DNA of 64,000 nucleotides, from positions 3,472,001 through 3,536,000 of the forward strand of contig JAJQJQ010000005.1 of the NCBI GenBank assembly GCA_028622995.1, read 5' to 3'. Shown one piece after another: positions 1-64,000 of this stretch; within the stretch, counting starts at the first letter, position 1; each line of letters opens with the position of its first letter. Origin of the DNA: Panagrolaimus kolymaensis. Its lineage: Eukaryota; Nematoda; Chromadorea; Rhabditida; Panagrolaimidae. Both the position numbers and the translations under genes were made by a program. Under the pieces are notes generated by a model that did not search any database, had not been told where the DNA came from, and saw nothing but the letters and a program-made list of their open reading frames with translations.

Positions 1-1025
1 CCCAATAAGGTAAAAACACAATGTCACAAGTTTTTGTTTTTTTTTGCTGCTGCAAAAGACAGCATTGGTTTGAAGGTTTAAACGATGTTAGTTAACTTTC
101 ATAATTGGTTGGCTTTTTTAAACTAAATTATTTATTATTATTTAACTAAAATTATTATTTATTTATCTACTAAATTTTTGTATAACGAAAAGCTGGATTA
201 ATTTCAAATTATTTTTTCTTTTCTAATATCGTTAAAGCTTTGACATTGCGTTTTTTACTCTTTTTTGGAAGAATCAATTTTTACCTAAATAAATAAACTT
301 TGTACAAATTTAAGAGATAGCAAATTATAAATAAAGACGAAGGTTATAGGATTATTGGTGGAAATATTATAAAGGAAAATAAATAAAAACATATTTTCTT
401 TCTTTTTTGTGGAGGGGAAATACGCGCGTGTTTTTTTGAGTTTTGATAGAATTAAAGCGTCTTTAGATTTATGTAAATAAAATCTTCATAAAATATTTTT
501 TGATCCCAAAATTATCTTACATGTTTTAAGTAAAAATTTCAAAGACGCTTTTCTCCCATTTTTAAGAGGTTTGGTATATTTTTTTATCGATTAGAGACAT
601 AAGGTTATAATCAAGCCAGTGATTATTGCATTATTTTTAGTAGGGCACTTTTTTACTTCAACGAACACGGGTTGATTTAAAAAAAAAGATCGAAAGAGAA
701 CATTGTTTAGGGCGCATTGGGAAATTTTTGAAGAATAAAGGAAGAATTTTTTTAAAAGAAAGACATCTTTTTTTTTATGCCTGTGCGCTACCAAGCACAA
801 GGTGACCAGAATATTTTTTTTAACAAAATTAAATTAATTAAGAAAGAGACTGATAAATTACTAACTTTTTTGTTACGAAAAAAAGAAAAATGTTGCACAT
901 TCGGAAATATTGAAATTATTTTTTTGATGAATGAAAGAAAATTGGATTATTTATATTTTTTTGATTTTTGTTTGTTTTTTTCTTTATGGTAGGACGACGA
1001 CAATCGATGACCCATAAATATTATA
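1..1025. other. AT-rich intergenic DNA, no supportable gene
   Basis: Homopolymer-rich sequence (long T and A runs). Short open frames exist on both strands but have no coding-like composition, no splice signals and no recognisable motif. The right end is the 3' flank of the membrane protein gene, whose stop lies at 1026-1028. Confidence 0.6.
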
Positions 1026-2485
1026 TTAAGCATCAAGAATGAGGGGATTCTTTGGTGATGGAATAATTACCGGCATATAAACTTTATTATACATGTGTCG
1101 TTGTTGTTGTTCATGATGAAGTTGTTGGGCATAAGCATGATATTGATTTTGATGATAATGGCTACTTCCATGAGAAGAAGATAAACTTGCTGATGGAGGG
1201 AACCAATGACGAATACAATATTCAATTAAATATGCTAATGCGATATAAACTAATGATAAAATAGTTAAAATTAATAAATATTTAAGTAATACAATAGGAA
1301 AGATAGATTCTAATATGAGATCGGAACAATATGGAAGTCCTTCGCGATAATGAATGGAACAAATTAATGAATTCATTAATTTATCAGCGCTAGCAATTTG
1401 ATGAGCAGTTTGTAAAGCTCCTCGAAGGGTTGGTCGAACAGCTTCAGCAACAAAAGTTCTTGCTAAAAGCATCATAGGAATGGATGCAAATGCAACAAAA
1501 TCCACGATTTTCAAAATATTAACATTGATTCGACGAACATGCGAAATTGGAAGAAGGAAAAGGAAGAAGCAGGATGTGGAAAGCGCCACACACATAGCTC
1601 CAACCGTCATCCAAACATTTTTCTTATAATCCGCAAGTAAATCAAGTTGATGTTGAACTACACGAGTATCAAATCCATGAGGAGTTTGATATTGATTTGG
1701 ATATTTATTTATTAAACGTTGGCTATAATCTTCAAGAGCGGAATATGAATCCAAAAATGATTGCATATAAACTAAATGAGCCACAGCTATTGCAAATAAA
1801 GTAATAAGTTTTAATAAATGAGCATAGAATGACTGAAAAATATAAAATGGAAATTAATAAAATAATAAATAGTTTAAAGTTTAATTTTTCTAGAAAAGTA
1901 CAGTACAGTAATTAAAATTTAAAGATGAAAACTTAGTTACACTCACATCAATGGTGGTAGTAATTAATTTTGACTAAATATCGCTTAATTTTGGTTATTC
2001 TCATTTTTTTGATACGGTAGCTAGCATACAACCTTCTTTTTTTAGAGCAAAGAATGACGTTTTAAAATTTAAAAAAAGAACAAAAAAGCATTTGTATTTT
2101 CCATTTCTTTTTAGAAATAAAGTAATAAACCAAACAGTAAATCGCTTTTTTTTAAGAATCAAAAAATGGGATTATTTTTAATTCCAAACAAGGAAAAAAG
2201 CAACTAATCTTCTTAAAAAACATTTATTTTTTTGCAGGAAAAAACTTCTGTTTTTGATACCTTTTTCATTTTTTTGAAAGGTTTAAAATTTAAGAAATCA
2301 AAAAATTAATAAATTTTTAATTAACAAACCTGTCGATCAAGGAATTCTTTCCATGATTTTGGTGAAACTCCGCAACAACCATTTTCATCATCATCATAAT
2401 ATTTATTATTTGCTTCAAGTCGATCTTGAATGGTGTGAATTTTATTTTGAATTGAAGCTAATTTTTCTCCCGTATTAGCAAACAT
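1026..2485 (-). CDS. Four-transmembrane nematode protein of unknown function
   Basis: Two-exon model: complement(join(1026..1832, 2330..2485)), 320 residues. The intron has a CAG|gtttgt donor and a tttttcag acceptor and keeps phase 0. The first exon starts at an ATG and gives a hydrophilic N-terminus with an acidic run and a Cys-Cys pair (about residues 28-39). Hydrophobic segments follow near residues 53-72, 118-142, 150-175 and 224-250. A cytosolic-type tail rich in Ser, His and Gln closes the protein. The long loop between segments 1 and 2 contains many polar residues, and the loop between 3 and 4 contains two Cys, which suggests an extracellular disulfide. I do not recognise a family. The tetraspan topology is seen in the sequence, whereas membrane location and any channel or adhesion role are inference. 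No neighbouring gene suggests a function. Confidence 0.7.
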
Positions 2486-5400
2486 AACTTTTTCTTAGTT
2501 TATCACCGTAATTTTTTCTTTAGTTATTGAATTAATTATTATTTAAATTAATTAATTAATACAACATGCAGTCGTTGTCAAAAAATTCAGAAAGTAAATA
2601 TATATGAAAAATTCGATGGTTGTTGATTTTTTTGGGTGGAAGCAGCAGCGGCAAGGTGAAAACCGAATATTAAAATAATTTTTTTTGTTGAAAGCACAAT
2701 GGGTGTGTTTATGAAAGGGTCAAGGGTTGAAGAAAGAAGGGCAATGAACAGGGCTACTAAAAAAATTGGAAAATTAAATTTAATTGAGTAAAAAGTTGAT
2801 TGTTGTTGAGTAACAGTAAATTTCTTTTTTTTTTGCAAACAATTGACGCGTCAAAAAGAAAAATGAATAAACGCGAAAATGGATACAACAATAGAGTCGA
2901 TTGATGAATCAGCAGCAGCAACAACGATGGCTGACTTTCTTTTATGAGCTTGTACTTGGCGGTACGTAGAAGAGAAAAATAAAATGAGGAGGAAGAGAGA
3001 TAGAAAGGGTCATTATTTAAAAAAAAGACAACAAAAGGCTACTATTTTTCAGGACATGTGTGTGTACTGAGAGATTAAATTTTTTTAAAACAAGAATTTA
3101 TGAAAATGATGTTAAAGAAAATTCTTGAAACACAATTTTGCAAAGTATTGCAAAATTTTGATTGCTCTCTTTCATTTTTTAAAAGCTAAATAAAAAAATA
3201 TAAGCCTTTTCCGTTCATTTTGGAAAAAACAAAAATGAATGAAGGAGGCTATCCTTTATAAGTCAAAGATTGCCTCTTTTGTAAAATAATAAAAACATCC
3301 TCCTCGTACCGGGTATATTGAAAGGTACCATAAATGGAAAAAAATACAATCATATCACTGACCATTTTATCGTCATTATTTTTTCAAAAGAAGGCGAACA
3401 CTTTTTTAAAAAGATCATTGATAAGAAAATTTAAACTCATCATAATCATTCACGTATAAACACACACACGCCGAATATAGACACTGCCTAGCATAATTAT
3501 GTCCTTTGACTTTTTTTCAAATACATTTTTCCTTTTTTTTAAAAGAGAAAGATCAAACTGGGCTATCTCAAAAAAATATAAAATAAAAATGCATTGCAGA
3601 AAAAAAAAATGAGTGTCGCCGACCACTAACTGACCGGCACTGACAGTCGCCGCCACAACAAACCCATAGAAGAGAGACTTTGCAGCCGTTTGGCCGCAAC
3701 TAAAACTCCATTTGAGCTTCGTTCATATTATTTTTTTTTCGCCAGCCAGCCAGCTTGGTCGTCCCCGTTGATGCTGCTCAGCATTGCATTTTATTCGAGA
3801 GCAGTAACGCGAACGCACAAAACATAGAAAATTTTAAAAATCATTTTCTTCGGCGCTGCCTTGCCTGCCTAGTTGGTTGGTTGATTCGCTTTGCGTGCTG
3901 TAAAAAAAACTAACGACGATGACAATCGAAGCGCATATTTACCACTAAAGCGGGACAACAAGAACTAAAAGAAGAGAAGAGGGAGGTCAAATCGGGTCAA
4001 AAACAACGAGAGAAATGAAGAGAAAAAAATAAATAAATTTATATTTTTAAAAAGAGAAAAAAAGGAAAAAGGATATGATGAATAGGACAAAATTTAAAAG
4101 TACAGTAGTTTGAAATTTAAAAATAAATTGCAGATTTTTTGTTAGAAAGAGCAAAAAATTGGTAGTAATGTAAAAATAAAAAATATTGTAAAAATTTGAG
4201 TACTATCATTTTCAAGCATAGAAATCCAAAAAGCAAAGATAACGAAAAATATAAAAAATGATCAACCTTTTTTACTGTTATTTTTTTATGAGAAAAGTGG
4301 AAATAATTCAAAAAAGAAAATTATTGTGTATTTGTTTTTACTATCCAATTTTAATCTTCTTTTTTTTGTGAAAAAAAAAACTATTTTTAACTTCCGTTAA
4401 ATTTTTTATTTTGTTTTCTGTTCATTTTGTCTTCGTCAAAAAAGAAGAAGCACAAATTGAGAAGCAGCTATTGAATAACATATTATTTATTTTTATTTTT
4501 TTCATCCATCTTCCGTTCTCGTTCTCGTTCAAAATATATTTTATTTCTCAAGGTTTAAAATAAAACCAAAAGAAAGGAACACTCAAGAGTGTCTGTGTCA
4601 ATGCTTTGCTTTTTTTCTTATTTTTTTTTTTCTGCGCGTTTATCATAATTCGTTTTTTTAAAGCGTCGGCCAAGAAAAAAAAATCGCCATGTCAGCAGCA
4701 AAGAAGAGGACAACGAGAAAAAGCTGCAGCTTCTTCATCTTTATTTTTTTTGCCACCCGTTGTCGTCGTTTGCTTTTCCGTTAGTTGAGGAAAGAGACGA
4801 CTCTCGTTCGTGCAAGTTGGTGACAGTATTGCCCCTATTTTTTTCCCGTTTTTTATTTTATTTATTTTTTTTATTTATTTCAATTGTGCGCATACTTCTC
4901 TTTTTTTAACGACATCGGCGACGACGATCTCATCATCCATCTAAAGGGATAAACTTTTCTTTTCTAAACGGCCATTCTTCTGTTGAGTGAAGTTTTAAAA
5001 ACTTTTGCTTGTAAAAAAACGGGAAAAAGCATAAAAAAGGTTTTACAAACAAAACAAAAAAAGCGTAAATAAAAAAATTGACGATTGTTTGGCCGTTACA
5101 CCGCTGTGAGAAAAGAACAAAAGCAGCATCTTGAAAACGTTAAAAGTATTTTTTTGGTTAAAGTTTGAAAAGTAAAAGCTTTTTTTGTTTGATTTTTGTG
5201 TTTGAATTGCAACGTGTAAGTGGAAGGTTATACTACCTACTACCGGTCATCATAGTATGTATGACTGTTTGGATAGTTGGAAAAAGAAAGTTTAAAAAAG
5301 CACCAGATAAAAATTATTTCAACAAAACTTGTTACTTTCTCTATTTCAACCTCTCACCAGCTATTTTTTCCCTATATTTTTTAGTCTGTCTTTTTTTTCA

Positions 5401-8400
5401 AAAAAGAAAGTCTTTGGATGACCCTTTCCTTCGACATCGACGACGATAACCGCGACAACCCCAGTGCATATAATTCATAGCAGGTTTGACGTTTTAGAAA
5501 CGTCTACAATTGTGAAGAAGAAAAAGAAAAAAATTGGAGTGTTTGCAAGGTCATTGAAATATTTTTTCTCCATTTTTCATTCTTTTATAGTGGCAAAAAA
5601 AACAAAAAAAAGAAGAAAAGGTTTAAGAAATGAAAAATGGCACAAATCGAATCGAGTCGCTTCGTCGCGAAAAGAGATGAGATATTTAAATATAAAAGAA
5701 CAAAAATGATTTGTGGAAATTGTCTTTTGAAATTTTAAAAATGAAAGCTATGAGAAAGTGAAATAAATTAAGAGAAATGATGGCAACAAAAAAAAATCAA
5801 ATTGAACATTTCTATTTACTATTTTTTTAGCTTAAATATTGTGAAATAAGCGCGGGCTTTTATTCAAAAAAATTTTAAGATCGCATGTTCAACTTCAATT
5901 TTTTTGTTCAAAAACAAAATTGTTTTTGCAGACGATACACATAAAAAAAAGGCGAAGCAAAAAACCTGCAAAAAGGGTAAAAAGCAATCACCATGCTTTT
6001 TCTGCTGCCTTCGAAAAACCCTTTTTTTAATGATTAAGTCTCAGTTCTATGTGGTTATTAAAAATGGTAAACAAGAAAACAAATTAATATTTATCATAAA
6101 TTTTTTGGAGTTTCCACCAACAAAAAAAAGCAAACAAGAAGAAAATGAATTTGAACTAATTTTTTGAAGCAGCCTTTATTTTCGCTGACATTTTTTTAAA
6201 TGCCCTTTTACATTTGCATCGAAGGCGTCGTCGTATGAGAAACAAGGCCAAAAAATAATAAAAAAAACTGACCATTCTAACGAGAGAGAAGAAAAAAAAG
6301 ATATTCGAAACAAATATGCGCGCAAGCAAGCAATCCCCCAAGTTCAACCAGTCGGTTGGTTGACGACCAACGACGACGACCTGCTCAAGGCAGGTCATAA
6401 AATAATGAACGCATTTGCAACAGGGAGCAATGGCGACGGCGGCGGTGGTGATGGCCGCCTTTTTTTTCCTGAGCAACAACATTAGGGGCGAGAGTGACAG
6501 TCGTAACCGGCTGCCTCGACAATGTCAAAGTTTTCTCTATATTTTTTTTTTTTGAAAAAAAACTTGCATAAAAAAATTTATTCATTTTTCATGCAGGCGA
6601 AAAAAATGATCGAGGTCAGGGACACTTTTTACCCTTCAGGGATGGATAGAATAAAAAAAAAAGAGAAAGAAAAAAATGGCATTAAAAAAAGTGAAAATTC
6701 GGGACATGGCTGATTTACTTGATCGCTGTCGACAAGAAGAAGATGACTTTTTTGAGGAAAGGAAATCAGCAACAGCAACAGCCAACCAGTCGTCGAATTT
6801 AGGATATAAACAAATTTAGGTCATGTCAAAAAAGAAAAAGAAGGATGAAAGGTTGTGGACTCAATCACACAAACGAAAGAATAAAAAAAAGCAATCATTT
6901 TTAGACCTAAATTTTTTTTGATGAACAAATTAAAGGACAAATGCTACAGTATTTCTACCGTATTGAAAAAACGAGTTTTACCATAATTAAACAATTTTTA
7001 CAAACTCTTAAAATACCAAAAAAATAAAGACATAACAAATATGAGATAACCTTGTTGCTTGTCTGAAGAAGCACGTGTTTACTCTCATGTTTTTGGCTGC
7101 TGTTATTATTGACTATAATTTTTTAAAACCTACAATTTCTTTGCTTTGGTTTTTTACAGCGGTACGTGGTATAACGTGTAAGTTTAAAAAAAAGAAAAAG
7201 AAAGAAATATTGAGTTACTTCATACATATATGAGTTTAAAGGTTAATAAACAACTGCTCAAAGTAATACTTAAAATTTTAGTTTATTTAAAGTTAACTTT
7301 AAAAATATCAAAAGTCACTTTAAATTTAGATTTTACGAAATTTTAAATTTAATTAAAGGTCAAGTTTATATGTTTTAATGAAGTTCAGTAAGAAAGAAGC
7401 GTAATTTTATGGAAATTGAAAGCAACAATAAAAATGCAAAAAATTGTGAAATTTGATTACTCTCATCAACATCACAGTAATATATTTTTGGGAATAGTTC
7501 TCTGCTTTTAGTTACTATCAAAACCAAAGATTTATTCTTATTCATAATTGTTTAGCTTCGGAAATTTTCTAGTTGCTAGGCTTTTAAAACAACTCCAATA
7601 ATTCTAACCATTTTGCTTGGTTTTAAAACGCTTTAATAATTTTCTTTTTTTCCATTTTTTGAAATAAACGAGGAAAAAAAGCTTTAAAAAAACGTAGCCA
7701 AAATAACCGCTTGTTTCATTTTTTTTCAAGAGCAGTAGTGCCAGTCTGTGGCGGTGGTGGGCCGTCTAAAATAAAAATAACGTTTTACATTCTGAAATAA
7801 GCAGCAGCAACAGCAGCAACAAACGGTTGAAGCAGACAATTTTTGCAACTATTTTAAAAATGCTTTCATTTCATTGAAATAACTTCCAAATGAAAAAGAG
7901 AGCATTGGTCAGTTAGCTTTCTTTTCAAAATAGATGCTCTTCAATTTCTTAAAAATTAGTCACATTTTTTTTGGTGAATAATAATGTCAGAAAAATAATT
8001 TGATGATTAAAATAAATAGAAAATTGTTTGATGACTTTTACAAGCAAACGATGGAAGTTAGTTAAAAATTGAGTTAAAAGAAAAAGGAATTACGATAACA
8101 TTTCAATCATAGCTGCTTATCCGTTGCTAATTTTGAAAAGAATTTTGAAACAAAGGTGATGCAAAAAAATAACCGTAATCGAATTTCTGGGATATTTTTA
8201 AAACTGAGTTTACTATTAAAAATTAGTAATATGTTATACTTTTTAACTTCTTATTTTATTAAGTTTTTTTCTTTTTTTCTTTAGCTTTTTTTCCACAATT
8301 TTTTTTGCATTAAATAAATTACTGTAAACTTTTTAAAATTTTCTATCTTGTTAACTAACAACAGCAGCAACGTCATTACACAAACATCTTTCTCTCTCTT

Positions 8401-11400
8401 TTTTTCGCCACATAAAAGTTTGTATTTTTTTTTAAAAAACCTTTACACCGACGAGAAAAAAAAACTAAAAATCAACCAAAAAAAGTTTTTATGTATTTGC
8501 AACTTTAAAAATAACGCAAAACTTTTTTTTCAATGTCACTTGCACCCGAGAGAAAAAAAATCAAACTTTTGTTTGTGGGTGTTTCTTTTTTCATTGAAAG
8601 AAAAAAAAAGGTATGATGATTTTGCACTTAGGATAATTAAACCAAAAGGCCATGAAAGATATAATATAAAATTTTACCCCAAAAATAAATGACCTTTTTG
8701 TAAAGTATACACGTTGCATGGAAGATTAGACATTTTTTTATAGTTTTAATACAATTTTAAATAATTACTATAGTCTCAAATAAACTTCCACTTGGGAATA
8801 AACAAAAAGCTAATTTGCTCTTTATTGAACTATGAATCATAGAACTGTTTTTAAAATCTTTATTGTCAAAATCAATGACAGTAATCATTTTTCAACGATT
8901 ATTTATAAATTTTAATTACTCTAATTTTTATCGTTGCCTAAAGCTTTCTGTGTGTTGAACCCACTTTCACATACTTTTTTTTGCCACTATTTTAAATGAC
9001 TTTCAATTAATCTATGTGACCTTATCTCAAGAAAATTAATTACTTTTAAATTTTTGAGGCTTTGATTGTTGATTTTAGAAATTTAAAAAGAAACAAAAGA
9101 AAAAAAAGATAAATCAAATCCAATTTTTTTAAGTTTAGTTATTTTTGGCTTAAATCTAATCCATCTTCTTTTTTAAGTCGTTGTTGTCCACAATTTAGAT
9201 TTTGATGTATCACAACAAGAAAGTAAGTAAGCCTAAAAATGTATCGACAAAAAAATTATTTTTCAATGATCTTTGCTCAAAAGTTTTTTTTATAAGAAGC
9301 AAAAGAAAGAAAAAAGAAAGGAGGATAAAGTGGACACTCCATTTTTTCAATTGAACGAAAACCGCAATTCTTCGTTTCCGTTCTGTTTTTTTTTTCTTCC
9401 TTTCATTCTTTTATTTTTTTGACGTGAGCTTTTTTTTATCCCCTTTGGCGACTGGCACTGCCGTTGTTGGTTGGTTTAGTTTTTTTAGGCAACTTTTTTT
9501 TCCTCGGACAAACAAGAGCTCTTCAATGTGAAAGAAAAGTGAGACAGACTGGAAAGTGAACTTTTGGACATCAATTTAAGGACAATTTTGAAAAGAAAAA
9601 GTGAAGGGATAAATTGTCAGATTTCGATAATGAAAAAAACTCATGGAAGTGAAAAGGGATTCGAGCAAGGTCGACGAGGAGACCAAAAGTTAAAATTTGA
9701 TGAAATCGAACGCAAAATCCAATGAGCCATGCCAGACGGAAAATAAAAGACAAAAATTAAATGTTGCAACTAGAGCAACAACAAAAAAAACGAGAGAGAT
9801 TGTCTCTTTTTAATCCACCATCGAAAAAATATAAAATTAGAAAAAAAGGCAATTTAGGTTGGATGCGGCGGCGCCAAGGTCATTCGTTTTATCTTTCTCC
9901 ACCACGGATGTAATTCACTTTTTTTTAAATAGAAATCGTGGCAGCAGTTATCCCTTTTCATCCATCCACTCAAGATTCGCAGATGGAGGATACTTGAAAG
10001 TTTAAAAAACGACAACAGCGTGTTTGGAAATAAAGAGTTTCATTGTTTCATCTAATTTATAATTTTGACTATCAATAATTATTACTTGTTGCCAATCTTT
10101 TGTGAATAATAAAAAAGACATGAGTTTCATGATTTAATTGATTCAGTACATTGCCGCAATTCAAAATTCAAGGCAGCTGGAGTAATTGACGACTACTTTA
10201 TCGCTTTTTTTTCTTATTCCATTTATGGCCTTTGAATTGAGCCGTATAAATATCATCATTGACAAATCATGGTTTTTTAATGTCATTCACTTTCACGATA
10301 ATCAAAAAATGAATTAAAGAAAGAAAAAAACAGATGTTTTTAACGGTCAAAGAAGGCAAAAAAAAAAATGACAATAAAGAAATGGAAGAAGGAAGGAAAA
10401 AAAGATTGAAAATTGAAAAGTCATAAATCAAAAAAGCAGCAAAGACACCGATTTTGTTATGTTCGCCTCGATTTGAAAAAAATATAGAAAAAAGTGATGG
10501 ACAATGGTTTTTTTATTTTGAAAGAAAAAATTATTTAAAATCAAAGCAAAAGAACCACAAATTTGTTAATTTTTCAAAATGTTTTTGCGCGGGTCATTTT
10601 GTTGTAAAAATATTTTTTTCAAAAATGGAACGCCCGCCATTAAAATAAAAAAGGGTGAACGCCGAAAAAAAAATGTAGCCCGATGCACCAGGCAGTGATC
10701 GGACACACGAATCTCCTAATTTTGCTGTCAAAAAATAAATTGCGGACATCAAGGCGAAATTGGCCTGCTTGATTTTTTCAAAATAAATTTGTTTCAAAGG
10801 GTTGGTGTTTAATGAGGGATGGGAATTTTATTTTTAACATACATGAAGAAGGTTAAAAAATTTTTTTGGCGGTTTACAGTATGTAAACAATAGGTTAATG
10901 GCATTTCCTCCCGCCAAGTATAAATTCAACGATAGTAACAAAAAATAAAAAAAAATATTGTTTGCTTTTTTGTGATTCTCACATAATATTAACCATCTTT
11001 CAACAATACTTTGCAACAATAAGTGGCTACTTTCACTTTTTTATCTAAATCTTTAAAAGAACTTATAGATCCAAGATTATCTCTTTTATTTTGACCTTTT
11101 AAATTTAAAAGAAGGATGATGAAAGATTAGAACACACAGAAGAGTCTAAAGGAAGCCATATTTTTTCACGCAAGTCTGGACGAATTTTTTCCAACAAAAA
11201 AGCGACTTCATTAACACCCATTTTTGATGCAAAAAAAGTGGCGTGGCAGCACTCCTCCTGGCACACATTCATTATGAATTCATGGTTTCTTTTTTGTGAA
11301 TGAATGTAAAAAAAGTGAAAGAAAGAAAATTTTTTATGGATATATTTATTTACGTTCAAAAAAGCGCAGACAAATTAAGTCTATTTTTGAATAAGAAACC

Positions 11401-11520
11401 AAAAATTATTGTTTTAATTTTGCAACAAATTGTAATTATAAGTCTGAGAAAAAAGGTCAAAGCAAAATTGGTTTTTTGACCTTTGAAATGAAACTTTAAA
11501 GAAACAACAATGTGTATTTG
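2486..11520. other. Nine-kilobase gene-poor AT-rich region
   Basis: No convincing coding exon was found. The sequence is dominated by A/T runs and by purine-rich AAAGAAA-type stretches. Small islands of higher GC occur near 3620-3920 and 6290-6520. Short CAG/CAA-rich stretches occur near 2905-2925 and 7800-7825. Open frames here are short, of low complexity and lack splice-site continuation. It may hold the upstream regulatory DNA of the gene at 1026-2485 or unseen non-coding RNA genes. I saw no tRNA, rRNA or spliced-leader RNA sequence. Confidence 0.5.
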
Positions 11521-11672
11521 AATCATTACTATTACAAGGCTAAAAGCCAAAAAAGGTTGAAGTTGAGTCTTGAGTCAATAAAAGCAAGGCAATCAAGAAA
11601 ATCTTGAGTCAATAAAAGCAGGGCAATCTCAAAGATTCTAACCGACTCAACTTCGTGGCCCAAAAAAAATTT
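11521..11672 (+). repeat. Left arm of foldback element
   Basis: Begins AATCATTACTATTACAAGGC and ends at the GGCCC-A8-TTT run. It matches the reverse complement of 12099-12251 along its whole length. Confidence 0.85.
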
Positions 11673-12098
11673 GAAAGAAACAAAATGCAGCTTGTTTAAA
11701 TAAATTCTATTCGCTTCCATTTCAATGAGGAGATTGGTCATTTATAAACTTTTTATTAAGGTAACGGTGAAATAAAATTGTATTCGAACTTTAAATAAAG
11801 CTTGAAAACATAAGCAAGATTAAGTTTTAGATGTGTCAATATGTTTACGAAAGTACATTATTTTAGAAATATTTTAAAATAGGTAACAAGCAAGCTTTAG
11901 TAAAATTTCTTAAATGCATTGATTTATCTAGAGTTTGATTATATTTGAAAAAATTAATTTAAAATAAAATGGAAGAACACATAACAGATGAAATGGTAAG
12001 AAACAATTAGCTTTGTTTTAATTAACTAATTTTGATGATTTATTTAAATTATTGGCACAGTAAATATTTATCAAAAGAATATAAAAAAGTTAGAGAGC

Positions 12099-12251
12099 AA
12101 AATTTTTTTTGGGCCACGAAGTTGAGTCGGTTAGAATCTTTGAGATTGCCCTGCTTTTATTGACTCAAGATTTTCTTGATTGCCTTGCTTTTATTGACTC
12201 AAGACTCAACTTCAACCTTTTTTGGCTTTTAGCCTTGTAATAGTAATGATT
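12099..12251 (-). repeat. Right arm of foldback element
   Basis: Reverse complement of 11521-11672. The only difference I noticed is one extra T in the inner T run. Confidence 0.85.
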
Positions 12252-13360
12252 TCTATTCTTTTATTGAGCTCGAAGAGATTGATACCAATAATGTGAAAAT
12301 TTCGATATCAGTAAAAGAAAATTACGAGATGAATATATATTTATTTATTAGTGAATTTTAAACATTTAGCTTCTCTCGATGACCGATTTCTCCATTGGGA
12401 AAATAACAATGTTTAACTAAAATATACTACACTAACTTTTTATGATTTAGCACTTAAAAAAAGAAAGTTGCTTCTTTTTTCGTTTTAGTTTTGATTAATA
12501 AAAAAAGGGGAAAAAAGAAAATTGTGCTTTATGAAAAAAAGCATCGTTATAAGTACCTGACGGTACTAAATGCCCCGCTGGAGGAGTTGAAAAATATGAT
12601 TCCTATAGGACAAATTTAAGTTCTTAACATCCATTATCAATTTTCTGTGCTTTTCCGTTTACTAAATTTTAACCAAAGATATCTGGTTCCAACTTTTCAA
12701 TTTAACCTTTGTACATTTTTCAATCTTAATCTTTATTTTCTTTAATGGCTAATAAATAAAAAAATCGCAAACACACAGATGCATTAGTATGAAAGAAAAT
12801 GTTTAATTATAAACTACTACTGTGAAGGACCATATTATTAAAATTTAAAACCTATTCGAGAATATTATTAGAAATTTAACTCGGAAAAAAGCCACCGTGC
12901 AAAACAAAAAAATTATATTTTTATAAACGTTAGAGCAAAAAAGCTTGAAATCCACGATTTAAAATTTAAAAATGTAAAAAACCCTTTTATTTATTTTGAT
13001 AAAAATATGTCAACTCAAGTACATGAATAATTAAATGTAAAAAATGCAGAAAAAAGACTATCGATTACTTCATTCTTTAAAAAAAGCAGACTTAATAAAA
13101 ATAGCCTCCGAAATTAACAAAAACGATTATCGCACCTTTATGAGACACAAAAATATTAATAAATATTCGTGCTATGTAAAATTTCTCGGTTGTTAATGTA
13201 AAAAATTTTAAAGTTTGTATTTAGATTATTTATATTTAATTTATCAAAAATTAATCTCAAAAAAATCGTAAAAGATACAAAGAGCTATTAAAAAATCATT
13301 CAAATGAAGCAAACCTTTCGTTTGAGTCATTTTCGTGCTAGGATTTGTGACATACAAACA
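12252..13360. other. AT-rich spacer, left flank of the giant element
   Basis: No gene seen. The last bases before the element (GACATACAAACA followed by the 9-bp duplication) join naturally to the right flank (ACATCATTT after 27623), which would restore a continuous pre-insertion site. Confidence 0.5.
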
Positions 13361-13369
13361 GACGGACAG
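13361..13369. repeat. Target-site duplication, left copy
   Basis: GACGGACAG directly abuts the outer end of the left terminal repeat. An identical 9-mer abuts the right terminal repeat at 27615-27623. A length of 9 bp is the usual target duplication of Mutator-like elements. Confidence 0.85.
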
Positions 13370-13566
13370 GGCTTTTATTGAAAGTAGCGCGGTAGCGCGG
13401 TAGCGCCGTTTTCTTTCGTGTTGGGACCACTCCTTTTCATTTTTTCAATTATTGAAAGTAGCGCCGAAGGTAGCGCCATCATTTTTTTGATTACTTTTTC
13501 ACAGAATTAGGCAAATAATTAAAAAGGTTTTTTATTTTATAAATATATTTATTATTTCTCAATTAT
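13370..13566 (+). repeat. Left terminal inverted repeat
   Basis: Starts GGCTTTTATTGAAAG and ends TCAATTAT. It contains five GTAGCGC heptamers (at 13384, 13392, 13400, 13458 and 13470), in two clusters each preceded by ATTGAAA. Such clustered subterminal motifs are typical of transposase binding sites, but binding here is inference. Confidence 0.9.
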
Positions 13567-13631
13567 CACGCATACTGTTTAAAAATATATCTGTATATTC
13601 CTTGTCACAATTGAACTTTTTTTTTGTGTCC

Positions 13632-14306
13632 ATGGATTGGAAATTGCATCAGGATTGTGAAATGATTGAATCATCTTCCCCATATGGATCGGATTCTATT
13701 GAGAAGTATGTTTACTTAAAGGTAGCTCTTTTCATGGAAAATGAAAGGAATGAAAAAAAAAATGCTTGCGCAGAATGTGTATGAATGAAAAGCATTAGAA
13801 AGGTCGATGATTTGCCACCATTTTATTGTGCTTTATTATTAACTTCCCCATAATTTAATCCATTTTGTCTTTAAGAGTTTTTAAGCTCGACTTTCAAATA
13901 CTTATGGTTCCAATATGTTAATTGGTATTTAATAATTTTAAAACTTGTTACTATAAAAATTTATGATAGCTTGCATTGGGATTTTGCGCCAGTTTATGGA
14001 CCCTTAAAAATGATTGTTGAAGCTTATGTCAATATGCGAGTCGAATATGACCATAAATATGCAACTGTAAATTTACAACTTAATGAATACAATTGTGATG
14101 TTCACATTTGTCGAATGGCAGAAGAAATATGTTTTAACGGTGAAAATAGGTTTTTTGTGCCATCCCATGCATTTAAAGAAAGAGCTTTTGTTCAAATAAA
14201 TCTCCCTTTTTATGGTATCTTAAATGTTTGGCGACAAATCGGCCAACATGCAAATGATTTTGTAGATCCAATAGAGCATTTAGGATATATTTTTAATAAC
14301 AATTAA
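13632..14306 (+). CDS. Divergent galectin-like protein
   Basis: Two-exon model: join(13632..13705, 13970..14306), 136 residues. The donor is GAA|gtatgt and the acceptor gatag, and the phase is conserved. The ATG at 13632 lies only 65 bp inside the left terminal repeat. The body looks like one beta-sandwich lectin domain: a run of alternating hydrophobic strands (ATVNLQLNEYNCDVHICRMA) is followed by FVPSHAF and KERAFVQINLPFYGILNVW, and then IGQHANDF, which resembles the galectin strand that ends in NGQHxxxF. The classical H-x-N-x-R and W-G-x-E-x-R sugar contacts are not intact, so sugar binding is doubtful. There is no signal peptide, as usual for galectins. Galectin assignment is by pattern only; another jelly-roll lectin remains possible. 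Confidence 0.5.
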
Positions 14307-14312
14307 CAAAAT

Positions 14313-14878
14313 AAAAACAGCGATGATAATTTGATTGCTGGAAGTTAAAGATGAACAAGATAAAGAACCAATGACATTCAACGAACAAAGTAAAAAAAAA
14401 ATCAATAGATTAATGATGAAACAATTGATATTATTATGAACAGAGATGTTATCGATGGCCATGATGATAGACTTTTAGTAAGTGCAATTTGTTTGGGATT
14501 TCATTTTTCACAATTGAGGTCCATCGAATGGTGGTGCTAAATATTTAGAACAAGGTCCGGTTGAATATGGAGCTCAACGATTACTAACTAATACAGTTTT
14601 TAATAATAAAAAATTCAAAATCGAAGATTTAGAAATTGTCACATGGAGAGGAAATATTTATGATTCTTATATTTCTACGGCTATAATTCGTCCTGACAAT
14701 ACCAAAGAAAGTTTCGTTATTGAAGATTTTAATATAAACCTCGATACTGCCGATGCTGTAACGACATATCCATTTATCAAAAGACATTATTTCAAGTGTT
14801 TACCGGAATTAATTTTTTTATTTCCCGGTAAATATGATGGATTAGGGTTGACCGTTTTTAGCTTTAGGTTATTATGAG
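14313..14878 (+). pseudogene. Degenerate coding remnant, unidentified
   Basis: Coding-like sequence continues in broken frames. One stretch begins EVKDEQDKEPMTFNEQ and is interrupted near 14427. A second segment contains NRDVIDGHDDRLL. After a frame change near 14522, a long open stretch contains GGAKYLEQGPVEYGAQ and then STAIIRPDNTKESFVIEDF, ending at a TGA at 14876-14878. No splice combination I tried gives a continuous frame through all parts. The EYGAQ motif faintly recalls the E-x-GA element of FAD amine oxidases, which is too weak for a name. It most likely represents a decayed gene carried inside the element. Confidence 0.35.
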
Positions 14879-14980
14879 AGCTAAGAAGGTATTCTCATCT
14901 ATGAAATTTTTTTAAATAAAGCCTTTTTGGTAAATAAGCCCGACCATTCTTTCATTTTGCTTTCACAATAATAGTCTGTC

Positions 14981-17450
14981 ATGTCGCTTTCTAAGGCTGA
15001 AATAAAAATTTCTCTTGAAATTCTCGAAAAATTACCTCCCTTATACAGAGATGCTGTCATTAATTTGCTTGAAGAGTTAAATAATGGCAACGCGAATCAA
15101 ACAAAATTGTTTCGAAATTTCAGTAAAAAGTTCACCATGGTTTTGGATTTATGGAAGATTTGGTATTGGGAGTAAGTTTTTATTTAATATACATATTAGA
15201 ACCCACACGTAACATGTCATTATATGTAGGTTGTTACATGTTGAAAAGAGCAGGAAATTACTTTGTGTTAACTTTTTGTTGAATCAAACTTATATCAATC
15301 GTTTAATAAAAGAATAATAGCTCTAATTTTTGTTAATTTTAGATTCGATAATTACAAAATTCGTGACAAATTAAAGAAACAAGTTTTTCACCATTTCTAT
15401 CATGATGATTTTGATAGTTTCGCCTCTACCGACAATTTCATAGTAAGCTTTATTAATTTTTATTTTGAAGTACAAAAACCTATTAAAATAAAATACAATA
15501 TTTTAGTTGAAAGTTGGAAGCAAATATTTATATCGTTCATTTAATATTATAAACAGCCCACTTCTTAATCCTATTGAAACAAAAAATTCTATTAATGCAT
15601 TAAAGAATTTTTTGCAATATCCTAATTCAAATTTGGAAGAGGCTTTTAAATTGTATAAGCAAGAATCAAGTGAGGCTTTTAAATTTTCTAATCACGCATA
15701 TCAAAACTTATTTAAGGTGAACCATTAACCAAAGAATTGTGCGCAAAGTACGAGAAAGCATTGGCGCTTTAGAAAAAAATTGCAGCTGCTAACGGAGATG
15801 ATAAAAATTGGCTTGAATGTTTAAAAGAAGCAAACGATGATGAGTTCATCATTCAAAACGTTGAAATTCGAATTGGAAAACAACCATGGAATCAAACGCT
15901 TTGGAAGCTATACATTCAATATTTGAGTTCAAAAAATAATAAAGTAAGGAGAATAAGCTAAAATGGAAAACTTTCCAAATTTGAAATTTTAGAAAGTTCT
16001 CGTAGTTTACCGTCGATATTGTCGCTTTTTTATGGAAGATGAAAACGCGCATCAAAGATATTACAATGAAATATTAAAATTTAACAGGCTTGGTGTTAAT
16101 GTTTCAAAATCTTTTATTGAAATTGTGAAACTTATGTTGGATTTTTCATCATCGAACAAAAACGCTGCTTTAAATCTTCTTTTGGAAGCCATTAAAATAA
16201 CAAATTTTAAATCAAAAGCCTTATTAAAATTTGCAACAAAATTTACAAAAAAGTTTGGATTCATCAAAGAAATTACAGCTGTTGTAAATGAAAACATAGA
16301 TAGATTATTAAATTTAAAATGGACGAGAAACTTTTACACAAAATATGATAACTGCTTAGATTTTTACCCGGAAAGTTATGATTGCTGCTTAAAATATTTT
16401 GAACAAAACAACAAAGAAGCGGAAAACAACTTTTATGGATCACAAAAATTTCAAACACTTGATTTACCTTTGACAATTATAAATTATTTCATAAGCCAAG
16501 CTAACTTTGCTGCTTACTGTAAACTCCAACAATCCTGCAAACATATTTTTATAAAGGAAAATATCTTCATGGTTTGGGATTTACGGATATTATATTCATT
16601 TGATAAAGAAAAGCTACAACATAGAGAATTCCTAAATCAATCAATGTACACTCATGCTCAGGATTTGAAATTAAATAAAATGAATAAAATATGGCTTGGA
16701 AATAGCTTAAGCATTTATACAAAATCAAATAATTGTTTCTCAACAATTATTCCAAAGCTTTATTGTCCAAATCTTCAATATTTATGTTTAAAAAATCAAA
16801 TGTTCAAACTTCTTGAGCTTGATGTTGTTGTTGGATCAGGAAAAGTTAAAAAAGCAGATTTCAATGAAGTTGAAATTGAAAATTCTGATGGTTATTTAGT
16901 AAATTTTGAAGAAATAATGGAAAGATTTCCCAATGCTGAAGATTTTGTGTAAGCTTTTTTTTAAACTAAACTTAGAATAAATCCAACCAAATAAAAGGTG
17001 CACACTTTCAAAGTAAAAGTTATAATAAATTGTTTTTGTAGATGGTTTTCATCTCAATGCATAATCACCGCTGAAACCATCCTAAATTTAGTATCAATGC
17101 CGCGAAAAACCAAACTCAAAATTTTTTATTTGGATGCACAAAATATTATTTGGGATTCTGTTAATTTGTGCAAATTTATCAAGGTAAATTTACAAAAGTT
17201 TTAAAAAGCTTTTAGCTTAAAGCTTGGTATTTCTGGAAATCGGCCGTTATAATATTTTTTTGTTTAATTATCAAAGGATTTTTAGAAAAATGCTGCAAAG
17301 AATGCACTTTGGGATTTTTCGTTTGAATATACAAATAGCGATGAACGCAATCAAATACGTCTGTTAGAAGCAGCCATAAAGCAAATGTTTCCCTTTACTT
17401 TAGTTGGATTTGGAACTCCTGTAATTAACATTATGTCAATCGAAGGATAA
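14981..17450 (+). CDS. Helical (HAT-like) repeat / F-box-like fusion protein
   Basis: Seven-exon model: join(14981..15171, 15343..15442, 15507..15716, 15773..15943, 15993..16948, 17042..17183, 17286..17450), 644 residues. All junctions keep phase. Residues 1 to about 350 are helical, with aromatic-rich patterns (LWKIWYWE, LWKLYIQYL, VVYRRYCRFFM) that resemble half-a-TPR (HAT) repeats of RNA-processing factors. Near residue 380 an F-box-like motif begins (LDLPLTIINYFISQANFAAY) and is followed by leucine-rich sequence, as in nematode F-box families. Both parts share the single exon 15993-16948, so the fusion is not a splicing guess. Exon 3 to 4 is the weak junction: the proposed 56-nt intron (15717-15772) itself looks coding, and without splicing it carries a frameshift and a TAG. 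An SCF-adaptor role for the F-box half is family knowledge; the role of the fusion is unknown. Confidence 0.6.
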
Positions 17451-17554
17451 TAATATATTGGTATCTTTTATGGCTTTTTGTGTGTGCTGCTTGTTTTCAC
17501 TCTTAATGATGAACTCGATAACCTTGTATTTTTTCCTTTGTAAAAACAATTTAT

Positions 17555-19845
17555 TTATTGATATGAAAAACAGCATAATATTGCTATAAAATACAAAATA
17601 ATAATATTAAATAAACAGAAGATTGAAGGCGTTGAAGAAAGGGCAAGTTGCTCTTCTTCCTCATAAAATTGCACAAGCTGACTGCATTCATCAGGAAGTA
17701 CAGGCCATTTAACCTTTAACATTCCTATTATTGATTTTCGACTTGATTGAAATAATCTTACAAGAATCTAAAATTGATTGGCATTGAAGTAAGCAAATTA
17801 TTAGGATTAGGAAAGCTTTAAAATTACTAGAGAAATGAGAGGGACTTACTCGTCGAGTAACATGCCCACAAAATTTTGTGTATTCTTCAATTGAGCAAGT
17901 TGAAAGGGTATTCATATCTCGACAAATTGTATCCACAACTAATAGGGAATGATTATGGGTTAAAGTTTCCATCGATTGTCGAAGATTATGGCTTTCGATA
18001 TAACATCCCAATGTCAAAGTATCGATATTAGTTTTCCAACAATCAAATTCACCAACTAATTCTAAAAATAAATTTTGGATACATTAAGCAGAAACAAAAT
18101 TAATTAAAGCAAGTAGCAATCGTTGTTTTCGGCTGCTTTTTATGTACCAATATTTTTTGTGGCATAAGAAAATCGTAAAGCCAACCTTCAAATTTCCGAC
18201 AAAGTTGATTCCATGGTTCTAAACCCAATCTAAGAATTCTTTGTTCCAGTGAAGGAGAACATCGACTAAGGCACATATCTAATAATTCGTTATTTCTAAA
18301 ATCATATCCAACTTAACTTTATAATAGGTAAATTTGGGCTTTTTAAAAACTAACTCGCATATTCTTTTTGCTTTTTCTGTGGCTGCTTCAATGCTTCCAT
18401 TGGTTCGTAAAAGGGATAATAATGGAAATGCAAAATCCATTGACCATTCATTATCCATCTAAAAATTAATTTTTTTTTTGTAAACACATGGAGAAGGATC
18501 GTTAGCAAAAAGATTTTTGATAATTCCAAAAGCGTATTAAGTGTATTTATAAAAAAGATAACATTTTTTATTTTGTGTTAGCCGCAAATATTGCTTTCTT
18601 ATCTTCTTCCTAAAGAATCCGCTGCAATCTCTTTAAGCATATTTTTTGTAATCCTTCCTTCTCTTTACATTATTATTTTTTCATCTTTAAAATCCATGCA
18701 TACCTTTCAAAGAAGCTTTTCTTCTAAACAAATGTTTTTAGAAAAAAATTTCAACTCAAATTTTAATCTTTTCATGCGTATTTCCTTTTCTTCCTCTTAT
18801 TTTTATAACCTCCTTTTGCGCTAGAAAACAATTATTGAGAAGAAGGAAGGAGAATAAAAAGAAAGAAAAAAAGCATCCATTACGATTTTTTACTTTACCA
18901 AAAAAAAACATCAAAAAATCCCATAAAAAAAATTTCAACAAGCTTTTTTGTTGAGCGGGAAAAAAAATTTTTTTTTACTCAAAATGTTTTTTACGCTTTA
19001 GCTTAGGAAGAAGTAAAGGTATGGGAACAAACCTAATCCAAAAGTTTTAAGTTTGGAAGACGTTCGAAAAAATTAAAAGTGCAAAACCAAAATAGTGACA
19101 ACGGCATTGATTAAATTTTATTAAAGTATCAGTCTTGTCATAAAACTTTTTGTTGTTGTAAATGATGGATTTACATTTGAGGTAAAGATTTAAAAGAAAA
19201 TACAGAAAAGGGTATTTGAAGCAATTAAAGGCGGATATTAGCTTATTAAAAAAATTTGACACCAATTATGGAAACAAAAAATAATTACCACATTTTTTTA
19301 AAGAAGGTATTCCACTGGGATTTTTTTTTACAGACTGTTAGTTACTTTAATAAAGCAAAGAAGGAATTGAAAGTTTTAATAACGTTTTTTTACTAAAAAA
19401 TAAAATCATAAACAAAGAAGGCGAAAATTCTAATGGAAAAAAGAATGCGATAATTTTTTTGGTTTCAAAGAAAGCAATTTTCAATTCGGCCAAAATTTTA
19501 AATAAAATATTTATTTGATGATCTAATTTAATTTTCACCACCCTATTTTTTTTTCTTCACATGTATCATAAATTCACTCACCTTAACCATATGATCATCT
19601 TTACATTTGAGTAAACAAGATGATACTGAACCTTGATTGGTTGCAGTATTTCCTTCTCCATCATTTTCACTTTTAGAAGAAGCTTGATTTCTTCCATCAT
19701 CCAATAATTCTTCTTCGGCTGATGATTTATTTGGAATATTATTATTATTATTTGATGTTGCAAAAATACCAGTAAAAATAATTATAAAATAAATAATAAA
19801 TATTTCGAAATTATATAATTTTGTAATTTTATTATTATTACCCAT
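17555..19845 (-). CDS. Secreted, probably GPI-anchored cysteine-rich nematode protein
   Basis: Five-exon model: complement(join(17555..17767, 17850..18061, 18186..18295, 18355..18458, 19582..19845)), 300 residues, all phases consistent. Residues 1-30 contain a charged N-terminus and a strong hydrophobic core (FIIYFIIIFTGIF), consistent with a signal peptide or anchor. A low-complexity Asn/Ser/Glu region follows. The core is helical with regularly spaced cysteines (SCLLKC, MCLSRC, LCRKF, DCWK, TLGC, TICRD, STCSI, FCG). The last 22 residues are hydrophobic, as in GPI-signal tails. The CxxxC-helix layout resembles the chondroitin-proteoglycan-4 (CPG4) type domain of nematodes, a tentative assignment. 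The 1.1-kb first intron contains no other gene I can support. The 3' end lies about 100 bp from the converging gene that ends at 17450. Confidence 0.6.
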
Positions 19846-20832
19846 TATTACTGTAACGTCTTCTGGGTCCTTAAAGAGGTTGTTGAGCAACAAAAAAAAC
19901 GAAGAAAGGTTGTAAAAAGATTATTATTATTTTCTTTCCAACTTTTTTTTAACAACCAACAAAAAAAAATCTTTTGAATTTATTTATAAAAAAAAAAGTG
20001 TTATAGTTTTTCTGTTATATTTTTCGTCGTCGTTGTTGTTGTAGTGTTGTTGTTAAAAATCGCTGCTACTCTAACTACCGCCACCACCACCACTGCCTTA
20101 GGGAATGAATGAAAAAAAAAGTGCAACAAGAAGAACATAGCTTCAAAAGAATAGGAAAGGCCGGCAAAAAGTGTTGATGCCTGTCAAGAGTAGTTTACCT
20201 TTTTTTTCTTTTCTCCATAAAAAAAATATTTCAAGCTTCATTCTGAAGAAAGAAAGGGAGGAAAAAAAAATAGGCGGAGAAATAAATTCAGTCAGTTCAA
20301 TTCAATTTTTGAATGAAACTGAAACATCGTCTTCTTCTTATTTTTCTTCGTTGCTGAGCTTGATGCTTTCAACCAATATCACTTGCTTGCTTACTTACTT
20401 ATTTTTTTTTACTTACTCTTCTTTCTTAACTTTTTTATTCGAAAAATGTCAAAGTATAAATAAAAAAAAAGTTACTTGAGAACTTACATCCGGTAGAAGA
20501 AGAAATATAAAAAAAAAATGCAAAGGAATAAAAGTTAAAGTTCTCCAGGGAAGAAAAGTGTTGAGAAGCAAGCAACTTTGACAAGTTTGGACTTCTTGTC
20601 GTCGTCGTTGTTTTGCCTTTGCTTGCTTGGTTCTCTTCTTCGTCTTCTTCATTTTTTTGGAACGTCATTTACTTACCCTAAGGCTTTCTGCTATTTAGTG
20701 ATTCCTGCTGTGACTTTTTTGTGAAAATTTTTTTTTTATATAAAACTAAAAACATACGAGCAATCTACATAGTCAAATTAAACTAAAGTAAAAAACAAAA
20801 ATACATAATAACAACAAAAAATAAAATAACAA
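19846..20832. other. Spacer between two minus-strand cargo genes
   Basis: AT-rich DNA with GTT/GTC-rich trinucleotide stretches near 20025-20095. It is the 5' flank of the gene ending at 19845 and the 3' flank of the TRMT10C-like gene. I see no gene in it. Confidence 0.5.
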
Positions 20833-22070
20833 CTAATTGTTTGCTTGTTGAAGTTTCATACGATTTCTTTCTTCCCGAGTGTATTTATGAATACGATGAG
20901 GATGTTTTTCTTTTAACTTTTCTCTAAGAATTTCTTCATTTGAATATTCATTCATTTCTTTTAGAGTTCTCGATGATGGTTGTTGAATTCGATTCTTGTT
21001 TTCATATTGGTGTTTTGATGATGGTGGTGATGGATTCATTTTGCGAAAATGAAGTTGCTTGACTGCTTCTTTCATGGCCTAAAATTGCAAAAGGTTAAAT
21101 ACATATTTACAAAAAAATAAAGTAACGGTTATTTTATGGAACTCAATAACAAAAACATAAAAGATAGCTTTCTAAAATACCTTATTTCTTTCATTTCGTG
21201 CTCTCAAAATTCCAATTTCTTCTGTACTCAGCTGACGCTTTTCAAAATGGTGATTAGGAACTTTTCGTAACAAAGCTTCTTTCCAACTAGCTTCACCAGT
21301 GTAAACCATTTTGAGAATAGCAGCTTTGATAGATAAAGTTAAATCTTTTGGTCCTTGTTCCCATTTAACATGTTTTTCAATTGGAAATCGATAAGCCAAG
21401 AATCCATCATTTGAAGCAGCAATTGAAGGCGTTTGCCATATTCCTGAGCCTTCAGCAGTTGTATGAAGAACAAAAGCTTTGAATTCAGAGATATCATCAT
21501 CAAGAAATCTTGTTGCGGATCTTGAAATTACAGCCACTTCATCTAGAAAATGAATGAAATAAATAAAGGAGTGTTGAAGAAGAAGAAACTTACGAGGTTG
21601 AATACCCGCATCAAGCACAGATTTGACTCCTCTTGAAGTGATCCTAGGAGTAAATTCATGGTTTATACATTCTTCAGAATCATCAACTGGAAGAAGATCT
21701 TGAATATCATTAAATTCATCAATACCCAATTTAGGAAAATTTTGATCCAATGTTGCAACAGAGGGTGAAATTCCAAAAGCAAATGACCATTTCCTAAAAA
21801 GTTAATTAATCACGCCAGCATAAAAACGAATAAAAGTTCCTTACGATCGAACTAATCTTGCGACAAAATCATTCATTAATAAATTACAAATTGAAAGTTT
21901 AGATGGATGAGGATGAAACCAATTATTATCATACAACGATTTAACTTGTCTGAAAAGATTGGAACAATAACAGGAAGAAAAAAGAAATAAAAAAATTACC
22001 CAACAAATTTAGCAATATTCTTTTCACCATTCTTTGCTAAATATCGACAATCGAGAATTATTTGTGGCAT
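20833..22070 (-). CDS. TRMT10C: TRMT10C/MRPP1-like SPOUT methyltransferase-fold protein
   Basis: Five-exon model: complement(join(20833..21078, 21181..21542, 21594..21793, 21845..21949, 22000..22070)), 327 residues, phases all fit. In animals TRMT10C (MRPP1) is the tRNA m1R9 methyltransferase-fold subunit of mitochondrial RNase P. Matches by pattern: the opening strand IILDCRYL; a central segment with HEVAVIS; then FPIEKHVKWEQGPKDLTL followed by WKEALLRKVP, which corresponds to the conserved K-W-E-x-G-x-K-x-LTL and W-x-EAL-x-x-VP blocks of the family. The catalytic Asp expected just after the VIG strand is not seen; the aligned region reads ISRSATRF. The protein begins at the SPOUT domain, so the usual long N-terminal part and mitochondrial targeting sequence are missing. 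Upstream in-frame sequence hits a stop within about 50-60 nt. It may therefore be a truncated cargo copy or a divergent accessory subunit. Confidence 0.6.
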
Positions 22071-22210
22071 TTTTTCATCAACCCTTTCCTGGGCAAGTAA
22101 ACGTGAACCATGCAAAATATTTATTTAACTAAAAAAATGGAGGAAGAAAAAAAGCAAGCAAGCAACAACAATCAAAAAAAAATTTGAAAAAAGTTGCAAC
22201 AAAAAAATTG

Positions 22211-22573
22211 ATGGATCATCATAAACTTATGCGGCCAATTTTTTGTGATAATCCTAAAAATTATAAAATTAAAATTGGCCAACTTTTCGACCTCCAAGAT
22301 GAAAACTTTTTAGAATCATCGGTTTTAAAAACGGATGAATCATCAACGGCGATTCGAATATTTGATATTAATAAAAAAGTTAAAATTGAAACTTTTTATA
22401 AACCATTTAAATGTGAATTTATTTCAAGCCTTGTTTCAGATGATTTGATTACGGATTGGTATTTTCAAAGATGCTTGAAAGTATCCACTCATGAAAATTT
22501 TACTTCCATTTACCATTTTTTTCCTCCCTGCATATTTTACGATGTTTTCTCGTCAAGAATCAGCATTAACTGA
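22211..22573 (+). CDS. Small hypothetical protein, divergent from the TRMT10C-like gene
   Basis: A single open frame of 120 residues starting at an ATG at 22211, with coding-like composition. It is mostly hydrophilic with helical segments and ends in an aromatic-rich stretch. Its start lies 140 bp from the start of the TRMT10C-like gene on the opposite strand, so the two would share a promoter region. No family is recognised. An intron near the 3' end cannot be excluded, because the last 25 residues (YHFFPPCIFYDVF) look less like the rest. Confidence 0.4.
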   Translation: MDHHKLMRPIFCDNPKNYKIKIGQLFDLQDENFLESSVLKTDESSTAIRIFDINKKVKIETFYKPFKCEFISSLVSDDLITDWYFQRCLKVSTHENFTSIYHFFPPCIFYDVFSSRISIN

Positions 22574-22793
22574 AACTATGATATCAGAAGAAAAAAGCTG
22601 GTATGCAATGCTGCATTAAAGAGAAAACTAAAAACACTTCCAAAAATTTTACAGTTAATTAGTTTATTCTTTGTAACAATAGAAACCTGATAAAACAAAT
22701 ACATATAAAGATATACTAATAATTAACAATGAAAAAAAATAAACAGGAATGTTAGTGGTTTTGAGCTCGAAGAATTGGTTGAAAATTTTGTAA

Positions 22794-24010
22794 TTATCGA
22801 GGTTGTTCATGTTGGTTGAATCTTTTCTTCGCATATTTCATACTGAAAAATAAACTTGCATAAAGTAAGGCAAAACTATTAAGAATTACCTTTTATTCAA
22901 CATGTATTGTGCAGCTTGAATTTGCGGTTGAGTTCCAATAATAGTGATTACCCGATCTTGATTTCTAACAGAAGGAGAAATTACAATTCCGGCCCCAGAT
23001 TGTTGACGAACGCGATTGATACTTTCACCACCTTTACCAATGATCATTCCACCAAGTTTGTCAGGAAATGTAATCTAAAAATAATAATAGTTAGAAAATG
23101 TTTGGAACCAAATGATACAAGTATATTTTTTCAAACAAAAAAAAAATCAAAAATATAAAGAAAAAGAAACCTACCGTTTTAGTTTTAATATAGTCACCAT
23201 CTTTTCCAACACCAGCATCTTCTTTTTCCACAGCTTCATCAGCACCTTTTTCAGGAGCAAAAATTGGGACATTGAAATGTTGACAAATATCATCATTGTT
23301 AATTGATGGATATTCACGAACAGGAGAACTTTCAGGCGATACAAGAGGCGAAGATGGAACAAACGCACGAAGAGACGAACGAAAACCAGTTGTGTTAGAA
23401 AGAACATGAATAACAGCTGAAGTAGAAGCTGAAAGAGATTTTGGACCATGGAATACATTATTACCAGAAAGTTTTTCTTGTTGGAGCTTCATTTCTTCGG
23501 CTAAACGTTGCTTTTCTTCATTAGCTCGACGAGCTGCTTCTTCTTTTTCTAGTTTAACACGAGAACGTTCTTCTCTAGCTTTTCTGCCCGCTTCTTTTTG
23601 AAGTTCTTTTTGTTCACGACGAGCTTGAGTTGCTGCTTCTCTTTCTTCTTTTTTTCGTCTAAAAATTGTCTTTATATCCCAGTGCTTTTGTCTTTCAAAA
23701 CCTTACCTCTTTTCTTCTTCTTTAAGTTGTTTTTCAAGTTCAAGCTCTAAATAAAAATATTAAAATCAATAATAAAAACGGATTACATACTTTCTGGTGT
23801 TGGTGTGATTTTAGCTTTTTTTCTTGGAGTTCTTGCAATTGTCCTTTTTTCTTCATGTTGCTTTTGTACTTCTAAGTGTTGCTGATCTTTTTCTTCAGGA
23901 TTACCATCAAGTCGTCGCTTATAACCTCGTGTAAAATATGGTGGAGGTGGAGGATCTTCATCATCAGTAACGATACAACGATTTCCATTTGAGTCGATAA
24001 TTTCAACCAT
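22794..24010 (-). CDS. KH-domain RNA-binding protein, hnRNP K-like
   Basis: Five-exon model: complement(join(22794..22842, 22890..23074, 23175..23658, 23707..23746, 23791..24010)), 325 residues, phases all fit. The N-terminus is acidic with a proline run (residues 18-24) and basic patches that may act as nuclear localisation signals. A charged coiled coil rich in E, K, R and A spans roughly residues 75-145. A Ser-rich linker follows. One type-I KH domain occupies about residues 249-310, with the GXXG loop as GKGG at 261-264 and the sequence IIGKGGESINRVRQQSGAG, closest in pattern to the third KH domain of hnRNP K (IIGKGGxxIxxIRxxSGA). The protein should bind single-stranded C-rich RNA or DNA. 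Unlike hnRNP K it has one KH domain instead of three, so the name is only a family label. The start ATG follows directly on AT-rich promoter-like DNA. Confidence 0.7.
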
Positions 24011-24722
24011 TTTAGAGCTAAAAAAATGTTAAGTGAATAAGTCGGTATAAAAAAATGACGGAGAAGCTAGCAATTAAAAATGTCAAACAAGCGTCAAAGT
24101 TTGAAGAAAAAAATTGCAGCAAAAAAGGTCAAAACCGAAAAATGTTTTTTTCGCGCCAAAAGTATGGGAATTTAGCGGAGCGACTGTTTGATCCTTCCAA
24201 GATGATAAAATTATTGTGAAAGGGACAAATTTTAGGTGAAAAATAAGAATAAATGCATGCATGTAAAATTCGATACGAAACGTATCATTTATGATTAATT
24301 TTAACCATGCTCCATATACCTAACACCAAAAAATCAAGAAACAAAAAAGATGAAATAAAAAATGCTTCTTTTATTTTCTTCTAAAACTTTCAATTTCTTC
24401 CACAAATTTCTTCTTCTAATATTGAGTAATAAAAATTGATAATAAAGTAAAAATAAATTATTACCACCTTCTTTTTCCACTTTATAAGCTACCTAGCTAT
24501 TTCAGCCAAATTAAAGTTTGCCTTTGTTTTTTGTCAAAGCTAAATTTATGTTAGAATATTTATATTTTTTTTTGTAATTCAAGCCAAAAAGGTGCGCGTA
24601 AAGGTTTTTCTTTGTCTCTCTGGCAGCAAAAAGCGAATCTTTAAGCGTTCCTTTTTTGGTTTTCACTTAAGCCCAAGCAACCGGATAAATTTTTTGGTTA
24701 ATCTTCGGTTCATTTTGCGTCA
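24011..24722. other. 5' flank of KH gene and left shoulder of the hairpin array
   Basis: 24011-24550 is AT-rich with no gene seen. From about 24586 base composition rises in GC and the sequence contains several short self-complementary segments before the first copy of the flanking direct repeat at 24723. Confidence 0.4.
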
Positions 24723-24751
24723 GCCTTCTTCATTTATCTCTTCGGAGATTC
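24723..24751. repeat. Direct repeat flanking the array, left copy, with UUCG-type hairpin
   Basis: GCCTTCTTCATTTATCTCTT and its continuation match 26041-26069 with one difference. The repeat contains ATCTC-TTCG-GAGAT (24736-24749), a perfect 5-bp stem with a C(UUCG)G loop, which is exceptionally stable if transcribed on the plus strand. Confidence 0.75.
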
Positions 24752-24754
24752 CTT

Positions 24755-26045
24755 CACATTTATGTGTTGCTGCCTTACCTTCGCTTTATGCGTTGTTGCC
24801 TTACCTTCACATTTATGTGTTGTTGCCTTACCTTCACATATTTATATGTGTTGTTGCCTTACCTTCGCTTTATGCGTTGTTGCCTTACCTTCGCATATTT
24901 ATATGTGTTGTTGCCTTACCTTCACATTTATGTGTTGCTGCCTTACCTTCGCATATTTATATGTGTTGTTGCCTTACCTTCACATTTATGTGTTGCTGCC
25001 TTACCTTCACATTTATGTGTTGTTGCCTTACCTTCACATATTTATATGTGTTGCTGCCTTACCTTCACATTTATGTGTTGTTGCCTTACCTTCACATATT
25101 TATATGTGTTGCTGCCTTACCTTCGCTTTATGCGTTGTTGCCTTACCTTCACATTTATGTGTTGCTGCCTTACCTTCGCTTTATGTGTTGTTGCCTTACC
25201 TTCACATATTTATATGTGTTGCTGCCTTACCTTCACATATTTATATGTGTTGCTGCCTTACCTTCACATTTATGTGTTGCTGCCTTACCTTCGCTTTATG
25301 CGTTGTTGCCTTACCTTCACATATTTATGTGTTGCTGCCTTACCTTCGCTTTATGCGTTGTTGCCTTACCTTCGCATATTTATATGTGTTGCTGCCTTAC
25401 CTTCGCTTTATGCGTTGTTGCCTTACCTTCGCATATTTATATGTGTTGCTGCCTTACCTTCACATTTATGTGTTGTTGCCTTACCTTCACATATTTATAT
25501 GTGTTGCTGCCTTACCTTCGCTTTATGCGTTGTTGCCTTACCTTCACATTTATGTGTTGCTGCCTTACCTTCGCTTTATGCGTTGTTGCCTTACCTTCAC
25601 ATATTTATGTGTTGCTGCCTTACCTTCGCTTTATGCGTTGTTGCCTTACCTTCGCATATTTATATGTGTTGCTGCCTTACCTTCGCTTTATGCGTTGTTG
25701 CCTTACCTTCGCATATTTATATGTGTTGCTGCCTTACCTTCACATTTATGTGTTGTTGCCTTACCTTCGCATATTTATATGTGTTGTTGCCTTACCTTCA
25801 CATTTATGTGTTGCTGCCTTACCTTCGCTTTATGCGTTGTTGCCTTACCTTCGCATATTTATATGTGTTGTTGCCTTACCTTCACATTTATGTGTTGCTG
25901 CCTTACCTTCGCTTTATGCGTTGTTGCCTTACCTTCGCATATTTATATGTGTTGTTGCCTTACCTTCGCTTTATGCGTTGTTGCCTTACCTTCACATATT
26001 TATATGTGTTGCTGCCTTACCTTCACATTTATGTGTTGTTGCCTT
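24755..26045. repeat. 1.3-kb tandem array of 26-31 bp hairpin units
   Basis: Roughly 45 units. Each has a constant part, TTG(C/T)TGCCTTACCTTC, followed by a short inverted repeat: CACATTTATGTG (27-bp unit), CGCTTTATGCG (26-bp unit), CACATATTTATATGTG or CGCATATTTATATGTG (31-bp unit), and rarely CACATATTTATGTG (29-bp unit). Unit types alternate irregularly. The two arms of each inverted repeat change together (CAC with GTG, CGC with GCG), with G-T wobble forms as intermediates. Because units lack stop codons in every plus frame, all three frames are open for over 1.3 kb; this is a composition artefact and I do not call a protein. Confidence 0.9.
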
Positions 26046-26069
26046 CTTCATTCATCTCTTCGGAGATTC
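26041..26069. repeat. Direct repeat flanking the array, right copy, with UUCG-type hairpin
   Basis: Matches 24723-24751 with one substitution, in the part before the stem. The ATCTC-TTCG-GAGAT hairpin is intact at 26054-26067. Confidence 0.75.
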
Positions 26070-26090
26070 TTCGGATACACCTGTTAACTG

Positions 26091-26205
26091 GTGGGGGCGA
26101 AAGCCCTTTTCTTCTTCAAAGTACAGCCGCCTTGACGTGGCGAAGGAGCTTAAGCTGTTTCGATTAATTTAATCAAAACAGCAACTAAGAGCTGTACTAA
26201 ATAAT
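26091..26205 (+). other. Hairpin-rich segment, candidate structured RNA
   Basis: Several stems follow one another: GGGC-GAAA-GCCC with a GNRA-type tetraloop (26095-26106, extendable by G-T pairs); CGCC/GGCG across TTGACGT; the palindrome AGCTTAAGCT; and a long stem made of GCTGTTT/AAACAGC plus GATTAA/TTAATC with a near-zero loop. This density of self-complementarity is unusual for the AT-rich surroundings. No known RNA family is recognised. Confidence 0.4.
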
Positions 26206-27418
26206 TTTTGGAATGCTATTTTGGTGTTCGTTACTGGTCAAAACGAAGTTAAACGATTGTTAAAATTATTGACTCAACGATATCCAATGAAAGCAAAACA
26301 AGTTAAAGGACATTTGACTAAAAAGAAAGATCGAAAGGTATGGTAGTTTTTTATGCTGAATGAATGTGATGATAATAATGTTTTTATTTTTAGAAGGCTG
26401 AAAAAGAAAAAGTGAAATTATCAAATTTTTCTGATAAAGCGAATTCTCTTCTTGATGGAAAACCTCAAACATCAAAAGAAGAAACAGATGATGGCAAAGC
26501 TGATTTGGATGAATTTGGTGCAGCAGATTGTGGATTTCTTGATGATGATATGGATGATTCAAATCTTTTTAATGGTTCTTTACCTCCACCACCGCCTGGT
26601 CTTTCACCACTTTATTGTCTTCCACTGTATTCTCTTCTTTCATCAGCAAAACAACAACGTGTATTTGAACCACCACCAGAAGGAACTCGACTTTGTGTTA
26701 TCGCAACCAATGTAGCTGAAACATCTCTCACAATTCCAAATATTCGTTATATCGTTGATTGTGGAAAAGAAAAGCGACGAGATTATGATCCAATTACAGG
26801 TGTATCACAATTCAATATTCATTGGATTTCTCAAGCTTCTGCTGAACAAAGATCTGTTCGAGCTGGACGAGTTCAAGCTGGACATGCTTATCGTCTTTAT
26901 TCATCAGCAATGTTTGAAGATTTTATAACTTTTTCTCAACCTGAAATTCTTAACAAACCTGTGGATCAACTTGTTCTTCACTTGAAAGCAATGAATATTG
27001 TCAAAGTTTCAAATTTTCCATTTCCAACACCACCTCAAGCTGATCAATTGGAAATTGCTGAGAAGCGACTAACGCTTATGGGAGCTCTTTCGTCTGATGG
27101 AAAGGTTGGTTTCAGTTTATGATCATGGTTTTAATGTTTAATTTTTAGAAAGATGCAAGAATTACAACTCTTGGTAAAACACTATCATTATTTCCGCTAT
27201 CTCCACCATTTGCTAAAATGCTTGCTATGGCCAATCAACATGATTTAATGCCATATGCAATTTATCTGGTATCAGCTTTATCTGTTCGTGAACCTATGAA
27301 TCATATCATTCATCAAACTGGATTGGATTCAATTGAAACTCAAAAGAAAATGAAAGAAATTTTGAAACAACGACAAAAATGGTGTGGCATTGGACAATCT
27401 CGTCGTTTAGGTGAATAA
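26173..27418 (+). pseudogene. DHX37: Truncated DHX37-type DEAH helicase fragment
   Basis: Three exons, join(26173..26337, 26394..27104, 27149..27418), in one continuous frame of 381 codons plus stop. DHX37 (yeast Dhr1) is a DEAH-box RNA helicase of small-subunit ribosome assembly. The fragment starts at motif IV (ILVFVTGQNEV), has an acidic insertion, then LPLYSLL, motif V ([11 protein letters not shown]) and the start of the helicase-associated region (YAIYLVSALSVRE, then WCGIGQSRRLG). Motifs I, II and III are absent; upstream DNA is the hairpin array, not helicase. Motif VI reads QRSVRAGR where the family has QRAGRAGR, so an invariant glycine is lost. The stop codon lies at the inner edge of the right terminal repeat. 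A working helicase is not expected. Intron boundaries are canonical, so capture was from genomic DNA. Confidence 0.75.
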
Positions 27419-27614
27419 TAATTGACAAACAATAAACATATTTATAAAATAAAAAACCTTTTTAATTATTTGCCTAATTCTGTGAAAAAGTAATCAAAAA
27501 AATGATGGCGCTACCTTCGGCGCTACTTTCAATAATTGAAAAAATGAAAAGGAGTGGTCCCAACACGAAAGAAAACGGCGCTACCGCGCTACCGCGCTAC
27601 TTTCAATAAAAGCC
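27418..27614 (-). repeat. Right terminal inverted repeat
   Basis: Reverse complement of 13370-13566. The outermost 177 bp are identical, and three substitutions lie in the inner 20 bp. It holds five GCGCTAC motifs, mirroring the left side. Confidence 0.9.
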
Positions 27615-27623
27615 GACGGACAG
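27615..27623. repeat. Target-site duplication, right copy
   Basis: GACGGACAG, identical to 13361-13369, immediately outside the right terminal repeat. Confidence 0.85.
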
Positions 27624-27821
27624 ACATCATTTTTTTGGACATTAATTAATTAATTACTCTCGATTTATACAGGCTTTTTGCTGGATTTCTTTACAGATAT
27701 AATCTATAGGTGGCCACTAATAAGCTTGCAAAATTTTAGCCCCATAAGATATGATTAAACCTATGAATATATCAGCCGATAATAAAAAAGAGATCGCGCG
27801 CTCCCTTACCCGACTCAACTT

Positions 27822-27856
27822 GGGCCAGCGTTCGCGCTACGCGCTCACGCTGGCCC
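27822..27856. repeat. GC-rich hairpin of a dispersed repeat family
   Basis: GGGCCAGCG and CGCTGGCCC form a perfect 9-bp stem around a 17-nt loop that itself contains GCGC/GCGC. It is flanked by CGACTCAACTT on the left and an A run on the right, the same words that border GGCCC-A8 in the foldback element arms. Confidence 0.6.
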
Positions 27857-27943
27857 CAAAAAAAGAGCATAGATGATAGATGTTCTTACAGTAAGATTTT
27901 AGCCATTTTGTTTCATTTACTAATAAGTCTTTTTCTCTTTTAG

Positions 27944-28093
27944 GTAACTCTTGCTCCTAAAGCTATGGTCAAAGTTGATTTTCGTTATATGGTAGAAGAA
28001 ATTGATGTTGAAGTATTCAAAGCTCATATGATGGCAAAACTCGACACATGGAAGCCGCAAATTGAGAAACCAACCTTTAAAATCTTTTTATAA
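27944..28093 (+). CDS. Orphan 3' exon, unidentified
   Basis: An open stretch of 49 residues preceded by a good acceptor (tctcttttag) and ended by TAA, followed by T-rich DNA. The sequence includes KVDFRYMVEEIDVEVF and is not recognised. No upstream exon could be matched on this side of the giant element, so the 5' part may be short, unseen or displaced. It may also be a chance open frame. Confidence 0.3.
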   Translation, partial: VTLAPKAMVKVDFRYMVEEIDVEVFKAHMMAKLDTWKPQIEKPTFKIFL

Positions 28094-29263
28094 AAGTTTA
28101 TTGTCCTTTTTTGATTGTGTTTTATTAATAAATATTGTAAAATTATAACTTTTCAAAGATTCATATATAAAAATTATTTACTAAGTTTTCTAAAAAGTTA
28201 TCGAGCGGGTTTTGTGAAAACATTTTTGGCAATGACACTACTTTATAATGCTTTGCATATTGATTTTATTTCACGAGTTTTTAAAATTAGCAAAAAGCTT
28301 GAATCGACATGAATGCTTAGTACCTAAAAGAAAGCAAGATTTTCTGCTGTCAAAGAAATTGATTGTCGAAGTTTTAAATGGATGAAAAACACGCAAAAAA
28401 GCCTAAAAACAAAAGAACGATTTTTTCATGTAAAAAAGCGTAGCATTCGAGTGAAAAAATTTTCATTGAAACAAAAAATGTGATGAAATTCTCAAACTTT
28501 TAAACCTTTTTTAAGCCGATATATTTTTTGTTGTTGTAGTTTTGATGTTTACGTCAAAAGTTTCAATAAATTATTCTCTCTCATTATGTATGTAAAAATC
28601 ATAGGTAAAGGAACTTCTCAAAATTAATTGAGCGAGGAAGGAAGCTATTGCTGATAATAAAAAAGCTTCCTATTCAAAGTCCGTTTTTTTTGGTTGTCTT
28701 TCTAGAAAATGGTTGTAATCGCCATGTTTCTTTCTCATTGATATTTTTTACACCAAACTAACAATATATTAGTTTCCAAAAAAAATCAACATCAAATGCA
28801 ATAATAGAGACACAAATTGTGTGTATATATGTGCGTAAAAAATAATATCACCACATTCAAGCACCTTTGAAAAAGAGAATATTGTTTGCACTTTTTTTTG
28901 TCATTCAATTCATTCATTCACTTTTTTTCTTCTGATATGGTTTTTCTTCTTTGCAGATCGTTGAACTGAGAGAAAATCAAAAATTGTAGTTACGTCGCTA
29001 TTTTTACTTCTTTAGAATATCTTTGTTTTTTATTTAATTTTAAACGTATCTGATCTTTTGAAATATTTAGAATAACCTTTAAAAAATAAAGACCAAATTT
29101 ATCCCTTTCAGCCTTTAAAAAATAGCCGGAGCTTTTTTGAAAAGAAAAACAAATTTGTTTATTTTCTCATTTTTTTGGTTTCTTCTTTTCATTTTTTTTT
29201 TATTCTACCAACAAAATAATAGAAAAAAGAAATATCTTTTATTTTATTTTGTTGATTTACAAA
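28094..29263. other. Intergenic DNA upstream of ERMP1
   Basis: AT-rich with T-runs. No gene, tRNA or repeat with clear boundaries was seen. The last few hundred bases probably include the ERMP1 promoter. Confidence 0.5.
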
Positions 29264-32200
29264 ATGCTTCGAATCCAGGAATTTTTTAGAGAAATTATGA
29301 ATCGCCGACGCGAGCCTCCTCAAACTAATAAACCTTCCTCGCCAAGTCCATCATATTCATCGATTACTCCTCCAAAAGTTAAACCAAAACCATATCAACT
29401 TTATTCAACACAATGGTTAATTCTTGCAATTCCTATAATTTTATTATGCTTCTTTGGACATTTTTGCCATATGAAACTTCCTGAACCTCATGATCCAAAT
29501 CATGGTAGGTCTTTTTTTAAGTTTTTTGTACGGATTTAAAAAAGGTATTTTTTAAAGCTAATACTCAATTTTCTGAAAAGCGTGTTACACCTATTTTATT
29601 TAAACTTTCAAATTTGGGTCCAAAACCTTTTGGTTCAGCCGCTGCAGATGAAACGGTAAAAATGCTTCAAGATGAAGTCAAGCTTTTAAAAAAGATAGTG
29701 GATAAAGGACCAAATAAATTGGATATTGAAATGCAATATCCTTCTTCATGTTTTTCTGTGCCTAAATTTGATGTGGATGGTTTTGGAATGTGTTATAAAA
29801 ATGTTTCAAATTTAATTATTCGGTTGACACCAAAAGAAAAGTAAGTAAATATAATTAGGTATTTATTTGAAGATTATCTTTTTGTAATGAAATGCAAATT
29901 TATGAAAGGGCAAATTTATATATTGAAATCCGGTTTTTAGACTATCATCGAAAGCCAAAGATGAAGGCGCCCTTCTTCTTAATTGCCACTTTGATAGTTG
30001 GCCCACGAGTCCAGCGGGAAGTGATGATCTTGCATCGTGTGCTATTTTACTCGAACTCATTCATATCCTTGGTGACCCAAATGCTCCAGCACTCAAACAT
30101 GATTTGATATTTCTTTTTAATGGAGCTGAAGAAGCTGGCTTGCTTGCTTCTCATGGGTTTATTACTCAACACAATGAAAGACATCGAATTAAAGGTTTTG
30201 TTAATTTGGAAGCAAGCGGTTCGGGAGGCCGAGAAATTTTATTTCAATCTGGTCCATTTTCTCAATGGATGTTAGATGCATATTTAAAAGCCGCTCCATA
30301 TCCTTATTGCTCGGTTATCGGACAAGAAGTATTTCAAAGTGGAATAGTTCCAAGTGACACAGATTTTAGAATTTTTAGAGATCATGGAAAAATTTCTGGT
30401 AAGACTTTTTAGGGTAAAGACAAAGCTACATTTTTTACAAACCTTTGCGACAAAGTTTTCAATATTGCCAAAAAAATACTTTTTAGGTTTGGATTTTGCA
30501 TTTGCTCAAAATGCATATTGGTGGCATACAGAATTTGATGAAGCTAGAAGAATTACACCTGGTTCTATTCAACGAGCGGGAGAAAATGTTTTAGCAACTT
30601 TGCGATATCTTCTCTCACAAGATTCTTTCGATGAAGCAAATAACACTCAAACATCCATTTTTGTTTTCTTTGATTTTCTTGGTTTATTTACCATTTCTTA
30701 TTCTTTTTTCACCGCTTGCATTCTCAACATAATTGCAACGATAGCTGTTTTTGTTGGATTTGCGAAGCGACAAATTGATTTTAATGTTTATCAAAGTAAG
30801 CAAAAATCAATCCCTGAAATAATTTAACTAAAAAATTTAATATTTTTAGTTGGATATTTTGAACAATTGAAAGTTTCTGCTATTACAACCGTTACATATT
30901 TTTCAATTTGGGTCTCAATCAGCTTATTTATGAGATATTTTATTTTATTCCTTGGTGAATTTCTTGATGCTAAACTTTTATGGTTAACATCTCATTCAAA
31001 TGTTTATCCATTAATGGTATTTCCCATTTTGTTTTTAGCTTTTGCTTTATTTAGTTTTGTTATTAATTATTCAAATAATGTAAGTTTTATCTTTAAAAAG
31101 GTTACTTGATTATCCTCTAAAAAGTCCTATATTTTCTAATCAACAACAAAAATGTTTCAGCCTCAAACTTCCATAATGCTTGGATGGGCTTTCTTTGATT
31201 TACATAATTTCACCATTCTCATAATTCTTTGGAGCGTTACATACATGAAATCAGCGGCAGGATTTTTATTTTTAGCTATGCTTATTCCAACTATTATTGA
31301 TGCACTTATTCGAGTTTTTTCACATTCTTTATGTAAGAGTTTTATACTTACATGCTTATTTCAAATTGTATAATTTTTTAGCTCAAACATTTTCATCCTT
31401 TTATCATTTTTGGATTATTTTACCAACATTTTTACCGGGTATTTTAACGCTTCATTATATTTTGGAAGTAACATTAAGCACATTTATTCCCATTCTTGGT
31501 CGATCCAAAGGTGACACAGATTTTTTGGTTTTAATTATTTGCATTTTTGGTGTTTTTTCAACTTTCTTTGTCACGGTTTGTAACATTTTTAAAGTTATTT
31601 TCTCTTAGGGAAAAATTAATTTTAGCTTCCATTAATGGCATTTACAAATAGAAAAACCTTACATAATATGAGGCTAATTGGCGGAGTTATTGTAGCGGTT
31701 TGGTTAATCGCAGTTGTGTTTATTTCACATCCATACAGATATGATGATGCATATCCAACAACAAGAAGAACACAATTTTATGTAAGCTTTGCTCCTTCTT
31801 TAGTTTTAGGTCTTTACAAATAAAATATTTTTAGCATGTTCGAAATCGTGTATTATCCCAAGATTCTTCGATGCAAGAAAATTACCAGCAATTACTTGCC
31901 ATTGCACAAGATAATCGAAAAGTTTATGATATTCCTTTTGTTGGAAATGATCCTGAATTTAAGGAAATTGATTGTGAAGGAAAAGGGAGATATTGTAATT
32001 TACCCTTCTTCTTTCCAACTCCAGATCGATTAGGGCCAAAGTAAGTTTGTTTTTGTTGAAACAAAACTTTGAAACCTTTTTAAAGCACACAATCTCATTA
32101 GATTTTTTTATAGTATGATTCGTGCCAAAGCAATAAATGACGAAAGTCTTGATTTTTATGAAGCTAAAATTGAAGTTAAAAGTAAAGCTCTTGATTCTCA

Positions 32201-32636
32201 AGGCAGACTTAAATATGAATTATTAATCACAGGTTTGCTTCTTTTTTTCTCAAAATGCTTTATCTTTGTTCAAATATTTTTAGGAAGTGATCAAATCAGT
32301 GTCGTGTATAAATCCCCACTCCATACTCATTGCAGTGGTTGGAGATTATCTGACTCCCCATCTACTGATTTTGTGAGCAATTCAACTTTCATATTTCTTA
32401 GTTGCGGCGGAGATGATTGTGGAAAATGGAATATTGAAATAATTTTTGAAAATATGAAAGAAAATGAAACCATCGAATTAATGATTGCAAGCCACACCCA
32501 TCATGGCCCAAAAATGCATTCAAACACTTTAAAAAATATGCATAAAGAAATTGAAAGAAATCGAGAAACGGGCGATTGGAAATGGGCCATGACTGCCAGC
32601 AGTTGGACAGTAGATGTATTGATCCAAATGGTTTAA
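29264..32636 (+). CDS. ERMP1: Endoplasmic reticulum metallopeptidase 1 (M28 family)
   Basis: Eleven-exon model: join(29264..29504, 29558..29840, 29941..30398, 30487..30795, 30850..31079, 31161..31332, 31382..31575, 31626..31781, 31835..32040, 32114..32232, 32284..32636), 906 residues, close to the usual ERMP1 length of about 900. All phases fit. A short cytosolic N-terminus precedes one membrane span (about residues 50-67), as in a type II protein. The luminal M28 domain has the zinc and catalytic residues: H191 in NCHFD, D203/D204 in SPAGSDD, E238/E239 in FNGAEEAG, and the late His in WWHTEFD. The C-terminal half has about eight further membrane spans and a final luminal domain with the conserved HTHCSGW and SHTHHGP regions. 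It is expected to be a zinc aminopeptidase or carboxypeptidase-like enzyme of the ER membrane. An AATAAA signal lies about 60 bp after the stop. Confidence 0.9.
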
Positions 32637-32857
32637 GAATAATTATTTAAATGGAATTTTAGTTGTTTTTTCTTTTTTTGATTTGTTAAAAAATTAATAA
32701 AGATTGAGTTTTATTTAAAACGACACTTTGTTGCAGCTAAAAACTCTTTTTAATATTGTAGCTTCAAAATTTTCTATTTATATATTTTCAAAAAATTTGT
32801 CAAAGTTAAATGTCAAATGCCCTTGCAATAATCATATGTGACCACGCAATGTCGCTT

Positions 32858-32865
32858 CCTCCCAT
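32858..32865. repeat. hAT target-site duplication, left copy
   Basis: CCTCCCAT immediately before the element; identical to 34022-34029. Confidence 0.9.
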
Positions 32866-34021
32866 CAGGGTTTGGCGGAATTGAAAAAAATTCCGCTTCC
32901 GCGGAAGGCGGAATTATAAAATTCACTTCCGCAAAAGCGGAAGCGGAAGCGGAAGTAAAAAAAAGGCGGAATTCCGCAAAAGCGGAATGCGGAAGCGGAA
33001 TTACCAAAAAAAATTTTTTTGTTATTATACATACATTTTTTTTCCATTATAGTCCACGGTAACGATTTTAATATTGTATGTGTCTGTATCAAAGCCTTTG
33101 TATCCAAAGTGGATAAATTTTATTTTTTCTATATGACGATAATCAAAAGCTAAAAGATTCTTTGAGACTGTTGCATGCTTTATTAATACAAATTTTGACC
33201 TTGGAAAATGGGGACTTTAGAGTAAACAAGTGCGATAAAGAGCTTCTTTACTTTAATGTTGCCGGGAAAAAGATAAATTTTGATTAAAAAATTTCTTTAA
33301 TATGGGTAGCATGCAAAGATAATGTATTAATGAACTGAGCATAAGTTTAGCCACAATATTTTTTCTTATAGCACCAAAAAGGTTTGTTTTTACATCTAAA
33401 AGCATGTCGCGCTTTCACAATCAAAACTATTTCTATTTTTACAATATTAAGAATTCCTAAATCTTTTAACCATCTATAAATATCATCATTATTTATACCA
33501 ATTTTAACATAAATATCCCACTTTTGAAATTTTAAAGAATGTCAAACGATTTATTTCAGCTATTTTTGATTGCAAAATTAGTTTCAAAAAGAACCAAAAA
33601 ACATTTTGTAAGAAACTAACTTATTTCGAATGCGCAATAAAAAAATCAAAAATGAAAGAAAAGTAAAATATTCTCCATGTACGCAAAAATAAAGAAGAAC
33701 ATATTTTTAATTTAAGTTTGTCTTACCCTACTGATTTCATTCGTTACAATGTACTGAAATAAAATTTGATTTCCCAGTGTAAAAGTGTTTACACTTTTAT
33801 TATTTTTAAAGCCTTCTTTGGGCATTTGATCGCAGAATTTTTTTATTATCAAACTCCCGCAAAAAAATGTAAAAGTTTTTGTTAAATATTTTTTAAAATT
33901 TGTTTAATTCCGCTTTCGAATTCCGCAAAATTTTGCGGAATTCCGCGGAATTTGCGGAAGTCCAAAAACATGCGGAATTCCGCAAAAGCGGAATGCGGAA
34001 GCGGAATTCCGCCAAACCCTG
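32866..34021. mobile_element. Non-autonomous hAT-type element
   Basis: The 1,156-bp unit starts CAGGGTTTGGCGGAATT and ends with its exact 17-bp reverse complement. A perfect 8-bp duplication, CCTCCCAT, flanks it. CAGGG termini with 8-bp duplications are diagnostic of the hAT superfamily. Both ends carry dense GCGGAA/TTCCGC subterminal motifs over about 130 bp, usual for hAT transposase binding. The AT-rich interior has no transposase frame, so it depends on another element for movement. Confidence 0.9.
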
Positions 34022-34029
34022 CCTCCCAT
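34022..34029. repeat. hAT target-site duplication, right copy
   Basis: CCTCCCAT, identical to 32858-32865. Confidence 0.9.
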
Positions 34030-34666
34030 TGACAACAAAAGTGAGGGCATTGTCACCACACCTCATGGCTTTCACTTTCTCCCACATCAGTTAATTACGT
34101 AAAGAGTGTTCAATGATCCAATTTATTTTTTCCTCCTTCTTTGCTTTTTTTGACAACAAACTTTTTTTTTATTGTTGCTTCCGGGATCCCTCCATTTTTT
34201 TTGATGAACTAATAAATAACAAAAATGGATCAAGTTCGTGTTTGAAAAAATTTATGCGAAAATAAAAACTTCCTTGTTGAACAAAAAACAAAAATCATTT
34301 TTAAAGGATTAATTTTTCAAATCTCTATCGTGATCTATTACAAATGATTGAAATAGAAATGCATGAAGGTGATTATTATTTTTAACCATTAAAAAGTTTT
34401 TCTCTTCTTTTTTTTCAGCAGAAATAAAAGCATAATCATAACTTATGTAGTCGCATTTAGTGATTTTGTGAATCCTCGTAACCCGAAGGTATATTTTTAA
34501 GAACGAAATAAAAAATTAAAGAGGTTCATGAATAACCAGATGCATAAGATTAAATGACTTAAGCATGCCCTTAAGAAATTGAGGGTCATTCCATAATTAA
34601 GCAAGGAATGAAAAACAAATCATTTATTCAACTTTTTTTTATTACCGTTGCTCTCAGTAATATAAT

Positions 34667-35436
34667 ATGGTTGAAACCTTGCGCTCAAAATTTGCTCTTC
34701 CATTTTTCTTTAAAAATTATTTAATTCAATTTTCTTCAATTCAAATCAAAGTTAAATTATTTCAATGCTCCAAAGAATTTGGACGATTGACAAGAAAATC
34801 ATGGAATCGAGAATTTTCTTCGTTAACCGTTGGCTCCCTTAAAGATGAAAAGGTTTCAATTGATTCTCATGGTGTCGCAGCTGTTTTACCAACTTGTCAT
34901 CAGCTTTTAAGCCAATCATTAAGAATAAAAAATTATTTAGAACTGAACCTTTTTGTTTCAAAATGGTATAGAAGTTTTCTATTGAATATGAATATTTCTT
35001 CGTTAACTATTTTATCTATTAGATATTCCAGTTTTACTCTTATGGAATTTCAAAATCTTCTTGTTCCTAGTTTAAAAGTGGTCAAATTTAAAATTCTAAA
35101 GTTGAACGAGAATATAGATTTAGTTGTCTTGGTATTAAAAAAGTTACCATTAGTTGAAGAGATTGAGTAAGGTTTTACCTTGTTTATTAACTTCCTTTAC
35201 ATTAAGTTTTTAGGATCAGATGGCAAATAGGAATTTCATCGCTTGCTTCAATGATAGCTGTTGAAAGACCTCGAACATTAAGCGCTTTCACTCTTACAAA
35301 TTTACCTAACGAATTTCCCTTGAACGGGATTGAAAAGTTTATTGACAAGCACATGCTATTAAAGCACAGTATCAGTCTTAAAGCACATTCCAGAACGCTT
35401 TATCAAATATTGGCAGAACATAATCTTGATGGATAA
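34667..35436 (+). CDS. Nematode F-box-like protein
   Basis: Two-exon model: join(34667..35166, 35214..35436), 240 residues, with a 47-nt intron in phase. The N-terminus carries an F-box-like motif (LPFFFKNYLIQFSSIQ, then KLFQCSKEF), followed by weak leucine-rich strands (SSLTILSIRY, SLKVVKFKIL). This is the layout of the large, fast-evolving nematode F-box families, whose members may serve as substrate adaptors of SCF ubiquitin ligases. It is shorter than typical members, so it may be a partial copy. It resembles in type the F-box half of the gene at 14981-17450, though the sequences are not close. There is no signal peptide. Confidence 0.55.
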
Positions 35437-36878
35437 AAGATTTGCCTTTTTCCATGTTTTTTTCTTAATCTTTTATAAGAATGTTGCAAATATTATTTAG
35501 TAATAATAAAAACTAGTAAACCCTCAAACTTCCGCAAAAAAATAAAAATAATTGAAAATGGATTATTTTTAACTATCATCGGGTTGATGCAGATTAAAAA
35601 TACATATGCATAATCTGATGAGGGTGGCGGTAAATTGGAAGTTAATATTCCAAAAACAACCTTTCTGTGGCTCATTTTTTGATCTGATTTCCTAATAAAA
35701 ATCAAAATATGATTTTGTGAACTTTTGCGACCCAATGAATCCATTTTATTTTTGTTGCGATTTCTTTTTGATTAAATGGTTTTTATACAGTCTTTGAAAA
35801 AAAAAATCATTAAATTTTGTATTAAATAATTTTAACCGAATAAAATAATAATAAACTCCAAACAGTATTTGTCACAAATCTATGTCAAAAACTTTGTATC
35901 CAAAGTAAAAAAATAAATAATTTGTTTTCAACTTTTGCACAATTAAATAAGAAATTGCTCATAAAAACAAATTCCGAAAAACGCCCAAAAAAATACGAAA
36001 TGCAGCCATGTTAATCACATTAAAAATAAATTGTGAGGGTGGTGATAATGTTCACAGGGACAAAAAAAGGTTCATAAATTCTTTTTTAATTAAATCATTA
36101 AATTGACACAATTTAGCTATCTTCAAAAAAAGAAATGACTAATCAGTCAAACAAAATTTTAGCCACAATATTTTTTTTAATTTTTATAAATTTTGTAATT
36201 ACCTATTTTCGAATGCGCCAAATTTTTATCGAAAAAATGGTTTGCGTGAACTTTTGAAATCTACGTGCACAATGTATTATTTGTTTCTTTCGATCTTTAT
36301 TCCATTATGGGAATAAAAAAAGGTACATAGTTCGTTGGTCATTGATTTTTCATATCTAATGCAATTGCATAGTCTCAAGTTTGGTTATTTTTAGACATGT
36401 AACTGCTGCGTCGCACCTTCAGTAATTACACCCATACTTTTTTTTCAAAACTTTATTATAATTTTTCGTTTAGAGTAAACTTTTTTTCGCGCTAGAATGT
36501 ACCCAACTATTCTTGTCTTTTCCAAACTCCTCTGGCAAATGCTACCTTTTTATGTTTGTTTGTGTGTACTTTGTTGCTTCCTATGTCATTCCCATCAGAC
36601 ACAATGTCGCAACAAGCACGTGGGGGAAATAAATCAAAGGTATCAAAAATGGACCGCCTTCATATTTTTTTAAAACTGATATTTAAAAATAAAAACAAAA
36701 GCTACAAATTTATTTAACCTTTTTTACGTATTTTATTTTTTGGTGTATATTTCTAAAAGTAGAAACAACAAAATAAAAACTTTTTTATAGTTTTCCTGTT
36801 TTTTGCGTGGTTAAAAAAAGAATTCTCAGGAATAAACTTTAAAAGATCTATTTAAGAATTAATTTTTGTTTTTTTAAG
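35437..36878. other. Intergenic DNA with a degenerate repeat copy
   Basis: No gene seen. Between about 35880 and 36220 three words shared with the hAT element interior occur in the same order: CTTTGTATCCAAAGT, TTAGCCACAATATTTTT and TTCGAATGCGC (found near 33098, 33349 and 33626 in the element). This suggests an old decayed relative of that interior. The last 200 bp lead into the beta-lactamase-fold gene. Confidence 0.4.
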
Positions 36879-38481
36879 ATGAGTTCCTCGAGTGGCATCC
36901 AATTTGTTATGGAATCATTTTTGAGATGGATGAAAGCCGTTGGAACTTTGTTTAGTTCATGGTTGATTGGATTATTTCAAAGAAAACCAAAACTTATTCA
37001 TCTTGAAGGATTCGTTGAACCTGGATTTGAAGCAGTTAGAAATGCATTTGAGTGAGTTTTTACAAGTCTGGAAATTTATAAGAATTTGTTATTTATTCGC
37101 TGCGATGATTATCAAATTAACATTTAAGTTTTCTTTTTATTTTTAGACAAAATCTTGAATCCGATTGGGAACATCAAGGCGCTTCACTAACCGTTTATCA
37201 CAAAGGTAAACTCGTCATTGATTTATGGGGTGGCTATTCTGATAAAGAATGTCGACGCCTATGGCAAAAAGATACTATTTCAATTGCATTTTCTTCAACC
37301 AAAGCTATCGCATCTTTATGCATTGCTTCTTTGGTTGATAGAGGTCTCATAACCTATGATGATAAACTAATTTCATTTTGGCCTGAATTTGGTAAATTTG
37401 GTAAAGGTTCAGTAACCATTCAATGGGTTTTATCCCATCTTTGTGGATTAGCATATTTTGATACTCCCATAACTGAAGCGGATGCAAGAGATTGGAAACG
37501 AATGGCAAAAATAATTGAAAATGAAAAACCCAAATGGGAGCCTTGCACACAAGTTGGATATCATGCTCTAACATTTGGATGGATTGTGGATCAAATTGTT
37601 CGAAGAGTTGATCCTCAAAAAAGATCATTGTCTGAGTTTTTTAATGATGAAATCCGTGGAAATTCAGGTAAAGTTTTTTTTGTAACACCAAATCTTATTT
37701 TAACTTTGAGTTAAATTTTGTATCTAAAGAAAAATGTAAAAATTTCGTTTGTCTATCCTTTTTGAAATATAAATCTATTTTTTAAATTTTATAACTAACT
37801 TGGTTGCAGATTTCCACATTGGTTTACCTCCATCTGAAGCATATCGAGTTGCTCGAATTAAACTCCCTTCATTAACCAAACGATTAAGCGAATATTGGAC
37901 CAATCCCAATGCTGTTGATTATCCTCGCTTTTTATATGATTTTGCAACCGATGGAATTTTATCCAAAGTTGAGAAAAATCCAAATTGGTTTAGATTTGTT
38001 AAAGTATGTTATTTATAATTTTATTTGTAAAACGCCGAAACATTTGTTGCAGGAAATGACCTTGAATAATCCAGATTATTACACTCTTGAACAATCAGCT
38101 GTGATGGGAATTGGGAATGGTCGATCATTAGCAGAAATATTTAACCGAGCAATATTTGAAAAGAAAATCTTTCAAAATTCTGAAACTATAAAAAAATTGA
38201 CTACGCCTTTCACTAAAAAAGAAGACATTGTCACTGGAGCTTTAGTGGCTCGAGGACAAGGGTTTATGTTTTCCCCTTTTATTCATCCAGAAAGTGGAAA
38301 ACTTTGTCAAATGATTGGCCATGCTGGGTATGGTGGACAAAACATTAAATTTGATCTGGAAAATGAACTTTGTTTTGGTTATGTAAGCAACGGTCTCAAA
38401 TCAGGCTTTGGTGATTCTGCAAGAACTTTTGTTCGACTTCGAAATGCTATTTATTCTTGTGTTATATCAAACCAGCAGTAA
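36879..38481 (+). CDS. Beta-lactamase-fold serine hydrolase (LACT/LACTB-like)
   Basis: Four-exon model: join(36879..37051, 37147..37667, 37810..38003, 38053..38481), 438 residues, phases all fit. Membrane-proximal N-terminus with a hydrophobic stretch (about 22-37), then a class C beta-lactamase/esterase fold. The nucleophile motif SxxK appears as SSTK inside FSSTKAIASLCI (about residue 107), and the second motif as YHALTFG where Y-x-N is usual. The LSHxxGL block reads VLSHLCGLAYF. The late GHAGYGGQ supplies the third motif (H/K-x-G). The family in nematodes (lact genes) consists of peptide or ester hydrolases of largely unknown substrate. This is not evidence of antibiotic resistance or of recent transfer from bacteria, as the introns and family spread are animal-like. 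Confidence 0.8.
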
Positions 38482-38896
38482 AAAAATATGTATTATTTAT
38501 TCTAGTTGTTTGTAAAAAAATATGATTGCAGAAAATTAAAAATACAACAAATAAACGAAGTATCCGAGAAAAAAATATAACTGTTTCAAAAGTTAGAAAT
38601 GTAAAAAAGAATTCTAAAGCCAACATAAATTTAAAAATAAAATAATAAATGACAAATATAAAAACTGGGATATTTTGAGATGTTTGGGATTTTAAAAAGT
38701 TAAAGAAGTACATAAAAAATAAATTTTAGGTAGTACATACATAAATATGTTGCTAAATAATTTGAACATCAAAAAATTTTGAAATATGTTTTGTGGTTTT
38801 TACTTTTATTTTTTAAACCTAATTTTCTTTTTCTTCAAAGTCCTCATTACTCTCTCTTTATTTTATATAAACTCCCAGTTTAAATACAAATATTTT
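38482..38896. other. Spacer between convergent genes
   Basis: AT-rich 3' flanks of the lactamase-fold gene and the GPCR gene. AATAAA-type signals are present on both strands. Nothing else seen. Confidence 0.5.
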
Positions 38897-40307
38897 TTAA
38901 ACATCTCCATTAGTTAATGGTGGAACAACATTTTTCACAAGTAATCCGCGTTCTTCAACCACGCAATTTGTTCCATCTTCATGCCAAACTAAATTAGTGG
39001 ATTTTGCAACCAATGGTTTTGCTTGAGGCTGAGATTTAAAAATATTTTTGAGTGTTCTTCGAAAGGATTCACCAAAAATAGTATAAACAAAGAAATTTAG
39101 AGTGCAATTAATAACGACGAGAAGATTGGACATATCCACAAGATAAATAATTGTTTGCTTAAGTTGTTCATAAAGGGTTAATTCAAGAAAATTGATTAAA
39201 AGCGCCGTGAAATTGCAAAAAATAAAAAAGAATACGACGAGAATCAAACTGACGGTATCCGAATCATCTGAAAACAACATAAGTTTTTAGACGCGGTGCA
39301 AGTATTATAAAAGTGTTTGGTAGTTTGCTAAAATTTCGGCAAAAGAAAGTGAAACAAAAAATATTTTAATTTATTAAAATTTTATTTGACAATGATGTTT
39401 CTATTTTAAGACATTGGCGCTTTTTAAAACGCCTAAAATAAAAAAATTTTTGCATTATCCAAAGATTTCTTGGAAATTTTTCTTTCAAATTCAAGATTGC
39501 AAGTAAACAAACCTCCAGCTGTTTTGGTGACAACTTTAATCACAACAATAATATTCAATACAACAAGCAATAATAATGGCCCAACAGCCAAAAATGTTGT
39601 GTACATGTATGTGTAATAAACCTAAACGCATGCGAGATTACAATTTTTTATTCAAGCTGACAAGAGCTTACAGTATAATAAACTGGATTCATTCGAATAG
39701 CAGTGGGACAAATTTGAAGGGATTCATCACCTCGGATATCAATGCATGGAACGGATTCAATTTCAAAAAAGTGTGGAATATTATAAAAGAAGCAAGCGAA
39801 TGTCATAATGATCACCACAACTTTAGCTTTTTTAGATGTGCAACAAATTTCTTTGCAAGCTTGAGGCAATGAAATTGAAATAAAGCAATCCACCGCAGCT
39901 CCAACACAAAAATAAACTGATGTTGTTTGAAATATGGCACCAAATGGAAAAATCAATGGTGCACCTTTACCATATAAATGTGCAAGCATTGGATAACCAT
40001 GATGCCGCCAAGCTTCAATAACAAATAAAAACATTGCAGTACAAATCATACAAAAATCTGAACAACCCAATGCCATTAAATATATTGAAGTTGAATGAAC
40101 ACTTTGTTCTTTACGAGAATATACAGTTACAACCATTATATTACCAAATAATCCTATTATTGCAACAATTGGTAATATTATTCCGGATACAATCATATTA
40201 TAAGTTTGATATTTGGGATCGGTGGAACCCAAACAAATATTACAAAATGGCAAAGTTGAAACATTTAATAATGGAAAATCAAGCTCAATTTCTGTTATGT
40301 TCTCCAT
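38897..40307 (-). CDS. Class A GPCR, FMRFamide-receptor-like
   Basis: Three-exon model: complement(join(38897..39267, 39513..39621, 39672..40307)), 371 residues, phases all fit. The extracellular N-terminus has two possible N-glycosylation sites (NIT, NVS). Seven hydrophobic segments follow: TM1 has GNIMVV, TM2 SIYLMALGCSDF, TM3 QTTSVYFCVGAAVDCF, TM5 LAVGPLLLLVVLNIIIVIKV and TM7 NLLVVINCTLNFFVYTIFG, with the helix-8 start ESFRRTLKNIF. Two conserved Cys before TM3 and in loop 2 are plausible for the usual disulfide. The DRY position reads D-C-F and the NPxxY position reads N-x-x-x-NFFVY; such variants occur in nematode neuropeptide receptors of the FMRFamide/myosuppressin type. The ligand is not known. 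The gene lies tail-to-tail with the lactamase-fold gene. Confidence 0.75.
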
Positions 40308-40535
40308 TTTTTTCTTACGTTTTTACAAAATAACTCTAAAAAAATAAATACGGTAATTATTAATAACAAAAAATAAAACAATTTCATAACGCGCGCATAT
40401 TTTTGGCAAAAGATGGGAAAGATGCAAACACGCGAAAGTTTTAGAGTCCAAAACTTCAATGGAAAAAAAAACTTTCAAAGTTTCTTTTTCGTAAAACAAC
40501 TTTAGTATTTTTATTTATAAATATGTTAATAAGCT

Positions 40536-43500
40536 ATGTCGGAATCGCTTGAATCAACGGCTAATCCCAGAAAGCGACCAGAACCAGAAGAAGTAAGTTC
40601 CATCACTTATCATTTTCCACATTTACTCCATAATAATTTAAATCACTTATTTTAGGAGTTTGAAGATCGTCAAAAAGGTTCAAAGAAAGCGAAAAAGAAA
40701 AAGACAGATATTGCAGAAGAAGAAGATATGACAGCTAAATGTTTGAATTATATTGTTAAAGACGGTAAAAATTCGATGCTCATAAACTTTGCTGACTAAT
40801 ATAAATATTATTTTTTGCTTTAGGAATTCGCCATCTGTCGCCGTATTGGACTACTTATAATACATTCGCTAAACGACGATGGGTCGGAAGAACCTATGAA
40901 GATGTATTTTCAAGTGAATTTTTATCAGTTGAAAAAAATTATGCTGTAAGTCTTTTTTTGACTTTGTAAAGTTGTACTTAAAAAAGAGGGTTTTGTTTTA
41001 GCGAGTTGCTTGTAAATTTGGAAGAATATTCGTCAATGGAAAACAAATGACAAATCTTGGACATATTTTGAAAGATAATGATAAAATTACTCATATTGGT
41101 CATCGACATGAACACGCAATCTTGGACTTACCAATCGAAATTATCGCAAACACTGATGATTTATTAGTGGTGAACAAGCCTCCAAGTATACCTGTGCATG
41201 CTTGTGGTCAATACAAAGCCTTTACGGTATTAGCAAGATTGAAAGCTGAACATGAAATTGGTAATCTAAGAGGTAAGGAAAGATTTATTTTGAATTTTTA
41301 AAGACAACTAAAGGTAGATAATAACATCGGTGTAAACAAGGATTACTTCTCGAGTGATATTTTTTGGATGGCGTGGGTGAATTTAAAATGGGAATAATTT
41401 TTTTAACGCAAAAATATGACTTGGTTCGCTTCTGTTGAGTCAAAAAATGAAAGATATAAACACAAAGAAAAGCGATAAATCAAATTTTATGGAAGAAGCA
41501 ACGCATGATATTTTCAAATGAAAAGTTCATTTATCAATTACTTTTTTTCATTAATCTCTGACGTAAGCTAGAATATAGTTTTTTACATTAAAACCACCAC
41601 ATTTTCCCATGAACTTCAAATTCAAAAAGGGGTATTTTTATTTTCATTTACTTAACTTTTTTTAAGTTTATATTAATTAAACATTAGCGTTTACTCGGAA
41701 AATAATGTGAGAGCGTAAATGTCTCATAAAAGATGTGTAATTTAATTGAAGACATTTGTAGGTTACATTAGCTTTAAGAATCTTTTGAAATAAAGCTTGT
41801 TACATGAGTAAAGCGACAAAGCTTTTGAATATTTATCATTTTCTTTACACTCTTCAACATACGTTGTTTATGACATAAAGTTTAAAGATGCGAAAGCTTC
41901 CTTTTATCTGACGTTTTTATATGATTAAATGGATGAATAGATAAAAATTAGATAAGAAGTAAAGTGAAAAACTTTTAAAAAATTTCAATATTGAAAAAGA
42001 AAATGGCGTAGGCTGTTTTTCGAATCTTTTAGAATGAAAGAAAATGCAAGCTTTAAGCTTGACCTCGCGGATGGTCGTTAAAAGCGAAAGAAAAAACTTT
42101 TCAACAAGAACGTTGTAGCCTCACCATGTCTGTTTAAGATAATGGTTCCTTTGGGATAACATCGAAAGAGAGAAAGGTTTCTAAACAATGATGATATTTC
42201 ATTTAGAAAGTAAGAAAGAGCTAAAAGTGCTTCCAATTTTTGAGTAATTTTAAGGCGTTGAAGAAGAAAAAAATTTTGAAATAAAAGATCAAAAAGCTGG
42301 AGGAGCGAATATTAATTTGTTGTGAAAGGAAATGAAAGTGCAACAAAAGGAAGTGTAAAAACTTTTTAATAACAATATTTTGTGCTTCTTAAACATTTTG
42401 TTGAAGAACTTTGTTTATTTATTTTAAACCTTTTGAAAAGCAAAAAGTTGACGGCATCAATTAAATTTTGTTTAGTTATTATGAAGAAGGTGATTTTAGA
42501 CGATGCAAAAGCCACGAAAATTTTAAGCCGTATTTTTTGATAAATGTCAAAGTTATTGTGATCATTTTTAAAGAAAAGGAAAAAGGCGAAGAGGAAGAAG
42601 CACTATAAAAAATGATGAAAAAAGAACAGACATATTGATATGTCACATTAAATTATAAAAGATAACCTTGCCATGCAAGAACGTCTTAAAGTAGCTTCAC
42701 ATTTTTTTGAAAGTGAAATGCCACCATTTTTTACCCTCAAAATTTCTGAATAACACAAACCTGAAGAAACTGAATTAAATTTAATATGGGGGTGAGATAA
42801 AGAAAATCATCATACGTGCCTTAAAGGCAAAAGAAAGAATCAAAGTGCTTGAATTTTGCAAAAAAATAAATGTGATGATTCCATGAAAAATAACAAAGAT
42901 AGAAATAGTAATGGAAATTGAAGCCTATTCTTTATTTTTGAATTAACAAAATTTTCAAGAAAAAACAAAGAAACATTCTCATCGTCGTTTTTAATTTCCG
43001 CTTTTGTAATAGAAAAAATAAATTTCGCCTACTAAATTTCATAGAATTGGTTTAAGAGATTTTATATAAAGTAATTTAAAAATGACTGCCTGAGTTGAAA
43101 GAAACTTGGAAGTTTCAATGTTTGAAAATGAGTTTTCCACCATTGTTGATGCCTAAAAGAAAATGAAGAGAAAAAGAAAGTATTTTTTCTGAAAAAAAGA
43201 GACAACTTTTGGCACCTTATATTTACCCTAAAATTGAAATAACAATTTTTGAAGAAGACCAAAAAATAAGAAAGGAAAGGTCTCGTGAAACAAAAATAAG
43301 ATGAAAAGGCTCATTAGTTTAAGAAAACTGAAGACGAACGTCAGAGTGACTTTTCAATAAGAAACATTGAAACTATTTCTATTACTGGGATATTGCCTCA
43401 AGGGACAAGGGATTTAAGGGTAAAGGAGTTTTTTTTTACCAAAATGTATTTGTTAGAAGTAAAGGGAAAAGAAAATATGAAAAAAAATTATAAGAAAAAT

Positions 43501-45091
43501 GCCATACAAAAAAAGGAGAGAGAAAGAGAAATACAAAGTTTAAAAATGTAAAATGTAATGAACTTTTTTATATAACATTTTTTTAGTGGTCCATCGGCTC
43601 GATCGAGCAACTTCTGGTGTACTCATCTTTGCAAAGAATTACGAAACGGATGTTGAGGTAAGAATGTTTAGCTTTTTGGATTATGGTTTTTGGCCTTTGG
43701 ATGAAAGAAAAATGGAATATAAACAAAGCAACAATCTTTGGTTTCAATATTTAATAAATGAGAAATTTTGGGTTATGGTATCTGAATTTAATTACAACAG
43801 ATGGGGGAAATTTTATATACGTTTGTCAAAGCCATTTTGTTGTTGAGAAAAAGAAGTTGAGTTATGACTCAACTTAAAATAGCTATGGCTTTTTTCTTTT
43901 ATCATATAGTATTCTTACGTTTTATAAAATGTTGCTATTCCTTTTTTTTGTTGATGGAATGAAATAATTTTAAAGCAGTATATGAATAATATAAAATTTG
44001 TAACATGGGAAGTTAAGTGAAAAAGCATCCAAAACGAAAGGAAATTCATTTTTTGAGTTCAATCAAGCAAAAAATAAAAAAAGCTTTTTGCCTGAATTAA
44101 CTTTTAAAACACTGGCATCGCATAAAAGCAAGCCAATAGGTTTTTTGTTTCTATAAATGAATATTAAAGCTAAAAATAAAAATTTTCCAAACATAAAAAT
44201 CAAAGATTGTCTATGAAATATTTTTAATTTTTTGTTTTTTCAGTTTAAGAAAAATTTAATTGATTGTGATTGGAAGAAGGAATATGTTTGTCGTGTGGAT
44301 GGTATATTTCCTGATGGAGAAATTGAATGTAATGAACCTATTGGAAATCTATCATTATCAATGGGAATTCAATGTGTTCGAAAAGATGGTAAAGCTGCAA
44401 GAAGTGTATTTCATAAACTTTGGACTAATGGTAAAGAATCTGTTGTAGCATGTAAAATTGCTACAGGAAGAACACATCAAATTCGAGTGCATTTACAATA
44501 TCTTGGTGAGTTTTTTGTTTTACTTTAAATTTTGCCAACGCTTGCTTATATGGTTGTTTTTTAGGATATCCAATAATAAGTGATCAAATTTATAACAGTT
44601 CTGCTTGGGGTCCAACAAAAGGAAAAGGAGCTGATTATGGTAAACCATTGGAAGAAGTTTGTTTATAATTTTGTGGTTTCTGCTGAACGCAATGGCTTGT
44701 TTTTAGTTACGCGTAGATGTTCAAAATTCACATAAAGGTTCATTATGGAGAGAATTTACTTCACCCGAATACGTTGAAAAAATGAATAAATGGTCCATTG
44801 ATGATACTGCAAGTATTCTTTATTACATATGTCAAAATTAATGTATCATTTCTTTAGATTGTTCCTGAACCACAGAATTTATCATTAAATGATCGACCTG
44901 ATTTTGATCCAATTTGTCTCGGTTGTAATGTCATCTTTCATTCACCATCATTGGATCATTTACGCATGCATCTTCATTGCTGGAAATATGAAACCACGAA
45001 AGGAATTTTTGAAGCTTCGCTACCTGATTGGGCTAAAGAAGAATTGGAAGAAAAAGAAGAAACTTTAGAAAAAACTAAAATTTGTTGTTGA
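40536..45091 (+). CDS. RPUSD2: RNA pseudouridine synthase, RPUSD2/RluA type
   Basis: Nine-exon model: join(40536..40592, 40656..40764, 40824..40945, 41002..41272, 43587..43657, 44244..44505, 44565..44656, 44707..44808, 44858..45091), 439 residues. The lysine-rich N-terminus (KKAKKKKTD) may target the nucleus. An S4-like region (GRIFVNGKQM) precedes the catalytic domain with LLVVNKPPSIPVHACG and HRLDRATSG, where D192 is the catalytic Asp; ATGRTHQIRVHLQYLG is the third family motif. The enzyme converts uridine to pseudouridine in tRNA or mRNA. The C-terminus has a C-x2-C...H-x3-H finger (CLGCNVIFHS...HLRMHLH). The last intron must use a GC donor (ACT|gcaagt) to keep frame. Introns of 2.3 kb (41273-43586) and 0.6 kb (43658-44243) are far longer than neighbours and hold no gene I can support. 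Confidence 0.85.
43854..43875. repeat. Small hairpin with the ACTCAACTT word, inside an RPUSD2 intron
   Basis: AAGTTGAGT-TATG-ACTCAACTT, a perfect 9-bp stem with a 4-nt loop. The arm word GACTCAACTT recurs in the foldback arms near 11645 and 12126 and beside the hairpin at 27822. Confidence 0.6.
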
Positions 45092-45531
45092 TTTTGTTAA
45101 TGTTTTTTAGATAATAAAATGTTTTTTGTTGTGTTTTTTCTGACTATTGAAGTTGCATACTGTAGCAGATGTAAATTTTTATAATCACGATATCTATGAA
45201 GAAGTTTATGCTTCTCAATGATGAGGAATAATAACTTCTCAACTTGATGACCTAGCTTTTGAATTTGCCAATAGCACCCGAAATTGGCTAAAAGATTATA
45301 ATTGCCAACATTCTGAATCATTTTTCGTTAACCAAACGCAAAACTTTACAATATTTTTTTTATTGAATTTGTTGTTTATTTATTAGTTGCTTTAGATTTG
45401 CCAAATTCTTCACGCTTTAATTTTTGATTTACCCTATTAGAGACTTTCATTGAATAAATTTCGAGGAGCTATTAGATAAAAGAAAACTCGTTATTAGCTT
45501 TATTTACTTTTTTATTATTAAACTAAATATA
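45092..45531. other. Spacer between RPUSD2 and the zinc-finger gene
   Basis: Contains an AATAAA near 45112 for RPUSD2 and then AT-rich promoter-type DNA. A minus-strand open frame (45097-45321) lacks coding composition and is not called. Confidence 0.5.
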
Positions 45532-47857
45532 ATGGAAGCCACAGTTGAAGTAACAACGCAGCGATTGATTATGCCAAAAGAGGAATTGATGGATGCTGAA
45601 TATGATCAATCTGCAGCTCAACCAGAGCCTACACTTCGTATACCAAAACCTGAACCAGCTGATCATGATGAAGCAGAAACGAAATATTCAGCTAATATTG
45701 CTGCTTCAAACCATCGAGTTGCTGCTACAGGGTTTGAAGGCCCTCGACCACAAATGATACCACCGCAATTTCCACATATGTCTCTACCAAATTTACCTCC
45801 TCCTATTCCACCACATTTAATTGATTCCATTCCTGTTTCACAATTAATTATTCCTCCACCTTTGACGAGATGTTATGCTCATCCAGCAAATGTTCCATCA
45901 ATTCCAGCTTTACCAATACCCATTCCAGCTGTAAATCAAATGGATCTTGCAAAAAAAGCTAAAATGCAATTGTATCAGCGAGATTTGGTGAAATTAACTT
46001 CACGATATCAACTTGTTGAATATAGTAATTTAATGAATTCTTTTATTTTTAACTAAATGTTATTCATTTTTTCAGTGCTGAAGCAAAGCAATGATCCAAT
46101 TCCATCATCGGACGCTCATTTGTTGTTCAACGATATTTTGAAAACTAAAAAAGGCATTATTGGAGTTGATCAACTTGCTCAAGTTGTATGTTACAACCAG
46201 CCAGATTTGGAAAGTTATCTTTGTTTAATGTGTCAACATTGGACTACCGCCTCAGATATGTTTAACCATTTGAAATCAAATGTGCATCGAACAAATTATA
46301 TGGTAAAAACCTTTTTTAAAGTTGTAAGCAAGCAAGAAATATTTTAAGTTTTTAGTTGCGTAAATATAAAACCAAGCATGCAAAAGTTGTTTGTGAAGAT
46401 AATGATCGAAAGCAAACAAGAATAATCAGGGAATTTGCTCATGAAATAGCCGAAAATGAAGGGCATAAAAAGTGTCAAACTCGAATGAGAACAGTTTTAA
46501 ATGAGCCAGCGATAGCTCAGATATGGCCTGAATATTTTCATTTTCTTGATGAATCTTGGAAAAAAGGTGGCATTGATTACGACGAAGAAGAAGAAAGTGA
46601 TGATGATGAAGGAAAAGCGAAAGAAGCTAAACCTGATGTAAAAGAAAGTTATGGTAAGCAAAATTTAGTTCATGGAAAATGAATAAAAAATGATTTTTTT
46701 AGAAGATGAATTTGGCGAGCCTCAAGATCTCAAACCAGATTTAAATGCAATCCATGCATCATCAACAACCGAGATGGATACATCGGCTCCAAATGAATCA
46801 AACCTGCCACCAGCTTGTAATACCACTTATAAAATTCCCAAAAATCGAGTAAATAAAGATGATGAATCTGATCTTGAAGACGGGGAAATCCTTGATTCTG
46901 ATGATGACGAAGAAGATGAAAAAAATATCAAGGCCGAACCCTCTTCTTCCATAGATCCAGCAAGCTATGTAAAAACTGAAGCAAAATCAGTGAAAATTGA
47001 TATCGACGATTTTCAAAAACCCTTTGTGGCTTTAGTTTTAATTCGTCAAGAAGCAAACGACCTCAAAAATTTTAGTCGACCATTAATGGAATTAATTTGT
47101 AATGAAATTGGTATAAATCTTTCTGATGTGTTTAGTCAACAAAATATGGAAGATGTTTCAAGATATGTTGGAGATGAAGATTCTACATATGCAACTTTTC
47201 AAGCTATTTTATCTTATTATCATAAGCGACAACTTTTAATTCCATTATTACCAAATGCTGCTCCACCAGCAATTCATGCATCCGTTTTACTCACGAATAT
47301 GGGAGTGTATGTTTTTAAAATGCGTTTGGTTTATTTAATTGTATTGAATTTTCAGAGATAAACAAACAGTTGCATTTTTGCTTCGAACAATTGCAACGTA
47401 TAAAATAAATCAAAAACGATCAAGCCCTGAAACATATATCGTGGAAGAACAACAATCGGTGAATAAAATAGAACGAGATAAACATGGTTCAATCATACAT
47501 AAAAATTATCAGCCTGAATTTGTATTTCCCAAAGATCAACCTTTGACTGTGAGAGCTCAGCCCCGGAAGCGATATCATCCATATCTTCGCCCCCATCAAC
47601 ATAATGATCAACAAAATGTCGACAGAGATGGTTGTATTCAAAATCCACAACATCCATCTTCAAGTCATTTTAGTAATTCTGAGTTATCCGATCATAATGG
47701 CTCGTCAAATAATCACCATGAAGTTGTTAAACGAGAAATTAAAGAAGAGGATGAAGAGAGAGAAGCTGAAGATAATGATACAGTTATTAAAGTTGAAAGT
47801 TCATCCGATTGGGATGCTGCTTCAAATATTTTAGATAATCTTTTTAATGAATCATAG
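45532..47857 (+). CDS. Acidic nuclear protein with a matrin-type C2H2 finger
   Basis: Five-exon model: join(45532..46024, 46076..46302, 46356..46653, 46703..47306, 47356..47857), 707 residues, phases all fit. The N-terminus is acidic with repeated K-x-E-P motifs (SUMO-type sites such as PKPEPAD), followed by a proline-rich region. A C-x2-C-x12-H-x5-H finger occurs at about residues 220-240 (LCLMCQHW...HLKSNVH), the spacing of matrin/U1-type RNA- or DNA-binding fingers. Then come acidic runs (DYDEEEESDDDEG, DSDDDEEDE), a helical domain (about 450-590) and a Gln/His/Ser-rich tail with more V-K-x-E motifs (AEVVKREIKEED type). A role in transcription or RNA processing is inference. I do not recognise the orthologue. 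Confidence 0.7.
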
Positions 47858-48254
47858 CTTTGTTTTGTTTTAGTTGTTTTATTTTTTAACTGAATGTTTA
47901 ATTTTTTATTTACTTTGCTATTTTATTGTTAAAAAATAAAAATTTCATTAAAAGAATTTGTTTTCGCTTTTTTTAATTCCTCTTTGTATTACAAATTTTT
48001 TCGACTTTGATTTGAAATTTTAATGGGTGAAACTATTGAAGGAATGACAATTGCAACCGTAGCAAATACCACTAATTACATGAATAACAGCTGCAGCTGC
48101 AATTCTTGGAACAATGATGATGATAACCTTAAAGGAAGAGGCTTGTAAGCATTCACCTTATTATGATGTTAAAATTTAACTTTTGCTTTATACAGTTATA
48201 AAATCTAATCAACAAATTAATTTATTTTTCTATAAAACATTTTCAAAATAAAAA
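47858..48254. other. Spacer between convergent genes
   Basis: 3' flank of the zinc-finger gene (AATAAA-like sequence near 47935) and of the Notch gene. A CAGCTGCAGCTG-type palindrome lies near 48090. No gene called. Confidence 0.5.
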
Positions 48255-51200
48255 TTATTGATTGCAAATATTATAAGTTTGATACACAGGATTTAAATCT
48301 GGCGAAGTCAAAGCTGAATCATAACCGCTTGAATCAACTGTGTAAGAAGTTGTTTGTTGAATGGGTGATGGATGTAATGAAGCAGTGGATAATGCCATTT
48401 GCGGGTTAACAACGGAAACTTCTTCAGGACCATAGCTGCTTAAACAAGTATTGTAAGAAGTTGGCTGCTGAAGAGGTTGGATGGTATGTGTCGTTGAAGC
48501 TGATGATGCCATTTGTGTAACTGGAAAATGAACTCCTTCAGGACAAGGATTCACAAAGTTTACTTCAGAAGGTGGATAAGAATTTTGTGGTTGATGATAA
48601 GGAGAAAAATTATAACCATGGTGCGAAAATGGAATATTTGGATAGCTTTGCGTTTTTTGAAGTAATGATTGTTGTTGATTCATTTGCTGCTGTTGCATGG
48701 TAACGTTTTCATGCTGGGGATAATAATTAGAAGATGAAGCTTGATATTTAGAAGGATTTTGTGATGGTATCGTTTGAAAATAACCAGAAGAATTTGGAAT
48801 TGTTTGAGGATATTGGATATTATTTTGTGAAGAATATTGCCATTGATTAGAATTTTGATGCAGCGGTTGTTGCTGATGATTAATATTTTGTTGCAAAACA
48901 TTTAAAACCTGTTGAGGCGGAGGTATTGTTGAAGCATGGATATAAGCATTCTGCGCCGATTCAAATTGTCTAAGTGATTGCAGAGGTGATTGCTGACTAA
49001 TCGAATCAGAAGTTTTTGGAGTCATTTGTGATTGTTGAGGCATTGATGGAAGATGAAGTTGCGATGGATATTGTCTAATACGAGTTTGATGGGCCATTTG
49101 GTTTTGTGATGGCATTGTAGGATATGGAACTTGCATCGAATGCCTTTTATTTGAAAGTGGTATTTGAGATCGTTGCTGATGCATTCCATATGGATTAAAT
49201 CGCAGCGGCGTATTATTTCTTCTAAGTGGAGTATGTGGAGTCTTTTGGGAATACTCGGGTGAAGTTGCGATTGTATTATCCATATTTAGCTGTGATTGAA
49301 TCTGTGGCTGGCATTGAGTATATTGATAAATTGGAGACTGATAGGTAATATTTGGCTGATATTGAGATTGGGGTTGCAATGGAGTATGTTGAGGCTGGTG
49401 TTGATAAACATGTGGAGGCGAAAAGTAAGTTCCACAATTATTTAATTGATTCCCTGATTGATTTCCATAACTTATTGCGGAATTGACTTGCGTAATAGGC
49501 GAAGGAGTAAAACTTGAATAAAATAAATTCATACAAGAAGTTGATGATCCCAAAGTTGTTTGAATGGTTGTAGCTTTTTTCTTCTTCGGTGTTGGTGCCT
49601 TTTCTTTTGGAAGTCTAGCTTTGACAAGTTCAATAATTTCTGCATTTCCTGTTTTCTTTGCTGCAATCAAAGGTGAAATTCCTTTAATTTCGAAATTAAA
49701 GTCGACAGAAGGCATAAGTTTAATCAAAATTTTGGCAGCTTCCCATTGTCCAGCTTCCAATGCACAAATTAAAGGTGTTCGGCCATTTCCATCACGTTCA
49801 GAAATCAGCGATCTTTCTTTCTCATTTAAAAGTTTGATAATTTCAACACTTCCACAACTTGCAGCATGGTGAAGGACTGTTTGTCGAAAACATTTTCGAC
49901 CTTTGATGAATCCAATAGCTTTCAATTTGATGTTTTTAAGATAGCATAGAATTTTAGCAAATGGAAGAAAATCATCCGATTCTGCACAAAGTTTCAATGG
50001 AGTCATATTAAAATTGATAGTAGTATTCACTTCGATGTTTGGCATTGACATTAATTTTGAAAAGAATTCAACCGCCTCTGTCTTGTTTTTAATTGAATCA
50101 GTTAAAGGTGTATTTCCAAATGCATCAGAGGCATTAATATTTTCAACTTTGTGAAGCAAAAAGTTGGCAACTTTGAAATAATTTAGTCGAATGGCCCAAT
50201 GCAATAATGTTTCAGAATTTTCTGTTTTCCAATTATGATCAGTGGAATGAAGTTTTTGAATAGCTTCCATTAAAACATTTTCATTAACATTTTTGCTTCT
50301 CATAAATTTATAAAATGATGCACCATCTTGTGGCCAATAAAATTCAGGTTCAAGCTGAGTCTTTTTTGGAAGACCTAAAAAAGTTATTACAATTATTTGT
50401 ATTTTTTTTACATCGACGTCAAAATGAATCGCAATTGATTTCATGCTTTGCTATGAATTTCCCATATCTTACCTCCATTGTTTGCAAGATTATCATCAGG
50501 TTCGACATAAATATTGGATAGTCTTCTTTTAGTGGCCCTAACTTGTAAACCACCAAATATAATAAAACTAAATCCAAAGATGCCAATAACGATACACAAA
50601 AACCAATTTGTGTTAGATCCATCCTTTGTTGGTCTTTCCATAACTCGAGCTTCATAAATTGGAACTCCAAGAGCGCTAGTAACCTAAACTAATTTCTTTA
50701 AAAAACCAGTTTTTTTAGTGACATACTTACTTCATAAATTGGTGCAGTATTTAGAAAATCTGCAACTTCATTTACGCTTTCAAATCGACAGTTGGTTTGA
50801 TGGAGTGTACATTGATTAAAATCGACGTTAAAATGATACTCTTTAACTTTTTTCAATTCTCCACCAATTTCTTTTGAGTATTCATAAATTTCTATTTTTC
50901 CTTCAGCGTCGCGAGTAAAGTCAGCAGAAGTGTTTAAAAAGGATTTAACATTTTCGAGGATGACTTCATCGTCATTTTCTTTTGACTTTTCCTCAATTAT
51001 AACTATCGACAGAATTTTTTTGAGTTCTTCTTTTTGGCTAGTAGCATCAACCAAATTTAAACAATCATTTCCATCAAATTCGCAAGCTTCAATATTGCAA
51101 TTTTCATTGCAAATTCCATTGTTTTGGAGTAATAAACATTCTTTTTGGCATAGTATTTCTCGCTTACTTTCAGACTTATCATCATCTTCACAATCACCTT

Positions 51201-52161
51201 GATCAAAATGGCATTCTTCAATGTTACATCGCATATCACAAATTGCATTGCCACCAACTTGGATGCAATAATCTGCAAATGGACAGGTAGATGCAATTGT
51301 TGTTGTGGAATTTGGAGGTGGCGATGATGAAAGGTCATCAATTATAGAAGCATTTGTGGTAGCAGCAGATATGGTTGGAGAAGATGAGGAAGTAGTCGTT
51401 ATAGGATTAGATGGGACATCATATACTGTAATAGTTTGAGCTAATGTTGAATTTTCTTCCAAAATTATTGAAGTTGGAGTCGTCGTCGCAAACTCCGTTT
51501 CGTTAAAAGCAAAGGAACTTTCGGTAATTGTGACCGAATCTTGATCACTCGCTTTGATAGTTGTTGATGGCAGCTCAGTTGTTGTTTGAGATATATGAGT
51601 AATTGGTGTAATGATTGTTGTTAAATTTAAACCGAAGGAAGTCGAAATGATTGTTGGGTAAGCTTCTGTGGTGGAAGCAGTAACAACTGAACTCGGTGAA
51701 ACTGACGTTGTTTGATTAACATCAGTCACAGTTGTGCTGGAAATTGTTGAAGTTGAAATCGCTGTTGTCGGAAGATTGCGGATTTCATTGTCCAATGTTA
51801 CCGTCGAGAATGTCGTTGTCAGTGATTGAATATCGCATAAAAATCCTTCATATCCATTCTCGCATTGACATTCTCCAGTGGATAAACATTTTCCATGAAC
51901 GCATTCAAGCACATTCAAACAAGATTGAGGTGATACAAAATTAACATATGGAGCTATCACTGAAAAAAGTTATCGTTTAATTTCTCAAATCAAGAAAAAA
52001 GTCTTAAAAAATAAATAAAATATAGTGTAAAAAATAAAATTTAAAAGTATTATTAGTAGCTTACTTCGATTAAAAACATTTAGATTTTCCAAAGTAAATC
52101 CATTGGAATAATTTAATAAAATAATTAAAATAAAACATTGTAACAGTTTTTGAGAATTCAT
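48255..52161 (-). CDS. glp-1/lin-12: Notch-family receptor with a single EGF module
   Basis: Four-exon model: complement(join(48255..50374, 50473..50683, 50731..51959, 52065..52161)), 1,218 residues, phases all fit. Order: signal peptide (1-21); one six-Cys EGF module (46-74); a Ser/Thr-rich mucin-like stretch (about 78-255); two LNR modules with six Cys each (258-289 and 303-332; CNIEECHFDQGDC and CNIEACEFDGNDC); a NOD-like juxtamembrane region with paired Cys; a transmembrane span (about 470-489, CIVIGIFGFSFIIFGG); a basic RAM-like stretch; six ankyrin repeats (about 566-777); and a long Gln/Pro/Ser-rich tail. This is the layout of LIN-12/GLP-1, receptors cleaved by ADAM and gamma-secretase to release the ankyrin domain to CSL (LAG-1). 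Caenorhabditis receptors have 10 or more EGF modules and three LNRs, so the ectodomain here is strongly reduced. The single 1.2-kb exon covers EGF to NOD, leaving no room for missed modules within it. Confidence 0.85.
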
Positions 52162-52927
52162 GGTTATCAAAATGAAGGAATCAAACCGAACCAAAATAAT
52201 ATATTTTTTCTGGCTTGCTTTTCTTTTTTCTTCTTTGATTTCAAATTTCAAGGTTATCCACACTCAATGGCATGAGAATCATTTTTTAAGGCAAATGAGA
52301 AAAGTTTGCTTTTTTGTTTTTCATCCTTTGTTTTTTATTTTGTTTTGATGATTTAATAAGCGTGGAGATTCTCATATCTCACTTTATTTCAAAAGGAGTG
52401 AAAGGCACATAAAGCGTGGGAATGGCCTTTGCGATGACCTTTGAGAAAATCATGCCAAGGCATATGAGAGTTAATTATTATTATTGGATGCAAGGATGAG
52501 GATATGAAAGGCATGGAGAATTAAAACAAATCAGGGCAAATTGGAAAAAAAAGAAGTTGATTTGGTGAAATTTTGTTTACATCTATGACCTAATGATTCG
52601 CTATTCTCACAAATTATAAGCAAATCCTCTTGGAATTATTTTTTGATAAATTAATTTCTTAAATGTTCTTATATTCAAAAATGAAGTATAAAAAAACTCA
52701 ACGGTAATGAAAAACTTTTATTCTGACCAGCAAATAAATGCATTTGAAAAATAATGAAAATGTAAAAATTAAGAAAAAAATTTTTATCATCGATCGATGA
52801 AGGCTGATTTTGTTTTACAACTTCAAAAAAATAACAATATCAGATATTGCCTGAAATTTAATTTAAATTCATGTTTTACAATAACAGTTATTGATAATAA
52901 ATAAATTTTACCAAAGAGTGTTTTTTT
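52162..52927. other. Divergent promoter region between Notch and unc-29
   Basis: The two genes are transcribed away from each other from this 0.77-kb stretch. It is AT-rich and includes purine-rich tracts and several ATGAGG/GGAAT-type words; no binding site can be named with confidence. Confidence 0.5.
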
Positions 52928-55900
52928 ATGGAATTCAATAAAGCTTTAATCCCTTCTTTCATTTTTTTTCTTCTTCCTTTAGTTCGAGCTGATGAACAAC
53001 CGAAAGACAAACTTGTGAGTTAAAAAAAAGGATTTGCATTTGTTTTAACTTAACAGCTGACCTAAGGCTTTGGCTTTAAAAAAATCGTTAACGCTTTTTC
53101 GAAGACGAAGAACAAAAAAACTATTAAATCCAAGTGTCGCAAAGTGGTCAGGAACAAAAAAGAAAGAAAAAAAATGCATACACAAGCTTTTAGCTTTGCT
53201 TTAACTATTTTAATAATAATAACGTTAAGTTTTTAATTCGATGCATCAATTAAAGGGTATTAGCATTAGCAGAATTGGTATTACAATAGTTTTCATTGCA
53301 CTTTGTAAGTTTCTCAAAGTATTGGCTTGCTTATAAATTTTATTATTGATTTTTTGGATAATTAACTAACAATTAGAAGCTACAGCAAGTCGATGTTGTA
53401 AAAAGTTTTCCTAATTTAAAATCTAAAGCATTTGAGTATGAAAATTGTCCTTAGAATGCTAGTACCTCCATTTTAATTTCCCTTAAAATTCAGGCTTTCA
53501 ATCTTGTTATGGTTCCGATAGCGAAGACCGGTTATTTGTGGATATTTTCAAAGGATATAATTCACTCATTCAACCCGTAAAAACCTTAAATGATACTCCC
53601 ATTGTTGTAAGAATTGCCCTTCAACTTGTGCTTCTCGTGGACGTTGATGAAAAGGCACAAATTATGCATACAAATATTTGGTTAACTTTGGTAATAACAT
53701 TATTCAATGTAAGCATACTTTTTGATTTATGAAAAAATTTTAGAAATGGAAAGATTATCAAATTTCTTGGGATCCAGAAAGTTATGGAAACATTAAAGAA
53801 ATTCGAGTTGCACCCGATAAAGTTTGGTTACCCGATATTGTATTATTCAATAATGCTGATGGAAATTATGAAGTTTCATACATGTGCAATGTCGTGGCAA
53901 ATCATAAAGGTGAAATGTTATGGGTTCCACCAGCTATTTATAAAAGTTCATGTATCATCGATGTCCAATTTTTTCCATTCGACGAACAAATTTGTCATTT
54001 GGTGAGTCAATCATACACAGAGAAAGAATGCAAAAAAAACTTTATTGAATCTAAAAACAGTTTTACAAAATTACAATAACTCATAACAAAATTTTTAAAA
54101 AAATGACAACAAAATTAACGAAAACAATATAAACTTATTAGAGATAAAGCTACCATTTCATCGAACCATTTTATTACATCTGAGATCTCTGTGAACTTCG
54201 AGGCATTCTTTTTTACATACATAAGCGAGACATGTTGAACATCTTTCTTTTGCAAATTCCCAACAAGTTTCACATAATTCATCAGCTTTTGTCATTGCTG
54301 ATGGCGCTGTTAACATATCATAGAGTAAACCTTCTCTTGGCGCTTTCATCTTAAAAAACAAATCAATTCGGGCTTTAGTCGAAGTAAAAAAACTCACGAG
54401 CAAATCTTGTCGTTTTTGTTCAAAATTCTTTCGATATCTTCCTTGAGTTGCACCAAGTACTCTTTTACTTGCACGACTAACTAAAACAATAGCTATATAT
54501 TATTTTCTTAAAGTATGCAAGCAATAAACCTGGTTTTATTTTATCTTCTGTCAAACCAAAATCAGGAGCTTTTCGAGTTTTCCCTTTACTTGGATCTTCA
54601 CATAAATTATCTCGTTCAAGATTGTGATGATGCTCATTTTGACGTATTCTTGCAACCTCTTCAGGTCTTGCCACCATAGAAATACGAACTTAAAAAAGCT
54701 TAAATTAAAACGCAAAAACATGGGTGAATATACTACTTACCTGATGCTCGTTTTGCTTCTGGTTCACCACCAGCTGGAGCACCAGATATACCTGGTGTAG
54801 TTGGAGTTTTTAGAATAGAAGCACGCTTTTTAGGTGGCATTTTTTATAAACTGTTGCAAAGCTTTAATAGCGAAGCAAAAGTGATAGAATAAAAAAAAGT
54901 TGGATTTAGCTTTTTTTAAAGATGGCCTATTGCCAAATACCCGCTATAAATTTCAAATATGAAAATAATGGTTTATAAATTTCGATATCGTACTTTTAAA
55001 ACATAAAATGGTTTTAGATATTTGGAAGTTGGACTTATAATGAAAATGAAATAGTCCTTGAATTTGATCAAGCCGAATCCATGGATTTGAGTGAATATAC
55101 AGCTTCATCAACTTGGGATATCATTGAAGCTCCAGCAATATTAGCAAAAAAGAAATCTCTAATTGAATTCCAACTTAGAATTCGAAGAAAAACCTTATTT
55201 TACACCGTAGTTTTAATTATTCCTACAGTGTTCATGGCATTTTTATCCCTTGCTGTATTCATCCTTCCAACAGATTCAGCAGAAAAAATGAGTTTAACCA
55301 TTAATGTTTTACTTTCGATTGTGGTCTTTTTGTTATTGGTTTCAAAGATTTTACCACCAACTTCTTTAACCATTCCTTTGATGGCAAAATATTTATTGTT
55401 GACATTTGTTTTGAATATTATTACAACTTTGGTTTCGGTTATTGTAATTAATATTTATTTTCGTGGGCCAACAACCCATCGAATGCCCAGATGGGTTCAT
55501 GTCGTATTTCTCATCGTGAGTGGCTTTGAGCAGTAATTTAAAGAGATTCAAATTATTTTTTTTTCAGTACATGCCAAAATTTCTTTGCATGCAACGGCCA
55601 AAACAAGATATTCGAAAACCCATACTTATGAAAACTCAAAATGGTTTAATGAGTTTACCTGGAGTTGGAACATTCTCTCGAAATCCAGCTCATCACCATC
55701 CATATTGTTCAACAACTACTGGGCCACCGTAAGCTTTATCTTTCCATCTCAATCGAATAATCTAATTTCAGATCTCCTAATCAACCATCCCCAACTACTC
55801 AAGATGTTCTTTCATCGGATGCTTTACAAGCCCTTGATGCAGTGGAATATATTTCGGATTATTTAAAAGAGGAGCAAGAAGAAAAAGCTTATCGAGATGA

Positions 55901-56075
55901 TTGGAAATATGTGGCAATGGTGATTGATCGATTGTTGCTTTATATATTTTTGGGAATCACTCTTGGTGGAACCATTGGTATTTTAGCTTCATCTCCATTT
56001 ATTTTGGAGAATGTTGATCAACAAAAAATTCTCAAACATTTAATTCATCAATATAAACATGCTGGAGAAATTTAA
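52928..56075 (+). CDS. unc-29: Nicotinic acetylcholine receptor non-alpha subunit, UNC-29 type
   Basis: Six-exon model: join(52928..53018, 53494..53690, 53744..54001, 55018..55515, 55568..55728, 55772..56075), 502 residues. The first junction is the weak one: the strong donor at 53015 breaks frame, while a weaker gttaaa donor at 53019 keeps it. Signal peptide, then the extracellular domain with DEDRLFVDIF-like start (SEDRLFVDIFKGYNSL), the WLPDIVLFNNADG block and a 13-residue Cys-loop (C166-C180, CIIDVQFFPFDEQIC). The loop C vicinal Cys pair of alpha subunits is absent (STWDIIEAPA). M1-M3 are clear (SLTINVLLSIVVFLLLVSKI is M2), then the M3-M4 loop and M4 (DRLLLYIFLGITLGG). MAKYLLLTFVLN and YFRGPTTHRMP match the UNC-29 group. 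It forms levamisole-sensitive body-muscle channels in nematodes. A 1-kb intron (54002-55017) hosts an antisense gene. Confidence 0.85.
54158..54840 (-). CDS. ZNHIT1: HIT-type zinc-finger protein ZNHIT1, SWR1/SRCAP subunit
   Basis: Four-exon model: complement(join(54158..54349, 54398..54480, 54530..54688, 54741..54840)), 177 residues, all phases fit. It sits wholly inside intron 3 of the unc-29 gene on the opposite strand. N-terminal basic tail (PPKKRAS), then an IRQNEHHHNLERDNLCEDP helix corresponding to the conserved R-x-L-E-x-L-E-x-D-N-F-x-D-D-P region, the RYRKNFEQ block, and a C-terminal HIT finger with C-x2-C (CETC), C-x2-C (CSTC), C-x3-C (CKKEC) and the final H/C pair (VHRDLRC). ZNHIT1 (yeast Vps71) is part of the SRCAP/SWR1 complex that places H2A.Z in chromatin. 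The length is close to the human protein (154). Confidence 0.85.
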
Positions 56076-56176
56076 TTTTTAGGATAACAAAAATTTTGTT
56101 TATTTTGATCGTAAAGAAAAGCAATAAATAAAAAATTATATTAAAAAGTTTAAACAAAACATTTACTAACAAATTA

Positions 56177-56758
56177 TTAAACTTTTGAATGATTGATTGC
56201 ATTCATCTTTTGAATTAATTCATTCTTATCAATTTGACTTTGCGATGCAGCGGCGTCTAAAGTATATCGTCGAGCTGCAGCTAATCGAATAGGATCATTT
56301 CGCATTATGTTTTTCTTCGCTTCTGTATACTTTTTGAGTTTTTTGAGTGATAATAAATATGAAAAATGAAATTTTGCATCATTCTTGTATTTCATTTTAT
56401 GTTCTTTAAGTTCTTGCTCAATTATTTTAGCCCTTTTCCAAATTTCATTAGAAATTATTGGTTGCCGTTTGGAAAAATTCATATTTTTGATTGATTCTTT
56501 TATAGAAGGTTTTGGAATACTTAGTTGAGAAGAAAAAAGTTGGGAACTTTGTTTTGATAAAAATCGATGATAATTATTATCATAACTTCTTTTTCCATAT
56601 GGCGAGGGTGAAGGCGTTGGAATGATTTGAGAAGTTTCTAATGGGGATGGAGAATATGGTGATGCAGTTGAAGTATCATTCACGGCATCTTCTCTCAATG
56701 AAGTATTATCATCCTTGGTGGTTGAAGCGTTAGAAGAAGGTGTGGTAATTTCAGCCAT
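56177..56758 (-). CDS. Single-exon hypothetical protein with helical C-terminus
   Basis: 193 residues from an ATG at 56758 in one frame. The first 75 residues are Ser/Thr/Pro-rich and probably disordered (SPYSPSPLETS, PTPSPSPYG). The rest is basic and helical (about 95-193), with KRAKIIEQELKEHKMK and a Tyr/Leu-patterned FHFSYLLSLKKLKKY. No family is recognised. The 3' end lies about 100 bp from the convergent end of unc-29. Coding composition matches neighbouring genes, so it is probably real. Confidence 0.55.
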   Translation of the reverse strand: MAEITTPSSNASTTKDDNTSLREDAVNDTSTASPYSPSPLETSQIIPTPSPSPYGKRSYDNNYHRFLSKQSSQLFSSQLSIPKPSIKESIKNMNFSKRQPIISNEIWKRAKIIEQELKEHKMKYKNDAKFHFSYLLSLKKLKKYTEAKKNIMRNDPIRLAAARRYTLDAAASQSQIDKNELIQKMNAINHSKV

Positions 56759-57567
56759 GATAAAATAATTTTTAAATAAAACGAGAAAATTATAGCATCA
56801 AATAAAATCTTAAGATAATATGAAAATGAGATAGACAGAATGGGTGGCTCAAAACTCATCAACTTGTTGTAATGATGCATTGAATCAATTTAATTGGATG
56901 ATTGAAACCTTTTCTCAAGTGTTTATGCATCATTCTAATTGACCCTAATAACTTTTAAAAAGGCATATAAGCCATATAGCGTTATTTATTCTTCCTCAAA
57001 ACAGTTATTATTGCTAGCTTATTTGTGACCTGGTGACAACAATGGTGTAATCCCAATTCAATTAAAACCAAAACATAATATTATTTGAATTCTTCGGACA
57101 TACATATTTGGGTTGGTTCCATTTGAATATGATTAATTTTTTTAATTACTTATACTTTGTTCATGTTTTTTTCTTCATTTTCAATAAATGTTTGTTTTTA
57201 CGCTAAAGCTTTTCATATACACATGCACTAATTTCTTTAAAAAAACAAGAGGAAGAACATTGTCATTTTTTCCTTCACAATAATGCGTTTCATGGTTTAA
57301 AGATACTCAATCTTCGGTCCTTTTTTTCATCTTTTGTGCCGTGCTCTGCTTGTATTCAAGCTTTTTGTTAATCACTAGAAATTGTGTGAAAAAAATGAAG
57401 TAAATATGTCAAGCACCATAAAGTAAAGCCATGGTCAAAAATGTTTCAATAAAACCATTCGACAATGTATTAGAATGATATTTTAAATTTAAAAAATTTT
57501 AAACATAATTTTCGCTTGCCTTTATCCAAAACAAATTTATTCAAACATATTTATTTATATTATTTAT
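56759..57567. other. Intergenic DNA
   Basis: AT-rich, no gene seen. It lies between the start of the hypothetical gene and the 3' end of the desaturase gene, both on the minus strand. Confidence 0.5.
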
Positions 57568-58868
57568 TTATTGTTTTTTAACAACTAACCAATCTGATTT
57601 TTTAATTACATGTATTGCTTCAAGAAATTGTTGAAACACCTTTTTCACCTAAAAGTCAAGCCATTATTCATCTTCGATATTCAAGGGTTTGCTCTAAAAC
57701 TAACCGGTTTTAAATAATTGGCAAGAGCATAATTTCCATAAACTTCTTGTGGTACTGAAGCTTCACGTTTTATCCTGTTATAAGGACCCATGGACGGACT
57801 CATAACAAAAGTTTTCAAAACGGTTATCCAACTTTCATGAATATGAAGGTTCTCATAAAATTCAGGGGCTATTTCACGAACTTTTGGAAGATCTCTTCCT
57901 GGAATGTATGGAAAATCGTGATGTTCCATCTGAAAAAAAAAACAGAGAGATTTATTTTAATAACTTATTGTTGCCTCAAAAATTGATCCCAAATAAAATG
58001 CTTACATGATAACCAACATTGAATAAAACAAGATTCCATAAGCCATAATAGGAATAAGTTTCTTGCTCACCACTAAATACATAATGTTCAGCAACAAAAT
58101 GTCCTGCAGATGGATGAAGTCCCAATGCAAGAAAAGTTCCCAAAAATAAATATAAAAGAGATTTAAAGCCAAAGAAATATAAAATAATTAAATCAAATAT
58201 AACTTGAATGAATGCATTAATAATTTCGAGATCGGTTGGAACTTTTTTATAAATCATTAAAGGTCGAAATGCATAAAAAAGTGGTTGCAAAAATAACCAT
58301 AAAAGTTTTCGAGCTGGAGTTGTAAAAAATTTGGCTTCAAATTCTGTTGGAACATCCGTATCGAGATCATGCTCTCCAAGGTATCGATGATGTTCAACAT
58401 GATATTTTTTGAATGAAATCGACATTGGTACTGCTATGGGAAGATTTGCAAGCATACCAAAAAATCTATTGGAAAGCGGCCAATCGTTTCCAAATGCTGT
58501 GTTATGGGAAATATCGTGAATTGCAAGAGTCAACGCATGATTTACAACTCCACCAAAGAAATATGCTTGTAATAAAATTAATACCCAACTTGAATCACGT
58601 AACAAAAAGGCAGCAACTATTTGAAGAATTACACATGAAGTAACAACATATTTCAGACTTGGATCAACACCAAATAACTGAAAAAAAAAATCGGGATAAT
58701 TCGACTTACTTATTACCATTTGACAAAAACTTTGCGGCATCTTTACAATAAAAATGAACAAACCTTTTTAATTTCTGGATATTTTTTAACAATTTCCCGT
58801 CTTCGATCTGAATGCGGCTGCTCAGTGTAAGTCCAAATGAAATCCGTTCTTGAAATCTTCTGTCCCAT
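57568..58868 (-). CDS. DEGS1: Sphingolipid delta-4 desaturase (DEGS1/DES1)
   Basis: Four-exon model: complement(join(57568..57648, 57705..57929, 58006..58677, 58764..58868)), 360 residues, phases all fit. The N-terminal [19 protein letters not shown] is the conserved lipid-desaturase leader, including the Gly2 myristoylation position (family knowledge). Three histidine boxes bind the di-iron centre: HDISH (89-93), HVEHH (128-132) and HMEHH (259-263, split by an intron after the first His). Membrane spans surround them. The enzyme converts dihydroceramide to ceramide at the ER membrane. The last small exon adds a 26-residue tail ([19 protein letters not shown]) and makes the protein somewhat longer than human DEGS1 (323). 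Confidence 0.9.
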
Positions 58869-61604
58869 GATAATAATTATAATAAAATAATATCACTGTG
58901 TTGAAAAGAAAATAACAATATAAATAGTCTAATGCAAAAAAAAAAAATAGTTTTCGCAGTAATTATTTATTTCTTCGTGCTTTTCATTTGATTTTCACAC
59001 TTTTTTGATCGTGCTTGCTGTTATCACTAAAAAAAAGTAAATGACTAGTAAGATGATGAAGAAAGGTTATTTTTTATTTTATGGGGTGACGCGATTGAAC
59101 TTTTTATCGATAAAGTTAGCAATAATAAGAATCTTTGGCACGAATAGCGATATCATGCATCCATTGAAACAAACCATTACCACCTATTTCTAAACCACTC
59201 CTTTTTTGTGAAAATCACAAACACAATCAATAAAGTTTTTCTTGCCTTCTTCGTTCGCTTGGTTTTTCCATTTTTTAGAAAAAAATTTCATAGCATTTAA
59301 ATTCAAAGATGTTTCATTTCAATGACTCAAGCAAACATAACAACGCTGATAAGAAACAAAAATAGGGACACAACGAACTTGAGCCTTTCCTTGATAGAAA
59401 AATAAAGGAGGGTGAAAGAACAATAAATTTTCAAAGAAAGTTGAGAAACATAAGCGTTGCAAAAGCTCAAGAAAAATAACCACGCTTCAAAGTGGGATGT
59501 TTGGAAAAGTTGCAAATAAATATTCAAGTGGCAACAAAAAAAAGTTAATAAACTAAAAAAAAGCATGTTGATGGGGAAAGATTGTAGCATTTTGAAAGAA
59601 AAACATAAACGTAAAGTAATAATAACGGTTAAAAAGAAAGAAAAAGCAACGTGAATGAAGCCTGGAAAAATAAAAGCTTAAGTAGAAGTAACCATTGGAA
59701 ACGAAGCAAAAGTTTGTGCCTCCATGATTTCAGCATGCTTTTAGTAATGAAATGAAAATAATAACAAAATAAGAGGTAATTGTGGTTTGAAATACGGACA
59801 CAATTCAACTTTTAAGAAGAGCAAATTACCAAATGGTAAAAAATTATATCAGAATCGATAGGATTAAGGAGAAAAATGTGTATGCTTTATAACCAACAAA
59901 AGGATTAATTTCCTCAATTTGAGAATTATAAAGATAGTTGTTTCATTAATAACCTTATAAATGAGGATGATTCTTTTTTTTTAAAGTTTTTTATTTTTTT
60001 AAATGAAATTAAACAAAACTTTGTTGAACGTGCTTCTCACAATAATTTTAATCAAAAATAATAATTGCATTATTTACAAATATTAATAAAGGCTTAAAAG
60101 AAAAGGAGCAAAGTTAGAATAATAGTTTTAAGTTGGTTTATTTTGAAGCTTAGCAACTGAAACCATAACCACGTCAAAATATTAAAAAAATCACGCAGCA
60201 ATGGATAACTTTCCTATAAAAAAATTTAAAGCAATTCTATTCATTATTTTTTGTTAAAACAAAAATCCGTTGTCTTTGACAACCTCATTGATGAAAGAAG
60301 TGAAGGTAAAGGAAGAAGGAAAGAAAAAAAGATGTTTAAGTTTTGTCCAGTTGTGTGTCCGCGAGAAAATATTTCTGCGCAAATATTAAAAGAATATAAC
60401 AACAACGCACTACTCAAAAGACGAGACAAAAAATTGCGCATTTTAAGCTTGGCTTGGTCTTGACTGTTGTTACTCAATGTGAGAAGGAATTCACCTCAAT
60501 CAACAAACGACGCACATGAATATGCATCCATGAAAATGAGGAAATTTTGCTTTACTCGTCAGCCAAAAAGTCTTGATTCAGCGACTTTTGTATCAATCAA
60601 AAAAAATTCTCGTTCTTCTTCATTGTTGTTTATCGCATCATTTTTTAGTTGCAATCAAGAAAAAAAGGGTTTTATTGAATTCTTGTTAGTTTAAAAAGCC
60701 ATCAATAGCAGTGACACAAATTTTGAGCGCTTGACGTGATTCAAAAAGATAGGCTACAAAGTTAGAGGAAATAAAAAAAAAATGAATATTTGTTTTACTG
60801 CGTGTGAGTCATCTGAGGTAAAAGAGATAGGAAGAAGAAATAAATAAAAATAAAATTCTAGGATGACGTGATTGAGTAAAAAATCTGCTAAATTTTAGAA
60901 TTGGTTGTGGAAAAGCAACCAATGGGAAAACATGCATATTTCAGACTAAAATTAGGTAGATTTCATGAAATCGAAGATCACAAAACAACTATGCACATAT
61001 CTTTTGAAGTAACAGAAGCGTTTACTTTGGTTAAGTAGTAAGCAAAAAATTTCGAGCCCACAAATGTAAGTAAACAGCCTTTGTGAAGAAAAAATAAAAT
61101 GTTACTCCAACACTGAGATTGTATTAATATTTTTTTGGCTCTGATGTTAAAGGTAAAAGAAAAAAAAACATATTGCTATAAACCAGTTCTTTAATAATCT
61201 TACCAGTGCTGATGTTGCAAAACGTTAGTGGTTTTATAAAGAGAGACGTTCTTTCTTTACCATTTGCATCACCTAGGAAACAATGAGAAATTATGCAATC
61301 ACTTTTAATATGTATGAAGAAAACGTCTTTTGCTAATACGACACATGCCTACAATAGCTGTACAATTTTCCAACCTCCAACCCAAATATGTAACAACACC
61401 TTTTAGATAAAACTTTTTTATTACTAACGAATTAAACACAGAACATAAAAATTTAAACCTAAACAAAATTAAAACGGTAAAAAGTAACTTTAAAAAACAA
61501 TTATAAAGTGAAAACATGAAAATCAACAATGGTTACAAACAAAAAAGCTTATTATACAAACAAATAAAAAGCTACACGTATTAATTTAAAGATACGCTTG
61601 GACA
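58869..61604. other. 2.7-kb intergenic AT-rich region
   Basis: No gene, RNA gene or bounded repeat recognised. Some open frames of 60-90 codons occur on both strands but have low-complexity composition and no splice continuation. The first part is the desaturase promoter; the last part is the 3' flank of the RNA-binding protein gene. Confidence 0.5.
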
Positions 61605-62919
61605 TTATCGAAGACTATTTAATGCAGGAAATTCTTCAGAAGATAATGCAGGATATTCAGTTGATGATGTTGAAAGAGGCGTTGAAGTACGACTTGAGGT
61701 ACGGCTAACTTGTTGAGAATTGTAGCCTTGACTACCACTGAGACGATGTTGACGTCTTGGTTGCACATTTGGTGGAAGCTGAAAGAAAGAATATGTTACA
61801 TAAATCAAATGGAAAACAAAAGACTAACTACTTGAATATGTACAGCTTTACCATCAATTAAATGTTTAGTTCCATGAGCTTTACATCTTCGAACACATTC
61901 TTTATTTTCATAAACAATAAAGCCAGCACCACGAGGAGCACCAAGAATTTCCACTTGTTCAACAGGACCAAAAGATTCGAAATGTTTTCGAATGCCATCG
62001 ACAGTATGATAATCCCAATGTAAGCCTAAAATAGCAACAATAAATTGAAGTAAAAAGCGTGAAAGAAACGAACCAAAAATATTAACTTTGTATTCAGGTT
62101 GCTTTTCATCATCTAAGAAGTAAGGATTTGAAGAAGCCATAGTTAACATATTTTCACGTGGAATGGCATGCTTAGGATCAACCACTTTTCCATTGATTGT
62201 ATGAGGTCGATTATTCATTGCAGTATCAGTCATTTGAATGGTGGCATAAGTAACAAATCCAAAACCACGAGAATTCTTTGTAATAGGATCACGTATAACT
62301 ATGGAATCAACCACGTGACCCCATTGAGAATAATATTGACGTAACTAAAATAATGAGAATATATTCAAATATGTTTATCCTTTTCTTTGAAATAATTTTC
62401 GAGCAATTTCTTGAACATTGGCAGCTGTGATAAACAAAGATACGGCAAACTCAAAAGTTGCTTGCACTATTATTGATTGATCAACGATCGCTAATATAAG
62501 CGGCTTTAAAGCAATTTTACGATTAAAAGATAAAAACATCAAAAAGGTTTAATCAAGAAAATTTTACGACATCACTATGATTTTTATATATTCAAATCAT
62601 GCTAGTCACAGTCATCACCAATAATCCAAGAAATAGCTCAAAATCAATCACAAAAAATCAATAAAAATAAACTTACTTGATCATCAGAAGTATCATGCGT
62701 TAATCCACCAACGAACAGCTTTCTCAATTGAAGATCATTATTAGCAGCAAGAGGAGGAGGACCATGGATAACAGCAGCAGACGGACCATAATGGTTGTTG
62801 TTACTTGGAAATTGATTCATATACAAATTCATTGTTTGTGGTAAAGCATAAAATGGTGGAGGTCCACCCATCATTCCACGTGTCGGTGCAGGAGGCCAAT
62901 TTGCAATAAATGGATCCAT
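61605..62919 (-). CDS. hnRNP A/B-like protein with two RRM domains
   Basis: Four-exon model: complement(join(61605..61778, 61832..62025, 62074..62344, 62677..62919)), 293 residues, phases all fit. The N-terminus is Pro/Gly/Asn-rich. RRM1 (about 67-145) has RNP2 as KLFVGGL and RNP1 as RGFGFVTY, followed by the VVDPKHAIPRE linker that is characteristic of hnRNP A/B proteins (VDPKRAVPRE). RRM2 (about 167-235) is divergent: RNP2 reads VNIFGL and RNP1 reads RGAGFIVY. The tail is Ser/Thr/Gln-rich (SSRTSTPLSTSSTEYPALSS) and lacks an RGG box. It is expected to bind single-stranded RNA in splicing or mRNA control; the exact orthologue is not assigned. Confidence 0.8.
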
Positions 62920-64000
62920 TGATTTTCGTTATTGCTGTTGCTTCTTTTATACAGAAATATATTCTTTTTCAAATGAATATATAAACATGAAATCAGTATC
63001 TATCATCTACAAGAAAAATAGATGGATTTAAAAAATAAAATCAAAAAATTGCGAAAGAAATCACAAACGGAAAAGAAAAGTAACACAAAAAAACGCAAGC
63101 AGACGAACGAAAACGAGTTCGAGCGAGAGAGAAGAAATGCACAAAGATTTTGTGAGAGAAGCTCTGGGAAAGCTTGATGGAAAAGGAAGCGAACAATAAA
63201 TTTGAGCAACTTGCGCCTTTGATTGACATAGGGAAGTTTCGTTAATTTTGTTATATTTTACGTATTTATTTTCAATATATGTATATATCGAGCAGTCATT
63301 ACCATTTCTGAAATAGGATGCACTAAATACGATTTTATAAATCAGGATATTTTTAATCACAAGCAGTAGCAAATGAAAGTTCCGGCAGTGCTTTCAGTAT
63401 GATTGAGGATCTTGGAGATCAACAAGTTAGTGCCAAGGAATAACATTTTTCCAAAAGTACAAAAAGCACTATCGTATTGCAATAAATTTCAAGATATTTT
63501 TATGGAAACTTCGGATATTCGTTAAAATTGCTTTGTGAAAATATTGTTACATACATATTCCTTTAATCCTATATTATGTAATTTAAAAAGTTTTACCAAT
63601 TAAAATATTACAAATAGTTATTTTTATAAAAATAGTAGCTTGGGATGATTTTTATCGTTTTTTAAAAATAATTACATAACAGAGTTTATGTTACATCATA
63701 GAAAATAAAAATAATGTTATTTTTTTTTTTTGCAAGTTATTTTTTGTATTGTAATATTTTTTTCTTTGTAAATTATTTTGAACGATTTTTAAATACCGGT
63801 TTAATTAGTTTTTGTTAGAAGCATATTTTTCATTTTTCTTTCTTTTTTTTTGTCAAAAACTACATACATAAGTATTAATTTATAAAAAAAAAGTTTTAGA
63901 AGTTTTAATAAATAAGTGTTTCTCTTTTGCCACATTTAAAAAAATATAAAAATATATTTTTGAATCATCATTAAAAACTGTTCTTTTTTTTGTTCTCTTG
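62920..64000. other. 5' flank of the RNA-binding protein gene
   Basis: Includes a purine-rich, relatively GC-rich stretch near 63080-63200 with several CGAACGAAAACGAGTTCGAGC-like short words, probably promoter or 5' UTR. After 63240 the DNA is AT-rich with nothing further seen. Confidence 0.4.

Follow-up and report, generated by a model that had tools for sequence, protein, structure and literature searches.

How does a block of more than 14 kb that bears pieces of several genes come to lie between two inverted repeats in the genome of a nematode, and did it arrive there as one unit? The block lies in a 64,000-nucleotide stretch of Panagrolaimus kolymaensis DNA (the window), and the answer reached here is that it is a non-autonomous Pack-TIR transposon, of unusual size for an animal, which resides in a parthenogenetic triploid nematode and belongs to an already known gene-capturing kind. 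The core of this reading, namely a family with terminal inverted repeats (TIRs) of about 200 bp and the movement of a large unit with captured cargo, is assigned a probability of about 0.87; this figure covers steps 1 and 3 of the scheme set out below, together with captured cargo; the rivals that concern step 2 or step 4 overlap with this figure, and their odds are not to be read as exclusive of it. The window copy is delimited by the following features, with strands given where assigned.

13361-13369, left 9-bp target site duplication, GACGGACAG
13370-27614, large element, window copy, 14,245 bp, bounded by the inverted repeats and the flanking 9-mers
13370-13566, plus strand, left TIR, 197 bp
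13370-14756, plus strand, the family's own left end, 1,387 bp, present at 89-98% in all 12 members of 6.1-7.0 kb that were fetched
27418-27614, minus strand, right TIR, 197 bp, adjoined by a DHX37 fragment
27615-27623, right 9-bp target site duplication, GACGGACAG

An earlier note on this DNA had described 197-bp inverted repeats identical over their outer 177 bp, with one 9-mer on both sides, and both descriptions hold: the arms are identical at 194 of 197 positions (98% complementary), the outer 177 bp are identical because the only mismatches fall at 178, 185, and 189 counted from the outer end, and GACGGACAG stands at both borders. An Rfam search of the window returned no match at the gathering cut-off. 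The left TIR has at least 40 genome matches (40 of the 64 candidates scored), and an 18-bp terminal pattern, allowed at most one mismatch, was matched 67 times in the genome vs. four times for its reversed control. These ends delimit a family of at least 26 distinct paired elements, mostly 6.1-7.0 kb long (L020 and L021, which have common flanks, are one event); among the 19 of 26 pairs examined for target duplications, 15 have a perfect 9 bp, one has 8 bp, one has a single mismatch, and two have none. Of the family ends, the large element retains 1,387 bp on the left and about 200 bp on the right; the left portion includes part of a coding stretch, which breaks off at the junction and gave no Pfam match in the frames tried.

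Two other readings of family members were set aside. A copy at C51 (L026, L051), which has a kinesin gene past the family left end, was rejected as a second gene-carrying element and is not counted, because neither a right TIR nor a second target copy was found within the 14.5 kb examined. Frames in the 6.6-kb members had been read by eye as Helitron-like and Ulp1-like, and this reading was dropped with no Pfam match above the cut-off; the Ulp1-like frame has one PDB match (E 0.71) and a single homologue, from Panagrolaimus superbus, without a Pfam domain. Separately, one foldback repeat holds an insertion point common to E2 and three 6.8-kb members.

The large element is itself present in four copies of 14,245-15,181 bp; their sites are unrelated, and every copy is bordered by a perfect 9-bp duplication of its own, as the genome search for the 197-bp repeat that the earlier note had proposed revealed. 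Three loci outside the window carry the same end pair, 14.6-15.2 kb apart and with the same three TIR mismatches, next to the duplications GAAGAGAAG, CTAACTTTA, and AAGCAAAAA; chance is excluded for the pairing because these loci share it while having 9-bp duplications of their own. The following features enter into the comparison of copies.

C2:3634601, large-element copy, duplication CTAACTTTA
C2:4079941, large-element copy
24751-26045, minisatellite inside cargo piece S2

Compared with the window copy over 12,926 bp, the other three show 0, 0, and 4 substitutions along with 2, 2, and 3 gaps, and nearly all of the length difference among the four is explained by the minisatellite span (24740 to 26060), which measures 1,319, 2,253, 1,718, and 1,950 bp. 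The window insertion sits inside a repeat of which five further copies all continue across the site, four of them with a single exact GACGGACAG; the C2:3634601 copy has two homologous sites without an insertion (95-96%), in which CTAACTTTT takes the place of the CTAACTTTA of the filled site. Uninterrupted targets were found for both large copies examined, i.e., for two of the four. The large element has moved as a whole unit to at least four sites, very recently; near-identical copies, distinct duplications, and uninterrupted targets bear out the earlier claim that the block had been inserted as one unit and turn its mobility, until now only inferred, into an observation.

Multi-kb, intron-containing cargo from several genes is also what segmental duplication usually yields, and a duplicated gene-bearing region that by chance holds two family members would call for no one-unit transposition. 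Every copy, however, stops at the TIR and is flanked by a 9-bp duplication of its own, no two of the four sets of 380-bp flanks resemble each other, and the uninterrupted targets hold one target copy; for these four copies the duplications and uninterrupted targets refute segmental duplication, which is thus extremely improbable. Hardly more credible is a misassembly that placed a single element at several loci: although the copies hardly differ and their length is close to the mean of the HiFi reads reported for P. kolymaensis (14.4 kb), their minisatellites differ in length and every copy has its own perfect target duplication.

Between the family ends, the transposed unit carries about 12.7 kb of cargo, which consists of three pieces of one DHX37/TRMT10C-like neighbourhood, a KH block, and a 319-codon gene.

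14757-17482, plus strand, cargo S0, which includes the open 319-codon frame
15993-16952, open 319-codon frame inside S0, belonging to a large gene family
17483-22126, cargo S1a, one contiguous block, 95% to C21:595531-600173 and 93% to C45
22124-22452, cargo S1b, 94% to C21:606288-606621, which in that locus lies past the DHX37 fragment
22454-26215, cargo S2, hnRNP K-like KH block and minisatellite
26214-27414, plus strand, cargo S1c, internal DHX37 fragment, 96% to C21:602720-603926

The 319-codon frame is open and identical in all four large copies, which is no independent evidence because the copies are near-identical; it gave no match at E 0.01 in a large protein database or at E 5 in the PDB. 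On the minus strand, S1a holds a 5'-truncated TRMT10C-like gene as well as coding frames for which no label found support, and the DHX37 fragment reads QRSVRAGR in place of the helicase motif QRSGRAGR. Among the gene labels first given to the cargo, DHX37 and the KH domain stood, TRMT10C-like is weak, and lectin-like and F-box found no support in Pfam or PDB sequence searches. The accompanying claim of several intact genes was too strong: truncation affects two or more of the cargo genes, DHX37 being present as an internal piece and the TRMT10C-like gene being cut short on the 5' side, and the KH block is a candidate gene or part of a gene, for which "intact" was likewise too strong.

The alignments show that most of the cargo originates elsewhere in the genome. 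Pack-TIRs are recognized by family TIRs around sequence foreign to that family, by a parental copy outside such TIRs, and by a distinct duplication at each copy. The element interior has no match at E 1e-3 in 17 fetched family loci, parental copies lie outside such TIRs for S1 (C21, C45) and for S2-like sequence (C19, C16), and each large copy has a duplication of its own; for S0, the genome search returned no close donor. The comparison with parental copies that had been proposed earlier places the S1 DNA at C21 and C45 in another order, S1a-S1c-S1b, as against S1a-S1b-S2-S1c in the element. At C21, the DHX37 coding sequence runs on both sides of the captured fragment, and the only trace of a TIR in the stretches fetched from C21 and C45 consists of short inner fragments (24-44 bp, 77-88%). 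Both loci count as donor-like, not as the exact donor, because the element's S1 is about as distant from each as C21 is from C45. At a further S1 homologue, C4, the distance from S1a to S1b is 5.0 kb vs. 6.1 kb at C21 and C45, and a genome search with S1c reported no match at C4, as if S1c were perhaps missing there. S2 is collinear in pieces with C19:2135229-2138198 at 83-94%, and it may have entered as a repeat, not as a resident gene, because S2-like sequence is itself multicopy in the genome. Read by eye, three of the four donor-mapped junctions have overlaps of about 3, 2, and 1 bp.

The scheme proposed for these data begins with a family having TIRs of about 200 bp, mostly 9-bp duplications, and at least 26 paired copies (step 1, seen directly). 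As the junctions suggest, one copy would then have kept 1,387 bp on the left and about 200 bp on the right while everything in between gave way to DNA from two or more, probably three, other genomic locations, either in the repair of a break or by template switching in replication (step 2). The resulting 14-15 kb unit was very recently transposed in its entirety to four or more sites (step 3, seen directly), with a transposase presumably acting in trans on the TIRs (step 4). Alternatively, two neighbouring family members may have flanked a host segment and had their outer ends used together, the complex piece order having arisen by deletions and rearrangement before capture. The unequal family ends that were kept (1,387 bp left vs. 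about 200 bp right) would suit this route, and a hybrid-element model for plant Pack-CACTA is described in one paper (PMC13317346); nevertheless, the route is unlikely, as S1a, S1b, S2, and S1c would need several earlier rearrangements to reach the element's order, which one excision cannot give because C21 and C45 are ordered otherwise and S2-like sequence lies elsewhere.

The mover is probably a Mutator-type transposase. MULE target duplications are 8-11 bp, usually 9 bp, and the family has a perfect 9 bp in 15 of the 19 members examined. Duplications of 9 bp and TIRs of about 200 bp are given as usual for MULEs in two papers (PMC3169594; PMC8277862). The occurrence of MULE domains in the genome also speaks for such a mover. 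The earlier Mutator assignment is supported by duplication and repeat length and stays unproven as regards the enzyme, since no MULE transposase with family ends was found: all 74 MULE-domain matches (PF10551) in the genome lie more than 15 kb from a detected family end or on a contig without one, and a six-frame scan of two smaller members, L015 and L041, revealed no transposase domain. Because these searches yielded no autonomous partner, the element is said to work like a Pack-MULE and is not filed as a proven MULE. The same results for the 74 matches and for L015 and L041 would suit a mover from another superfamily with 8-9 bp duplications, as would a BED zinc finger, a domain often seen in hAT proteins, in an 8.4-kb family member; given duplications and TIRs of the sizes usual for MULEs, such a mover is nonetheless doubtful. 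Polintons/Mavericks, which carry PolB, integrase, and capsid genes and make 6-bp duplications, were rejected on account of the 9-bp duplications and because no matching domain was found in six frames of 14700-22128 or in 20 ORFs searched singly; Helitrons, which have neither TIRs nor target duplications, were rejected because both are present here.

A recently mobile, multi-source cargo of 12.7 kb means that in animals a TIR element can transport more than one gene or gene piece at a time, an open frame included. That a single assembly offers near-identical copies as well as uninterrupted targets and donor-like loci makes the capture mechanism, the transposase, and the expression of the cargo testable. 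A bolder reading, in which the family is an active gene-assembling vehicle of a clonal triploid animal that gathers blocks from unlinked loci in a single mobile cassette of 14-15 kb with at least one gene open and spreads it, is quite improbable; if true, new multi-gene combinations would arise and disperse without sex, and the insertion point shared by E2 and three 6.8-kb members could mean, in addition, an exchange of entire cargoes between TIRs in place.

Several known systems resemble the large element. Tm1, a Mutator/Foldback family of root-knot nematodes, likewise has 9-bp duplications, long TIRs, and possible host sequence in one class, whereas its terminal motifs differ and its elements span 0.17-2.5 kb (PMC3169594). 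The TIR of the large element lacks the CGATTCAGTATCGC-type motif C, which has one exact match in the genome and does not place the element in Tm1. Meloidogyne was likewise rejected as the source of the DNA, on account of this single match and because the nearest Meloidogyne enterolobii entry among the 120 helicase hits listed of 587, all proteins of similar length, is 65% identical. Harbinger transposons usually make 3-bp duplications, vs. 9 bp in the large element. One of this type, Turmoil-1 of C. elegans, is also a nematode DNA transposon with captured gene fragments, but these amount to 205 and 131 bp inside its TIRs (PMC2572040). Plant Pack-MULEs share gene fragments inside MULE-type TIRs and mobilization in trans (PMC6431247; PMC13317346), although those of Jiang et al. 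(2004) are mostly 1-2 kb, with none above 7 kb (PMC6431247), as against 14-15 kb here. The closest likeness is to animal Pack-TIRs, of which a 2021 survey reports 370 in 100 genomes, four of them multicopy cases, and no Pack-MULE in reference genomes; they also have captured sequence within the TIRs of one element and short junction overlaps (median 2 bp there) (PMC8277862). That survey took internal sequence of up to 5,000 bp (10,000 tried in human; PMC8277862). A repeat search without a length ceiling would be straightforward. Ssk-FB4 of Drosophila melanogaster, read by its authors as a Pack-MULE, is likewise non-autonomous, has TIRs of hundreds of bp, a captured host gene, and several loci with distinct duplications (9-10 bp), and its mover enzyme is not identified either (PMC8277862). 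Since animal Pack-TIRs, this multicopy one included, were already published, the earlier suggestion of a new kind of element was too strong; whereas Ssk-FB4 took one gene from one donor, the element described here combines about 12.7 kb drawn from two or more, probably three, sources and rearranged in order within 14-15 kb, and is a large, multi-source form of a kind already described.

The large element in the window spans 13370-27614 (14,245 bp), with GACGGACAG adjoining both ends, and its 197-bp terminal inverted repeat (TIR) arms mismatch only at positions 178, 185, and 189; the ends are thus as an earlier note, made from the sequence alone, had described them (197-bp arms, with the 9-bp GACGGACAG on both sides). 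In the searched assembly (265.8 Mb, 807 contigs, window included), at least 40 TIR matches were obtained (best 40 of 64 candidates scored), and the terminal 18-mer, allowing one mismatch, matches at 67 places versus 4 for a reversed control. The ends form 26 distinct facing pairs (27 rows, one site having been entered twice), with 14 ends unpaired, and four pairs enclose copies of the large element (C2, C3, and the like are contigs of this assembly).

Copies of the large element
E1, window 13370-27614, 14,245 bp
E2, C3:2111722-2126902, 15,181 bp
E3, C2:3634601-3649246, 14,646 bp
E4, C2:4079941-4094817, 14,877 bp

Over 12,926 bp, with the minisatellite left out, E2, E3, and E4 differ from E1 by 0, 0, and 4 substitutions and by 2, 2, and 3 gaps, respectively. 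Each copy carries a perfect 9-bp duplication, different at every site, and no similarity was found between the 380-bp flanks of different copies; the large element is a mobile unit, and it has moved.

Uninterrupted targets were compared for E1 and E3. E1 was inserted within a repeat, and when its joined flanks were used as the query, all five other fetched copies of that repeat proved continuous across the insertion point, four of them with a single exact GACGGACAG; these are sister copies of the repeat at other loci, and the locus of E1 itself is not among them. For E3, the flanking sequence recurs at two more places, on C17 and C9 (95-96% identical), both uninterrupted and reading CTAACTTTT where the filled site has CTAACTTTA, such that one homologous copy is filled and two are empty. 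Panagrolaimus kolymaensis is reported to be triploid (PMC10374039). The flanks of E2 have a ~236-bp repeat in common with three smaller family members. E2 (L009/L010, C3:2111722) and these 6.8-kb members (L020, L021, and L025) occupy the same insertion base in copies of this foldback repeat (ends tacaatccg...cggattgta) and have the duplication GAAGAGAAG in common, with E2 oriented opposite to the other three. This common insertion point may be a hot spot, or cargoes may have been exchanged between TIRs in place.

The wider TIR family is dominated by members of 6,068-7,009 bp (19 of 26 pairs), the others measuring 2.65, 4.56, and 8.44 kb in addition to the four large copies. Duplications were inspected at 19 pairs, among them the four large ones. 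A perfect duplication of 9 bp is present at 15 of these pairs (L020 and L021, both counted here, share outer flanks and represent one event), one has 8 bp, one has a mismatch, and two have no duplication. At its left end, the large element shares 1,387 bp with all 12 fetched 6.1-7.0 kb members (89-98%), and its right ~200 bp matches such members at ~92-97%; L039, L040, and L041 show little match past the TIR, and the large-element interior has no match at E 1e-3 in 17 family loci. At L016 (C34:782734-789371), the 20-bp flanks are mutually inverted (...GGAATCTCG / CGAGATTCC...) and not direct duplications. A 2,268-bp left family end, 99.7% identical to L027, lies within C51:773900-788400 (L026 and L051). 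The sequence that follows it is unrelated and holds a kinesin gene, with 5x3e as the best PDB match; a right family end was not found in that stretch. For one family frame, the one homologue found is from Panagrolaimus superbus (42%).

The mobilizing enzyme would probably be a MULE transposase. The autonomous partner that the earlier note proposed was not found: the closest of 74 genome-wide MULE-domain matches lies 15.4 kb from a detected family end, and six-frame scans of L015 (6.6 kb) and L041 (8.4 kb) contain no transposase domain, a BED zinc finger being present in L041.

Cargo pieces of the large element, left to right (window positions)
S0, 14757-17482: no close donor by DNA search of the genome
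S1a, 17483-22126: 95% to C21:595531-600173 over 4.7 kb, 93% to C45
S1b, 22124-22452: 94% to C21:606288-606621
S2, 22454-26215: collinear in pieces with C19:2135229-2138198, 83-94%
S1c, 26214-27414: 96% to C21:602720-603926

Comparison of the cargo with copies elsewhere, as the earlier note had suggested, places S1 and S2-like DNA in the genome outside the element, with the S1 order changed (S1a-S1c-S1b at both C21 and C45). The fetched donor stretches contain no TIR beyond TIR-like inner pieces of 24-44 bp. The S1a-S1b distance is 5.0 kb at C4 versus 6.1 kb at C21 and C45, the gap in this homologue of the DHX37 neighbourhood (C4:2191328-2196370) being ~1.1 kb shorter; the 1.2-kb S1c piece has no match at C4 among the best 40 of 129 candidates.

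The earlier note's gene labels held in part. S1c is DHX37, a helicase fragment, its best two PDB matches being DHX37 chains (E 6e-70 and 2e-69; presumably human and mouse). The captured portion is internal, the gene at C21 extending past it on both sides, and the helicase motif QRSGRAGR carries a G-to-V change; the element-specific codon changes (9 synonymous, 2 non-synonymous) fit a gene that was mostly constrained before capture. An hnRNP K-like KH domain lies inside S2. The TRMT10C-like label is weak (six of seven PDB matches, E 0.02-0.05); by eye, the S1a/S1b junction cuts off upstream exons of this gene, the frames running on in C21, and indels relative to its relatives fall outside coding exons. 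The lectin-like and F-box labels found no support in Pfam or PDB sequence searches. Right of the element, an M28 peptidase domain occupies 29933-30496 (+).

S2-like sequence occurs at a minimum of a dozen other genome places, and S2 may therefore be a repeat in its own right. Within S2, the two ends of the minisatellite block (24267-24400 and 26087-26215) recur widely elsewhere, with identities mostly of 98-100%, and a separate repeat thus seems to be nested at this position. S0 holds a frame of 319 codons that is open in each of the four element copies; its family comprises at least 130 matches, those four included (125 of 2,446 candidates scored), and its best near-full-length relatives among the matches listed reach 36-39% identity.

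Full-length matches to SL1 RNA models were also recorded at 33 or more places (50 of 118,112 candidates scored; E 3e-4 to 9e-4, under the Rfam gathering score), many in arrays (e.g., C15:1861-45910 and C56:1418662-1458597, with spacing mostly ~4.1 kb), and 14 control genomes yielded none; these matches mark the genome as that of a nematode.

Across the 4,500 aligned columns of S1a, the element has 69 differences of its own, against 81 for C21 and 101 for C45; the corresponding counts in S1c (1,198 columns) are 18, 16, and 25. Given these similar numbers, capture dates from about the time when these homologous copies split, or the donor was another copy; the spread to four sites, unlike capture, is very recent. 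By eye, overlaps are seen at three junctions: ~3 bp where S1a meets S1b, ~2 bp between S2 and S1c, and ~1 bp between S1c and the right end; none is clear at S1b/S2. The best-supported account is that template switching or break repair, a step suggested by the junctions, replaced the interior of a family member with DNA from elsewhere in the genome, after which the composite would have transposed in trans.

The element is a real and recently mobile Pack-TIR of unusual size, and in its manner of working it resembles a Pack-MULE. According to a review, no Pack-MULE in the first survey exceeded 7 kb and full-length gene capture is exceptionally rare (PMC6431247), and passages of three further papers name no comparable element (PMC6446971; PMC8288018; PMC11156385); likewise, no multi-kb, multi-source nematode Pack-TIR appears among the matches listed from the open-licence literature, which does not prove absence. 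Relative to known Pack-TIRs and Pack-MULEs, the principle is the same and already known, whereas the size of the element and the number of its sources differ and are what is new here.
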